A DNA stretch of 35,654 nt from Acidobacteriota bacterium (GTDB lineage: Bacteria; Acidobacteriota; UBA6911; RPQK01; JAJDTT01): assembly GCA_028874215.1 (NCBI GenBank), contig JAPPLF010000023.1, positions 1 through 35,654 of the forward strand, given 5' to 3'. Position 1 is the first letter of the stretch. Each line of letters starts with the position of its first letter. A program made the position numbers and the translations under genes. Under the pieces are notes generated by a model that was not told the origin of the DNA, searched no databases, and saw nothing but the letters and a program-made list of their open reading frames with translations. Of the stretch, positions 1-35,654 are shown one piece after another.

Positions 1-1107
1 GGGCCGGATGACCTCTTGTCCCTCCGGCGCCCGGCCGCGGCCCAGTTCCTGGGCCAGGGTCCTGCCGGTGACAGTGGGGAGGTCGCCGTCGACGAGTCCC
101 GCTTCCAGCAGCAGGCGGCCGACGTAGGTCATGCCGCCGGCTTGGTGCATGTCGGGGGCGGTAAAGCGCCCCGCCGGCTTCAGGTCGGCCAGAACCGGCG
201 TTTTCCGCGAGATCAGGTCGAAGTCGTCGATGTCCAGGGGGATGTCCGACTCCCGCGCGATGGCCAGCAGATGGAGCACCACGTTGGTGGATCCGGCGGT
301 GGCCATGGCGCCGGTGATGGCGTTGAGGATGGCCTGCCGGTTCAGGATGTCCCGAGGCCGGAGTCCCTGCTCCAGGAGCTGCATCACCAGGCGGCCGCAT
401 TCCCGGGCCGCCTCTTCCTTCTTGAGGTCCACCGCCGGGATACCGTTGAAGCCCATGGGGGAAATACCCAGCATCTCGAACGCCGTTGACATGGTGTTGG
501 CGGTGAACTGGCCGCCGCACGCCCCCGCGCCGGGACAGGCGTAGTTCTCGATGCCCCTGAGTTCCTCCCGGTCGATGCGTCCCGCATTGTAAGCCCCGAT
601 GGCTTCGTAGGCGTCCTGGACCGTGAGCTTACGCCCGTTGTATTCCCCCGGCATGATGGAACCGCTGTAGAGAATCAGGCTGGGGATGTTGAGCCGGGTC
701 AGCGCCATGGCGGCGGCCGGGCTCGTCTTGTCGCATCCCGTGATGGCGACGAGGCCGTCGAAAAGGTGTCCCCGGCAGACCAGTTCGATGGAGTCGGCGA
801 TGACCTCCCGGCTGACCAGCGACGATTTCATGCCCTCGGTCCCCATGGCGATCCCGTCGGTCACCGAGATGCTGTTGAATTCGAGCGGAGTTCCGCCGGC
901 GGCCCGAACCCCTTCCTTGACCTTTTCCGCCAGTCTCCGGTGGTTGAAGTTGCAGGGCGTGACCTCGATCCAGCAATGGGCGACTCCGATGAGGGGTTTG
1001 GCCAGATCCTGGTCGGTGAAACCGATGGCCTTGAAAAAGGATCGAGCTCCCGCGCGGTCGGGTCCGTCCAGTAGAGTTCGGCTCTGGTGTCTCATATCGA
1101 ATGGCAT
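1..1107 (-). CDS. ilvD: Dihydroxy-acid dehydratase, C-terminus cut by window edge
   Basis: This enzyme dehydrates 2,3-dihydroxy-isovalerate and 2,3-dihydroxy-3-methylvalerate to the 2-keto acids of valine and isoleucine synthesis in the cytoplasm. The visible 369 residues match the IlvD/Edd family. Three cysteines sit where the iron-sulfur ligands are expected: Cys52 (VTPCN), Cys125 (GCDKTSP) and Cys197 (GAGACGG). The pattern SVTDGIAMGTEGM and the segment SREVIADSIE are also typical. A full protein has about 555-560 residues, so roughly 190 lie outside the window. The start is uncertain. I use the ATG at 1107 (MPFDMRHQS); an in-frame ATG lies at 1095. Neither has a clear ribosome binding site, and a TATAAT box ends only about ten bases upstream, so translation may be leaderless. 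The gene is divergent from the flavoprotein at 1219. Confidence 0.93.
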   Translation of the reverse strand, partial: MPFDMRHQSRTLLDGPDRAGARSFFKAIGFTDQDLAKPLIGVAHCWIEVTPCNFNHRRLAEKVKEGVRAAGGTPLEFNSISVTDGIAMGTEGMKSSLVSREVIADSIELVCRGHLFDGLVAITGCDKTSPAAAMALTRLNIPSLILYSGSIMPGEYNGRKLTVQDAYEAIGAYNAGRIDREELRGIENYACPGAGACGGQFTANTMSTAFEMLGISPMGFNGIPAVDLKKEEAARECGRLVMQLLEQGLRPRDILNRQAILNAITGAMATAGSTNVVLHLLAIARESDIPLDIDDFDLISRKTPVLADLKPAGRFTAPDMHQAGGMTYVGRLLLEAGLVDGDLPTVTGRTLAQELGRGRAPEGQEVIRP

Positions 1108-1116
1108 GATCCATCG

Positions 1117-1144
1117 ATTATACTCCGATTAATCCTGCTTTCAT
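1117..1144 (-). promoter_or_regulatory. Candidate promoter for ilvD
   Basis: Read on the minus strand, there is a perfect TATAAT (complement of 1117-1122) with ATGAAA (complement of 1139-1144; 4 of 6 matches to TTGACA) 16 bases upstream. The predicted transcription start falls within a few bases of the ilvD ATG at 1107, which would give a leaderless or nearly leaderless mRNA. This agrees with the lack of a Shine-Dalgarno sequence in the correct frame. It rests on hand pattern matching only. Confidence 0.35.
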
Positions 1145-1218
1145 GGAAGCGGAGAGCACCGGTTCGGAAATTGCAGGCGTGGATGACGTTTTCCAGGTTC
1201 TGAAAAAAGGGAGACTGC

Positions 1219-2610
1219 ATGGATTTCGAGAAGCTTCAGCGCCTGATTCGGGGGAAGATCTACCTGGACCAGGAGTCCCGCCGGGACGTGGCCACCGATT
1301 TCGGCCGGATCCTGACGAAGACTCCCAAGGCCCTTGTGGCGCCGGAGTCGGTCGAGGACGTGGCCACCGTTGTGGCAACGGCTTCCCGGGCAGGCTGGCC
1401 GGTCTCGACCCGCGGAGCTGCCCATTCCCAGAGTGGCCAGTCCCTCTCCCAGGACGGGGTCCTCGTCGATCTGAGTTCGTTGAATGGGATCGGCGCCGTG
1501 GAAGGGGAGACGGTGAAGGTCCAGGCGGGCGTCCTGTGGCGCGATCTGGTGGCCTTCACTTCCGAAAGGGGGTTTCTTCCCCCGGTTCTCACCAACAATC
1601 TCAACGTGACCGTGGGAGGAACGCTCTCCATGGCCGGCATCGGCGTGTCTTCCCATCGGCATGGCACGCAGGCCCACCAGGTGTTGGAACTTGAGGTCGT
1701 GACGGGGGAGGGCCACCGGGTACGCTGCTCTCCGGAGGAGAACTCCGAGCTCTTCTTCTGCACCTTGTGCGGACTGGGCCAGTTCTCGGTCATCGTAAGC
1801 GCCCGGCTCCGCCTCCGCCGGGTGGCGCCCAGGGTCCGGACCTTCTATCTTCTCTACGATGACCTCACCGCTCTGATGGCGGACCAGAAGCATCTCGTTT
1901 CCCGGCAGCGCTTCGACTACATCGAGTCCTGGGCCTCTCCGTGCGTGCAGGGCTTGAGGCGAATGGGCGGCGTCCGGGTCCCCTTCGCCGAGTGGTTCTT
2001 TCCCATGCACCTGACCGTGGAGTTCGATGACGAGGATCCTGGGGAGGAAGAGTTGCTCGATGGCCTGAACTTCTATCGAAAGCTGCAGGTGGAGGATTCC
2101 AGCACTCTGGAGTTCGCCCATCGGCTGGAGCCGGTCTTCGAGCTCTGGCGGCAGAGCGGGGCATGGGGCATGTGCCACCCCTGGATGGAGACCATTCTGC
2201 CCTGGGATCAGGCCCCGGCCTACATCGGCGGCGTGCTGGCCAACTTTCCCCCGCAGCTCCTGGCCGGCGGCCACGTCCTGATCTGGCCCTGCCGCTTCCA
2301 GGGAGACCCGCTTCCCCTGTTCAGGCATCCCCGGGGCGAGTTCATCCTGGGCTTCGGGATCCTGCCCGCGGTGCCCCGGCAGATGCTCCCCCTGGCCCGT
2401 CAGCTACTGAAGACAGCCAGCGATCTCTCGATGCGAGTCGGAGGAAAGCGCTACCTCTCGGGGTGGGTGGAATTCACTCCCGAACAGTGGAAGAGCCACT
2501 TTGGAGAAACCTGGGAAGACCTGCAACGGTGGAAGCAGTTTTACGATCCGGCGGGAATATTGAACCCCGGCTTCATACCCTTCCCGGAGCGAACGGAGAG
2601 TCCGGATTGA
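1219..2610 (+). CDS. FAD-dependent oxidoreductase, cytokinin-dehydrogenase-like
   Basis: The 463-residue flavoprotein belongs to the FAD-linked oxidase (PCMH-fold) family and most resembles plant-type cytokinin dehydrogenases. The N-terminal FAD domain (about 35-200) contains GAAHSQSGQS with His69 at the place of the covalent-FAD histidine. It also contains VTVGGTLSMAGIG near 130-142 and a GLGQFSVI segment near 190. The C-terminus ends in the typical WKSHFG...YDPAGILNPGF pattern. By hand alignment, the catalytic aspartate of maize cytokinin dehydrogenase (TDYLYLTVGG) is replaced by Asn126 (TNNLNVTVGG), so the substrate is probably not a cytokinin. The start is supported by GGGAG six bases upstream of the ATG. 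No signal peptide is seen, so the enzyme is probably cytoplasmic. It stands alone, convergent with the acyl-CoA ligase. The family is certain, the substrate unknown. Confidence 0.88.
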   Translation: MDFEKLQRLIRGKIYLDQESRRDVATDFGRILTKTPKALVAPESVEDVATVVATASRAGWPVSTRGAAHSQSGQSLSQDGVLVDLSSLNGIGAVEGETVKVQAGVLWRDLVAFTSERGFLPPVLTNNLNVTVGGTLSMAGIGVSSHRHGTQAHQVLELEVVTGEGHRVRCSPEENSELFFCTLCGLGQFSVIVSARLRLRRVAPRVRTFYLLYDDLTALMADQKHLVSRQRFDYIESWASPCVQGLRRMGGVRVPFAEWFFPMHLTVEFDDEDPGEEELLDGLNFYRKLQVEDSSTLEFAHRLEPVFELWRQSGAWGMCHPWMETILPWDQAPAYIGGVLANFPPQLLAGGHVLIWPCRFQGDPLPLFRHPRGEFILGFGILPAVPRQMLPLARQLLKTASDLSMRVGGKRYLSGWVEFTPEQWKSHFGETWEDLQRWKQFYDPAGILNPGFIPFPERTESPD

Positions 2611-2612
2611 AG

Positions 2613-2651
2613 AACTTGTGAATCTGAATTACTTCTTTAATGAAGCAAGTT
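2613..2651. terminator. Possible bidirectional terminator hairpin
   Basis: The AT-rich gap between two convergent genes contains AACTTG (2613-2618) pairing with CAAGTT (2646-2651), and inside it CTTC (2632-2635) pairing with GAAG (2642-2645) around a TTTAAT loop. The stem is interrupted and there is no long T-run, so this is a weak candidate supported mainly by its position. Confidence 0.3.
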
Positions 2652-2656
2652 AAAGA

Positions 2657-4294
2657 CTAATCTTTTAGAAGCCGCTTCAGTATTTTCCCGATCGCGCTCT
2701 TGGGAAGCTCGTCCCGGAATTCCACGTATCTGGGGATCTTGAATCGAGCCAGCTTCCCATGGCAGAAGCGAATCACGTCCCGTTGGCTCAGCTCGTGACC
2801 TTCCTTGAGCACGATGAAGGCCTTGGGGACCTCGCCCCGAACCTTGCTGGGGACGCCAACCACGGCAGCATCCTGGACGCTGGGGTGCTGGTAGAGGACC
2901 TCCTCCACTTCGCGGGAATAGATGTTCATTCCGGCGCTCAGGATCAGATCCTTCTTCCGGTCCACGATGGAGAAGTACCCGTCCTTATCCATCACCGCCA
3001 TGTCGCCGGTCTTGAGCCAGCCGTCCTGCAGCACGTTTGCGGTCTCTTCCGGTTTGTTCCAGTAACCTTGCATCACCTGTGGTCCGGAGACTGAAAGCTC
3101 GCCCACCTCGCCTTGGGGCAGGACCTCCCCGGTGTCGCCGTCCACGATCCGCGCATCGGTGTCGGCGACGGGCACTCCGATGGTTCCATTCTTGCGATTG
3201 CCGAAGATCGGGTTCACGCTCACGATCGGTGAAGCCTCGGAGAGGCCGTAGCCCTCCACCAATTTTCCGCCGCTCATCTCCTCGAAGCGGGCCTGTACGT
3301 CGGATGGCAGGCCGGCTCCGCCACTGACGCAGAGGCGGATGGAGGAGAGGTCCGAACTCGTGATGCCCGTGTAATTGTTGATGGCGTTGTACATGGCCGG
3401 GACGCCGCAAAAGATGGTGGGCCGGTGCTTGCGGATTCGCTTGACCACGTCGGCCAGATCGACACGGGGAAGAAGAATCATGGTGAAGCGGCAGAGGATG
3501 GCCAGATGAAGACCGGTGGTCAGGCCGTAGCTGTGGAAGAAGGGGAGGGCGCAGAGCAGGATCTCCTTCTTCATTTGAAGGTCCGAGAGCCACGACCTGG
3601 TCTGGTGAACGTTGCAGACCAGGTTGCGGTGGGTCAGGGTCGCCCCCTTGGAGAGGCCGGTGGTGCCTCCGGTGTAAAGCAGCATGGCGGTATCGTCCGG
3701 TGCGATCGCCGGGGCCTCCCGGGACGGGACCTTGCGCTTCATCAGCTCGCGGTACTCATACAGTCCGGGCGCCGTTGGCGGCGGCTCGGATGACCGGTTC
3801 TTGAGTCCGTACAGAATTCCCAGGATGGCAGGCAGAAACTCCTGGATTCCGGCCGAGATGATCCGCTTCACCGGCGTCTTTTCGCGGACCGCAAGCAGGC
3901 GCCCCATGAGCTTGTCCAGCACCACCACCGTTTCCGCACCCGAGTCGGTGAGCTGATACTGCAGCTCGCGCTCCACGTAGAGGGGGTTGGTGGGCACCAG
4001 GACGGCTCCCAGTTTCAGAACCGCGAAATGGGCGATGGGGTACAGAGGCATGTTGGGCAGTATCAGGGCCACCCGATCCCCCTTTTTCACACCCAGGGAG
4101 GCCAGGACCGAGGCAAATTGGTCCACTTTTTTCCCCAACTCGCCAAACCGCGTCCGGCGGCCGAAGAAACGAGTCGCAACGCCGCGGGGATGATCCTCCA
4201 CGGCTTGGCGAAACATGGAGTAGAGGTCGATATCCGGATAGTCAATGGTTGTGGGGACAGCCTCGTCGTAGTGTCGCAACCAGATCTTTTCCAC
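2657..4294 (-). CDS. Long-chain fatty-acid--CoA ligase (FadD-type)
   Basis: This ATP-dependent acyl-CoA synthetase activates fatty acids to acyl-CoA through an acyl-adenylate, feeding beta-oxidation or lipid synthesis. The 545 residues show the ANL-superfamily P-loop LLYTGGTTGLSKGA (near 205), the YGLSEASP motif, and the hinge/adenylate-binding stretch GWLKTGDMAVMDKDG followed by VDRKKD. They end with the catalytic-lysine segment KSAIGKILKR. The reading frame stays open to 4747, but similarity to FadD-type ligases begins at VEKIWLRHYDEAVPTTIDYP. I therefore place the start at the GTG at 4294, preceded by GGAGAACACC as ribosome binding site. The extra upstream residues look like random GC-rich translation. 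Chain-length preference cannot be read from the sequence. Confidence 0.92.
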   Translation of the reverse strand: MEKIWLRHYDEAVPTTIDYPDIDLYSMFRQAVEDHPRGVATRFFGRRTRFGELGKKVDQFASVLASLGVKKGDRVALILPNMPLYPIAHFAVLKLGAVLVPTNPLYVERELQYQLTDSGAETVVVLDKLMGRLLAVREKTPVKRIISAGIQEFLPAILGILYGLKNRSSEPPPTAPGLYEYRELMKRKVPSREAPAIAPDDTAMLLYTGGTTGLSKGATLTHRNLVCNVHQTRSWLSDLQMKKEILLCALPFFHSYGLTTGLHLAILCRFTMILLPRVDLADVVKRIRKHRPTIFCGVPAMYNAINNYTGITSSDLSSIRLCVSGGAGLPSDVQARFEEMSGGKLVEGYGLSEASPIVSVNPIFGNRKNGTIGVPVADTDARIVDGDTGEVLPQGEVGELSVSGPQVMQGYWNKPEETANVLQDGWLKTGDMAVMDKDGYFSIVDRKKDLILSAGMNIYSREVEEVLYQHPSVQDAAVVGVPSKVRGEVPKAFIVLKEGHELSQRDVIRFCHGKLARFKIPRYVEFRDELPKSAIGKILKRLLKD

Positions 4295-4640
4295 GGTGTT
4301 CTCCAGGGTGAGCCGAAGGTGAATCGACCAGACTATAGCAGTTCCGGCAACGTTCCCGAAACTCCCCCTTTCCATCGGAAAGCAGCGGAGGGAAGGGTCA
4401 TCGTGAACGGTGCGGTGCAGGCGTCTCCCCTGCTGGAACGCGGCGCTTCCGTCGATATACTGAGCAGCCCGTGCCAAGAGTCGTCGCGGCATTCGGCCGG
4501 GTCTGCACAGGCGCGGACTGCGTTGCTCCCCGGTCACATACTCCCGGTATGCTCCCTCAGAGCGCCTTGTCCGGCGGGCGCAGCCCCGGTTTCGGTGCTC
4601 GCGGGACTTTTGCCACGGACCATTAGGAGCGTGGAGACGG
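4295..4640. other. Intergenic region between divergent fadD-like gene and hemH
   Basis: This 346-base stretch has no convincing gene. Open frames crossing it are tails of shadows from neighbouring genes. It must hold promoters in both directions. On the minus strand TATAGT (complement of 4332-4337) lies about 38 bases before the ligase GTG start and is a fair -10 box, though without a good -35 partner. On the plus strand TATGCT (4548-4553) upstream of hemH is a weaker candidate, again with a poorly spaced TTGCTC at 4523. I see no tRNA, riboswitch or repeat. Confidence 0.4.
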
Positions 4641-5672
4641 ATGCCCATGAGCGAGCCGCCCTTTGACGCGCTGCTGGTTATTTCCTTCGGAGGACCCGAG
4701 GGCATGGACGAAGTGGAGCCGTTTCTCAGGAACGTTCTGCGGGGCAAGCGCGTGCCGGAGGAGAGGATCCGGGAAGTGGCCCACCATTACCGGATCTTCG
4801 ATGGGGTGAGCCCCATCAATCGCCAGAACCGGGAACTGATCGAAGCCGTGCGCCTGGAACTGGGGGAGAAGGGGCCCGATCTTCCCATCTATTGGGGAAA
4901 TCGAAACTGGCATCCCTTGCTTTCGCAGACTCTCAGAGAGATGGCCGCCGACGGCATCAGGAAGGCGCTGGCCTTCGTGACCTCGGCCTACAGTTCCTAT
5001 TCCGGATGCCGCCAGTACCTGGAGGATATCCGGCGTGCCCAGAAGGAGACGGGGGCTCCGCCGCCGGAAATCCATAAACTCCGGGTCTTTTACAATCATC
5101 CGGGCTTCATCGAATCCAATCGGGATCGAGTTCGGGCCGCCTTGGAGCAGATTCCCGGGGACCGGAGATCCCGGGCCCAACTGCTGTTCACCGCGCACAG
5201 CATTCCACTGGCCATGGCCCGGGGCTGCGAGTACGTGGACCAGTTGCGGGAGACCTGCCGGCTGGTGGCGGAACAGGTTCCCCATTCCGCGTGGAGCCTG
5301 GCCTACCAGAGCCGCAGCGGACCGCCTCACCAGCCCTGGTTGGAGCCGGATGCCGGCGACCACCTCCAGGCAATCGCGGGCCGGGGCGTCCGGGACGTGG
5401 TGGTCTCTCCCATCGGCTTCATCTCCGACCACATGGAGGTGGTCTTCGACCTGGATGTAGAGCTGAAGGATCAGGCCCGCTCACTGGGACTGAACCTGGT
5501 GCGAGCCGCGACGGCGGGGACCCATGCCGCTTTCGTGACCATGGTCGGAGAGCTGGTCCGGGAACGGACGGACGGAGTCCGGCGCCGGTATTCGGGTTCC
5601 CGTGAACCTGCGCCCGATAACTGTCCGGAGGGTTGCTGTCCCTACTCGATTGCGGCTCCGGCGCAATCTTGA
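4641..5672 (+). CDS. hemH: Ferrochelatase, [2Fe-2S] type
   Basis: The enzyme inserts ferrous iron into a porphyrin at or near the end of haem synthesis. The 343-residue protein has the ferrochelatase core: the start region LLVISFGGPEG, TSAYSSYSGCRQYLEDI, the catalytic histidine in FTAHSIP (His186), and the acidic residue in DHMEVVFD (Glu266). Cys123 together with the C-terminal Cys328, Cys332 and Cys333 (NCPEGCC) matches the four-cysteine pattern of cluster-bearing ferrochelatases, such as those of mycobacteria. Enzymes of that type usually act on coproporphyrin III, so this may be a CpfC-type enzyme. Substrate choice cannot be settled from sequence alone. GGAG four bases before the first ATG supports the start; a second ATG two codons later is possible. 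It is first in a run with ispH, queF and a peptidase. Confidence 0.92.
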   Translation: MPMSEPPFDALLVISFGGPEGMDEVEPFLRNVLRGKRVPEERIREVAHHYRIFDGVSPINRQNRELIEAVRLELGEKGPDLPIYWGNRNWHPLLSQTLREMAADGIRKALAFVTSAYSSYSGCRQYLEDIRRAQKETGAPPPEIHKLRVFYNHPGFIESNRDRVRAALEQIPGDRRSRAQLLFTAHSIPLAMARGCEYVDQLRETCRLVAEQVPHSAWSLAYQSRSGPPHQPWLEPDAGDHLQAIAGRGVRDVVVSPIGFISDHMEVVFDLDVELKDQARSLGLNLVRAATAGTHAAFVTMVGELVRERTDGVRRRYSGSREPAPDNCPEGCCPYSIAAPAQS

Positions 5673-5752
5673 ACGGACGTTGTCCCTGCCCCGCGAAACG
5701 CTTGCGGAACTCGATGCTCGCGCCGAGCCGTTTGTGCTAACATCGCCGCACC

Positions 5753-6706
5753 ATGGTCAAGAAGCTGGTCCTGGCGAGTCCCCGGGGTTTCTGCGCAGGA
5801 GTGGTTCGGGCCATTGATGTGGTCCGGATCGCACTTGACGTCTGTCCGCCGCCCATCTATGTGAGAAAGCAGATCATTCACAACGCGTACGTGGTGGACG
5901 AGCTCCGCCGGGAAGGCGCCATCTTCGTCGATACACTGGACCAGGTGCCCTCGGGAGGGACGGTCATCTTCAGTGCGCACGGCGTGTCTCCCCAGGTCTG
6001 GGCCGATGCCCGATCCAGATCGCTCAAGGTCATCGACGCCACCTGCCCGCTGGTCACGAAGGTGCATGTCGAGGCCATCCGGTATTCCAAGCGGGGATTC
6101 ACCATCGTCCTCATCGGTCACGACGGACACGAAGAGGTCGTCGGGACCATGGGAGAGGCTCCTGATGCCATCGTATTGGTGAGCACCACCGATGACGTCG
6201 AGAAGCTCGAGGTCAAGGATCCTGGAAAAATCGCCTACCTGACCCAGACCACACTGAGTCTCGAGGACACGAAGGGGATAATCGCGGAGTTGAGACGTCG
6301 TTTCCCCATGATCCAGGGACCACCATCGGAAGACATCTGTTACGCGACGCAGAACCGGCAACTTGCGGTGAGGGAACTGGCCGCGGTCACGGACCTGATT
6401 CTGGTCGTGGGATCATCCAACAGCAGCAATTCCAATCGCCTGGTCGAGGAAGCGATCGGTTCGGGAGTCTCTTCGTATCTCATCAGCGATGTGAGCAAGA
6501 TCCGGCAGGAATGGCTCCAGGGCGTGGAGAATGTTGGCCTGACGTCGGGTGCGTCGGCCCCCGACGTCCTGGTCGAGCAGGTTGTCCGCTACTTCGAGCG
6601 CGGCGGGGCCGTCGTCGAGGATCTCGTGACCCGTGAGGAGAACGTCCACTTCGCCCTTCCTCCCGAGCTGAGACAGCCGCAGAGCCAATTGCACGTGCTT
6701 TCGTAA
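5753..6706 (+). CDS. ispH: 4-hydroxy-3-methylbut-2-enyl diphosphate reductase
   Basis: IspH catalyses the last step of the MEP pathway, reducing HMBPP to isopentenyl and dimethylallyl diphosphate with a [4Fe-4S] cluster. The 317 residues contain the three cluster cysteines: Cys14 (GFCAGV), Cys98 (ATCPLV) and Cys196 (DICYAT). The substrate-site residues His43 (IIHN), His76 (SAHGVSP), His126 and Glu128 (GHDGHEEV), and Thr167 (TQTT) are also present. The conserved SSNSSNSNRL and TSGASAP segments complete the active site, and the length is normal for the family. The ATG at 5753 gives the classical N-terminus, although the ribosome binding site is weak. The gene lies 80 bases after hemH and 67 bases before queF on the same strand. 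Confidence 0.96.
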   Translation: MVKKLVLASPRGFCAGVVRAIDVVRIALDVCPPPIYVRKQIIHNAYVVDELRREGAIFVDTLDQVPSGGTVIFSAHGVSPQVWADARSRSLKVIDATCPLVTKVHVEAIRYSKRGFTIVLIGHDGHEEVVGTMGEAPDAIVLVSTTDDVEKLEVKDPGKIAYLTQTTLSLEDTKGIIAELRRRFPMIQGPPSEDICYATQNRQLAVRELAAVTDLILVVGSSNSSNSNRLVEEAIGSGVSSYLISDVSKIRQEWLQGVENVGLTSGASAPDVLVEQVVRYFERGGAVVEDLVTREENVHFALPPELRQPQSQLHVLS

Positions 6707-6773
6707 CGGCCGCGCGACTGCCGGCGGCAACGTTCCCATCTGAAGCAAATTTCTGCGCCGGAGAGGGAGAGGC

Positions 6774-7121
6774 ATGTCGAAGCAGATTCTGGAGACCTTT
6801 CCGAACCAATATCCGGGCCGGGAGTATCAGGTCAACATCGAATGCCCCGAGTTCACGTCGTTGTGCCCCAAGACGGGACAGCCCGACTTCGGGACCATTC
6901 GGATCCGGTACGTTCCGGATCAACACATCATCGAATTGAAGGCCCTGAAGTTTTACCTGTTCTCTTATCGGAACCTGGGAATCTTCTATGAATCGGTGGT
7001 CAACAAGATCCTGGACGACCTGGTGGCCGCGTCCCGGCCGATTCGCTGCGAAGTGATCGGGGACTTTACCGTCCGGGGCGGCATCTCCACTTCGGTTCGA
7101 GCCGTTTACGAAGGGGCGTGA
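6774..7121 (+). CDS. queF: NADPH-dependent preQ1 synthase, short form
   Basis: QueF reduces the nitrile of 7-cyano-7-deazaguanine (preQ0) to the amine preQ1 for queuosine synthesis in tRNA. The protein has the nucleophilic Cys31 in SLCPKTGQPDF with Asp38, the QueF signature ELKALKFYLFSYRN, and the RGGIS loop of the unimodal (Bacillus-type) enzyme. It has only 115 residues. Against the roughly 165-residue Bacillus enzyme it lacks the N-terminal leader and about 30 residues at the C-terminus, but the whole catalytic core is present. A purine-rich AGGGAGAGG directly upstream of the ATG acts as ribosome binding site. The stop is four bases from the next gene, so the two are probably translated together. 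Confidence 0.95.
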   Translation: MSKQILETFPNQYPGREYQVNIECPEFTSLCPKTGQPDFGTIRIRYVPDQHIIELKALKFYLFSYRNLGIFYESVVNKILDDLVAASRPIRCEVIGDFTVRGGISTSVRAVYEGA

Positions 7122-7125
7122 GGCT

Positions 7126-8133
7126 GTGGTGGACCTGATCGAACTGACCCGGACTCTGGTGAACATCCCTTCGGTGACGGGAGACGAAGGACCCGTCGGA
7201 CGCTTCCTGCTGGAGTACCTTCAGAACCAGGGATGGAACTGCCGGTCCCAGACCGTCACCGGGGACCGTATCAACGTGCTGGCCATCCGGGATGAGCCGC
7301 GGATTCTGTTGACGACCCATATGGATACGGTCCCTCCCTTCTTCGAGTTCCGCCAGGATGAGGAATTCATGTACGGGCGCGGCGTGTCGGATGCCAAAGG
7401 GCTCATCGCGGCCATGGTCTGCGCCGCGGACGGACTCCTTCAGGAGGGCATCTCGGACGTGGGGCTTCTCTTCGTTGTGGGGGAGGAGACGGAAAGCGAC
7501 GGTGCCTGGAAGGCCCGGGAGCTGGGTCTGCGTTGCGACTACATCATTGATGGCGAGCCCACCGACAACGAACTGGTGGTGGGACACAAGGGCATGGTCT
7601 ACGCCGTCTTGAGCTGTGACGGGGTCACGGCCCATTCCGCCTATCCGGAGCAGGGCGTGTCGGCCATCGACAAGCTCGTGTTCCTGCTGGGCGGGTTGCA
7701 GACCCTGGAGTTCCCCTCCGACGCCACACTCGGGGAGACCACCATCAACGTGGGGTTGATCCGGGGAGGCCATGCTCCGAACGTGATTCCCGATCTGGCC
7801 GAAGCCGAGATCCTTTTCCGGACCGTGGCGGAAAGCGCGGCCTACGTGGACATCCTGAAGGAATGGGCTTCCGGGCGGGCGAATCTGGAGATCCGTGCGA
7901 CCTCGGAACCTCAGGAAATGGCGTCCATTCCCGGGTTGCCCACGAAGGTCGTGGGGTACGGCACGGATGTACCCGCCCTGAGGGCCCTGGGACGTCCGTT
8001 CCTGGTGGGGCCGGGGTCCATTCTGGTGGCCCACACGGCCGAAGAGAGGGTATCCAAGGCCGAACTGGAGGCCGGCGTCCGCCTCTACAAGGACCTGGTG
8101 CGGAGACTCCGTGTCGAGGACCCCGGCTCGTGA
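7126..8133 (+). CDS. M20-family metallopeptidase (ArgE/DapE/LysK-like)
   Basis: This 335-residue protein belongs to the M20 di-zinc hydrolases, which cleave N-acyl amino acids or small peptides in the cytoplasm. Metal and catalytic residues are visible: His65 and the adjacent catalytic Asp67 in TTHMDTVPP, bridging Asp89 in GRGVSDAKG, catalytic Glu120 with Glu121 in GEETESDG, Glu144 in DGEPTD, and a late histidine in VAHTAEERV. The dimerisation domain lies around residues 155-265. Closest look-alikes by motif are the acetylornithine or acetyl-lysine deacetylases, but the exact substrate is not readable. The start is a GTG (7126) four bases after the queF stop, with GTG GTG in tandem. It ends 19 bases from the convergent MerR-type gene. 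Confidence 0.85.
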   Translation: MVDLIELTRTLVNIPSVTGDEGPVGRFLLEYLQNQGWNCRSQTVTGDRINVLAIRDEPRILLTTHMDTVPPFFEFRQDEEFMYGRGVSDAKGLIAAMVCAADGLLQEGISDVGLLFVVGEETESDGAWKARELGLRCDYIIDGEPTDNELVVGHKGMVYAVLSCDGVTAHSAYPEQGVSAIDKLVFLLGGLQTLEFPSDATLGETTINVGLIRGGHAPNVIPDLAEAEILFRTVAESAAYVDILKEWASGRANLEIRATSEPQEMASIPGLPTKVVGYGTDVPALRALGRPFLVGPGSILVAHTAEERVSKAELEAGVRLYKDLVRRLRVEDPGS

Positions 8134-8152
8134 CGCGGCCGTGTCGGGCGAT

Positions 8153-9028
8153 TCAGTACGCTGCCCGCTGAATATAGTCGGAGAAGTCCCGAAAGCTGGG
8201 GATGTACTCGTCGTAGACAAGGTCCTTCCGGGATTTGGGCGTGGAAAAACCCGGACCCAACAGAAGGACCGGAATACGATAGCGATCACAGGCCTCGTTC
8301 AACACCCGGAAACGGCCTTTCAAGTTGGCGCTCAGTCCTTTCCGGGCCAGGACGCAGGCCATGTTCACCGGCTGCTTCTCCACGATTTCGGCCATCGCCT
8401 CGAAGGGAACCTTGCTGCCAAGATTCAGGGCGTCCCATCCTTCTTCGTTCAAGGCCCGGGAGATTCCGTTGACGAGATGGCTGCAGTAGGAGGCAGGCGC
8501 CGCGCAGAGGCCGGTCTTGCCCAGAGGTCTGCGGCGGACCACACCTGGAAAGAAATAGTACAAGGCCTCTTCGAGGTTCTTTTCCACCAGCCGAGCCTGA
8601 CCCAACCGCATGGAATTGGAGGAATGGTTTCCGTGGGAACGGACGAATATGGGGGTCAGCACCTCGTCGTAGAGGTCTGCCACGCTCAATCCACGAATGT
8701 AGAGCCGCTCCAGCAGATCCTTGATCGAAGCGCACTGGTTCTCCGATGCCAGATAGAGGATCAACTCTCTCACCCGTGACCAATTCCTCTGGTTGATGAA
8801 GGTTTCCAATCGGGGGGCCTCCCAATCGGTGGAGGTCAGCAGACCGGTTCCCTCGAATCGGTGGCGAGCCTGAAAGTCCTGGATATGCCGGAGTTGGAAC
8901 CTTCGATGGCCGCCCGGAGTCCGATGGCATTGAAGCTTCCCGGTATCGGTCCACCGTTTGATGGTCGATTCGCTCAAGTTCCAGAGTTGGGCAAGTTCCC
9001 GCGTGGAGTAGATTCGTTTCCTGACCAT
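8153..9028 (-). CDS. MerR-type regulator with degenerate cobalamin-binding-like domain
   Basis: The N-terminal 60 residues form a MerR-type winged helix (STRELAQLWNLSESTIKRW, then RTPGGHRRF), so the protein should bind DNA. Residues about 80-285 resemble the helical cap plus Rossmann fold of CarH/LitR-type light or B12 sensors. Visible elements are a helical part with LYDEVLTPIF, and then a Rossmann-like part with RALNEEGWDALNLGSKVP. By hand alignment, the cobalamin axial histidine of the DxHxxG motif falls on Cys182, with a histidine two residues later. Cobalamin binding is therefore doubtful, and the ligand, if any, is unknown. The gene is monocistronic, convergent with the peptidase, and has its own promoter and a palindrome upstream that suggests autoregulation. 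The HTH assignment is firm; the C-terminal fold is inferred. Confidence 0.8.
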   Translation of the reverse strand: MVRKRIYSTRELAQLWNLSESTIKRWTDTGKLQCHRTPGGHRRFQLRHIQDFQARHRFEGTGLLTSTDWEAPRLETFINQRNWSRVRELILYLASENQCASIKDLLERLYIRGLSVADLYDEVLTPIFVRSHGNHSSNSMRLGQARLVEKNLEEALYYFFPGVVRRRPLGKTGLCAAPASYCSHLVNGISRALNEEGWDALNLGSKVPFEAMAEIVEKQPVNMACVLARKGLSANLKGRFRVLNEACDRYRIPVLLLGPGFSTPKSRKDLVYDEYIPSFRDFSDYIQRAAY

Positions 9029-9064
9029 ATCGGGACGGACGAACCGGAAAAACGAGTGGCTGAG

Positions 9065-9076
9065 CTGGTCGACCAG
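9065..9076. promoter_or_regulatory. Palindromic candidate operator upstream of merR-type gene
   Basis: CTGGTCGACCAG is a perfect 12-base palindrome about 40 bases before the start codon of the MerR-type gene and just downstream of its predicted promoter. This is where a repressor site would lie for autoregulation. A second small inverted repeat, CTCC-G-GGAG (9080-9088), lies next to it. Function is inferred from position only. Confidence 0.35.
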
Positions 9077-9091
9077 AGACTCCGGGAGGGC

Positions 9092-9120
9092 AGACTAGAA
9101 GGTTTCCGCCAGAAAGTCAA
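9092..9120 (-). promoter_or_regulatory. Candidate promoter of the merR-type gene
   Basis: On the minus strand TTGACT (complement of 9115-9120; 5 of 6 matches to the -35 consensus) is followed after exactly 17 bases by TAGTCT (complement of 9092-9097; 3 of 6 matches to TATAAT). Transcription would start near 9085, leaving a leader of about 57 bases that contains the palindrome at 9065-9076. Confidence 0.45.
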
Positions 9121-9232
9121 TTTGAGGAGTTCGGAATAAAACGGCAGGAAAAAACGGGAGATATCCGGCAAGGCGAGGGGGTGGCCGGCGGCAGGTCGAT
9201 GCCCGAGTGAAGGGTGCGATCGGCAGGGCGTT

Positions 9233-10093
9233 TCAGCGGCTTGCGTCTTCGCACAAGAGGTTGTCGATCAGCCGGACTCCGCCGACGCGGATGGCGGCGG
9301 CGGCCCGGGCCGGGCCGCGAACCTCGGAAATGGGCTGCATGGTTTCCGGATCGACCAATTCCAGGTACTCGACCTCGACCAGGGGCTCCCGGCTCAAGAG
9401 CCGGAGTCCGCCGCGGCGGATCCGGCCGGCGTCCCTGGCTCCCTGGAGCACCATGGTCCGGATCTCCTTCAGGGTCCGGAAGAGCACGGCGGCGGCCCTT
9501 CGCTCTTGGGGACCAAGATGTTGGTTCCGGGAACTGATGGCCAATCCGTCGAAGTCCCGAACCGTCGGGATTTGGCGGATGTCCACCGGCAGGTTCAGAT
9601 CCTTCACCAGTTGCCGGACGACCACCGTCTGTTGGGCGTCCTTCTCGCCGAAGTAGGCCCGGTCCGGTTGCAGGATGTTCAGGAGCTTCAGCACGATGGT
9701 GGCGACGCCGCGAAAATGTCCCGGGCGGAACCGGCCGCACAGGTGCGACGTCACGGTCTCGACCTCCACGAAAGTCCTGTGTGTGGCCGGATAGACTTCG
9801 TCGCGGCCGGGCTGAAAGACCAGATCGACTCCCAATTGCCGGCACATGGCGAGATCCGAATCCAGGTCCCTGGGATAGGTGTCGAAGTCTTCTTCCGGAC
9901 CGAACTGGGTCGGATTCACGAAGATGCTCACGGCGAGCCAGTCGCATTCGCGCCGCGCCACCTGGATCAGCTTCCGATGTCCCTCGTGCAGAGCTCCCAT
10001 GGTGGGAACGAAGCCGCTGGACAATCCACCCCTACGGGCGGCTTCCATCGCCTCCCGTGCTCCGGCGATGGAGGTGGCCGCCACCAGGGCCAT
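9233..10093 (-). CDS. panC: Pantothenate synthetase
   Basis: PanC joins pantoate and beta-alanine with ATP to give pantothenate, the precursor of coenzyme A. The 286-residue protein shows the nucleotidyl-transferase signature PTMGALHEGH near the N-terminus, SIFVNPTQFG, the pantoate/ATP-binding stretch GEKDAQQTVVVRQLVKDL and the loop ISSRNQHL. The frame is open further upstream, but family similarity begins at the ATG at 10093. That ATG shares its A with the TGA stop of panB (TGATG). The one-base overlap indicates translational coupling within the sppA-panB-panC run. Confidence 0.96.
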   Translation of the reverse strand: MALVAATSIAGAREAMEAARRGGLSSGFVPTMGALHEGHRKLIQVARRECDWLAVSIFVNPTQFGPEEDFDTYPRDLDSDLAMCRQLGVDLVFQPGRDEVYPATHRTFVEVETVTSHLCGRFRPGHFRGVATIVLKLLNILQPDRAYFGEKDAQQTVVVRQLVKDLNLPVDIRQIPTVRDFDGLAISSRNQHLGPQERRAAAVLFRTLKEIRTMVLQGARDAGRIRRGGLRLLSREPLVEVEYLELVDPETMQPISEVRGPARAAAAIRVGGVRLIDNLLCEDASR

Positions 10094-10944
10094 CAGGATC
10101 TCTCTTTGACCAGCTCCGGCTCGCTGGAACGGAAGAAGTCTGTGGTTCTGGAAGCGGGGAAACGCCCGGTGCGGACGTCGTCGACGTAGGTTTCGGTGGC
10201 GTTCAGGATGGTGCTGCCCAGGGAGGCGTAACGTTTGACGAATGAAGGAACGAAGGAGTCGAAGAGGCCGAAGGCGTCGTAGCTCACCAGGATCTGACCG
10301 TCGCAATAGGGTCCGGCTCCGATTCCGATGGTGGGTATCCGGAGCTGCGACGTCACTTCGAAAGCGACTTCGTCCGGAATGCATTCCAGGACCAGAGCGA
10401 AGACACCGGCATCCTCAAGGGCGTCGGCGTCGGCCAGCAGGCGTGCCACGCTCCCGCGGTCGCGAGCCTGCTGCCGGTGGCCGCCAAGCGCATGCACCTT
10501 CTGTGGGGTGAGACCCAGATGCCCCATGACCGGGATACCCACATCCACCAGGTGGCGAACCGACTTCACCACGGGTCCGGCCCCTTCCACCTTGACCGCG
10601 GAGACTCCACCTTCCTGCATGAGGCGTGCCGCATTGCGAAGCGCCTCGGATGCCGAAACCTGATACGTGGCAAAGGGCATGTCGGCAACCACCAATGCCC
10701 GCCGCGCTCCCCGGGTGACGGCCCGGCTGTGGTGCACCATCATGTCGAGGGTGACCGGCACCGTCGTGTCGCATCCCAGAATCACGGTGCCCAGAGAGTC
10801 GCCCACCAACAGAACGTCGATTCCGGCCCGGTCCAGCAGGGCGGCCATGGTAGCGTCATAGGCGGTGAGTGCGGCGATCTTCTCGCCACGGCGCTTCTTC
10901 TCTTCCAAGTCAGGCACTTTCAATGCTTTACCGTGCTTTGGCAT
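10093..10944 (-). CDS. panB: 3-methyl-2-oxobutanoate hydroxymethyltransferase
   Basis: PanB transfers a hydroxymethyl group from methylene-tetrahydrofolate to 2-oxoisovalerate, giving ketopantoate, the first committed step of pantothenate synthesis. The 283 residues show TAYDATMAALLDRAGID, LLVGDSLGTVILG with a metal-binding Asp, VKVEG with the second acidic ligand, GHLGLTPQ and LVLECIP with the catalytic Glu. The start at 10944 is fixed by a strong ribosome binding site, AAGGAG, eight bases upstream. The longer open frame (to 11052) is therefore not used. The substrate is the keto acid made by IlvD, whose gene is also in this window but about 9 kb away. Confidence 0.97.
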   Translation of the reverse strand: MPKHGKALKVPDLEEKKRRGEKIAALTAYDATMAALLDRAGIDVLLVGDSLGTVILGCDTTVPVTLDMMVHHSRAVTRGARRALVVADMPFATYQVSASEALRNAARLMQEGGVSAVKVEGAGPVVKSVRHLVDVGIPVMGHLGLTPQKVHALGGHRQQARDRGSVARLLADADALEDAGVFALVLECIPDEVAFEVTSQLRIPTIGIGAGPYCDGQILVSYDAFGLFDSFVPSFVKRYASLGSTILNATETYVDDVRTGRFPASRTTDFFRSSEPELVKERS

Positions 10945-10976
10945 GGAAGAACTCCTTCCCGGGAGGACTTCCGACT

Positions 10977-12710
10977 CTAGCGGAATCGGAGTTCGGGAGC
11001 AAGCAGCCACGCACCGGGAGATTCCAGCTGCCGGATCAGGGTCAGCGTCCACCGGTTCACTGGGGAGGCCGGCATGGAGGAGCGAATACCGGACACCAGG
11101 TCACCACTGAGGGCCGCCTCCCACCAGGACTTGCGTTTCGGATATAAATCCAGTTCCAGCGGGGTGTCCTCATCCAGGGACATGGCCCGCTTCAGCTCCA
11201 GGATGGCCGCATCGAACCCACCCAGGGAATCGACCAGTCCCAGATCCTTGGCCTGAGCTCCGGTGTAGATGCGTCCCCGGGCCTTCTCCTCCAAGTCCTG
11301 AAACTCCATCCGTCTCGAGTCCGCCGCCTTCGTCACGAACTTCTGGTACAGGTCCGCGATCCAGTCTTCCACCCGCTTTCTCTGTTCGGACCCCAGGGAT
11401 CGACTGAACGAAAAGATATCGGCGTGGGGGTAGTTTTTGACCTGATCGACGCTGATGCCCATCCACTGGTACAGGTTGGTCAGGTCGAACTTGCCGAAGA
11501 TCACTCCGATGGAACCGGTGATGGTCGAAGGCTGGGAAACGATATGGCCGGCCCCCATGGAGATGTAGTACCCGCCCGAACCGGCGACGCCCGACATGGA
11601 GACGACAACGGGCTTGCCTTCCTGCTCCAGCTTCCGGACCTCCTCCCAGACCATGTCCGAGCCCACTGCCGATCCTCCCGGGCTGTTGACTCTCAGAATG
11701 ACTCCTTCGATCCGGTCGTTTTGCCGCAGTTTCCGAAGCTGGCGGGCGAGGCCGACGCCGCTCAGAACCTCCGTCATGGGATCATCCTTGCCGACCATGA
11801 TGGTCCCGACGCCGGGCAGGACGGCGGCCCGGTGTTGAGCCGGAGCCTCGGAACCGCCACGCGCGGCCTTCAGAAACCTGGCGCCGGAAATCGACCGGTA
11901 CTCGCTGTCCTCGCCATCGCCGGCCAGCAATTCCTCTACTTGGTGGCGGTATCCCGTCTGGTCGATGAGACCCAGTTCCAGGCCCTGCTCCGCGGAAGCC
12001 ACTCCCAGCTTCATGAACTCCTCGAGGACGCCTTCCTCCAGGTTCCTGTCCTGGGTAACCGTGCTGATGAACCTCCCTTCGAGGTCCGCGACGATCGTCT
12101 CCAGCATCTCCCGGACCGGCGGACTCAGGCTGTCCCGGCTATAGGATTCGGCGCTCTTGTACTCCTTGAACTGGATGAACTCGGGGCGGATCCCCAGCTT
12201 CTCCATAGTCCCCTTGAAGAAGGTCTGCTCCACCAACAGGCCGTTGACCAGGAACCCGGCATCGGGATTCAGGGTCACGCTGTCCGTGGCCGATGCCAGG
12301 TACAACTCCGCCTCCCCGACCAGGTCGACGGCCAGCAGCGAATGAACCGGTTTGCCAGACTCACGGAAGACCTTGATCTGGCCCCGAAGTTCCTCGATCT
12401 GGGCCCAGCTCCACCCCAGGGGATGGATCTCCAGGAGCACCGCCTTGATGCGTTCGTCTTCCGCCGCCCGGCGAAACACCTGGCGCAGTTGCCAGAGGCT
12501 GGTCCCTTGCTGGGAAAAAATCTGAAGGAATGGATTGTTCGGGGGAAACTCCCGAATCTGTTGGGAAACCACGATCTCCACGACCGAGTCGTTCTCAACC
12601 TTGGGCACCGAGCCGCGGAGGCCGTAGTACAGGCCCAGCGAGACGGCGGCGGCCCCCGCGAAGACAATGATCAGAACGATTGAAAGAATCCACGTTTTTC
12701 TCTTGCTCAT
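10977..12710 (-). CDS. sppA: Signal peptide peptidase SppA, 67-kDa type
   Basis: SppA is an inner-membrane serine protease that digests cleaved signal peptides on the outer face of the membrane. The 577-residue protein has an N-terminal membrane anchor (about residues 6-30) followed by two tandem S49-type domains, as in the Escherichia coli long form. The general-base lysine is Lys185 in FKEYKSAESY in the first domain, and the nucleophile is Ser378 in GVAGSGGYY in the second. This is the split Ser/Lys dyad of the long form. The ATG at 12710 follows GAGAGGG; the frame remains open upstream without similarity. It is the first gene of the sppA-panB-panC run, 32 bases before panB, and divergent from the reductase at 12802. 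Confidence 0.94.
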   Translation of the reverse strand: MSKRKTWILSIVLIIVFAGAAAVSLGLYYGLRGSVPKVENDSVVEIVVSQQIREFPPNNPFLQIFSQQGTSLWQLRQVFRRAAEDERIKAVLLEIHPLGWSWAQIEELRGQIKVFRESGKPVHSLLAVDLVGEAELYLASATDSVTLNPDAGFLVNGLLVEQTFFKGTMEKLGIRPEFIQFKEYKSAESYSRDSLSPPVREMLETIVADLEGRFISTVTQDRNLEEGVLEEFMKLGVASAEQGLELGLIDQTGYRHQVEELLAGDGEDSEYRSISGARFLKAARGGSEAPAQHRAAVLPGVGTIMVGKDDPMTEVLSGVGLARQLRKLRQNDRIEGVILRVNSPGGSAVGSDMVWEEVRKLEQEGKPVVVSMSGVAGSGGYYISMGAGHIVSQPSTITGSIGVIFGKFDLTNLYQWMGISVDQVKNYPHADIFSFSRSLGSEQRKRVEDWIADLYQKFVTKAADSRRMEFQDLEEKARGRIYTGAQAKDLGLVDSLGGFDAAILELKRAMSLDEDTPLELDLYPKRKSWWEAALSGDLVSGIRSSMPASPVNRWTLTLIRQLESPGAWLLAPELRFR

Positions 12711-12801
12711 TGACCCTCTCCCAGAGATGATTTTACGTTGAATCGCGGTCGGCGTGCCAGCCGCGCCGACCGCTCGTATCAAAATCCAAAAGGAGGATCC
12801 T

Positions 12802-13686
12802 ATGGCGAACAAGCCATCCGTCGGTTTCATCGGGCTCGGAATCATGGGGCTTCCCATGGCGGGACACATCTTGAAGTCTGGATATCCCCTCACGGTCTAC
12901 AACCGCACCCGGTCCAAGACCCGGTCGTTGGAAGCGGCGGGAGCCGCGGTGGCTGCTTCTCCTCGAGAGGTGGCCGCGAATTCCCGGATGATCATCACCA
13001 TGGTCTCCGACTCGCCGGACGTGGAGGCGGTGGTCGCCGGCCCCGAGGGTGTTCTGGAGGGGATTCGGCCGGGTTCGGTGGTCATGGACATGAGCACCAT
13101 CTCCCCTCAGGTCGAACGGGAGCTGGACGAGCAACTTCGATCAAAGGGATGCGCCCTGGTGGACGCACCCGTGTCGGGAGGCGACGTGGGAGCGCAGAAT
13201 GCCACCTTGGCCATCATGGCCGGCGGAGACCGCGAGGCGTTCGACCGGGCAGTCCCCATTTTCGAGACCATGGGCAAGACCATTACCTACTGCGGGCCCG
13301 TGGGGAGCGGGCAGCTGACCAAGTTGTGCAACCAGATTCTGGTGGCCGTCACCCTCATGGGGGTCAGTGAAGCTCTGGTCTTTGCCGGGAAGAACGGATT
13401 GGACCAGGGGGTGATGATCGAAGCCGTCAAGGGAGGCGCCGCCGGCAGCTGGCAGTTGAGCAATCTGGCTCCCCGCGTCGTGAATCGCGACTTCGCGCCC
13501 GGTTTCATGGTGGACCTCATCCAGAAGGACCTGCGACTGGTGATGGAGAGTGGCGCTGCCGCTCAGGCCGCCCTTCCGGCGTCGTCCCTGGTCAACCAAC
13601 TGTTCCGCACCTCTCAGGCCCGGGGGGAAGGCCTCGAGGGGACCCAGGCCCTGGTCAAGGTCCTGGAGCAATTGGCGGGATTGTAG
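12802..13686 (+). CDS. NAD(P)-dependent beta-hydroxyacid dehydrogenase (GarR/HIBADH type)
   Basis: The 294-residue protein belongs to the 3-hydroxyisobutyrate dehydrogenase / tartronate semialdehyde reductase family. It has the N-terminal Rossmann motif GFIGLGIMGLPMA (about 8-20) and the substrate-binding signature DAPVSGGDVGAQNATLAIM (about 121-139). The catalytic lysine is Lys174 in GSGQLTKLCNQ. An all-helical C-terminal domain forms the rest. The sequence does not tell which beta-hydroxyacid is used; tartronate semialdehyde, 3-hydroxyisobutyrate and succinic semialdehyde are all possible. A perfect AGGAGG six bases upstream fixes the ATG at 12802 over an in-frame GTG at 12754. It stands alone, divergent from sppA and convergent with the glycosyltransferase, whose stop codon is 22 bases away. 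Confidence 0.92.
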   Translation: MANKPSVGFIGLGIMGLPMAGHILKSGYPLTVYNRTRSKTRSLEAAGAAVAASPREVAANSRMIITMVSDSPDVEAVVAGPEGVLEGIRPGSVVMDMSTISPQVERELDEQLRSKGCALVDAPVSGGDVGAQNATLAIMAGGDREAFDRAVPIFETMGKTITYCGPVGSGQLTKLCNQILVAVTLMGVSEALVFAGKNGLDQGVMIEAVKGGAAGSWQLSNLAPRVVNRDFAPGFMVDLIQKDLRLVMESGAAAQAALPASSLVNQLFRTSQARGEGLEGTQALVKVLEQLAGL

Positions 13687-13707
13687 CCCACGGTTTTCGG
13701 CGACGTG

Positions 13708-14430
13708 TTATTCGGCCACCGGTGGAAAAGACGCCGCACGCCGGTATAACGCAGCCATTTTCCAAGGCGACATGCCCAGGAGATGGCCCGTCAGCATGAC
13801 TTGGTTTAGCAGCGTGGTTCTGACGACACCGAGTCGTTCCCATCGCCTTGCCGAGGTGACAACCGCGTCCGGAGCCAAACCGACGCGGCCTCGCCGGGTC
13901 AGTCTCCGAACCAGGTCGTAGTCCTCCATGATCGGCAGATCGGCGTAGCCCCCCAACTCGAAAAAGAGGCGGGAACGCACGAACAGGGCCTGGTCGCCAT
14001 ACGGGAGTTGAAGCCACCGGGATCTCCAGTTGGCGCCCTTCTCGATCCAACGAAGACTTCGTCGGCGGCCCTCGATTCCCAGGCGGAAGGCTCCCGCAAC
14101 CACTTCACGGGAAGCCAGGAGGCGTCGAACCCGGCTGGCGAAATTCGGCGGAAGAATCGTGTCTGCATGGAGGAAGACCAGGTATTTGCCCGTAGACGCT
14201 TCGGCTCCCGCGTTCATTTGGCGGGCTCGTCCCGCCGGGACCGTTAACGTCTCGGCGCCCAAGCGGCGCGCCACCCGCACCGTTTCATCGCGGCTGCCGC
14301 CGTCGACGACGATGACCTCGACTCCGGGTTCCCGAGCAGCGCTGGAGATGGACCTGGCGATCCCGGCCTCTTCATTGAGCGCCGGGATGATCACCGAGAT
14401 CGTCAACCTGGGTTTTCCTGCCGGCATCAC
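13708..14430 (-). CDS. Family 2 glycosyltransferase, TIGR04283-type
   Basis: The protein (about 240 residues) has a GT-A fold with SVIIPALNEEAGI at the N-terminus, the nucleotide-sugar site VDGGSRDETV, the acidic FLHADT motif in the DxD position, and LPIMEDYDLVRRLTRRG with the likely catalytic acid. These are hallmarks of the TIGR04283 subfamily, whose members often sit beside a DUF2064 protein or radical-SAM enzymes. No such partner is seen here. The start is a GTG at 14430 or the ATG three bases later. Either lies within nine bases of the stop of the DUF423 gene, so the two form an operon. Acceptor and donor are unknown. Confidence 0.88.
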   Translation of the reverse strand: MMPAGKPRLTISVIIPALNEEAGIARSISSAAREPGVEVIVVDGGSRDETVRVARRLGAETLTVPAGRARQMNAGAEASTGKYLVFLHADTILPPNFASRVRRLLASREVVAGAFRLGIEGRRRSLRWIEKGANWRSRWLQLPYGDQALFVRSRLFFELGGYADLPIMEDYDLVRRLTRRGRVGLAPDAVVTSARRWERLGVVRTTLLNQVMLTGHLLGMSPWKMAALYRRAASFPPVAE

Positions 14431-14433
14431 GGG

Positions 14434-14805
14434 TTAACGGCGACGGGGCCAGCAGCCCCAGAGCAGACAGGCCCATCCGGCCAACAGAGCGGTTCCACCC
14501 ACGGGCGTGAGCATCACCCACCCGAGAGACCCGGTCAGGCTGTAAGCGTAGAGCGTCCCTGAAAAGAGGATCGTTCCGGAACAGAATCCCCATCCGGCCG
14601 CGGACCCGAGCCTCGGAGCCATGCGGCCCGAGAGGGCGCCCAGCAGGAGCAGGACCAATGCGTGAACCATGAGGTAGCGGGTAGCCAACTCGAAGATCTC
14701 CAACATTTCGTCGGAGAGCCTGGATTCCAGGACATGGGAGCCGAATGCTCCCGCCGCCACACTGACGAGACCGAAAAGTGCTCCGAGAGCGGGAAAGAAT
14801 CTCAT
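14434..14805 (-). CDS. DUF423 family small membrane protein
   Basis: This is a 123-residue integral membrane protein with about four hydrophobic helices. It has the DUF423 signature near the N-terminus (GALFGLVSVAAGAFGSHVLE) and FSGTLYAYSLTG in the third helix region. The family (YgdD/YwdK) is widespread in bacteria and has no assigned function. I start it at the ATG at 14805 because the hydrophobic family pattern begins there. An in-frame GTG at 14820 and the longer frame to 14874 are alternatives. It is followed on the same strand by the glycosyltransferase. Confidence 0.85.
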   Translation of the reverse strand: MRFFPALGALFGLVSVAAGAFGSHVLESRLSDEMLEIFELATRYLMVHALVLLLLGALSGRMAPRLGSAAGWGFCSGTILFSGTLYAYSLTGSLGWVMLTPVGGTALLAGWACLLWGCWPRRR

Positions 14806-14918
14806 GGTCCGCAACGCCACATTGTACCCGCGCTCCCTCCGGCACGATAGCTCCAAGGAAGCGGGAACCGGCACTGAGCCGGCCTCCGTCCGGTGCGCTC
14901 GCCTCTCCGGCCCTGTGG

Positions 14919-14929
14919 TAGACTACAAT
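14919..14929 (+). promoter_or_regulatory. Candidate -10 region before the ebo cluster
   Basis: The sequence TAGACTACAAT contains two overlapping -10-like hexamers, TAGACT (14919-14924) and TACAAT (14924-14929). It lies in the only gap upstream of eboD on the plus strand. No good -35 element is seen at the right spacing. Confidence 0.3.
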
Positions 14930-14954
14930 TCCTTTTACGGCCCTTTGTTGAGCG

Positions 14955-15074
14955 ATGTCGCCCCCCACCACTCCGCTTCCGGCGCTTCCGGAACCGGCCC
15001 CTGATGTCGAGCATGGTCCGGTCCGGATGACCATGGTCAGGGGACGGCGCAGCGTCCTCGCAGGAATAGAATGA
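14955..15074 (+). CDS. Candidate 39-residue leader ORF upstream of eboD
   Basis: An ATG at 14955 opens a frame of 39 codons, rich in Pro in its first half, whose TGA stop (15072-15074) overlaps the eboD ATG (15071) as ATGA. The overlap is the same kind as between eboE and eboC, which is why I list it. It has no clear ribosome binding site and resembles no protein I know. It may be a chance frame within the eboD leader. Confidence 0.25.
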   Translation: MSPPTTPLPALPEPAPDVEHGPVRMTMVRGRRSVLAGIE

Positions 15075-16297
15075 GACCGACTGCCCGAAACGAAATGGAG
15101 ATCGTCAACCAGAGTTTCACCCTGGATTTCGACTACCCGGTGATCTTCACGGAGGGTGTCTTCGATCCGGGGAATCCGGTCTTCTCGCGGGTGGTGAACC
15201 GTCTCGAATCGGACCGGCGCCACCGCCTCTTCCTGGTGATGGACGAGAACGTCTCCCGCGCTCATCCTCAATTGCGCGCCCGTATTGCCGCCTACGCCGA
15301 ATCCCGTCCTCAGGAACTGGAACTGGTCTGCGCGCCCGTGGAGGTGCCCGGGGGCGAGGCCGTCAAGGCGGATCTCCGCCATGTACTGACCCTGGTGGAG
15401 GAGATGAACCGGGTGGGCCTGGACCGCCAGTCCTTCATGGTGATCGTGGGCGGGGGCGCGGTCCTGGACGCCGCCGGATTTGCCGCCTCCATCTGTCACC
15501 GGGGGGTCCGGGTCATCCGTGTCCCCAGCACCGTCCTCGCCCAGAGCGATTCCGGAGTGGGGGTCAAGAACGGGGTCAATCTCTTCGGCAAGAAGAACTT
15601 TCTGGGCGCCTTCAGCCCCCCCTACGCAGTCGTCAACGACCGTTCCCTGATCGAGACCCTGGAGCTTCGAGACAAGATCGCCGGCATCGCCGAGGCCGTG
15701 AAGGTGGCGCTGATCCGGGACCGGCCCCTTTTCGAGTACCTGGAGAAGAACGCCCCGGAACTCTCACGGGGAGAGGGGGAACCTCTGCACTATCAGATTC
15801 GGCGCTCTGCGGAGCTCCACCTGGAGCACATTCGCAGTTCCGGCGATCCCTTCGAGTTCGGCAGTGCGAGGCCGCTGGATTTCGGACACTGGTCCGCCCA
15901 CAAGCTGGAGTCCATGACCGAAAACCGGCTTCGCCACGGAGAGGCGGTCGCCATCGGAATGGCCGTTGACCTGGCCTACTCGGTCCGGGCGGGATTCCTG
16001 AAGCGGGGGATCCTGAATCGAGTCCTTTCCTTGCTCCGAAACCTGGGCCTGCCGGTCTGGGACGAGGCCATCTCCATGACACGGGGCGGGGAGAGGGTGG
16101 TACTGGAGGGACTGGCCGAATTTCGGGAACACCTGGGCGGAACGCTCCACATCAGCCTGATTCGGGACATCGGCGACAGCTTCGAGGTGACGGAAATGGA
16201 CGACGGGCTCCTGCTCGATTCCATGGAATGGCTCCGGCGTTCTTTCGGAAAGGCCGGCGCCGGTGTGGTCGAGACTGAAATACCCCAGGCCGGGTGA
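15071..16297 (+). CDS. eboD: EboD, 3-dehydroquinate-synthase-like protein
   Basis: The 408-residue protein has the sugar-phosphate cyclase (dehydroquinate synthase) fold. The NAD-binding loop VIVGGGAVLDAAGF is near 124-137. Zn ligands are expected at the Glu in GIAEAVKVALI, the His in DFGHWSAHKLE, and the His in LRHGEAVAIGMA. It is not a standard AroB: the N-terminus (QSFTLDFDYPVIFTEGVFDP) and its neighbours EboE and EboC identify the ebo (edb) branch. In that locus it is thought to help make or modify a precursor that is moved across the inner membrane; the actual product is unknown. The ATG at 15071 has AGGA six bases upstream. A later ATG at codon 9 is possible. The stop overlaps a possible GTG start of eboE. 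Confidence 0.85.
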   Translation: MRPTARNEMEIVNQSFTLDFDYPVIFTEGVFDPGNPVFSRVVNRLESDRRHRLFLVMDENVSRAHPQLRARIAAYAESRPQELELVCAPVEVPGGEAVKADLRHVLTLVEEMNRVGLDRQSFMVIVGGGAVLDAAGFAASICHRGVRVIRVPSTVLAQSDSGVGVKNGVNLFGKKNFLGAFSPPYAVVNDRSLIETLELRDKIAGIAEAVKVALIRDRPLFEYLEKNAPELSRGEGEPLHYQIRRSAELHLEHIRSSGDPFEFGSARPLDFGHWSAHKLESMTENRLRHGEAVAIGMAVDLAYSVRAGFLKRGILNRVLSLLRNLGLPVWDEAISMTRGGERVVLEGLAEFREHLGGTLHISLIRDIGDSFEVTEMDDGLLLDSMEWLRRSFGKAGAGVVETEIPQAG

Positions 16298-16311
16298 CGC
16301 ACCGAGGCACG

Positions 16312-17541
16312 ATGCAACTGGTCCCGGGATTTCATCTGACCTACTGCCTGAACATCCATCCGGGCGAGACCTGGCCCGAGGTCTGGGAGAATCTCAGGTC
16401 CTATCCGGGCGCGGTTCGAAATCAGCTTTGTCCGGGCCGGCCCTTCGCCATCGGGCCGCGTCTTTCGGGCCAGGCCGCCGACGCCCTGGCCCGTCCCGAA
16501 AACCTGGAGGCGCTTCAGGAGTTCCTGAGAACTGAGGGCGCCTACGTCTTCACCATCAACGGATTTCCCTACGGTGTCTTCCACCGGGCCCGGGTCAAGG
16601 AGAACGTCTATCTTCCCGATTGGAGAGACCGGGTCCGCTTGGAGTACACGAACCGTTTGGCCCGGATTCTGGCCCGGTTGCTGCCCGAGGACGCGGCCCT
16701 GGAAGGGAGCATCAGCACGGTTCCGGGGGCCTTTCGGGCGGAGGTCCGTTCCTCCGGCGACGTTCGCCGGATGGCCGGGATGATGCTCCGCAGCGTCGCG
16801 TACCTCCACCGGCTCCGGGAGCAGACGGGAAAAACCATCACCCTGGCGCTGGAGCCCGAGCCGTGCTGCTTCCTGGAAACGACGGACGACGTGGTGGCCT
16901 TTTTCGAGGGCCACATCCTCTCGCAGGAAGGACTCGGGACCCTGGTCCGGGAGTCGGGTCTGACGCGTGGCCAGGCGGAACGAGTCGCGCGGCGGCACCT
17001 GGGAATCTGCTGCGACGCCTGTCACGTGGCCGTGGAGTTCGAGGACCCGTCAGAGGTGCTGGATCGACTGGAAGCCGCCGCGATCCGAATCCTGAAGGTT
17101 CAAATCAGTTCGGCTCTGCGGCTCCGCTTCCGGGAGGGGGACGGCAGCCCAGAACGGACGCTCCGCCCTTTCGCCGAGGAGACCTACCTGCACCAGGTGG
17201 TGGAGACGTCGGGGCGGGGAGTCGTCCGTTACCAGGACCTGCCCCAGGCCCTGGACCGGGAGGCGGATTTCCGGGAACATGGCGCCGGATCGCCCGGCAT
17301 CCGGAAGGAATGGAGAGTTCATTTCCACGTTCCCATCTTCCTCTCCCGAATGAGCGGTTTCGACACCACCCAGGATGACCTGGCGGCCCTGTTGTTTCGT
17401 CTGAAGTCGAAGCCGGCGTGCCCCTACCTGGAGGTGGAGACCTACACCTGGGACGTACTCCCCCGGCGTTACAAGACCCTGGATACGACCGACGCCATCG
17501 CCCGCGAGCTGGCCTGGGCGCGGGACAGGCTCCTGCAATGA
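16312..17541 (+). CDS. eboE: EboE, TIM-barrel metabolite traffic protein
   Basis: The 409-residue protein begins with the family pattern FHLTYCLNIHPGETWPEVW and continues with a xylose-isomerase-like TIM barrel. Likely metal or substrate residues lie in LALEPEPCCFLE, CCDACHVAVEFEDP and VHFHVPIF. It is annotated in ebo clusters as metabolite traffic protein EboE, with unknown chemistry. I use the ATG at 16312, which has GAGG four to five bases upstream and matches the family N-terminus. A GTG at 16294 overlapping the eboD stop is an alternative. Its own stop overlaps the eboC start by four bases (ATGA), so eboD-E-C should be co-transcribed and co-translated. Confidence 0.85.
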   Translation: MQLVPGFHLTYCLNIHPGETWPEVWENLRSYPGAVRNQLCPGRPFAIGPRLSGQAADALARPENLEALQEFLRTEGAYVFTINGFPYGVFHRARVKENVYLPDWRDRVRLEYTNRLARILARLLPEDAALEGSISTVPGAFRAEVRSSGDVRRMAGMMLRSVAYLHRLREQTGKTITLALEPEPCCFLETTDDVVAFFEGHILSQEGLGTLVRESGLTRGQAERVARRHLGICCDACHVAVEFEDPSEVLDRLEAAAIRILKVQISSALRLRFREGDGSPERTLRPFAEETYLHQVVETSGRGVVRYQDLPQALDREADFREHGAGSPGIRKEWRVHFHVPIFLSRMSGFDTTQDDLAALLFRLKSKPACPYLEVETYTWDVLPRRYKTLDTTDAIARELAWARDRLLQ

Positions 17542-18449
17542 ACGCGGAACCGCCGCGCACGGCCCGCAGACCCCGCTGGCGCGTCTACCTGGACCTGGGG
17601 CGGGTGTCCAATCTGCCCACCGTCTGGACCAACTGCCTGGCGGGAGCTACTCTCTCCGGCGCGGCTTTGGAGATGCCCACCTTGCTGGTCCTGGCGGCCG
17701 CACTCTCCTGCTTCTACACCGGGGGCATGTTCCTCAACGATGCCTTCGACCACCGGTATGACGGGAAGTCACGTGCGAGCCGGCCCATTCCATCCGGAGA
17801 GATCGGCCTGTTCGAGGTCTACGCCCTGGGCTTCGGGTTGCTGGTTGTGGGCCAATCGGGAATCTACGCGGTCTTGGTGCTGCAGTCCGGTCCCCGCCTG
17901 GAGCCCCTGTTCATCGGGTTGATCCTCGGCGTCCTGATCGTCTACTACAACTACCGGCACAAGACCGATCCCTACAGTCCCGTGGTGATGGCCGTCTGCC
18001 GCGGACTGATCTACCTGATCGCCGGCTCCGTGGCGGCCGGTTCACCCTCCGGCCTGGTCTGGGCCGGTGCTCTGGTGCTGGCGAGCTACGTCGCCGGGTT
18101 GACCTGTCTGGCTGCCCAGGAAGACCTGAACCGGGTGAGGGCGCTGTGGCCGGCTCTCCTGCTCCTGGCCCCCATGGGGTTCGGCCTGTACGCGGCCGTG
18201 TGGGGCCCGTCCCACTGGGCGTTGCTGCCGGTGCTGGGTTTCTTCCTGTTCTGGACGCTGTGGTCGGGGTCGTTTCTCTCGGCGCGTCAGCGAAACGTTC
18301 CCCGGGCCGTCACCGGTCTCATCGCCGGCATCTCTTTGGTGGACGGGATCCTCATTGCGGCCGTCTCTTCGGAAACGGTCGGCCTCGTACTTGCTCTGGC
18401 GGGTCTTCTCTTGACCCGGGCGCTGCAGAGATTCGTCCCCGGAACCTGA
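17538..18449 (+). CDS. eboC: EboC, UbiA-family prenyltransferase
   Basis: The 303-residue integral membrane protein has about eight or nine hydrophobic helices and the UbiA-type prenyl-diphosphate motif NDAFDHRYD (Asn67, Asp68, Asp71, Asp75). A second polar loop, KTDPYSPVVMAVCRG, occupies the place of the second aspartate-rich motif but carries fewer acidic residues. In the ebo locus EboC is proposed to attach a prenyl carrier to the metabolite that is exported. The start ATG at 17538 overlaps the eboE stop (ATGA). The frame open further upstream is a shadow of eboE. It ends 15 bases from the convergent ehuD stop. Confidence 0.87.
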   Translation: MNAEPPRTARRPRWRVYLDLGRVSNLPTVWTNCLAGATLSGAALEMPTLLVLAAALSCFYTGGMFLNDAFDHRYDGKSRASRPIPSGEIGLFEVYALGFGLLVVGQSGIYAVLVLQSGPRLEPLFIGLILGVLIVYYNYRHKTDPYSPVVMAVCRGLIYLIAGSVAAGSPSGLVWAGALVLASYVAGLTCLAAQEDLNRVRALWPALLLLAPMGFGLYAAVWGPSHWALLPVLGFFLFWTLWSGSFLSARQRNVPRAVTGLIAGISLVDGILIAAVSSETVGLVLALAGLLLTRALQRFVPGT

Positions 18450-18464
18450 AGGTGTTCCGGAGTC

Positions 18465-19124
18465 TCAGGAAGCGACCCTTGCCGTCCGGGATTCCAGCCA
18501 CCCGATCAGTTGCGCCGAGGAGAGGCTGACCAGCAGGAAGAGGAGGCCCACCAGAGTCAGGGGCTCCAGGTATCGGAAACTCTCGGCGCCGATGAGCTTG
18601 GCCGTCTGGAGCAGTTCCTGAACCGTAATGGCAGCCAGGATGGGGGTCTCCTTGAACATGCCCACCAGGTAATTGCCCAGGGCCGGAACCATGGGAGGCA
18701 CAGCCTGGGGCAGGATGACCGACTTCCAGGTCTCCATCCAGCCCAGGTTCAGGGCCCGGGCGGCTTCCCACTGGCCGGATGGGACGTTGTCGATGCCGGC
18801 CCGGTAGACCTCGGCGGTATAGGCGCTGTAGTGGAGGCCCAGGCCCAGGGCGCCGGTGACGAAGGGCGACCAGGAGATACCGAACTCCGGCAGGACGTAA
18901 AAGAGGAAATAGACCTGCACCAGCAGCGGCGTGCTGCGGACGAACTCCACGATCCACGTGGCCGGCCAAGCCAGAATGCGGCGGGAAGACCGGCGCATCA
19001 GGGCCCAGGCCAGACCCAGCACCAGCGCCAGGCTCATGCCCACCAGTGTGCATTGGAGCGTCACCAGGGCGGCTTGAAGCAGGGCGGGCAGGATCTCCAG
19101 GGCGAATCCCCAGTCGAAGATCAC
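18465..19124 (-). CDS. ehuD: Ectoine/polar amino acid ABC permease, EhuD-like
   Basis: This 219-residue inner-membrane permease belongs to the HisMQ/GlnP family with about five helices. The ATPase-contact (EAA) loop is WEAARALNLGWMETWKSVIL. The segments FVRSTPLLVQVYFLFYVLPEFG and GLGLHYSAYTAEVYRAGI match EhuD of the ectoine importer closely. It pairs with EhuC; its ATG overlaps the ehuC stop by four bases. It is the last gene of the run and no ATPase gene follows, because the next gene is the convergent eboC. Confidence 0.82.
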   Translation of the reverse strand: MIFDWGFALEILPALLQAALVTLQCTLVGMSLALVLGLAWALMRRSSRRILAWPATWIVEFVRSTPLLVQVYFLFYVLPEFGISWSPFVTGALGLGLHYSAYTAEVYRAGIDNVPSGQWEAARALNLGWMETWKSVILPQAVPPMVPALGNYLVGMFKETPILAAITVQELLQTAKLIGAESFRYLEPLTLVGLLFLLVSLSSAQLIGWLESRTARVAS

Positions 19125-19783
19125 GCCGCACCCCCGGAGTCCCGTCCCGCCGCCAACCTGGACTCCAGAAATCTCATTCCTCTCGCGATCACCTGGGCCA
19201 ACAGGAAGTAGAGGACCAGAATCAGGGCGAAGATTTCGCCGGAACGCAGCGTGGACGTCCGGAGCGTCTGCCCCTGAAACGTGAGGTCCGCCAAGCTGAT
19301 GAGGGAGACGAGGGCGGTTCCCTTGAGGAGTTCGATGAAGAGGTTCCCGAAGGGCGGAATCATGCGCAGCGCGGCCTGAGGCAGGATGATTCTCCAGAGG
19401 GTCTGGCCCCGGCTCAGGTTCAGGGCCCGGGCCGCGTCATACTGGGACCGGGACACATTGCGGATCGCCGACCGGACGATCTCCGATCCGTAGGAACCCA
19501 GATTCAGCCCCAGGACCAGGATTCCCACCGTCACCGCTTCGAGCCGGATTCCCAGCAGGGGAAGGGCGAAGAAGGCCCAGAAGAGCTGGACCAGCGCCGA
19601 CGTTCCCCGAAAGACGTCGACGTAGAGGCGCGAGAATCCCCGGACCGACTTGCGCCCCGAGAGGCGGCCGAGACCCGCCAGGAAGGAGGAGGCCAACGCC
19701 ACCACCGCGGCGCCGGCGGTGATCTGGAGCGTCACCAGGAGTCCCGTCAGAAGGCTGGGGAGAAGGTCCAGGGGCGGCAGCAT
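19121..19783 (-). CDS. ehuC: Ectoine/polar amino acid ABC permease, EhuC-like
   Basis: This is the second HisMQ-type permease, 220 residues with about five membrane helices. Its EAA loop is YDAARALNLSRGQTLWRIIL, and FRGTSALVQLFWAFFALPL resembles EhuC. It should form the channel heterodimer with EhuD and receive substrate from the lipoprotein EhuB. The start ATG is 15 bases after the ehuB stop, and the stop overlaps the ehuD start. Substrate (ectoine or another amino acid) is inferred from the similarity of all three proteins. Confidence 0.82.
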   Translation of the reverse strand: MLPPLDLLPSLLTGLLVTLQITAGAAVVALASSFLAGLGRLSGRKSVRGFSRLYVDVFRGTSALVQLFWAFFALPLLGIRLEAVTVGILVLGLNLGSYGSEIVRSAIRNVSRSQYDAARALNLSRGQTLWRIILPQAALRMIPPFGNLFIELLKGTALVSLISLADLTFQGQTLRTSTLRSGEIFALILVLYFLLAQVIARGMRFLESRLAAGRDSGGAA

Positions 19784-19798
19784 TGTGGTCGAAAAAGA

Positions 19799-20656
19799 TC
19801 AGCGAGCCACCGCGCAGAGCTCTTCCGCCGTCATTCCCGCGGGGAGCTCGGCTTCCGTAAATCCGAAGGCGCGAATCAGCTCCAGGTGTTCGGGAGTTCC
19901 GATGAAGGCGGTGAGGTGGCGGTTGAACTCGTCCCGGTGCCTCTTGTCCTCTTTCCGGAAACCGATCCCGCTGCAGGTGCGGGCCGGGAGTCCGGCTGCG
20001 CGGGGCTGCACGAACGGGTCGATGGCCTCGAGTCCCGTGGCCGAGGGCTTGCGCAGCAGGTCCCGGTGGGCGGGCGCTGGCCCCGCATTGGCGTCCACCC
20101 GACCGGCCTGGAGGCCGGCCACGGCGCTGGGCTGGTCCGGAAAGATGAAGAGCCTTGACTCGGGAATGCCGGCGGCTCGGGCGAACATGAGCTCCACACC
20201 TCCGGCCACCACCCCCAGCCGGGCGCTCGCATGCCGGGTCACGTCCACGTAGCTGTGGAGGTTCAGCGGATTGCCCTCCCGCACCAGCATTCCCTGGAGG
20301 ATGCAGGAAAGGGGTTCGGAAAAGAGGATCTCCCGGCACCGGGGCGGCAGGATCCACATGCCGGCGGCGATCAGGTCGAAGCGTCCCGCCTTGAGACCCG
20401 GGATGAGAGAGGCGAACTCGGTGATGACACCCTCGATGCGGTCGTATCCCATTGACTCCAGGACCCGGCGCGTCACCTCCACCGACTCGCCCGTCAGTTG
20501 TCCGGTCCGGTTGTCGTAGTAGGCGAACGGCGCCTCGTTGGAGTAGCCGATGCGGACGGGTCCGGTCCCGTCGAAGCCTCCCGGCGGGTTTGCGGCGGAG
20601 CAACCCAGCAGCAGAAACGGCAACAGAGAGAAAAAGAGGGCCAAAGGGGTTTTCAT
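19799..20656 (-). CDS. ehuB: Ectoine-type ABC substrate-binding lipoprotein, EhuB-like
   Basis: This 285-residue periplasmic binding protein (SBP family 3) has a lipoprotein signal peptide with lipobox LLLGCS (Cys19). The mature part shows VRIGYSNEAPFAYYD, GVITEFASLIPGLKAGRFD, AAGMWILPPRC and FIGTPEHLELIRAFGF. These stretches follow the ectoine/hydroxyectoine-binding EhuB family closely by eye. The binding-pocket details cannot be confirmed without an alignment. AGGA four bases before the ATG serves as ribosome binding site. First gene of ehuB-C-D; divergent from the YjhG-type dehydratase, with 121 bases between the two starts. Confidence 0.85.
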   Translation of the reverse strand: MKTPLALFFSLLPFLLLGCSAANPPGGFDGTGPVRIGYSNEAPFAYYDNRTGQLTGESVEVTRRVLESMGYDRIEGVITEFASLIPGLKAGRFDLIAAGMWILPPRCREILFSEPLSCILQGMLVREGNPLNLHSYVDVTRHASARLGVVAGGVELMFARAAGIPESRLFIFPDQPSAVAGLQAGRVDANAGPAPAHRDLLRKPSATGLEAIDPFVQPRAAGLPARTCSGIGFRKEDKRHRDEFNRHLTAFIGTPEHLELIRAFGFTEAELPAGMTAEELCAVAR

Positions 20657-20682
20657 GAATCCTGTCCGGACCGGCGGGCCGA

Positions 20683-20688
20683 AGTCTA
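20683..20688 (-). promoter_or_regulatory. Candidate -10 box of ehuB
   Basis: On the minus strand GGTAGACT places TAGACT about 27 bases before the ehuB ATG, which would give a leader of about 20 bases. No -35 box is obvious. The same hexamer occurs at the divergent promoter and before the ebo cluster. Confidence 0.3.
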
Positions 20689-20762
20689 CCTTCCGGAGCG
20701 GAAAGGAGGAAAGAGGGAAAGAAGAGGACCTGCCGGTGCGCGAGAGTCGGGTTTGGGGCTGA

Positions 20763-20768
20763 TAGACT
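20763..20768 (+). promoter_or_regulatory. Candidate -10 box of yjhG-like gene
   Basis: GATAGACT places TAGACT nine bases before the GTG start at 20778. Transcription would then begin at or just before that GTG, fitting a leaderless mRNA, and no Shine-Dalgarno sequence is present. No good -35 element is seen. Confidence 0.3.
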
Positions 20769-20777
20769 GGGTTCCCC

Positions 20778-22817
20778 GTGGGAGACTCGAAGAAATTCTC
20801 GTTTGAAGACGTCGTGGGGCGGGATCTGGACTGGGGCGGAGTGCGGACCCGGAGCGCGGGGCCGGAGGGCCAATTGCCCCTGACTGAGGAGATGCTGCTT
20901 CACGAGCCCAGCGGCAACCTCTTCGGATGGACCCAGGACGTGGGGATGGGTTGGAGTCCCGGCAAGGTCGACCGGGACGCCTACCTGATCGTGAGCACTC
21001 AGGGCGGCCTGCGGGACAGCGATGGGACTCCGCTGGCCCTGGGGTACCACACCGGGCATTGGGAGATCGGCCTGCTGGCGGCGGCCGCCGCCGGCGTCTT
21101 CCGGGACCAGGGGGCCCGTCCCTATGCGGCCTATTGCAGCGATCCCTGCGACGGCCGGAGCCAGGGGACGGAGGGGATGATGGACAGCCTCCCCTACCGC
21201 AACGACGCTGCCGTGGTCCTGAGGCGGCTGGTGAGGTCCCTCCCGACCCGGCAGGGCGTCTTGGGAATCGGGACCTGCGACAAGGGGTTGCCGGCCGTCC
21301 TCATGGCGCTGGCGGGCTGCGCCGAGTTGCCGGGACTGATCGTCCCCGGCGGCGTGACCCTGCCTCCCACCAACGGGGAAGACGCGGGAACGGTCCAGAC
21401 CATCGGCGCCCGTTTCGCCCACGGACTCATCAGCCTGCAGGACGCCGCCGCCATGGGGTGCCGGGCCTGCGCCTCTCCGGGAGGCGGCTGCCAGTTTCTG
21501 GGGACGGCGGCCACCGCGCAGGTGGTGGCCGAGGGACTGGGAATGGCTCTGCCTCACACGGCCCTGAGTCCGTCGGGGCAGCCGGTCTGGCTGGACGCGG
21601 CCCGGCGGTCGGCCCTGGCGCTCATGCGGCTCAGGGAACGCGGCCTGCCCCTGTCCCGGATTCTGACTCCGGCGGCTCTGGAAAACGCCATGCTGGTCCA
21701 TGCGGCTTTTGGGGGCTCCACCAACCTGTTGCTCCATATTCCGGCCATCGCGCACGCCGCCGGTCTGGAACCGCCCCGGGTCGAGGACTGGAACCGGGTC
21801 AACCGAAGCACGCCCCGCCTCGTGGACGCCCTGCCCAACGGGCCCCGCAACCATCCCACCATCCAGGTCTTCCTGGCCGGCGGAGTGCCGGAAGTGATGC
21901 TCCACCTTCGGGACCTGGGCCTCCTGAACCTGGAAGCGAGGACCACGACGGGCGAGAAGCTGGGAACGGTGCTGGACTGGTGGCGGGACAGCCGAAGGCG
22001 GCGGGACAGCCGCCGGGTCCTGCGGAATTCCGGCGAGGCGGACGTGGACCGGATCATCATGGACCCGGAGACGGCCCGCCGGAACGGACTCACCAGCACC
22101 GTCGTCTTTCCTTCGGGGAATCTGGCGCCCGAGGGTTCGGTGATCAAGGCCACCGCCATCGATCCCAGCCTGGTGGACGAGCGCCAGGTCTACCGGCACC
22201 GCGGACCGGCCCGGGTCTTCTGCTCGGAGCGGGAGGCGGTGAGGGCCATCAAGGGCCTGGGGTCCCGGCCCATCCGGTCGGGCGACGTCCTGGTCCTGGC
22301 CGGCCTGGGACCTTCAGGGACCGGCATGGAGGAGATCTACCAGGTCACCTCGGCCCTCAAGTTCATTCCCTGGGGCAAGACGGTGCCCGTCGTCACCGAT
22401 GCCCGCTTCTCGGGAGTGTCCACCGGCCCCTGTATCGGCCATGTGGGACCGGAAGCGTTGGCCGGCGGACCCATCGGCCGTGTCCGGGACGGGGACCTGC
22501 TGGAACTGGTCATCGACCGCCGGCGGCTGGAGGGCCGGATCAACTTCCTGGGACCCGAAGGGGAAGAGGTCTCCGAGTCTGAGGCCGACGGAATTCTCGC
22601 GGGAAGGGAACTGCATCCCGAGCTCGCCCCTCATCCCCGCCTGCCCGCTGAGACCCGGCTCTGGGCGGCGCTCCAGTCGGCCAGCGGCGGAGCCTGGCAG
22701 GGTTGCGTCTACGACGTGGATCGGATCGTCCAGCTCCTGGAGGCGGGCCGCCGGGCGATGGGAGAAGGTGAGGCAGGTTCGAGAGCTGATCCTCCAATAC
22801 AAGCTGGGGGCCGATGA
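20778..22817 (+). CDS. YjhG/YagF-type sugar-acid dehydratase (xylonate dehydratase-like)
   Basis: This 679-residue IlvD/Edd-family dehydratase matches the long YjhG/YagF branch, whose Escherichia coli members dehydrate D-xylonate. Seen are [90 protein letters not shown], and [20 protein letters not shown]. These include the cluster cysteines and the C-terminal serine region. Family members have about 655 residues; here a tail of about 20 (after LLEAGRRAM) extends almost to the next gene. The GTG start at 20778 gives the expected N-terminus but lacks a ribosome binding site. Context suggests catabolism of a sugar acid. The adjacent divergent importer is of amino-acid type, so a direct link is doubtful. 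Confidence 0.92.
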
Positions 22818-22820
22818 CCA

Positions 22821-23009
22821 ATGTACAAGTACGAGATCATTCTGTACTGGAACAACGAAGATCAAGCCTTCGTCGCCGAGGCGCCCGAGTTGCCCGGGTG
22901 CATGGCGCATGGAGACAATCAAGAGTCCGCGCTGGAGAACATCAAGGAAGCGATGCGATTCTGGATCGATAGGGCACGGGAGTTGGGAAGACCCGTGCCG
23001 GAACCCTAG
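22821..23009 (+). CDS. HicB-like protein, solitary
   Basis: This 62-residue protein has the HicB antitoxin / UPF0150 pattern: KYEIILYWNNEDQAFVAEAPELPGCMAHGD followed by a helix, SALENIKEAMRFWIDRARE, ending in GRPVPEP. It lacks the C-terminal DNA-binding domain of longer HicB proteins. A HicA toxin gene (small dsRNA-binding protein with a conserved His) is not visible on either side. It could be an orphan antitoxin or a HicB-domain protein with another role. The ATG is three bases after the stop of the dehydratase, with GGGGG about eight bases upstream, so it may be co-transcribed with it. Confidence 0.75.
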   Translation: MYKYEIILYWNNEDQAFVAEAPELPGCMAHGDNQESALENIKEAMRFWIDRARELGRPVPEP

Positions 23010-23081
23010 GACAAGCGCCTGACGTTGGCGTAAGCAGCATCAGGTGCCAGGCAACGAACCACAGATGCCGGGAGGCCACAA

Positions 23082-23291
23082 ATGACCCAGCAGCCGGGCA
23101 GGTTTCCAGAAGGCGAACCATCGGCCAAGAGCATTATGGCCGCCCTCGTCCGCGCACGGAAAACGGCGATGCGCAGGGTAGCCGAATACGAAGCCAAGGA
23201 AGCTGCGAAGGCAGCGGCGGAAGCGCGGGGCGGCGCCGGTGAAGAGCAGTTGACTCAACCCGTCGCCGAAGGCGAGCCCGTTGGCAGTTGA
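23082..23291 (+). CDS. Small hypothetical protein (69 residues)
   Basis: I do not recognise this protein. Its middle part (about residues 15-50) is strongly helical, rich in Ala, Arg, Lys and Glu (AALVRARKTAMRRVAEYEAK), and could form a short coiled coil. The N- and C-terminal ends look disordered. What speaks for a real gene is a strong ribosome binding site, GGGAGG six bases before the ATG, and its place 72 bases after the HicB-like gene on the same strand. It does not look like HicA or a known toxin. Confidence 0.5.
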   Translation: MTQQPGRFPEGEPSAKSIMAALVRARKTAMRRVAEYEAKEAAKAAAEARGGAGEEQLTQPVAEGEPVGS

Positions 23292-23389
23292 GAACACCCG
23301 CCAACTTTTCAACGAGGCGCGGAGCTACGCGCAACTGCTTCGCGACGACGGCCCTTCCTTTTGAAGATGGGAGTCCTGCCCATCCTGGA

Positions 23390-24346
23390 TCAGCGACGCC
23401 CGTCCAGGCTCCCGTTCCAGGGAGGGACCACGACCGTCACGTCCCCGTAGCACTTGGACTGGCAGGCCAGCCGGATCACGGGGTGGGATTCGGTGTGGGA
23501 AGAGGAGTCAAGGTACCCGAAGTAATTCAGGCGCCGGCGCTCGTGTGCGCTCACCTCGACGATTTTCTCCCGGCCGCTCAGAACGCCGATCCAGCAGTAC
23601 CCGCATGAGGCGACCCGGCATTCGGCCGGGATCGGTCCGGCGATGCACCGGTGGTCCCGGGTCTGATAGTCCCGGTCATCCCCGGCGGAGGCGGAGGACA
23701 GGTCCTGTCCCTCGATGCAGGAGAAGGCGGCGTCCCGCTTCGATTCGTCGAATCGGACCGTGAACTTGCGGTTCACGGTGCGGAGGAAACCAAAGAGGCC
23801 CTGACTCGTCGTTCGGGATCGCTGTTTGAGGATCTTTTCCGGGTTGGGCCGCTTGGTGCGGGACGATCCGGAAGCGGAGCCGTTTCTGAAGGGTTGCTCG
23901 CCCACTTGCTGGAAGGCCATGAAACCGACCGCTGAGATTCCCAGCAGGAGCGATGCCTCAACCTTGAGTTGAGACGCGACGCCGCCCGCCAAACTGCGAA
24001 TCTCGCTCCCGAGGCTCTCCAGGATCCGGCCGGGAGCCGATTCACTCCGCTCCAGAAGGGCCGCCTTGACCCGGTCCCAGTAAATCGATCCGAACAGGAA
24101 GTCGACGGACTCGTCCAACTGGTGCTCCAGCCGGTAGCGGCCGTCCAGGAGATACTGCTGCGCCGTTGCCGCCTCGTCGGTGGACTCCCGCAGGATCCGC
24201 TGGAGTTTCAGAGGCCAGAAGCCGAACCAGATCCGGGTCGCTTCCCGATCCACGGGATGAAGCGAGGGCTCCAGGTCCGCCAGCACTTCGTCCCATGCCG
24301 GTTCGTCATGCAGGTTCAAGAAGGCTCGAAACGCATCCATGTCCAT
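23390..24346 (-). CDS. Membrane-anchored [2Fe-2S] ferredoxin-like protein
   Basis: The C-terminal third (about residues 194-310) is a ferredoxin-like domain with Cys243, Cys248 and Cys251 (CRVASCGYC) and the fourth Cys295 (LACQSKCYGD), the spacing of plant/adrenodoxin-type [2Fe-2S] clusters. It begins with RKFTVRFDESKRD, the usual first beta strands. Before it lie about 110 residues of charged helices (WFGFWPLKLQRILRES, LDESVDFLFGSIYWDRVK) that I do not recognise. One hydrophobic segment follows near 131-147 (ASLLLGISAVGFMAF), then a basic linker. The protein should carry electrons at the inner face of the membrane for an unknown partner. Cys234 is an extra cysteine. The start is uncertain: ATG at 24346 or 24340, without a ribosome binding site. 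Confidence 0.72.
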   Translation of the reverse strand: MDMDAFRAFLNLHDEPAWDEVLADLEPSLHPVDREATRIWFGFWPLKLQRILRESTDEAATAQQYLLDGRYRLEHQLDESVDFLFGSIYWDRVKAALLERSESAPGRILESLGSEIRSLAGGVASQLKVEASLLLGISAVGFMAFQQVGEQPFRNGSASGSSRTKRPNPEKILKQRSRTTSQGLFGFLRTVNRKFTVRFDESKRDAAFSCIEGQDLSSASAGDDRDYQTRDHRCIAGPIPAECRVASCGYCWIGVLSGREKIVEVSAHERRRLNYFGYLDSSSHTESHPVIRLACQSKCYGDVTVVVPPWNGSLDGRR

Positions 24347-24488
24347 TTTGCGGCGGCCATGATACCGCAGTTCCGTCGTTGAAGCAGTTCTCCGGCCTCG
24401 CGAGGTCCACGCCATCGTGATTCGTCGTGACTTGGCCTGATGCCGGGATTTCGATAGAGTTTCGACTTCTCACGGAGAAATCCATCCG

Positions 24489-26033
24489 ATGCTGCACTAT
24501 CTGAGGTGGCCCGATTTTGTGGTCATCTGCCTGAACCTGGGAGCCATGATCGCCATCGGGATCTACACCTCCCGCCGCAGCAAGTCGTCGGAGGCCTACT
24601 TCCTGGCCGGCCGCAGCATGCCCGGTTGGGTGGTGGGGATCTCCCTGATGTCCACCATCATCAGTTCCATGACCTTCCTGGCCATGCCCGGGTTCGCCTA
24701 CCAGGGGGACTGGCGTTACGTCCCCGGGCACATGACCTACCTCATCGCCAACCTTGCGGCGCTGTTTCTGTTCATGCCCTTCTTCCGGGCCGGCCGGTTC
24801 CCGTCGGCCTACGCCTACCTGGAGCGCCGCTTCGGCACCTGGGCCCGGCTCTACGCCGGCGCCGGTTTCATCCTCTTCCAGGTGTTCCGTCTGGGGGTCA
24901 TCCTCTACGCCGTCTCGCTGGCCATCGAGACCCTCAGCGGATTTCCGCTCCCCCTCATCATCGTGGTCTTCGGCGTCCTGGTGGCCTTCTACACCACGGC
25001 CGGCGGACTGGAGGCGGTGATCTGGACCGATGTGCTCCAGGGGGTGGCCCTGGTGGGAGGCGGGCTCCTGTGCGTGCCGGTGGTGGCCACGCTCCTTCCG
25101 GGAGGGTTGGAGCAGATCCTGACCGAGGCGTCTGCGGCCGGGAAATTCTCCATCGGAGACACCCATTTCTCCTGGGACGAGAAGACGCTCTGGGTCACGA
25201 CGCTGCTCTACTTCTTCCTCTTCCTCCAGATCATGAGCACCGACCAGATGACGGTCCAACGCTACTCCGCCATGAAGACGGACCGCGAAGCCCGGAAAGG
25301 GGTCATCCTGGGCGCCTTCTCCACGATTTCGGTCTGGTGCTATTTCACCTTCGTGGGAACCGCCCTCTACGTCTTCTACAATCACTTCCCGGCCCCGGAG
25401 TTGTCCGGTATGGCGCCCGAGCAGGTCTTTCCCTTCTTCATCCTCACCCAGATGCCGGCCGGTCTGGCCGGGCTGATCGTTTCGGGTCTGCTGGCCGCGG
25501 CCATGTCCACCCTCGACTCCAGCATCAACGCCTCCTCCGCCACCGTGACCACCGACTTCTACCGGCGGCTGGTGGCGCCGGATCGGGACGAGGCGCACTA
25601 CGTCACGGTGGGCCGCTGGCTCTCGGTGGTCTTCGGGGCGGTCATGATCGGTGCTGCGCTGACCATCTACCTCACCCGCACCGAGACCCTGATGGACCTC
25701 CAGAGCCTCCTCATGTCCATTCTCAGCGGCGGACTGCTGGGACTCTTCCTGCTGGGTTTCCTCACTCGCCGGGTGGACAGCCGGTCGGCCGCCGCGGCCA
25801 CCGTCTTCGTCGTGGCCGGTGTCTGTCTCTGGGTCTTCGTGGGCAGCGAGACGGGCGCCCGAATCTGGCCGGCGCTGGCCGGGTTCTTTCCCGACCGGTT
25901 CTGGATCATCGTCCTGGCCAACCTGGCACTGCTGGGACTGGGATACCTGATCAGCTGGCTCCCGCGGAAGAGCCCGGTCCGGGACCTGACGAATCTCACC
26001 GTCTGGACTCAGAAAAAGCGACCGTCAGGTTAG
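24489..26033 (+). CDS. Sodium:solute symporter (SSS family)
   Basis: This 514-residue transporter has about 13 membrane helices and the LeuT-type SSS fold. Family marks are YFLAGRSMPGWVVGISLMST near residues 37-56, with the unwound Na+ site helix and FLAMPGFAY. Also present are GGLEAVIWTDVLQG and the second Na+ site region AAAMSTLDSSINASSATV near 336-353. It takes up a small organic solute, such as a sugar, an organic acid or a nucleobase, using the sodium gradient. The substrate cannot be read from sequence. It is divergent from the ferredoxin-like gene (142 bases apart) and convergent with the DUF6178-type gene. Confidence 0.92.
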   Translation: MLHYLRWPDFVVICLNLGAMIAIGIYTSRRSKSSEAYFLAGRSMPGWVVGISLMSTIISSMTFLAMPGFAYQGDWRYVPGHMTYLIANLAALFLFMPFFRAGRFPSAYAYLERRFGTWARLYAGAGFILFQVFRLGVILYAVSLAIETLSGFPLPLIIVVFGVLVAFYTTAGGLEAVIWTDVLQGVALVGGGLLCVPVVATLLPGGLEQILTEASAAGKFSIGDTHFSWDEKTLWVTTLLYFFLFLQIMSTDQMTVQRYSAMKTDREARKGVILGAFSTISVWCYFTFVGTALYVFYNHFPAPELSGMAPEQVFPFFILTQMPAGLAGLIVSGLLAAAMSTLDSSINASSATVTTDFYRRLVAPDRDEAHYVTVGRWLSVVFGAVMIGAALTIYLTRTETLMDLQSLLMSILSGGLLGLFLLGFLTRRVDSRSAAAATVFVVAGVCLWVFVGSETGARIWPALAGFFPDRFWIIVLANLALLGLGYLISWLPRKSPVRDLTNLTVWTQKKRPSG

Positions 26034-26041
26034 GACGAAGA

Positions 26042-26069
26042 GTGGGCGCCCACGAGGGGTGTCCCTACG
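26042..26069. repeat. Palindrome and possible dispersed-repeat half at convergent gene ends
   Basis: GTGGGCGCCCAC (26042-26053) is a perfect 12-base palindrome, followed by GAGGGGTGTCCCTACGG. Read on the minus strand, the unit starts CCGTAGGGACACCCC and supplies the TAG stop of the DUF6178-type gene. It looks like half of the short dispersed GC-rich inverted repeats common in some metagenomic genomes. Only one copy is seen in this window, so the repeat nature is unproven. Confidence 0.3.
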
Positions 26070-27339
26070 GTACCTGGGCCGCCTCCAGGTACCGGTCGGC
26101 CCGTTCCAGGTCCGACCGGTTCTTGAGGAACCGCCGCCGCCGCTTTTCCCGGATCTCCACCAGCAGGAGCGGATAGTTCCGGGACAGTTCCGCCAGGGCG
26201 TCAGCCAACGGCGACCCGGCTTCGAGGGAGTCCCGGGCCCGGATCTTTCGGGCCCGGTCGCGCAGTTCCACCAACCGGCTGTAGCCGGTGTGGAAGAAGG
26301 ATTGCAGGTAGTGGCGCCCGAGTCCGTCCCGGGCCCGGTTCAAGTCTCCTTCGGCCCAGACCTCCAGTCCCAGGTTGATGCCGGTGAGCGCCTTGCGGAT
26401 GGCCCGCTTGACCCGGGAGGTCCGGTTGGGAGGGATCCGGTCGGCGGAGAGGATCTTGTTGCAGACGAAGAACAGCTCCTCCAACAGCGGTTCCAGCTCG
26501 TGGGGCCGGGCGAAGGCGGCCATGGCCTGGAAAAGGAGGAGGGGACCCTGCTTCATCCGGGCCACTGGTGAGGGCAGGGTGCCGACGGCTCGCAGTTGGT
26601 CGCGCATTTTCTCCGGAAGCGGCGTCCCCGGAGGCAGATAGGCATACACGTCCAGGGCGTCGAAGTAATCCTGGAAACCCAGGTCCTCGATCCGCCGTTT
26701 CCGATTCTGATAGGCGGCCTCCTCCAGTTCGATGGAGGTGCGGTAGCGGGATTCCTGGATCCAGAGGCGGGTCTCCTCCGGGCCCAGCTCGTACAGCTTC
26801 AAAAGCAGGGCGCGGGCGAGCCGGGATTCCTCCGGATTCCTGGGCAACTGGACCAGGTAGGAGCGGTCCGGGGTTTCCATGAAGTCCCCGTCTGGAGCGG
26901 GACCCGGATCGTCGTCCACGATCTCCTCGAACCTGATCCGGCGTTTGAGCCAGAGTTCCAGGAGTTGCCGGTCGGTGCCCCGGACGATTTTGGCGGCCAC
27001 CGGGTTCTCGGTTTGGATGATCTGTGCCGCCCAGAAGAGGAACTTCCCAGCGTTGGCGCGGTCGCGGTTCCAGAGGTCCAGGTCCAGAACGCCCTGCCAC
27101 TGCGCCTCGGTGATGTGGGGCAACAGCGCCTGGATCCGGTGCTCGCCCAACTCCTTGAGTCCGAAGTAAAGCTGGGGGACGGAAAGGCGCCGAATCCGGG
27201 AGCGGTTCTCCGCCGTCTCCAGAAGACCGGCCAGGTCCACCGGGGCGTAGCAGGTCCGGTAGATGAGTTCGGAAGGACGGCGGAGCCCCACGGAAGCCAG
27301 GGCGGATGCTTTCGGATCCTGATCAGTCACGTTCGTCAT
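26065..27339 (-). CDS. DUF6178-like protein of unknown function
   Basis: The 424-residue protein is soluble and mostly helical. It shows the pattern LYFGLKELGEHRIQALLPHI followed by AQWQGVLDLDLWNRDR, and later IELEEAAYQNRKRRIEDLGF with DALDVYAYLPP. This resembles, from memory, DUF6178 proteins known mainly from Desulfobacterota-like bacteria. No catalytic motif is evident and no function is known. The C-terminal 60 residues are rich in Arg. The ATG at 27339 lacks a ribosome binding site and is the first Met of the recognised part. A GTG three codons later is possible. It is the last gene of the six-gene minus-strand run, 14 bases after the endonuclease V stop. Confidence 0.72.
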   Translation of the reverse strand: MTNVTDQDPKASALASVGLRRPSELIYRTCYAPVDLAGLLETAENRSRIRRLSVPQLYFGLKELGEHRIQALLPHITEAQWQGVLDLDLWNRDRANAGKFLFWAAQIIQTENPVAAKIVRGTDRQLLELWLKRRIRFEEIVDDDPGPAPDGDFMETPDRSYLVQLPRNPEESRLARALLLKLYELGPEETRLWIQESRYRTSIELEEAAYQNRKRRIEDLGFQDYFDALDVYAYLPPGTPLPEKMRDQLRAVGTLPSPVARMKQGPLLLFQAMAAFARPHELEPLLEELFFVCNKILSADRIPPNRTSRVKRAIRKALTGINLGLEVWAEGDLNRARDGLGRHYLQSFFHTGYSRLVELRDRARKIRARDSLEAGSPLADALAELSRNYPLLLVEIREKRRRRFLKNRSDLERADRYLEAAQVP

Positions 27340-27353
27340 TATACGGGAGAGCG

Positions 27354-28022
27354 TTACCGGCTCCCGGTCTGTTTGGCCGCCAGGTTGTGGGCTTGCCGGA
27401 TCGGCTCCGGGAGCCGGTAGCGGGGGGTGACGGCCCGCGTCCAGTTCACGCAGGCTTCCAGGGGCAGCCCGTATCCCACCGAGACGAAGACGGGCCGGAC
27501 CCCGGTGCGGGTGCGCAGGACCACGCCCAGCAGTTCGCGTCCGTCCAACAGGGGACTGAGCGATCCCTTGGTCAACTCCGGCTCCTCGTATTTGCCGCAG
27601 AGGCGGGTTTTGCCCACGCCGATGGTGGGAATCCCGAGCCACAGGCCCAGATGGCAGGCGATTCCGAATCGCCGGGGATGAGCCCGTCCGTGACCGTCCA
27701 CCAGGATCATCTCCGGCGGCGCCGAGAGCCGGTCCAGGGCCTTCAGGATCGGAGGCAGTTCCCGAAAGCTCAGCAATCCGGGGACGTAGGGAAAGGGCGT
27801 GGGTGTGGTGGCCACCGCCGATTCCACGAGTTCCAGGGAGGGGAAGGCAAGGACCGCGACGGTGGCGACGGAGAGGCCGAGCGGGCGGCTGTAACCGACG
27901 TCCACGCCGGCGATTTTTTCCGGCTCAGGCAAGGGAAGGTCAGTATGGATGCGGGAGCGGAGCCGCTTCTGGAGTTGGACCGCCTCCTTTGGAGTGAGGT
28001 CCCACGAGTGCAGCGGTTCCAT
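27354..28022 (-). CDS. nfi: Endonuclease V (deoxyinosine-specific)
   Basis: Endonuclease V nicks DNA one base 3' of deoxyinosine and starts repair of deaminated adenine. The 222-residue protein has the RNase H-like core with metal-binding Asp41 (AGVDVGYS), Glu88 (LSFRELP) and Asp109 (ILVDGHGRAHPRRFG). It also has the wedge motif PYVPG (residues 78-82) that separates the strands at the lesion, and Lys139 in IGVGKTRL. The ATG at 28022 has GGAG about ten bases upstream; the longer frame above it is a shadow. It lies 32 bases after a CehA-type gene and 14 bases before the DUF6178-type gene. Confidence 0.95.
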   Translation of the reverse strand: MEPLHSWDLTPKEAVQLQKRLRSRIHTDLPLPEPEKIAGVDVGYSRPLGLSVATVAVLAFPSLELVESAVATTPTPFPYVPGLLSFRELPPILKALDRLSAPPEMILVDGHGRAHPRRFGIACHLGLWLGIPTIGVGKTRLCGKYEEPELTKGSLSPLLDGRELLGVVLRTRTGVRPVFVSVGYGLPLEACVNWTRAVTPRYRLPEPIRQAHNLAAKQTGSR

Positions 28023-28054
28023 GCAACGGGCTCCGGGTCGAATCGGGGACCGCT

Positions 28055-29680
28055 TCAACGCCGGGGAATGGCCAGCCCCTCTGCGTCGCGGGTATCCCGA
28101 TAGCGTTTCAACCGGGCATGAATGTCCCGGTACCGGTCGCGGATCTCCGGAGTCAGGGCCGAGCGGATGGACCCTTCCAGGCGCGCCAGAATCTGCCCGC
28201 AGGCGTCGTCGTCGAAGGGGAGCCGCCCGCCCACGTCGACGTAGACCGGGTTGGAGTGAGCCTCGGTCCCCGGATCTCCGTAGGCCCTGACACCGACCCA
28301 TCCGCTCCCGGAGACCTGAAGCCTTTCCGCATGGTCCCAGATGCTTCGTCCGTCCGCGTCGAAGTAGCGGGAGACGACCCTGCCGTTCCATATGATTTCC
28401 AGGGTCCGTACCGGATAGAGCGGGCTCCGGACCCGGGCCTCCAACTCCAGGGCGACGGGCTCTCCTCCGGGGAAGTGAAGCGACTTTCCGGGACCCTTCC
28501 CGTTGACCGAGACCAGCAGCATGGGGCCGCTGGTCACGAAGCTGCGTCCCTGGACCACCCCCTCCATAAAGCCGCGCGGCGTCGGTTCCGTCTCCGAGAA
28601 GACGTAGGTGATGCTGTCACCCAGCTCCCGGCTGTAGGGAAAATCGGACGCGCCCACGATGGGCCAGCGGTAACCGAGGTTCAGGAAATCGTACCAGCCG
28701 TCCAGACCCAGGCCCCGGTAACCACCCAGTTGCAACAATTCCAGGAAGTCCGACTTGCCGGTCAGGCCCACGTAGTCCGCCTCCAGGCGGTAGTAGCCGC
28801 CGTGGTTGAGACCCATGTAGCCCCCCAGTTCCCTCGCTTGGTCCCCGATGACGGCCAGTGAGGGGCCCAGGTTGGCGTCGGCGGTCCACCCTGCGGCCGG
28901 AACGTAATCCTTGGCCAAAACGACGGTGACGTGCCCCATGGAGGAGTTGCGGTATTCCTGGCCCGACGACAGGAAATAGCCGCCCCGCCGGACCTCCGAC
29001 GCCGGACCCAGACCGTGGGCCTGGCGCCACGATTCGAACTCCCGGCCCAGGGCGTAACCGCCCGTGTTCATGGACAGGCTGTAGGCATAGCGGATGTCCT
29101 TGGCGGAAGTGAGCACCAGCAGTTGGTCGTCGTTGCTTCCGTCGCGCTCGAAGTGGATGTGGGTGTCGCCGGAGTACCAGCCCAGCTCCGCCATGTCGAT
29201 CCAGCGGGACACGGCGATGGTGGCTTGGCGGACCTCATTCTTCTCCAGCCGGAACACCCGCCGGCTGCGCTGGTATTCGTATCCTTTTCCCACCTCCACC
29301 ACGCAGTGGCCGGGAGGGACCCGGACGCTGACGGAGCCGTCGGTGAAGAAGTAATCGTCGAGCTTCCGAAACCTCATGGGCCCCTGGCGCTCTCCATTGG
29401 TTCGCCGCAGCGAGTAGGCGAGATACGGATCCTGCCGGGGCTCCTGGGTGCCTCCGTTGATGCTGACCGTGGCGCTGACCGGGCGGCCGGTCCGCCCGTC
29501 GACGATCCGAAGCTGGAGCGTCGCGGCGTCGGGGCCGGGATCGGGCAGGGGAGGCGGAAGGGGACGGTGCTCGCTGATCTGGGCGTAGCGGCGCGTCTGC
29601 ATGGAGTGGACGAAGGTCAGAAACAGCAATCCCGCAAAGGGAAGAATCAGCCTCAGGCGTATCCGGCCGGGTCGGCTCAT
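28055..29680 (-). CDS. CehA/McbA-type PHP metallohydrolase, copy 1
   Basis: The 541-residue protein starts with a single hydrophobic signal or anchor helix (about 9-25), then a proline-rich linker. Next comes a carboxypeptidase-regulatory-like beta domain (about 52-155, LRIVDGRTGRPVSATVSING to KGYEYQRS). A PHP-type metallohydrolase domain with GDTHIHF (Asp172, His174, His176), GLNHGGYYRLE and VGASDFPYSRELG follows. CehA and McbA hydrolyse carbamate esters, and many homologues of this secreted type have unknown substrates. It shares the same layout and much of its sequence with the gene just upstream, with the GDTHIHF motif at identical residue numbers. Its ATG overlaps the stop of that gene by four bases. 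Confidence 0.82.
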   Translation of the reverse strand: MSRPGRIRLRLILPFAGLLFLTFVHSMQTRRYAQISEHRPLPPPLPDPGPDAATLQLRIVDGRTGRPVSATVSINGGTQEPRQDPYLAYSLRRTNGERQGPMRFRKLDDYFFTDGSVSVRVPPGHCVVEVGKGYEYQRSRRVFRLEKNEVRQATIAVSRWIDMAELGWYSGDTHIHFERDGSNDDQLLVLTSAKDIRYAYSLSMNTGGYALGREFESWRQAHGLGPASEVRRGGYFLSSGQEYRNSSMGHVTVVLAKDYVPAAGWTADANLGPSLAVIGDQARELGGYMGLNHGGYYRLEADYVGLTGKSDFLELLQLGGYRGLGLDGWYDFLNLGYRWPIVGASDFPYSRELGDSITYVFSETEPTPRGFMEGVVQGRSFVTSGPMLLVSVNGKGPGKSLHFPGGEPVALELEARVRSPLYPVRTLEIIWNGRVVSRYFDADGRSIWDHAERLQVSGSGWVGVRAYGDPGTEAHSNPVYVDVGGRLPFDDDACGQILARLEGSIRSALTPEIRDRYRDIHARLKRYRDTRDAEGLAIPRR

Positions 29681-31374
29681 CTCGATGCCGCTCCTTTTGC
29701 GGCGACCGGCCCCGCGGCGGACCGGCTTGCTTCAGCCTCTGCGATCCGGGCGGCGGAGGGTAGCGCCAAGCCTTGCGGATCGCCGGTATCCCGGTAGCGG
29801 GCCAGCCGGTCCCGGAGGGTCCGGACCCGGGCCAGCACGCTCTTTGCGGGAATGGCGCGGAGGGAGGAATCCAGCCGGGCCAGAATCTGGCCGCAGGCGT
29901 CGTCGTCAAAGGGGAGCTTGCCGTCGAGATAGACGTAGACGGGATTGGTGTGGGCTTCGGTCCCGGCGTCGGAATAAGCCCTCACCGCCACCCAGCCGCT
30001 GGAAGAGGCTTCGATCCTGCGGCTCAGTTCCCAGTGGGATCGGCCCTCGGCGGCGAAGGCCCGCGACACAACGCGTCCGTTCCGGATCAGGTCCACGTAT
30101 CGGACCGGATAAAGGGGACTGGAGACTCGGATCTCCACTTCCAGCTCCAAACTGGTTTTCTCCTTCGCCAGGATCGACTCTCCCGGCCGCTTCCCGTTGA
30201 CGGTGACCAGGAGCATGGGCCCGGAGGTGGCGAAGCTTTCCCCCCGGAGCAGGCCCTCGATGAACCCTCGGGGGGTGGGGGGCTCGGAAGCCCGCACATA
30301 AGTGATGCAGTCCCCCAATTCGCGGGTGGCCGGGTAGTCGGAGGCGCCCGCCATGGGCCAGCGGTAGCCAAGATTCAGGAAGTCGTACCACCCGTCCAGA
30401 CCGAGCCCCCGATACCCTCCGAACTGGAGCAGTTCCAGGAAGTCCATCTTTCCCGAAAGAGCCAGGGAGTCCGCCTCCAGGCGCGTGTAGCCGCCGTGAT
30501 TGAGACCGATCACTCCCCCCAGTTCCCGAGCCTGGTCGCCGATGACCCCCAGCGACGGCCCCCTGTCGGTGTTCGGGGTGTGACCGGTTCCCGGGACGTA
30601 ATCCCGGGCCATGAGGATGGTCACATGCCCCAGGGTCCGGGTCCGGTACTCCTGGCCGGAGGTGAGGAAGTAGGGGCCTCGATTGCGGATCGAGCCGTCG
30701 CCCAGGCCGTGGGCCTGATGCCACGACTCGAAAGCTCCGCCCAACGAGTAGCCCCGCGTGTTCATGGAGAGGCTGAAGGCGTAGCGAATGTCCCGGGCCG
30801 AGGTCAGCGTCAGCAGGCTGTCGTCATTGGTTCCCGTGCGGTCGAAGTGGATGTGGGTGTCCCCGGAATACCAGCCCAGAGCGGCCATGTCGATCCAGCG
30901 GGAGAGGGTGACGGTGGCGTCCAGGATCTGCCCCGGATCCAGTTCGAAGGTGCGGTGCGACGGAACGTATTCGTAGCCCTTGCGCACCTCCACCGTGCAT
31001 CGTCCTGGCGGCACCTTCAGGCTGAGGGTGCCGTCGGTGTAGAAGTAGTAGCTCAGCGGACGGAACCGGATCGGTCCCTTGTGCCGGTTGGCCGAACGCC
31101 TCAGCGAATGCTCCAGGTAGGCCTCCTCACCCTCGACGGCTCCTCCGTTGACGCTCACGGTGGCGCTGACGGGAGTATCCGATCCTCGCTCCACGATCTT
31201 CAGATTCAGGGTCGCCGCGTCGGCTCCGGCCTCCACCGGAGGAGGAGGCGCCGGGGCCGGCACTTCGATCTGACGGTGGCGGCTCAGTTGCATGGAGTAG
31301 GCGAACGAGATCAGGAGGCTGCCCAGAAACAGGATCCGGAGTCGTTTCACGGCCGGACGGGTCGGGCTCGTCAT
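29677..31374 (-). CDS. CehA/McbA-type PHP metallohydrolase, copy 2
   Basis: The 565-residue paralogue of the preceding entry lies immediately upstream in the operon. It has an N-terminal anchor (about 11-28), a Pro/Ala linker, a regulatory-like beta domain with VPPGRCTVEVRKGYEY, and a PHP domain with GDTHIHF (His174, His176). GLNHGGYTRLE, GASDYPATRELG and the late SGPMLLVTVNGK follow. The C-terminus carries an extra Ala-rich tail of about 25 residues absent from copy 1. The substrate is unknown. It is expected outside the cytoplasm, anchored to or released from the inner membrane. Its start is 19 bases after the hexokinase stop, so co-transcription is likely. Confidence 0.82.
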   Translation of the reverse strand: MTSPTRPAVKRLRILFLGSLLISFAYSMQLSRHRQIEVPAPAPPPPVEAGADAATLNLKIVERGSDTPVSATVSVNGGAVEGEEAYLEHSLRRSANRHKGPIRFRPLSYYFYTDGTLSLKVPPGRCTVEVRKGYEYVPSHRTFELDPGQILDATVTLSRWIDMAALGWYSGDTHIHFDRTGTNDDSLLTLTSARDIRYAFSLSMNTRGYSLGGAFESWHQAHGLGDGSIRNRGPYFLTSGQEYRTRTLGHVTILMARDYVPGTGHTPNTDRGPSLGVIGDQARELGGVIGLNHGGYTRLEADSLALSGKMDFLELLQFGGYRGLGLDGWYDFLNLGYRWPMAGASDYPATRELGDCITYVRASEPPTPRGFIEGLLRGESFATSGPMLLVTVNGKRPGESILAKEKTSLELEVEIRVSSPLYPVRYVDLIRNGRVVSRAFAAEGRSHWELSRRIEASSSGWVAVRAYSDAGTEAHTNPVYVYLDGKLPFDDDACGQILARLDSSLRAIPAKSVLARVRTLRDRLARYRDTGDPQGLALPSAARIAEAEASRSAAGPVAAKGAASR

Positions 31375-31393
31375 GTCAGCTTCTCCAAGGGCG

Positions 31394-32707
31394 TCAATCG
31401 TCCGCCCGGGCTTCCACTGCCGAAGAGGCCAGGGCGGCGCCGATTCCGGACCCGTCCTTGACCAGACGGCATTCTATCCGTTCGGCCCGGGATCCGAGGA
31501 CATTTCGGAACATCCGGCGCATGGCTTCCGGATAACCTGGAGCGTGTTCGAACAGCGAGCCGTCCACGGTCATCACGTGGTCATCCTCCAACTCCGGATC
31601 GGCCCACTCCGCCGTGGCGATCATGGCCAGCGCACTGAGTTGTGCCGACCGCCTCAGGATCATCCGGGCCAGAGAGACCGCCTGCCGCCGCTGCTCCAGG
31701 CCATTATCCACCACGCCCGACCTTTCCAGGAAGCGGCGGGTCTCGGGCAGGCCGCCCGCATCCGCCGCCAGGTGCGAGAGGTCCTCCGCGCCCACGGCGC
31801 CCCGCTCTCCGAAGCTCCCCAGCGGATGGATCCCGGCCAAGAGCCGCCGAAGAAGCCCCCCCAGGTAGCGGCCGGCCACCATCTTCTCGAACCGTTGCTG
31901 TCCCGGATTTCGGGACCGCGAGTCCAGGTCCCGGTCGACGGGCGTGAGGACCCGGTTCCGAAGCGGGCCGAAGTCGAAGTTGCCGCACTCGAAATTGATG
32001 GCCGTGGACCCGAGCCAGGCGGCCAGGTTGGTTCCGGTCCCCAGGATTCCCCCGGCGAGGGTCCGGCGGTCCTGGAAATATCCCAGGATCAAGGTTCCCA
32101 CCGTGTCGTTCAGCAGGACGTTGACCTTCACTCCTTGCAGACCGGCCTCCCGGCAGGCCCGGGCCAGTTCGGGGACCGGATCCCGTCCCACCAGGTCGGG
32201 CAGGTCCCACTCCTTGGTCCATTTCAGGAGGACGCCCCGGTCCGCCGACTCCATGCGGGTGGGAAAGGCGAAGGTGAACCCCACCCGGAGGCCGGAGGCG
32301 GCGACCTCCTCCTCCTCCAAAGTCCGGGCGATGCCGCCGGCGAGGAATCGAAAGAGGTCCCGGGAATGGACCTGGTGACCCGCCTCTCCCCCCTTGAGCT
32401 TCGAAGGAATGGGAAAGACCCGGATTCGGGGGCTCCCGGCGAGACTTTGATCCGGGTCGACCGAGAGCACCACTACCCGGAAGTTGGTGCCGCTCAGGTC
32501 CAGACCCACGTAGGTTCCGGGGTGGAAACGGGCCGTTTTGGGAATGAAGGTCCGGATCATGGCCAGGGAACCGGAGCGGTCCGCCGCCAGTCCCAAGTCC
32601 ATCTGACGCTTGAATTCATCGATGATGGAACGGGCCGTCGCCAGCGTTGAAAGGTCCCAACTCCGGGCCGGGGAACCGTCTTCTGCGGGGTGGGAAACCA
32701 AATTCAC
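31394..32707 (-). CDS. Eukaryote-type hexokinase
   Basis: This 437-residue protein belongs to the hexokinase family typical of eukaryotes (Hexokinase_1 and Hexokinase_2 domains), not to the bacterial ROK or Glk types. It phosphorylates glucose or a similar hexose with ATP. Seen are the phosphate-1 loop YVGLDLSGTNFRVVV (about 66-80) and the FTFAFPT segment with Thr164-Lys165 in WTKEW. Also present are Asn200-Asp201 with the catalytic Asp in LLNDTVGT, the GTGTN loop, Glu240 in INFECGNF, and Glu274 in GQQRFEKMVAGRYLG. All expected sugar-binding residues are present. The frame is open further upstream. I start at the GTG at 32707, which overlaps the dinB-like stop as GTGA and leaves the usual N-terminal helix. 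Confidence 0.88.
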   Translation of the reverse strand: MNLVSHPAEDGSPARSWDLSTLATARSIIDEFKRQMDLGLAADRSGSLAMIRTFIPKTARFHPGTYVGLDLSGTNFRVVVLSVDPDQSLAGSPRIRVFPIPSKLKGGEAGHQVHSRDLFRFLAGGIARTLEEEEVAASGLRVGFTFAFPTRMESADRGVLLKWTKEWDLPDLVGRDPVPELARACREAGLQGVKVNVLLNDTVGTLILGYFQDRRTLAGGILGTGTNLAAWLGSTAINFECGNFDFGPLRNRVLTPVDRDLDSRSRNPGQQRFEKMVAGRYLGGLLRRLLAGIHPLGSFGERGAVGAEDLSHLAADAGGLPETRRFLERSGVVDNGLEQRRQAVSLARMILRRSAQLSALAMIATAEWADPELEDDHVMTVDGSLFEHAPGYPEAMRRMFRNVLGSRAERIECRLVKDGSGIGAALASSAVEARADD

Positions 32708-33219
32708 ATTCCCGGCGGGTTCTCGTCGGCCGAGGGACCGTAGAGGGCGGGGACCGGGATGTCGTTCAGGCGCAGGTAGACTCCCAGTTGGGCGCGGTGG
32801 TGAATCAGGTGATTCATGACGAAGCTCCGCAATACCGCGATTTTGGGCATGCTGAATATGGTGACGCCGTTTTTGAGGAGCGACCAGGGCAACAGGAAGG
32901 CCGCGTCGTCGGCGCCGGCGATGGAGGCGCGCGCCTCCCGGACGTGCTGGTCGAATTCGGCGAGCATCTGGTCCACACTCGTGGGAGCCGGGGGTTGCGG
33001 GAGGGGTTTCCCATCGGGCATGAGGTCCAGCTCGTCCTCCTGGATGGTGAGGGTGGCCCAATAGGGGATGTTGGCCAGGTGACCCGCCAGCCAGATCATG
33101 CTCCCGGACCTGGCGTGGGGTTTCCAGTCGAACCGGTCTTCCGGAACCCGCTCCAGGGTCCTGCGGGCGCCGTCCATCTCCTGGTCGAACTCGGGCAACA
33201 AGGCTTCGCTGATGGACAT
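32704..33219 (-). CDS. DinB-family four-helix protein
   Basis: This 171-residue protein of the DinB/DUF664 superfamily is a four-helix bundle that usually binds a divalent metal through three histidines. Candidates are the His in WLAGHLANI and two in MNHLIHHRAQLG. Members act as thiol-dependent transferases or hydrolases (for example bacillithiol or mycothiol S-transferases), but many have no known role. GGAGGT eight bases before the ATG at 33219 fixes the start over the longer open frame. It opens the six-gene minus-strand run; its stop overlaps the hexokinase start. It is divergent from murB with 107 bases between the starts. Confidence 0.85.
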   Translation of the reverse strand: MSISEALLPEFDQEMDGARRTLERVPEDRFDWKPHARSGSMIWLAGHLANIPYWATLTIQEDELDLMPDGKPLPQPPAPTSVDQMLAEFDQHVREARASIAGADDAAFLLPWSLLKNGVTIFSMPKIAVLRSFVMNHLIHHRAQLGVYLRLNDIPVPALYGPSADENPPGM

Positions 33220-33326
33220 CTTTTGACACCTCCGTGGGCCGGCGGCTCCGGGGACCTTGTCCGCCGAGGCCGTTCTCCGGCAGAATCTCTCAAAGATCGG
33301 AAAAGGGGTCAATCGGAAAACACATC

Positions 33327-34286
33327 ATGTCTGTTCGGATCACCCCGCCTGCCGAGTTCGGACTCCGTCCGGAAGCCCCCCTGGCTCCCCTGACCACCCT
33401 GGCCATCGGAGGAAACAGCCGTTGGCTGCTGGAACTGCGCGACCCGGGACTGCTGGACACCGCCTGGAACTGGGCCCGGAGCCAGGGCCTGCCGGTGCTA
33501 TTCCTGGGAGCGGGAAGCAACGTCCTCTTTTCGGACGCCGGATACGACGGCTTGGTGATTCGGAATCGCCTCCGGGGACGGGAGCGCGCCGGAAACGAGG
33601 TGCGGGTCTCGGGAGGGGAGGACCTGGGGGAGACCATCCGTTGGGTCAACCGGCTCGGTCTGGCCGGGATGGAGCGCCTCTACGGCATTCCCGGAACCGT
33701 GGCCGGAGCCGTGGTGGGCAACGCGGGCGCCTACGGGCAGGAGATCGGGGACCGGATCCGTGAGGTGTCCTTCTGGTCGCCGGAGCAGGGGGTGACGACC
33801 CTCCCCGCATCGGACCTGGACTTCCGTTATCGCCACAGCCGCTTCAAGGAGCGTCGGGAGTGGTTTCTGCTCTCCTGCACCCTGGCCCTGGAGGCGGCCT
33901 CGGAGCCTCTGCAGCCGGTCTCGGACCAGATTCTGGCCACCCGTCTGGCCAAGTATCCGGTGGGGCTGAAATGCCCGGGCAGCTTCTTCAAGAACGTGAT
34001 CGCGGACGAACTCGATCCTCAGGGTCTGAGCCGGATTCCCGAGGATTTCATTTTTTACGGGAAGATACCGGCCGGCAAACTCCTGGACGAGGTGGGCGCC
34101 CGGGGGCGGCGGATGGGAGGCGCCCTGATCGCGAGTCATCATGCCAACCTGTTCGTCAACGAAGAAGGCGCAGCCAGCCGTGATATGCTGGCTCTGGCCC
34201 GGAAATATTCAAATCGGGTCCGTGAGAAATTCGACATCGAGTTGGAACCGGAAATCCTGATCGTCAGTCCAAACCAATGGCGTTGA
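33327..34286 (+). CDS. murB: UDP-N-acetylenolpyruvoylglucosamine reductase
   Basis: MurB reduces UDP-GlcNAc-enolpyruvate to UDP-MurNAc with NADPH and FAD, the second step of peptidoglycan precursor synthesis. The 319 residues contain LTTLAIGGNSRWLLE, the FAD loop FLGAGSNVLFSD, GIPGTVAGAVVGNAGAYGQEIG, YRHSRFK, the proton-donor serine in CPGSFFKN (Ser219) and the closing ELEPEILIV with the catalytic Glu. The ATG at 33327 is chosen because family similarity starts just after it; the frame is open to 33234. Its last 10 bases overlap murA, so the two genes of consecutive steps are translationally coupled. Confidence 0.95.
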   Translation: MSVRITPPAEFGLRPEAPLAPLTTLAIGGNSRWLLELRDPGLLDTAWNWARSQGLPVLFLGAGSNVLFSDAGYDGLVIRNRLRGRERAGNEVRVSGGEDLGETIRWVNRLGLAGMERLYGIPGTVAGAVVGNAGAYGQEIGDRIREVSFWSPEQGVTTLPASDLDFRYRHSRFKERREWFLLSCTLALEAASEPLQPVSDQILATRLAKYPVGLKCPGSFFKNVIADELDPQGLSRIPEDFIFYGKIPAGKLLDEVGARGRRMGGALIASHHANLFVNEEGAASRDMLALARKYSNRVREKFDIELEPEILIVSPNQWR

Positions 34287-35569
34287 CCGCGATAGACACC
34301 CACCGGGCGCCCACACGCAAGTTCCTCATCGAGGGGGGATACACCCTCTACGGCGACTACCCGGTCCAGGGCAACAAGAATGCCGCCCTGCCGCTGATCT
34401 GCGCCGCCCTGCTGGCCCGTTCCCGGGTGGTTTTGAACCGCGTCCCCCGCATCGACGACGTGGAGAACCTCCTCCGGCTCGTCCGGGTCGTGGGCGTGGA
34501 GGCGGAGTGGCAGGGAGAGACCCTCCACTTGGACTCCAGCGGTCTGAAACCGGAGCAGCTTCCCGCCGATCTGGTGGAGAAGCTCCGGGGCGCCATCCTG
34601 CTTCTGGGTCCCTTGGCCGCCGCCTTCGACCGTGTCTCCTGCGTCAGTCCCGGCGGCTGTCCCATCGGACGCCGCTCCTTCGACGTCCACTGGTCGGTCC
34701 TGGAAGCAGCGGGCTTCCGGGTTCGGGAGGACAGTTCCTCCATCGACATCTTCAAGAGCCGTCAGGTGGAAGACCCGGTGGTCTACCTGGAGGAGGCGTC
34801 GGTCACGGCCACGGAGAACGCCCTGATCCTGTTCGCCGCATTGGGGGGCGGGACGATCCGCAATCCGGCCCGCGAGCCGCACGTCCTGGCCGTGGTGGAT
34901 TTCTTGCGGAATCTGGGTTGCCGCATCGAGCTCCATCCCCTCTACTACCGGGTGCTCAACGGCGTCGGCGAACCGGGGGAGGAGATCGAATTCGACGTGC
35001 CGCCGGACTACATCGACGCCGGCACTCTGGCCATCGCCACTGCCGTGACCCACGGGTCGGTTCGTCTCCTGGGTGTCGGGCAGCAGGACCTCATGGGCGT
35101 CATCCCCGTTCTGGAGCGGTTCGGAATCGAGTTTCGGGACTGCGAAGAAGGTCTGCAGGTCGAGGCCTCCAGAATGGTCAGTCCCTCGCAGCTCACCGCC
35201 GGTCCATGGCCGCTGTTCCCCACCGACCTGGTGTCGCTGGTGATCGTGTTGGCGACTCAGGCCCAGGGCCTGTGCCTGGTCCACGACTGGATGTACGAGG
35301 CCCGGATGTTCTTCGTGGACAAGCTGGTGCGGATGGGCGCCCGGATCACCATGTGCGATCCGCATCGGGTTCTGGTGGAAGGCCCGCGCCGGCTCCGCGG
35401 CAAGCAACTGGAGTCTCCCGACATCCGGGCCGGCATGGCGCTGCTGGTAGCCGGCCTGTGCGCCCAGGGAGACACGCGAATCGAGCACGCCGAGGTGGTG
35501 CTGCGGGGTTACGAGAACGTGGTGGGCAGGCTGCGCGGCGTCGGCGCCCGGATCCGAGGCGAGAGCTAG
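34277..35569 (+). CDS. murA: UDP-N-acetylglucosamine 1-carboxyvinyltransferase
   Basis: MurA transfers enolpyruvate from phosphoenolpyruvate to UDP-GlcNAc, the first committed step of peptidoglycan synthesis. The 430-residue protein has Lys34 in the N-terminal QGNKNAALP motif. Catalytic Cys128 lies in SPGGCPIGRRSFDVHW, the position where fosfomycin reacts; an Asp there would mean natural resistance, and here it is Cys. The FPTDL motif with its conserved Asp and the C-terminal DIRAGMALLVAGL are also present. It starts inside the murB end, ten bases before that stop. The 85 bases after its TAG to the window edge show nothing recognisable. Confidence 0.95.
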   Translation: MALTAIDTHRAPTRKFLIEGGYTLYGDYPVQGNKNAALPLICAALLARSRVVLNRVPRIDDVENLLRLVRVVGVEAEWQGETLHLDSSGLKPEQLPADLVEKLRGAILLLGPLAAAFDRVSCVSPGGCPIGRRSFDVHWSVLEAAGFRVREDSSSIDIFKSRQVEDPVVYLEEASVTATENALILFAALGGGTIRNPAREPHVLAVVDFLRNLGCRIELHPLYYRVLNGVGEPGEEIEFDVPPDYIDAGTLAIATAVTHGSVRLLGVGQQDLMGVIPVLERFGIEFRDCEEGLQVEASRMVSPSQLTAGPWPLFPTDLVSLVIVLATQAQGLCLVHDWMYEARMFFVDKLVRMGARITMCDPHRVLVEGPRRLRGKQLESPDIRAGMALLVAGLCAQGDTRIEHAEVVLRGYENVVGRLRGVGARIRGES

Positions 35570-35654
35570 CCGGTGTCCCGGATGCTCCTCCGCAAGACTC
35601 TAACAGTCCGTGGTGAAAGTCCCGCGAGCACCGAGACCGTTCCTGCGCCCGCCG

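Follow-up and report, generated by a model that had tools for sequence, protein, structure and literature searches.

The Acidobacteriota genus from which this DNA comes carries a hexokinase of the PF00349/PF03727 families in which all seven sugar-contact residues are intact, the gene order around the gene is conserved, and the core of the protein is under strong evolutionary constraint. Within that core, the serine that other members of the family carry in a well-studied active-site motif is replaced by alanine (Ala147), and two further alterations, a serine in the first phosphate loop (Ser72) and a shortened loop, accompany it. We lean, if narrowly, toward an active ATP-dependent hexokinase whose use of glucose would be weakened and whose preference would be shifted to fructose or another hexose. 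Throughout, the window denotes the whole stretch of 35,654 nucleotides that was analysed. The gene has these coordinates:

31394..32707, minus strand: hexokinase-family gene (translation of 437 amino acids, GTG start, TGA stop; PF00349 and PF03727)

Both hexokinase domains occur in the expected order and above the curated Pfam cut-offs, with PF00349 (Hexokinase_1) over residues 24–208 (E 7.6e-40, 137.3 bits against a cut-off of 24.3) and PF03727 (Hexokinase_2) over residues 221–428 (E 8.6e-41, 140.3 bits against 24). At E-values up to 0.001 these two families alone matched the 437-residue protein, leaving no match to ROK (PF00480) or Glk (PF02685), and no NCBIfam model matched it at E-values up to 0.1. 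Matches in the Protein Data Bank comprised 46 distinct sequences, the animal enzymes HK1 and HK2 at the top and the plant and yeast enzymes next. The Pfam domains and these matches bear out the original prediction that the protein belongs to the hexokinase family; its coordinates were correct as well, and to them we add the strand (minus), which had not been given.

The active site was compared in a 20-row alignment (three rows from the genus, 11 from other bacteria, and six from eukaryotes, namely animals, plants, and fungi) and in a second alignment (A1) of the 14 bacterial rows (three genus, 11 other). The relevant positions are as follows:

32213..32218, minus strand: Thr164-Lys165, sugar-contact residues (both alignments)
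32105..32110, minus strand: Asn200-Asp201, sugar contact and, as we presume by homology for Asp201, catalytic base (invariant in the 14-row alignment)
32027..32041, minus strand: GTGTN phosphate-2 motif with the sugar-contact residue Asn227 (Asn invariant in the 14-row alignment)
31985..31990, minus strand: Glu240-Cys241 (translation and 20-row alignment)
31886..31888, minus strand: Glu274, sugar-contact residue (invariant in the 14-row alignment)
31556..31567, minus strand: VDGS motif, residues 381–384 (kept, 20-row alignment)
31445..31456, minus strand: DGSG adenosine-side motif, residues 418–421 (kept, 20-row alignment)
32477..32503, minus strand: phosphate-1 loop LDLSGTNFR, residues 69–77, with Ser72 in place of the first Gly of GG
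32267..32269, minus strand: Ala147 of FAFP, at the position of AtHXK1 Ser177 and yeast Hxk2 Ser158
32014..32015, minus strand: junction of the shortened loop (20-row alignment)

All seven sugar-contact positions are kept (Thr164, Lys165, Asn200, Asp201, Asn227, Glu240, and Glu274), and among them only Thr164 varies in the 14-row alignment, and that slightly; translation and alignment put those that had been named beforehand, together with Cys241, exactly where they were predicted. In human glucokinase, Asp205 and Glu290 have roles of this kind. The roles of its Asn204, Asn231, Glu256, Thr168, and Lys169 are reported in PMC3531626.

Three features set the genus apart. All 17 other rows have D-x-G-G in the phosphate-1 loop, whereas the three genus rows have DLSG or DMSG; Ser72 occupies the place of the glycine just before AtHXK1 G104, and the equivalent of G104 itself is retained as Gly73. 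At the FSFP/FSYP site of phosphoryl transfer, a serine is present in all 17 other rows (as FSFP, FSYP, or FSFA) and Ala147 in 3/3 genus rows. Finally, the distance from GTGTN to NFE (the NxE motif) is 10 residues in each genus row versus 14–29 in the 17 others, among which the Catenovulum row is also short (14 residues). Shortly past ECGNF, the genus rows have about four residues more than the 11 other bacterial rows of the 14-row alignment. The effects of Ser72 and the short loop are judged from sequence alone; a structure prediction from the three-row alignment reached a mean pLDDT of 35.3 and a pTM of 0.28.

The original prediction had looked to Cys241, in place of the usual Trp, as a possible key to sugar specificity. 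That position varies, with Ser in 10 and Ala in one of the 11 other bacterial rows, Trp in four of the six eukaryotic rows, and Tyr in the remaining two (the yeasts), and the lead is thus a weak one. Ala147, Ser72, and the shortened loop, which were missed at the time, appear more telling.

The replacement at Ala147 has a direct counterpart among engineered enzymes. In Protein Data Bank entry 4qs9, AtHXK1 has Ala at the equivalent place, corresponding by offset to Ser177, and we presume this entry to be the S177A mutant. AtHXK1 S177A thus carries the same change as the genus, and the site of AtHXK1 G104D adjoins that of Ser72; these mutants are engineered, however, the related plant hexokinase-like proteins belong to plants, and the G104 equivalent is kept here. 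G104D and S177A are both reported to lack activity while retaining glucose sensing (PMC6306471), both are reported as completely inactive once purified (Feng 2015, as quoted in PMC6306471), and both alleles are likewise termed catalytically inactive in PMC13345567 and PMC3594732. For yeast Hxk2 S158A, PMC6306471 (citing Kraakman 1999) gives a residual Vmax of 10% with glucose as the substrate and 50% with fructose. The dispute over a requirement for catalysis in hexokinase signalling turns on Ser177/Ser158, and PMC6306471 presents both views; that paper also reports that inactive mutants of KnHXK1 and OsHXK7 did not support signalling.

Selection on the gene was estimated as dN/dS by the Nei-Gojobori method in the three pairwise comparisons among the three genus genes. 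The whole gene gives 0.19–0.24, and the adjoining DinB and CehA1 genes described below give 0.18–0.27 and 0.13–0.21. Residues 141–290, where Ala147 and the seven sugar-contact residues all lie, have a ratio of 0.057–0.083, residues 21–140 (including Ser72) one of 0.23–0.35, and residues 291–434 one of 0.17–0.23. The core of the hexokinase, with Ala147 in it, is under strong selection, which argues against a decaying pseudo-enzyme and fits a kinase and a sensor alike.

On the reading that we narrowly prefer, a PF00349/PF03727 hexokinase, established in a single Acidobacteriota genus and encoded second in a likely operon, would bind a hexose in a closed cleft and transfer phosphate with Asp201 as the base. 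Because the active site appears remodelled (Ala147 for Ser, Ser72 for Gly, and a short loop after GTGTN), low glucose turnover would be expected, with fructose or another hexose gaining in relative preference. We infer catalysis from the presence of both domains, all seven contact residues, the VDGS and DGSG motifs, and a constrained core that includes Ala147, as well as from the partial activity of yeast Hxk2 S158A and the activity of a Bacteroides hexokinase on three sugars (see below); the shift in preference would follow by analogy with the yeast Hxk2 and AtHXK1 mutants. Against an active kinase speak the reported inactivity of purified AtHXK1 S177A and the second change that Ser72 adds in the phosphate loop.

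The metabolic setting also weighs against it. A ROK-family kinase is present in four of the four genus genomes, so glucose phosphorylation need not depend on the hexokinase gene, whose product does not stand out as the principal glucose kinase of the cell. The ROK copy of the window's genome has the ROK glucokinase subfamily as its best NCBIfam model (165.8 bits, under the cut-off of 260.35); a second ROK fragment, covering profile positions 201–290 with a TGA inside, adjoins the intact ROK gene (G000:C64:11082-13185). Glk (PF02685) was found in none of the four genus genomes, and the window's 97.5% complete genome gave no match to the phosphoglucose isomerase family PF00342, compared with matches in 12 of 14 control genomes. 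Four PfkB-family matches occur in the window's genome. The Pfam and NCBIfam matches of the neighbouring genes point to no sugar pathway.

The main rival, which we hold to be possible though unlikely, is that the protein is a noncatalytic or nearly dead hexokinase kept to bind hexose as a sensor or to act in regulation, in the manner of AtHXK1 S177A or the plant hexokinase-like proteins. Sugar would close the cleft, and in its closed form the protein would act on a putative partner, perhaps encoded in the same operon. Ala147 matches the AtHXK1 allele reported to be inactive with glucose signalling kept (PMC6306471, PMC13345567, and PMC3594732), Ser72 replaces a glycine present in all 17 other rows beside the G104 position, the sugar-contact core is strongly constrained, and the stem leading to the genus is long (1.87 and 1.5 changes per site in the two trees below). 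On the other hand, Asp201, Lys165, and the nucleotide-side VDGS and DGSG motifs are kept and not obviously needed by a pure sensor, the yeast S158A enzyme is reported as impaired in part only, and the inactive KnHXK1 and OsHXK7 mutants are reported not to support signalling (PMC6306471). A more specific version, in which the Ser-to-Ala and the phosphate-loop Gly-to-Ser changes were fixed and selected for a hexose-binding regulator of its own operon (a natural signalling hexokinase), strikes us as distinctly unlikely.

More doubtful still is an ordinary hexokinase of broad specificity, comparable to that of Bacteroides, in which the active-site variation would be neutral or compensated elsewhere. 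It would agree with the seven preserved sugar-contact positions and with the reported activity of the Bacteroides enzyme on glucose, mannose, and glucosamine, and the roughly four extra residues after ECGNF (relative to the 11 bacterial rows) might offset the short loop. Yet none of the 17 other rows shows Ala147, Ser72, or the short loop, and the Ser-to-Ala change is reported to impair both AtHXK1 and yeast Hxk2.

The hexokinase that we take, by a narrow preference, to be an altered but active kinase sits among the following genes:

32704..33219, minus strand: DinB-superfamily gene (PF12867, DinB_2, E 1.7e-10), whose stop overlaps the hexokinase start
29677..31374, minus strand: CehA/McbA-family metallohydrolase 1 (CehA1; NF038032, E 2.1e-47), next gene downstream of the hexokinase
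28055..29680, minus strand: CehA/McbA-family metallohydrolase 2 (CehA2; NF038032, E 1e-43)
27354..28391, minus strand: endonuclease V (PF04493, E 2.8e-67, match over residues 144–335), whose frame overlaps that of CehA2
26065..27642, minus strand: DUF6178 protein (PF19676, E 9.3e-70, match beginning at residue 140)

The true start of endonuclease V probably lies further inside its open frame, and that of the DUF6178 gene may do so as well. The hexokinase GTG start overlaps the DinB TGA stop, as had been predicted, with four bases in common (GTGA), and the same overlap recurs in two genus relatives read in frame (L011 and L012). Upstream, the hexokinase frame stays open to 611 amino acids, for the sole reason that the DinB gene happens to be open in an additional frame there.

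A single PF00349/PF03727 hexokinase gene occurs in the window's genome (5.7 Mb, 113 contigs, 97.5% complete), and the gene was found in three of the four genomes of the genus. In all three, the order DinB, hexokinase, CehA1, CehA2, endonuclease V, DUF6178, with divergent MurB-MurA, is the same. The hexokinase (GC 0.665, GC3 0.806) falls within the range of the other neighbouring genes. The earlier view of a settled operon member rather than a contaminant therefore holds, given the overlap with the DinB stop and the order conserved in every genome having the gene. The run from DinB to DUF6178 is likely an operon with the hexokinase as its second gene, and its members would be transcribed together.

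In the fourth genus genome (G001), contig C97 begins inside CehA at residue 99 and carries no hexokinase, and DinB is absent too. Loss of the hexokinase there was considered and dropped, as an assembly gap is simpler. The two tandem CehA/McbA-family genes directly after the hexokinase (28055–31374, minus strand) are about 62% identical, and with CehA1 as the query the window's genome gives 12 matches. In one relative (G003), CehA2 (L049, G003:C374, about 8758–10333) lies in two pieces in different frames, possibly through an assembly fault because the copy of this contig in L011 has unknown residues there. The same taxonomic order also includes G006 and G012. Both genomes possess CehA homologues and no hexokinase, and the stretches examined (14 and 9 kb) contain none of the other window genes.

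Hexokinases in bacteria are already known, and the surprise expressed in the original prediction at meeting a eukaryote-type enzyme is not warranted. Bacteroides and two spirochaetes were reported in 2006 to have hexokinases, in a clade clearly apart from the eukaryotic sequences, whose own branching the tree resolved poorly (PMC1665464). The purified enzyme of Bacteroides caccae (INE72_RS21610) phosphorylates glucose, mannose, and glucosamine (PMC11300592, 2024); it shares its name and bacterial origin with the present protein, as does HexA of Bacteroides fragilis, and we infer from the name that it belongs to the same Pfam family. In our sampling, PF03727 matched six of 396 genomes of the phylum and four of 38 in the window's class (the window's genus included in both) and eight of 142 in the class of G170, these genome sets overlapping. 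None of the 14 named control genomes matched.

Relatives also occur on plasmid records of Parabacteroides, Catenovulum, and Entomospira. Three different queries returned the same four records, of which the two from Entomospira have the same gene coordinates, and one was used. Among viral contigs no relative was found (0/46 pattern stretches), nor was any found among phages. A scan of genome contigs with one protein query, which reaches less far than a profile and so limits the bacterial sampling, gave two relatives among 62 pattern stretches; these (L011 and L012) are the G003 and G002 contigs and were counted once. On the 672-kb plasmid of Catenovulum adriaticum (L014 1714-5332), the hexokinase-family gene is annotated as a hypothetical protein and has a trehalase-family gene on one side and an AGE-family epimerase on the other. 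That of Entomospira culicis (L015 2914-4251), annotated likewise, shares a 98-kb plasmid with gyrA, nfo, and a threonylcarbamoyladenylate synthase gene.

These relatives resemble the genus enzyme to different degrees. The annotated hexokinase of Parabacteroides (L013) has the same contact residues at 27% identity but differs in the Ser of FSYP, the Gly-Gly of the phosphate loop, a longer loop, and NANL for DGSG. Acidobacteriota hexokinases from other families (G170, G322, G455, G456, and G032) have the same two domains and the DGSG motif at 32–35% identity, whereas they show D-x-G-G, FSF, ESG, and a longer loop. Animal HK1/HK2, plant HXK1/HXK6, and yeast Hxk1/Hxk2 belong to the same family by sequence and have the same sugar-contact residues; unlike the genus, all six lack Ala147, Ser72, and the loop shortening. 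Some genomes of family f54 in the same phylum (L018, L019, and L020) have another kind of hexokinase, which carries DSPL for DGSG and groups with the Entomospira and Bacteroidota rows, giving two kinds within one phylum.

The origin of hexokinases has been placed in early eukaryotes (PMC12696579, 2025). Our tree holds the 20 rows of the main alignment; protists are missing, and the G459 gene, being in two pieces, was excluded from alignment and tree. The genus forms a clade with 100/100 support on a long stem of 1.87 changes per site. It falls in one half with the eukaryotes and the acidobacterial families f64 and f10, opposite the Bacteroides/spirochaete type (branch 100/99), and its position inside that half has no support (42/35 and 38/34). 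A branch with 77/94 support separates the eukaryotes from the other rows. When four long or odd rows were dropped, the eukaryotes remained on one side (82/90) with the genus clade outside and a stem of 1.5. The trees are to be read with the program's warning of long branches meeting and with three eukaryotic lineages, which are too few.

Alternative groupings were compared by approximately unbiased (AU) tests. Holding the genus with the acidobacterial rows (p 0.525), f64 (0.524), or G032 (0.33) is allowed, and holding it with the Parabacteroides, Catenovulum, Entomospira, and f54 rows costs nothing (0.507) despite the 100/99 branch. Grouping with all six eukaryotes gives 0.122, with fungi 0.116, with plants 0.031, and with animals 0.021; since these are eight uncorrected tests, some chosen after the first tree, the rejections for animals and plants are nominal. 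With 16 rows, the values are 0.077 for eukaryotes and 0.413 for f64.

A gain from a eukaryote, as suggested originally, finds no support in the tree. That a eukaryotic gene was acquired by this bacterial lineage, a matter of origin compatible with any of the functional readings, seems very improbable: the half shared with eukaryotes away from the Bacteroides/spirochaete type and the surviving groupings with all eukaryotes or fungi would favour it, but animals and plants are nominally rejected, acidobacterial or Bacteroides/spirochaete groupings are no worse a fit than the free tree, the eukaryotic side of the comparison is limited to six rows (animals, plants, and fungi), and GC and GC3 are host-like. 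Recent acquisition from an animal or a plant appears unlikely. An older link to the eukaryotic enzymes, in either direction, is possible, the deep position being without support in the trees.

In the open-access literature, a search that was not exhaustive found no description of a naturally fixed Ala at the FSFP serine together with a Ser in the phosphate loop. A natural Ala at the Ser177/Ser158 position, held under strong selection, suggests that this state has been useful over evolutionary time, and the genus offers a small bacterial system for asking whether the protein is a kinase of low turnover, one with a different sugar as its substrate, or a sensor. The hexokinases of the Acidobacteriota, patchily distributed and diverse, further bear on the source of the eukaryotic enzyme. 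Were the sensor reading true, a bacterium would have naturally fixed the very change that uncouples glucose sensing from catalysis in plants.
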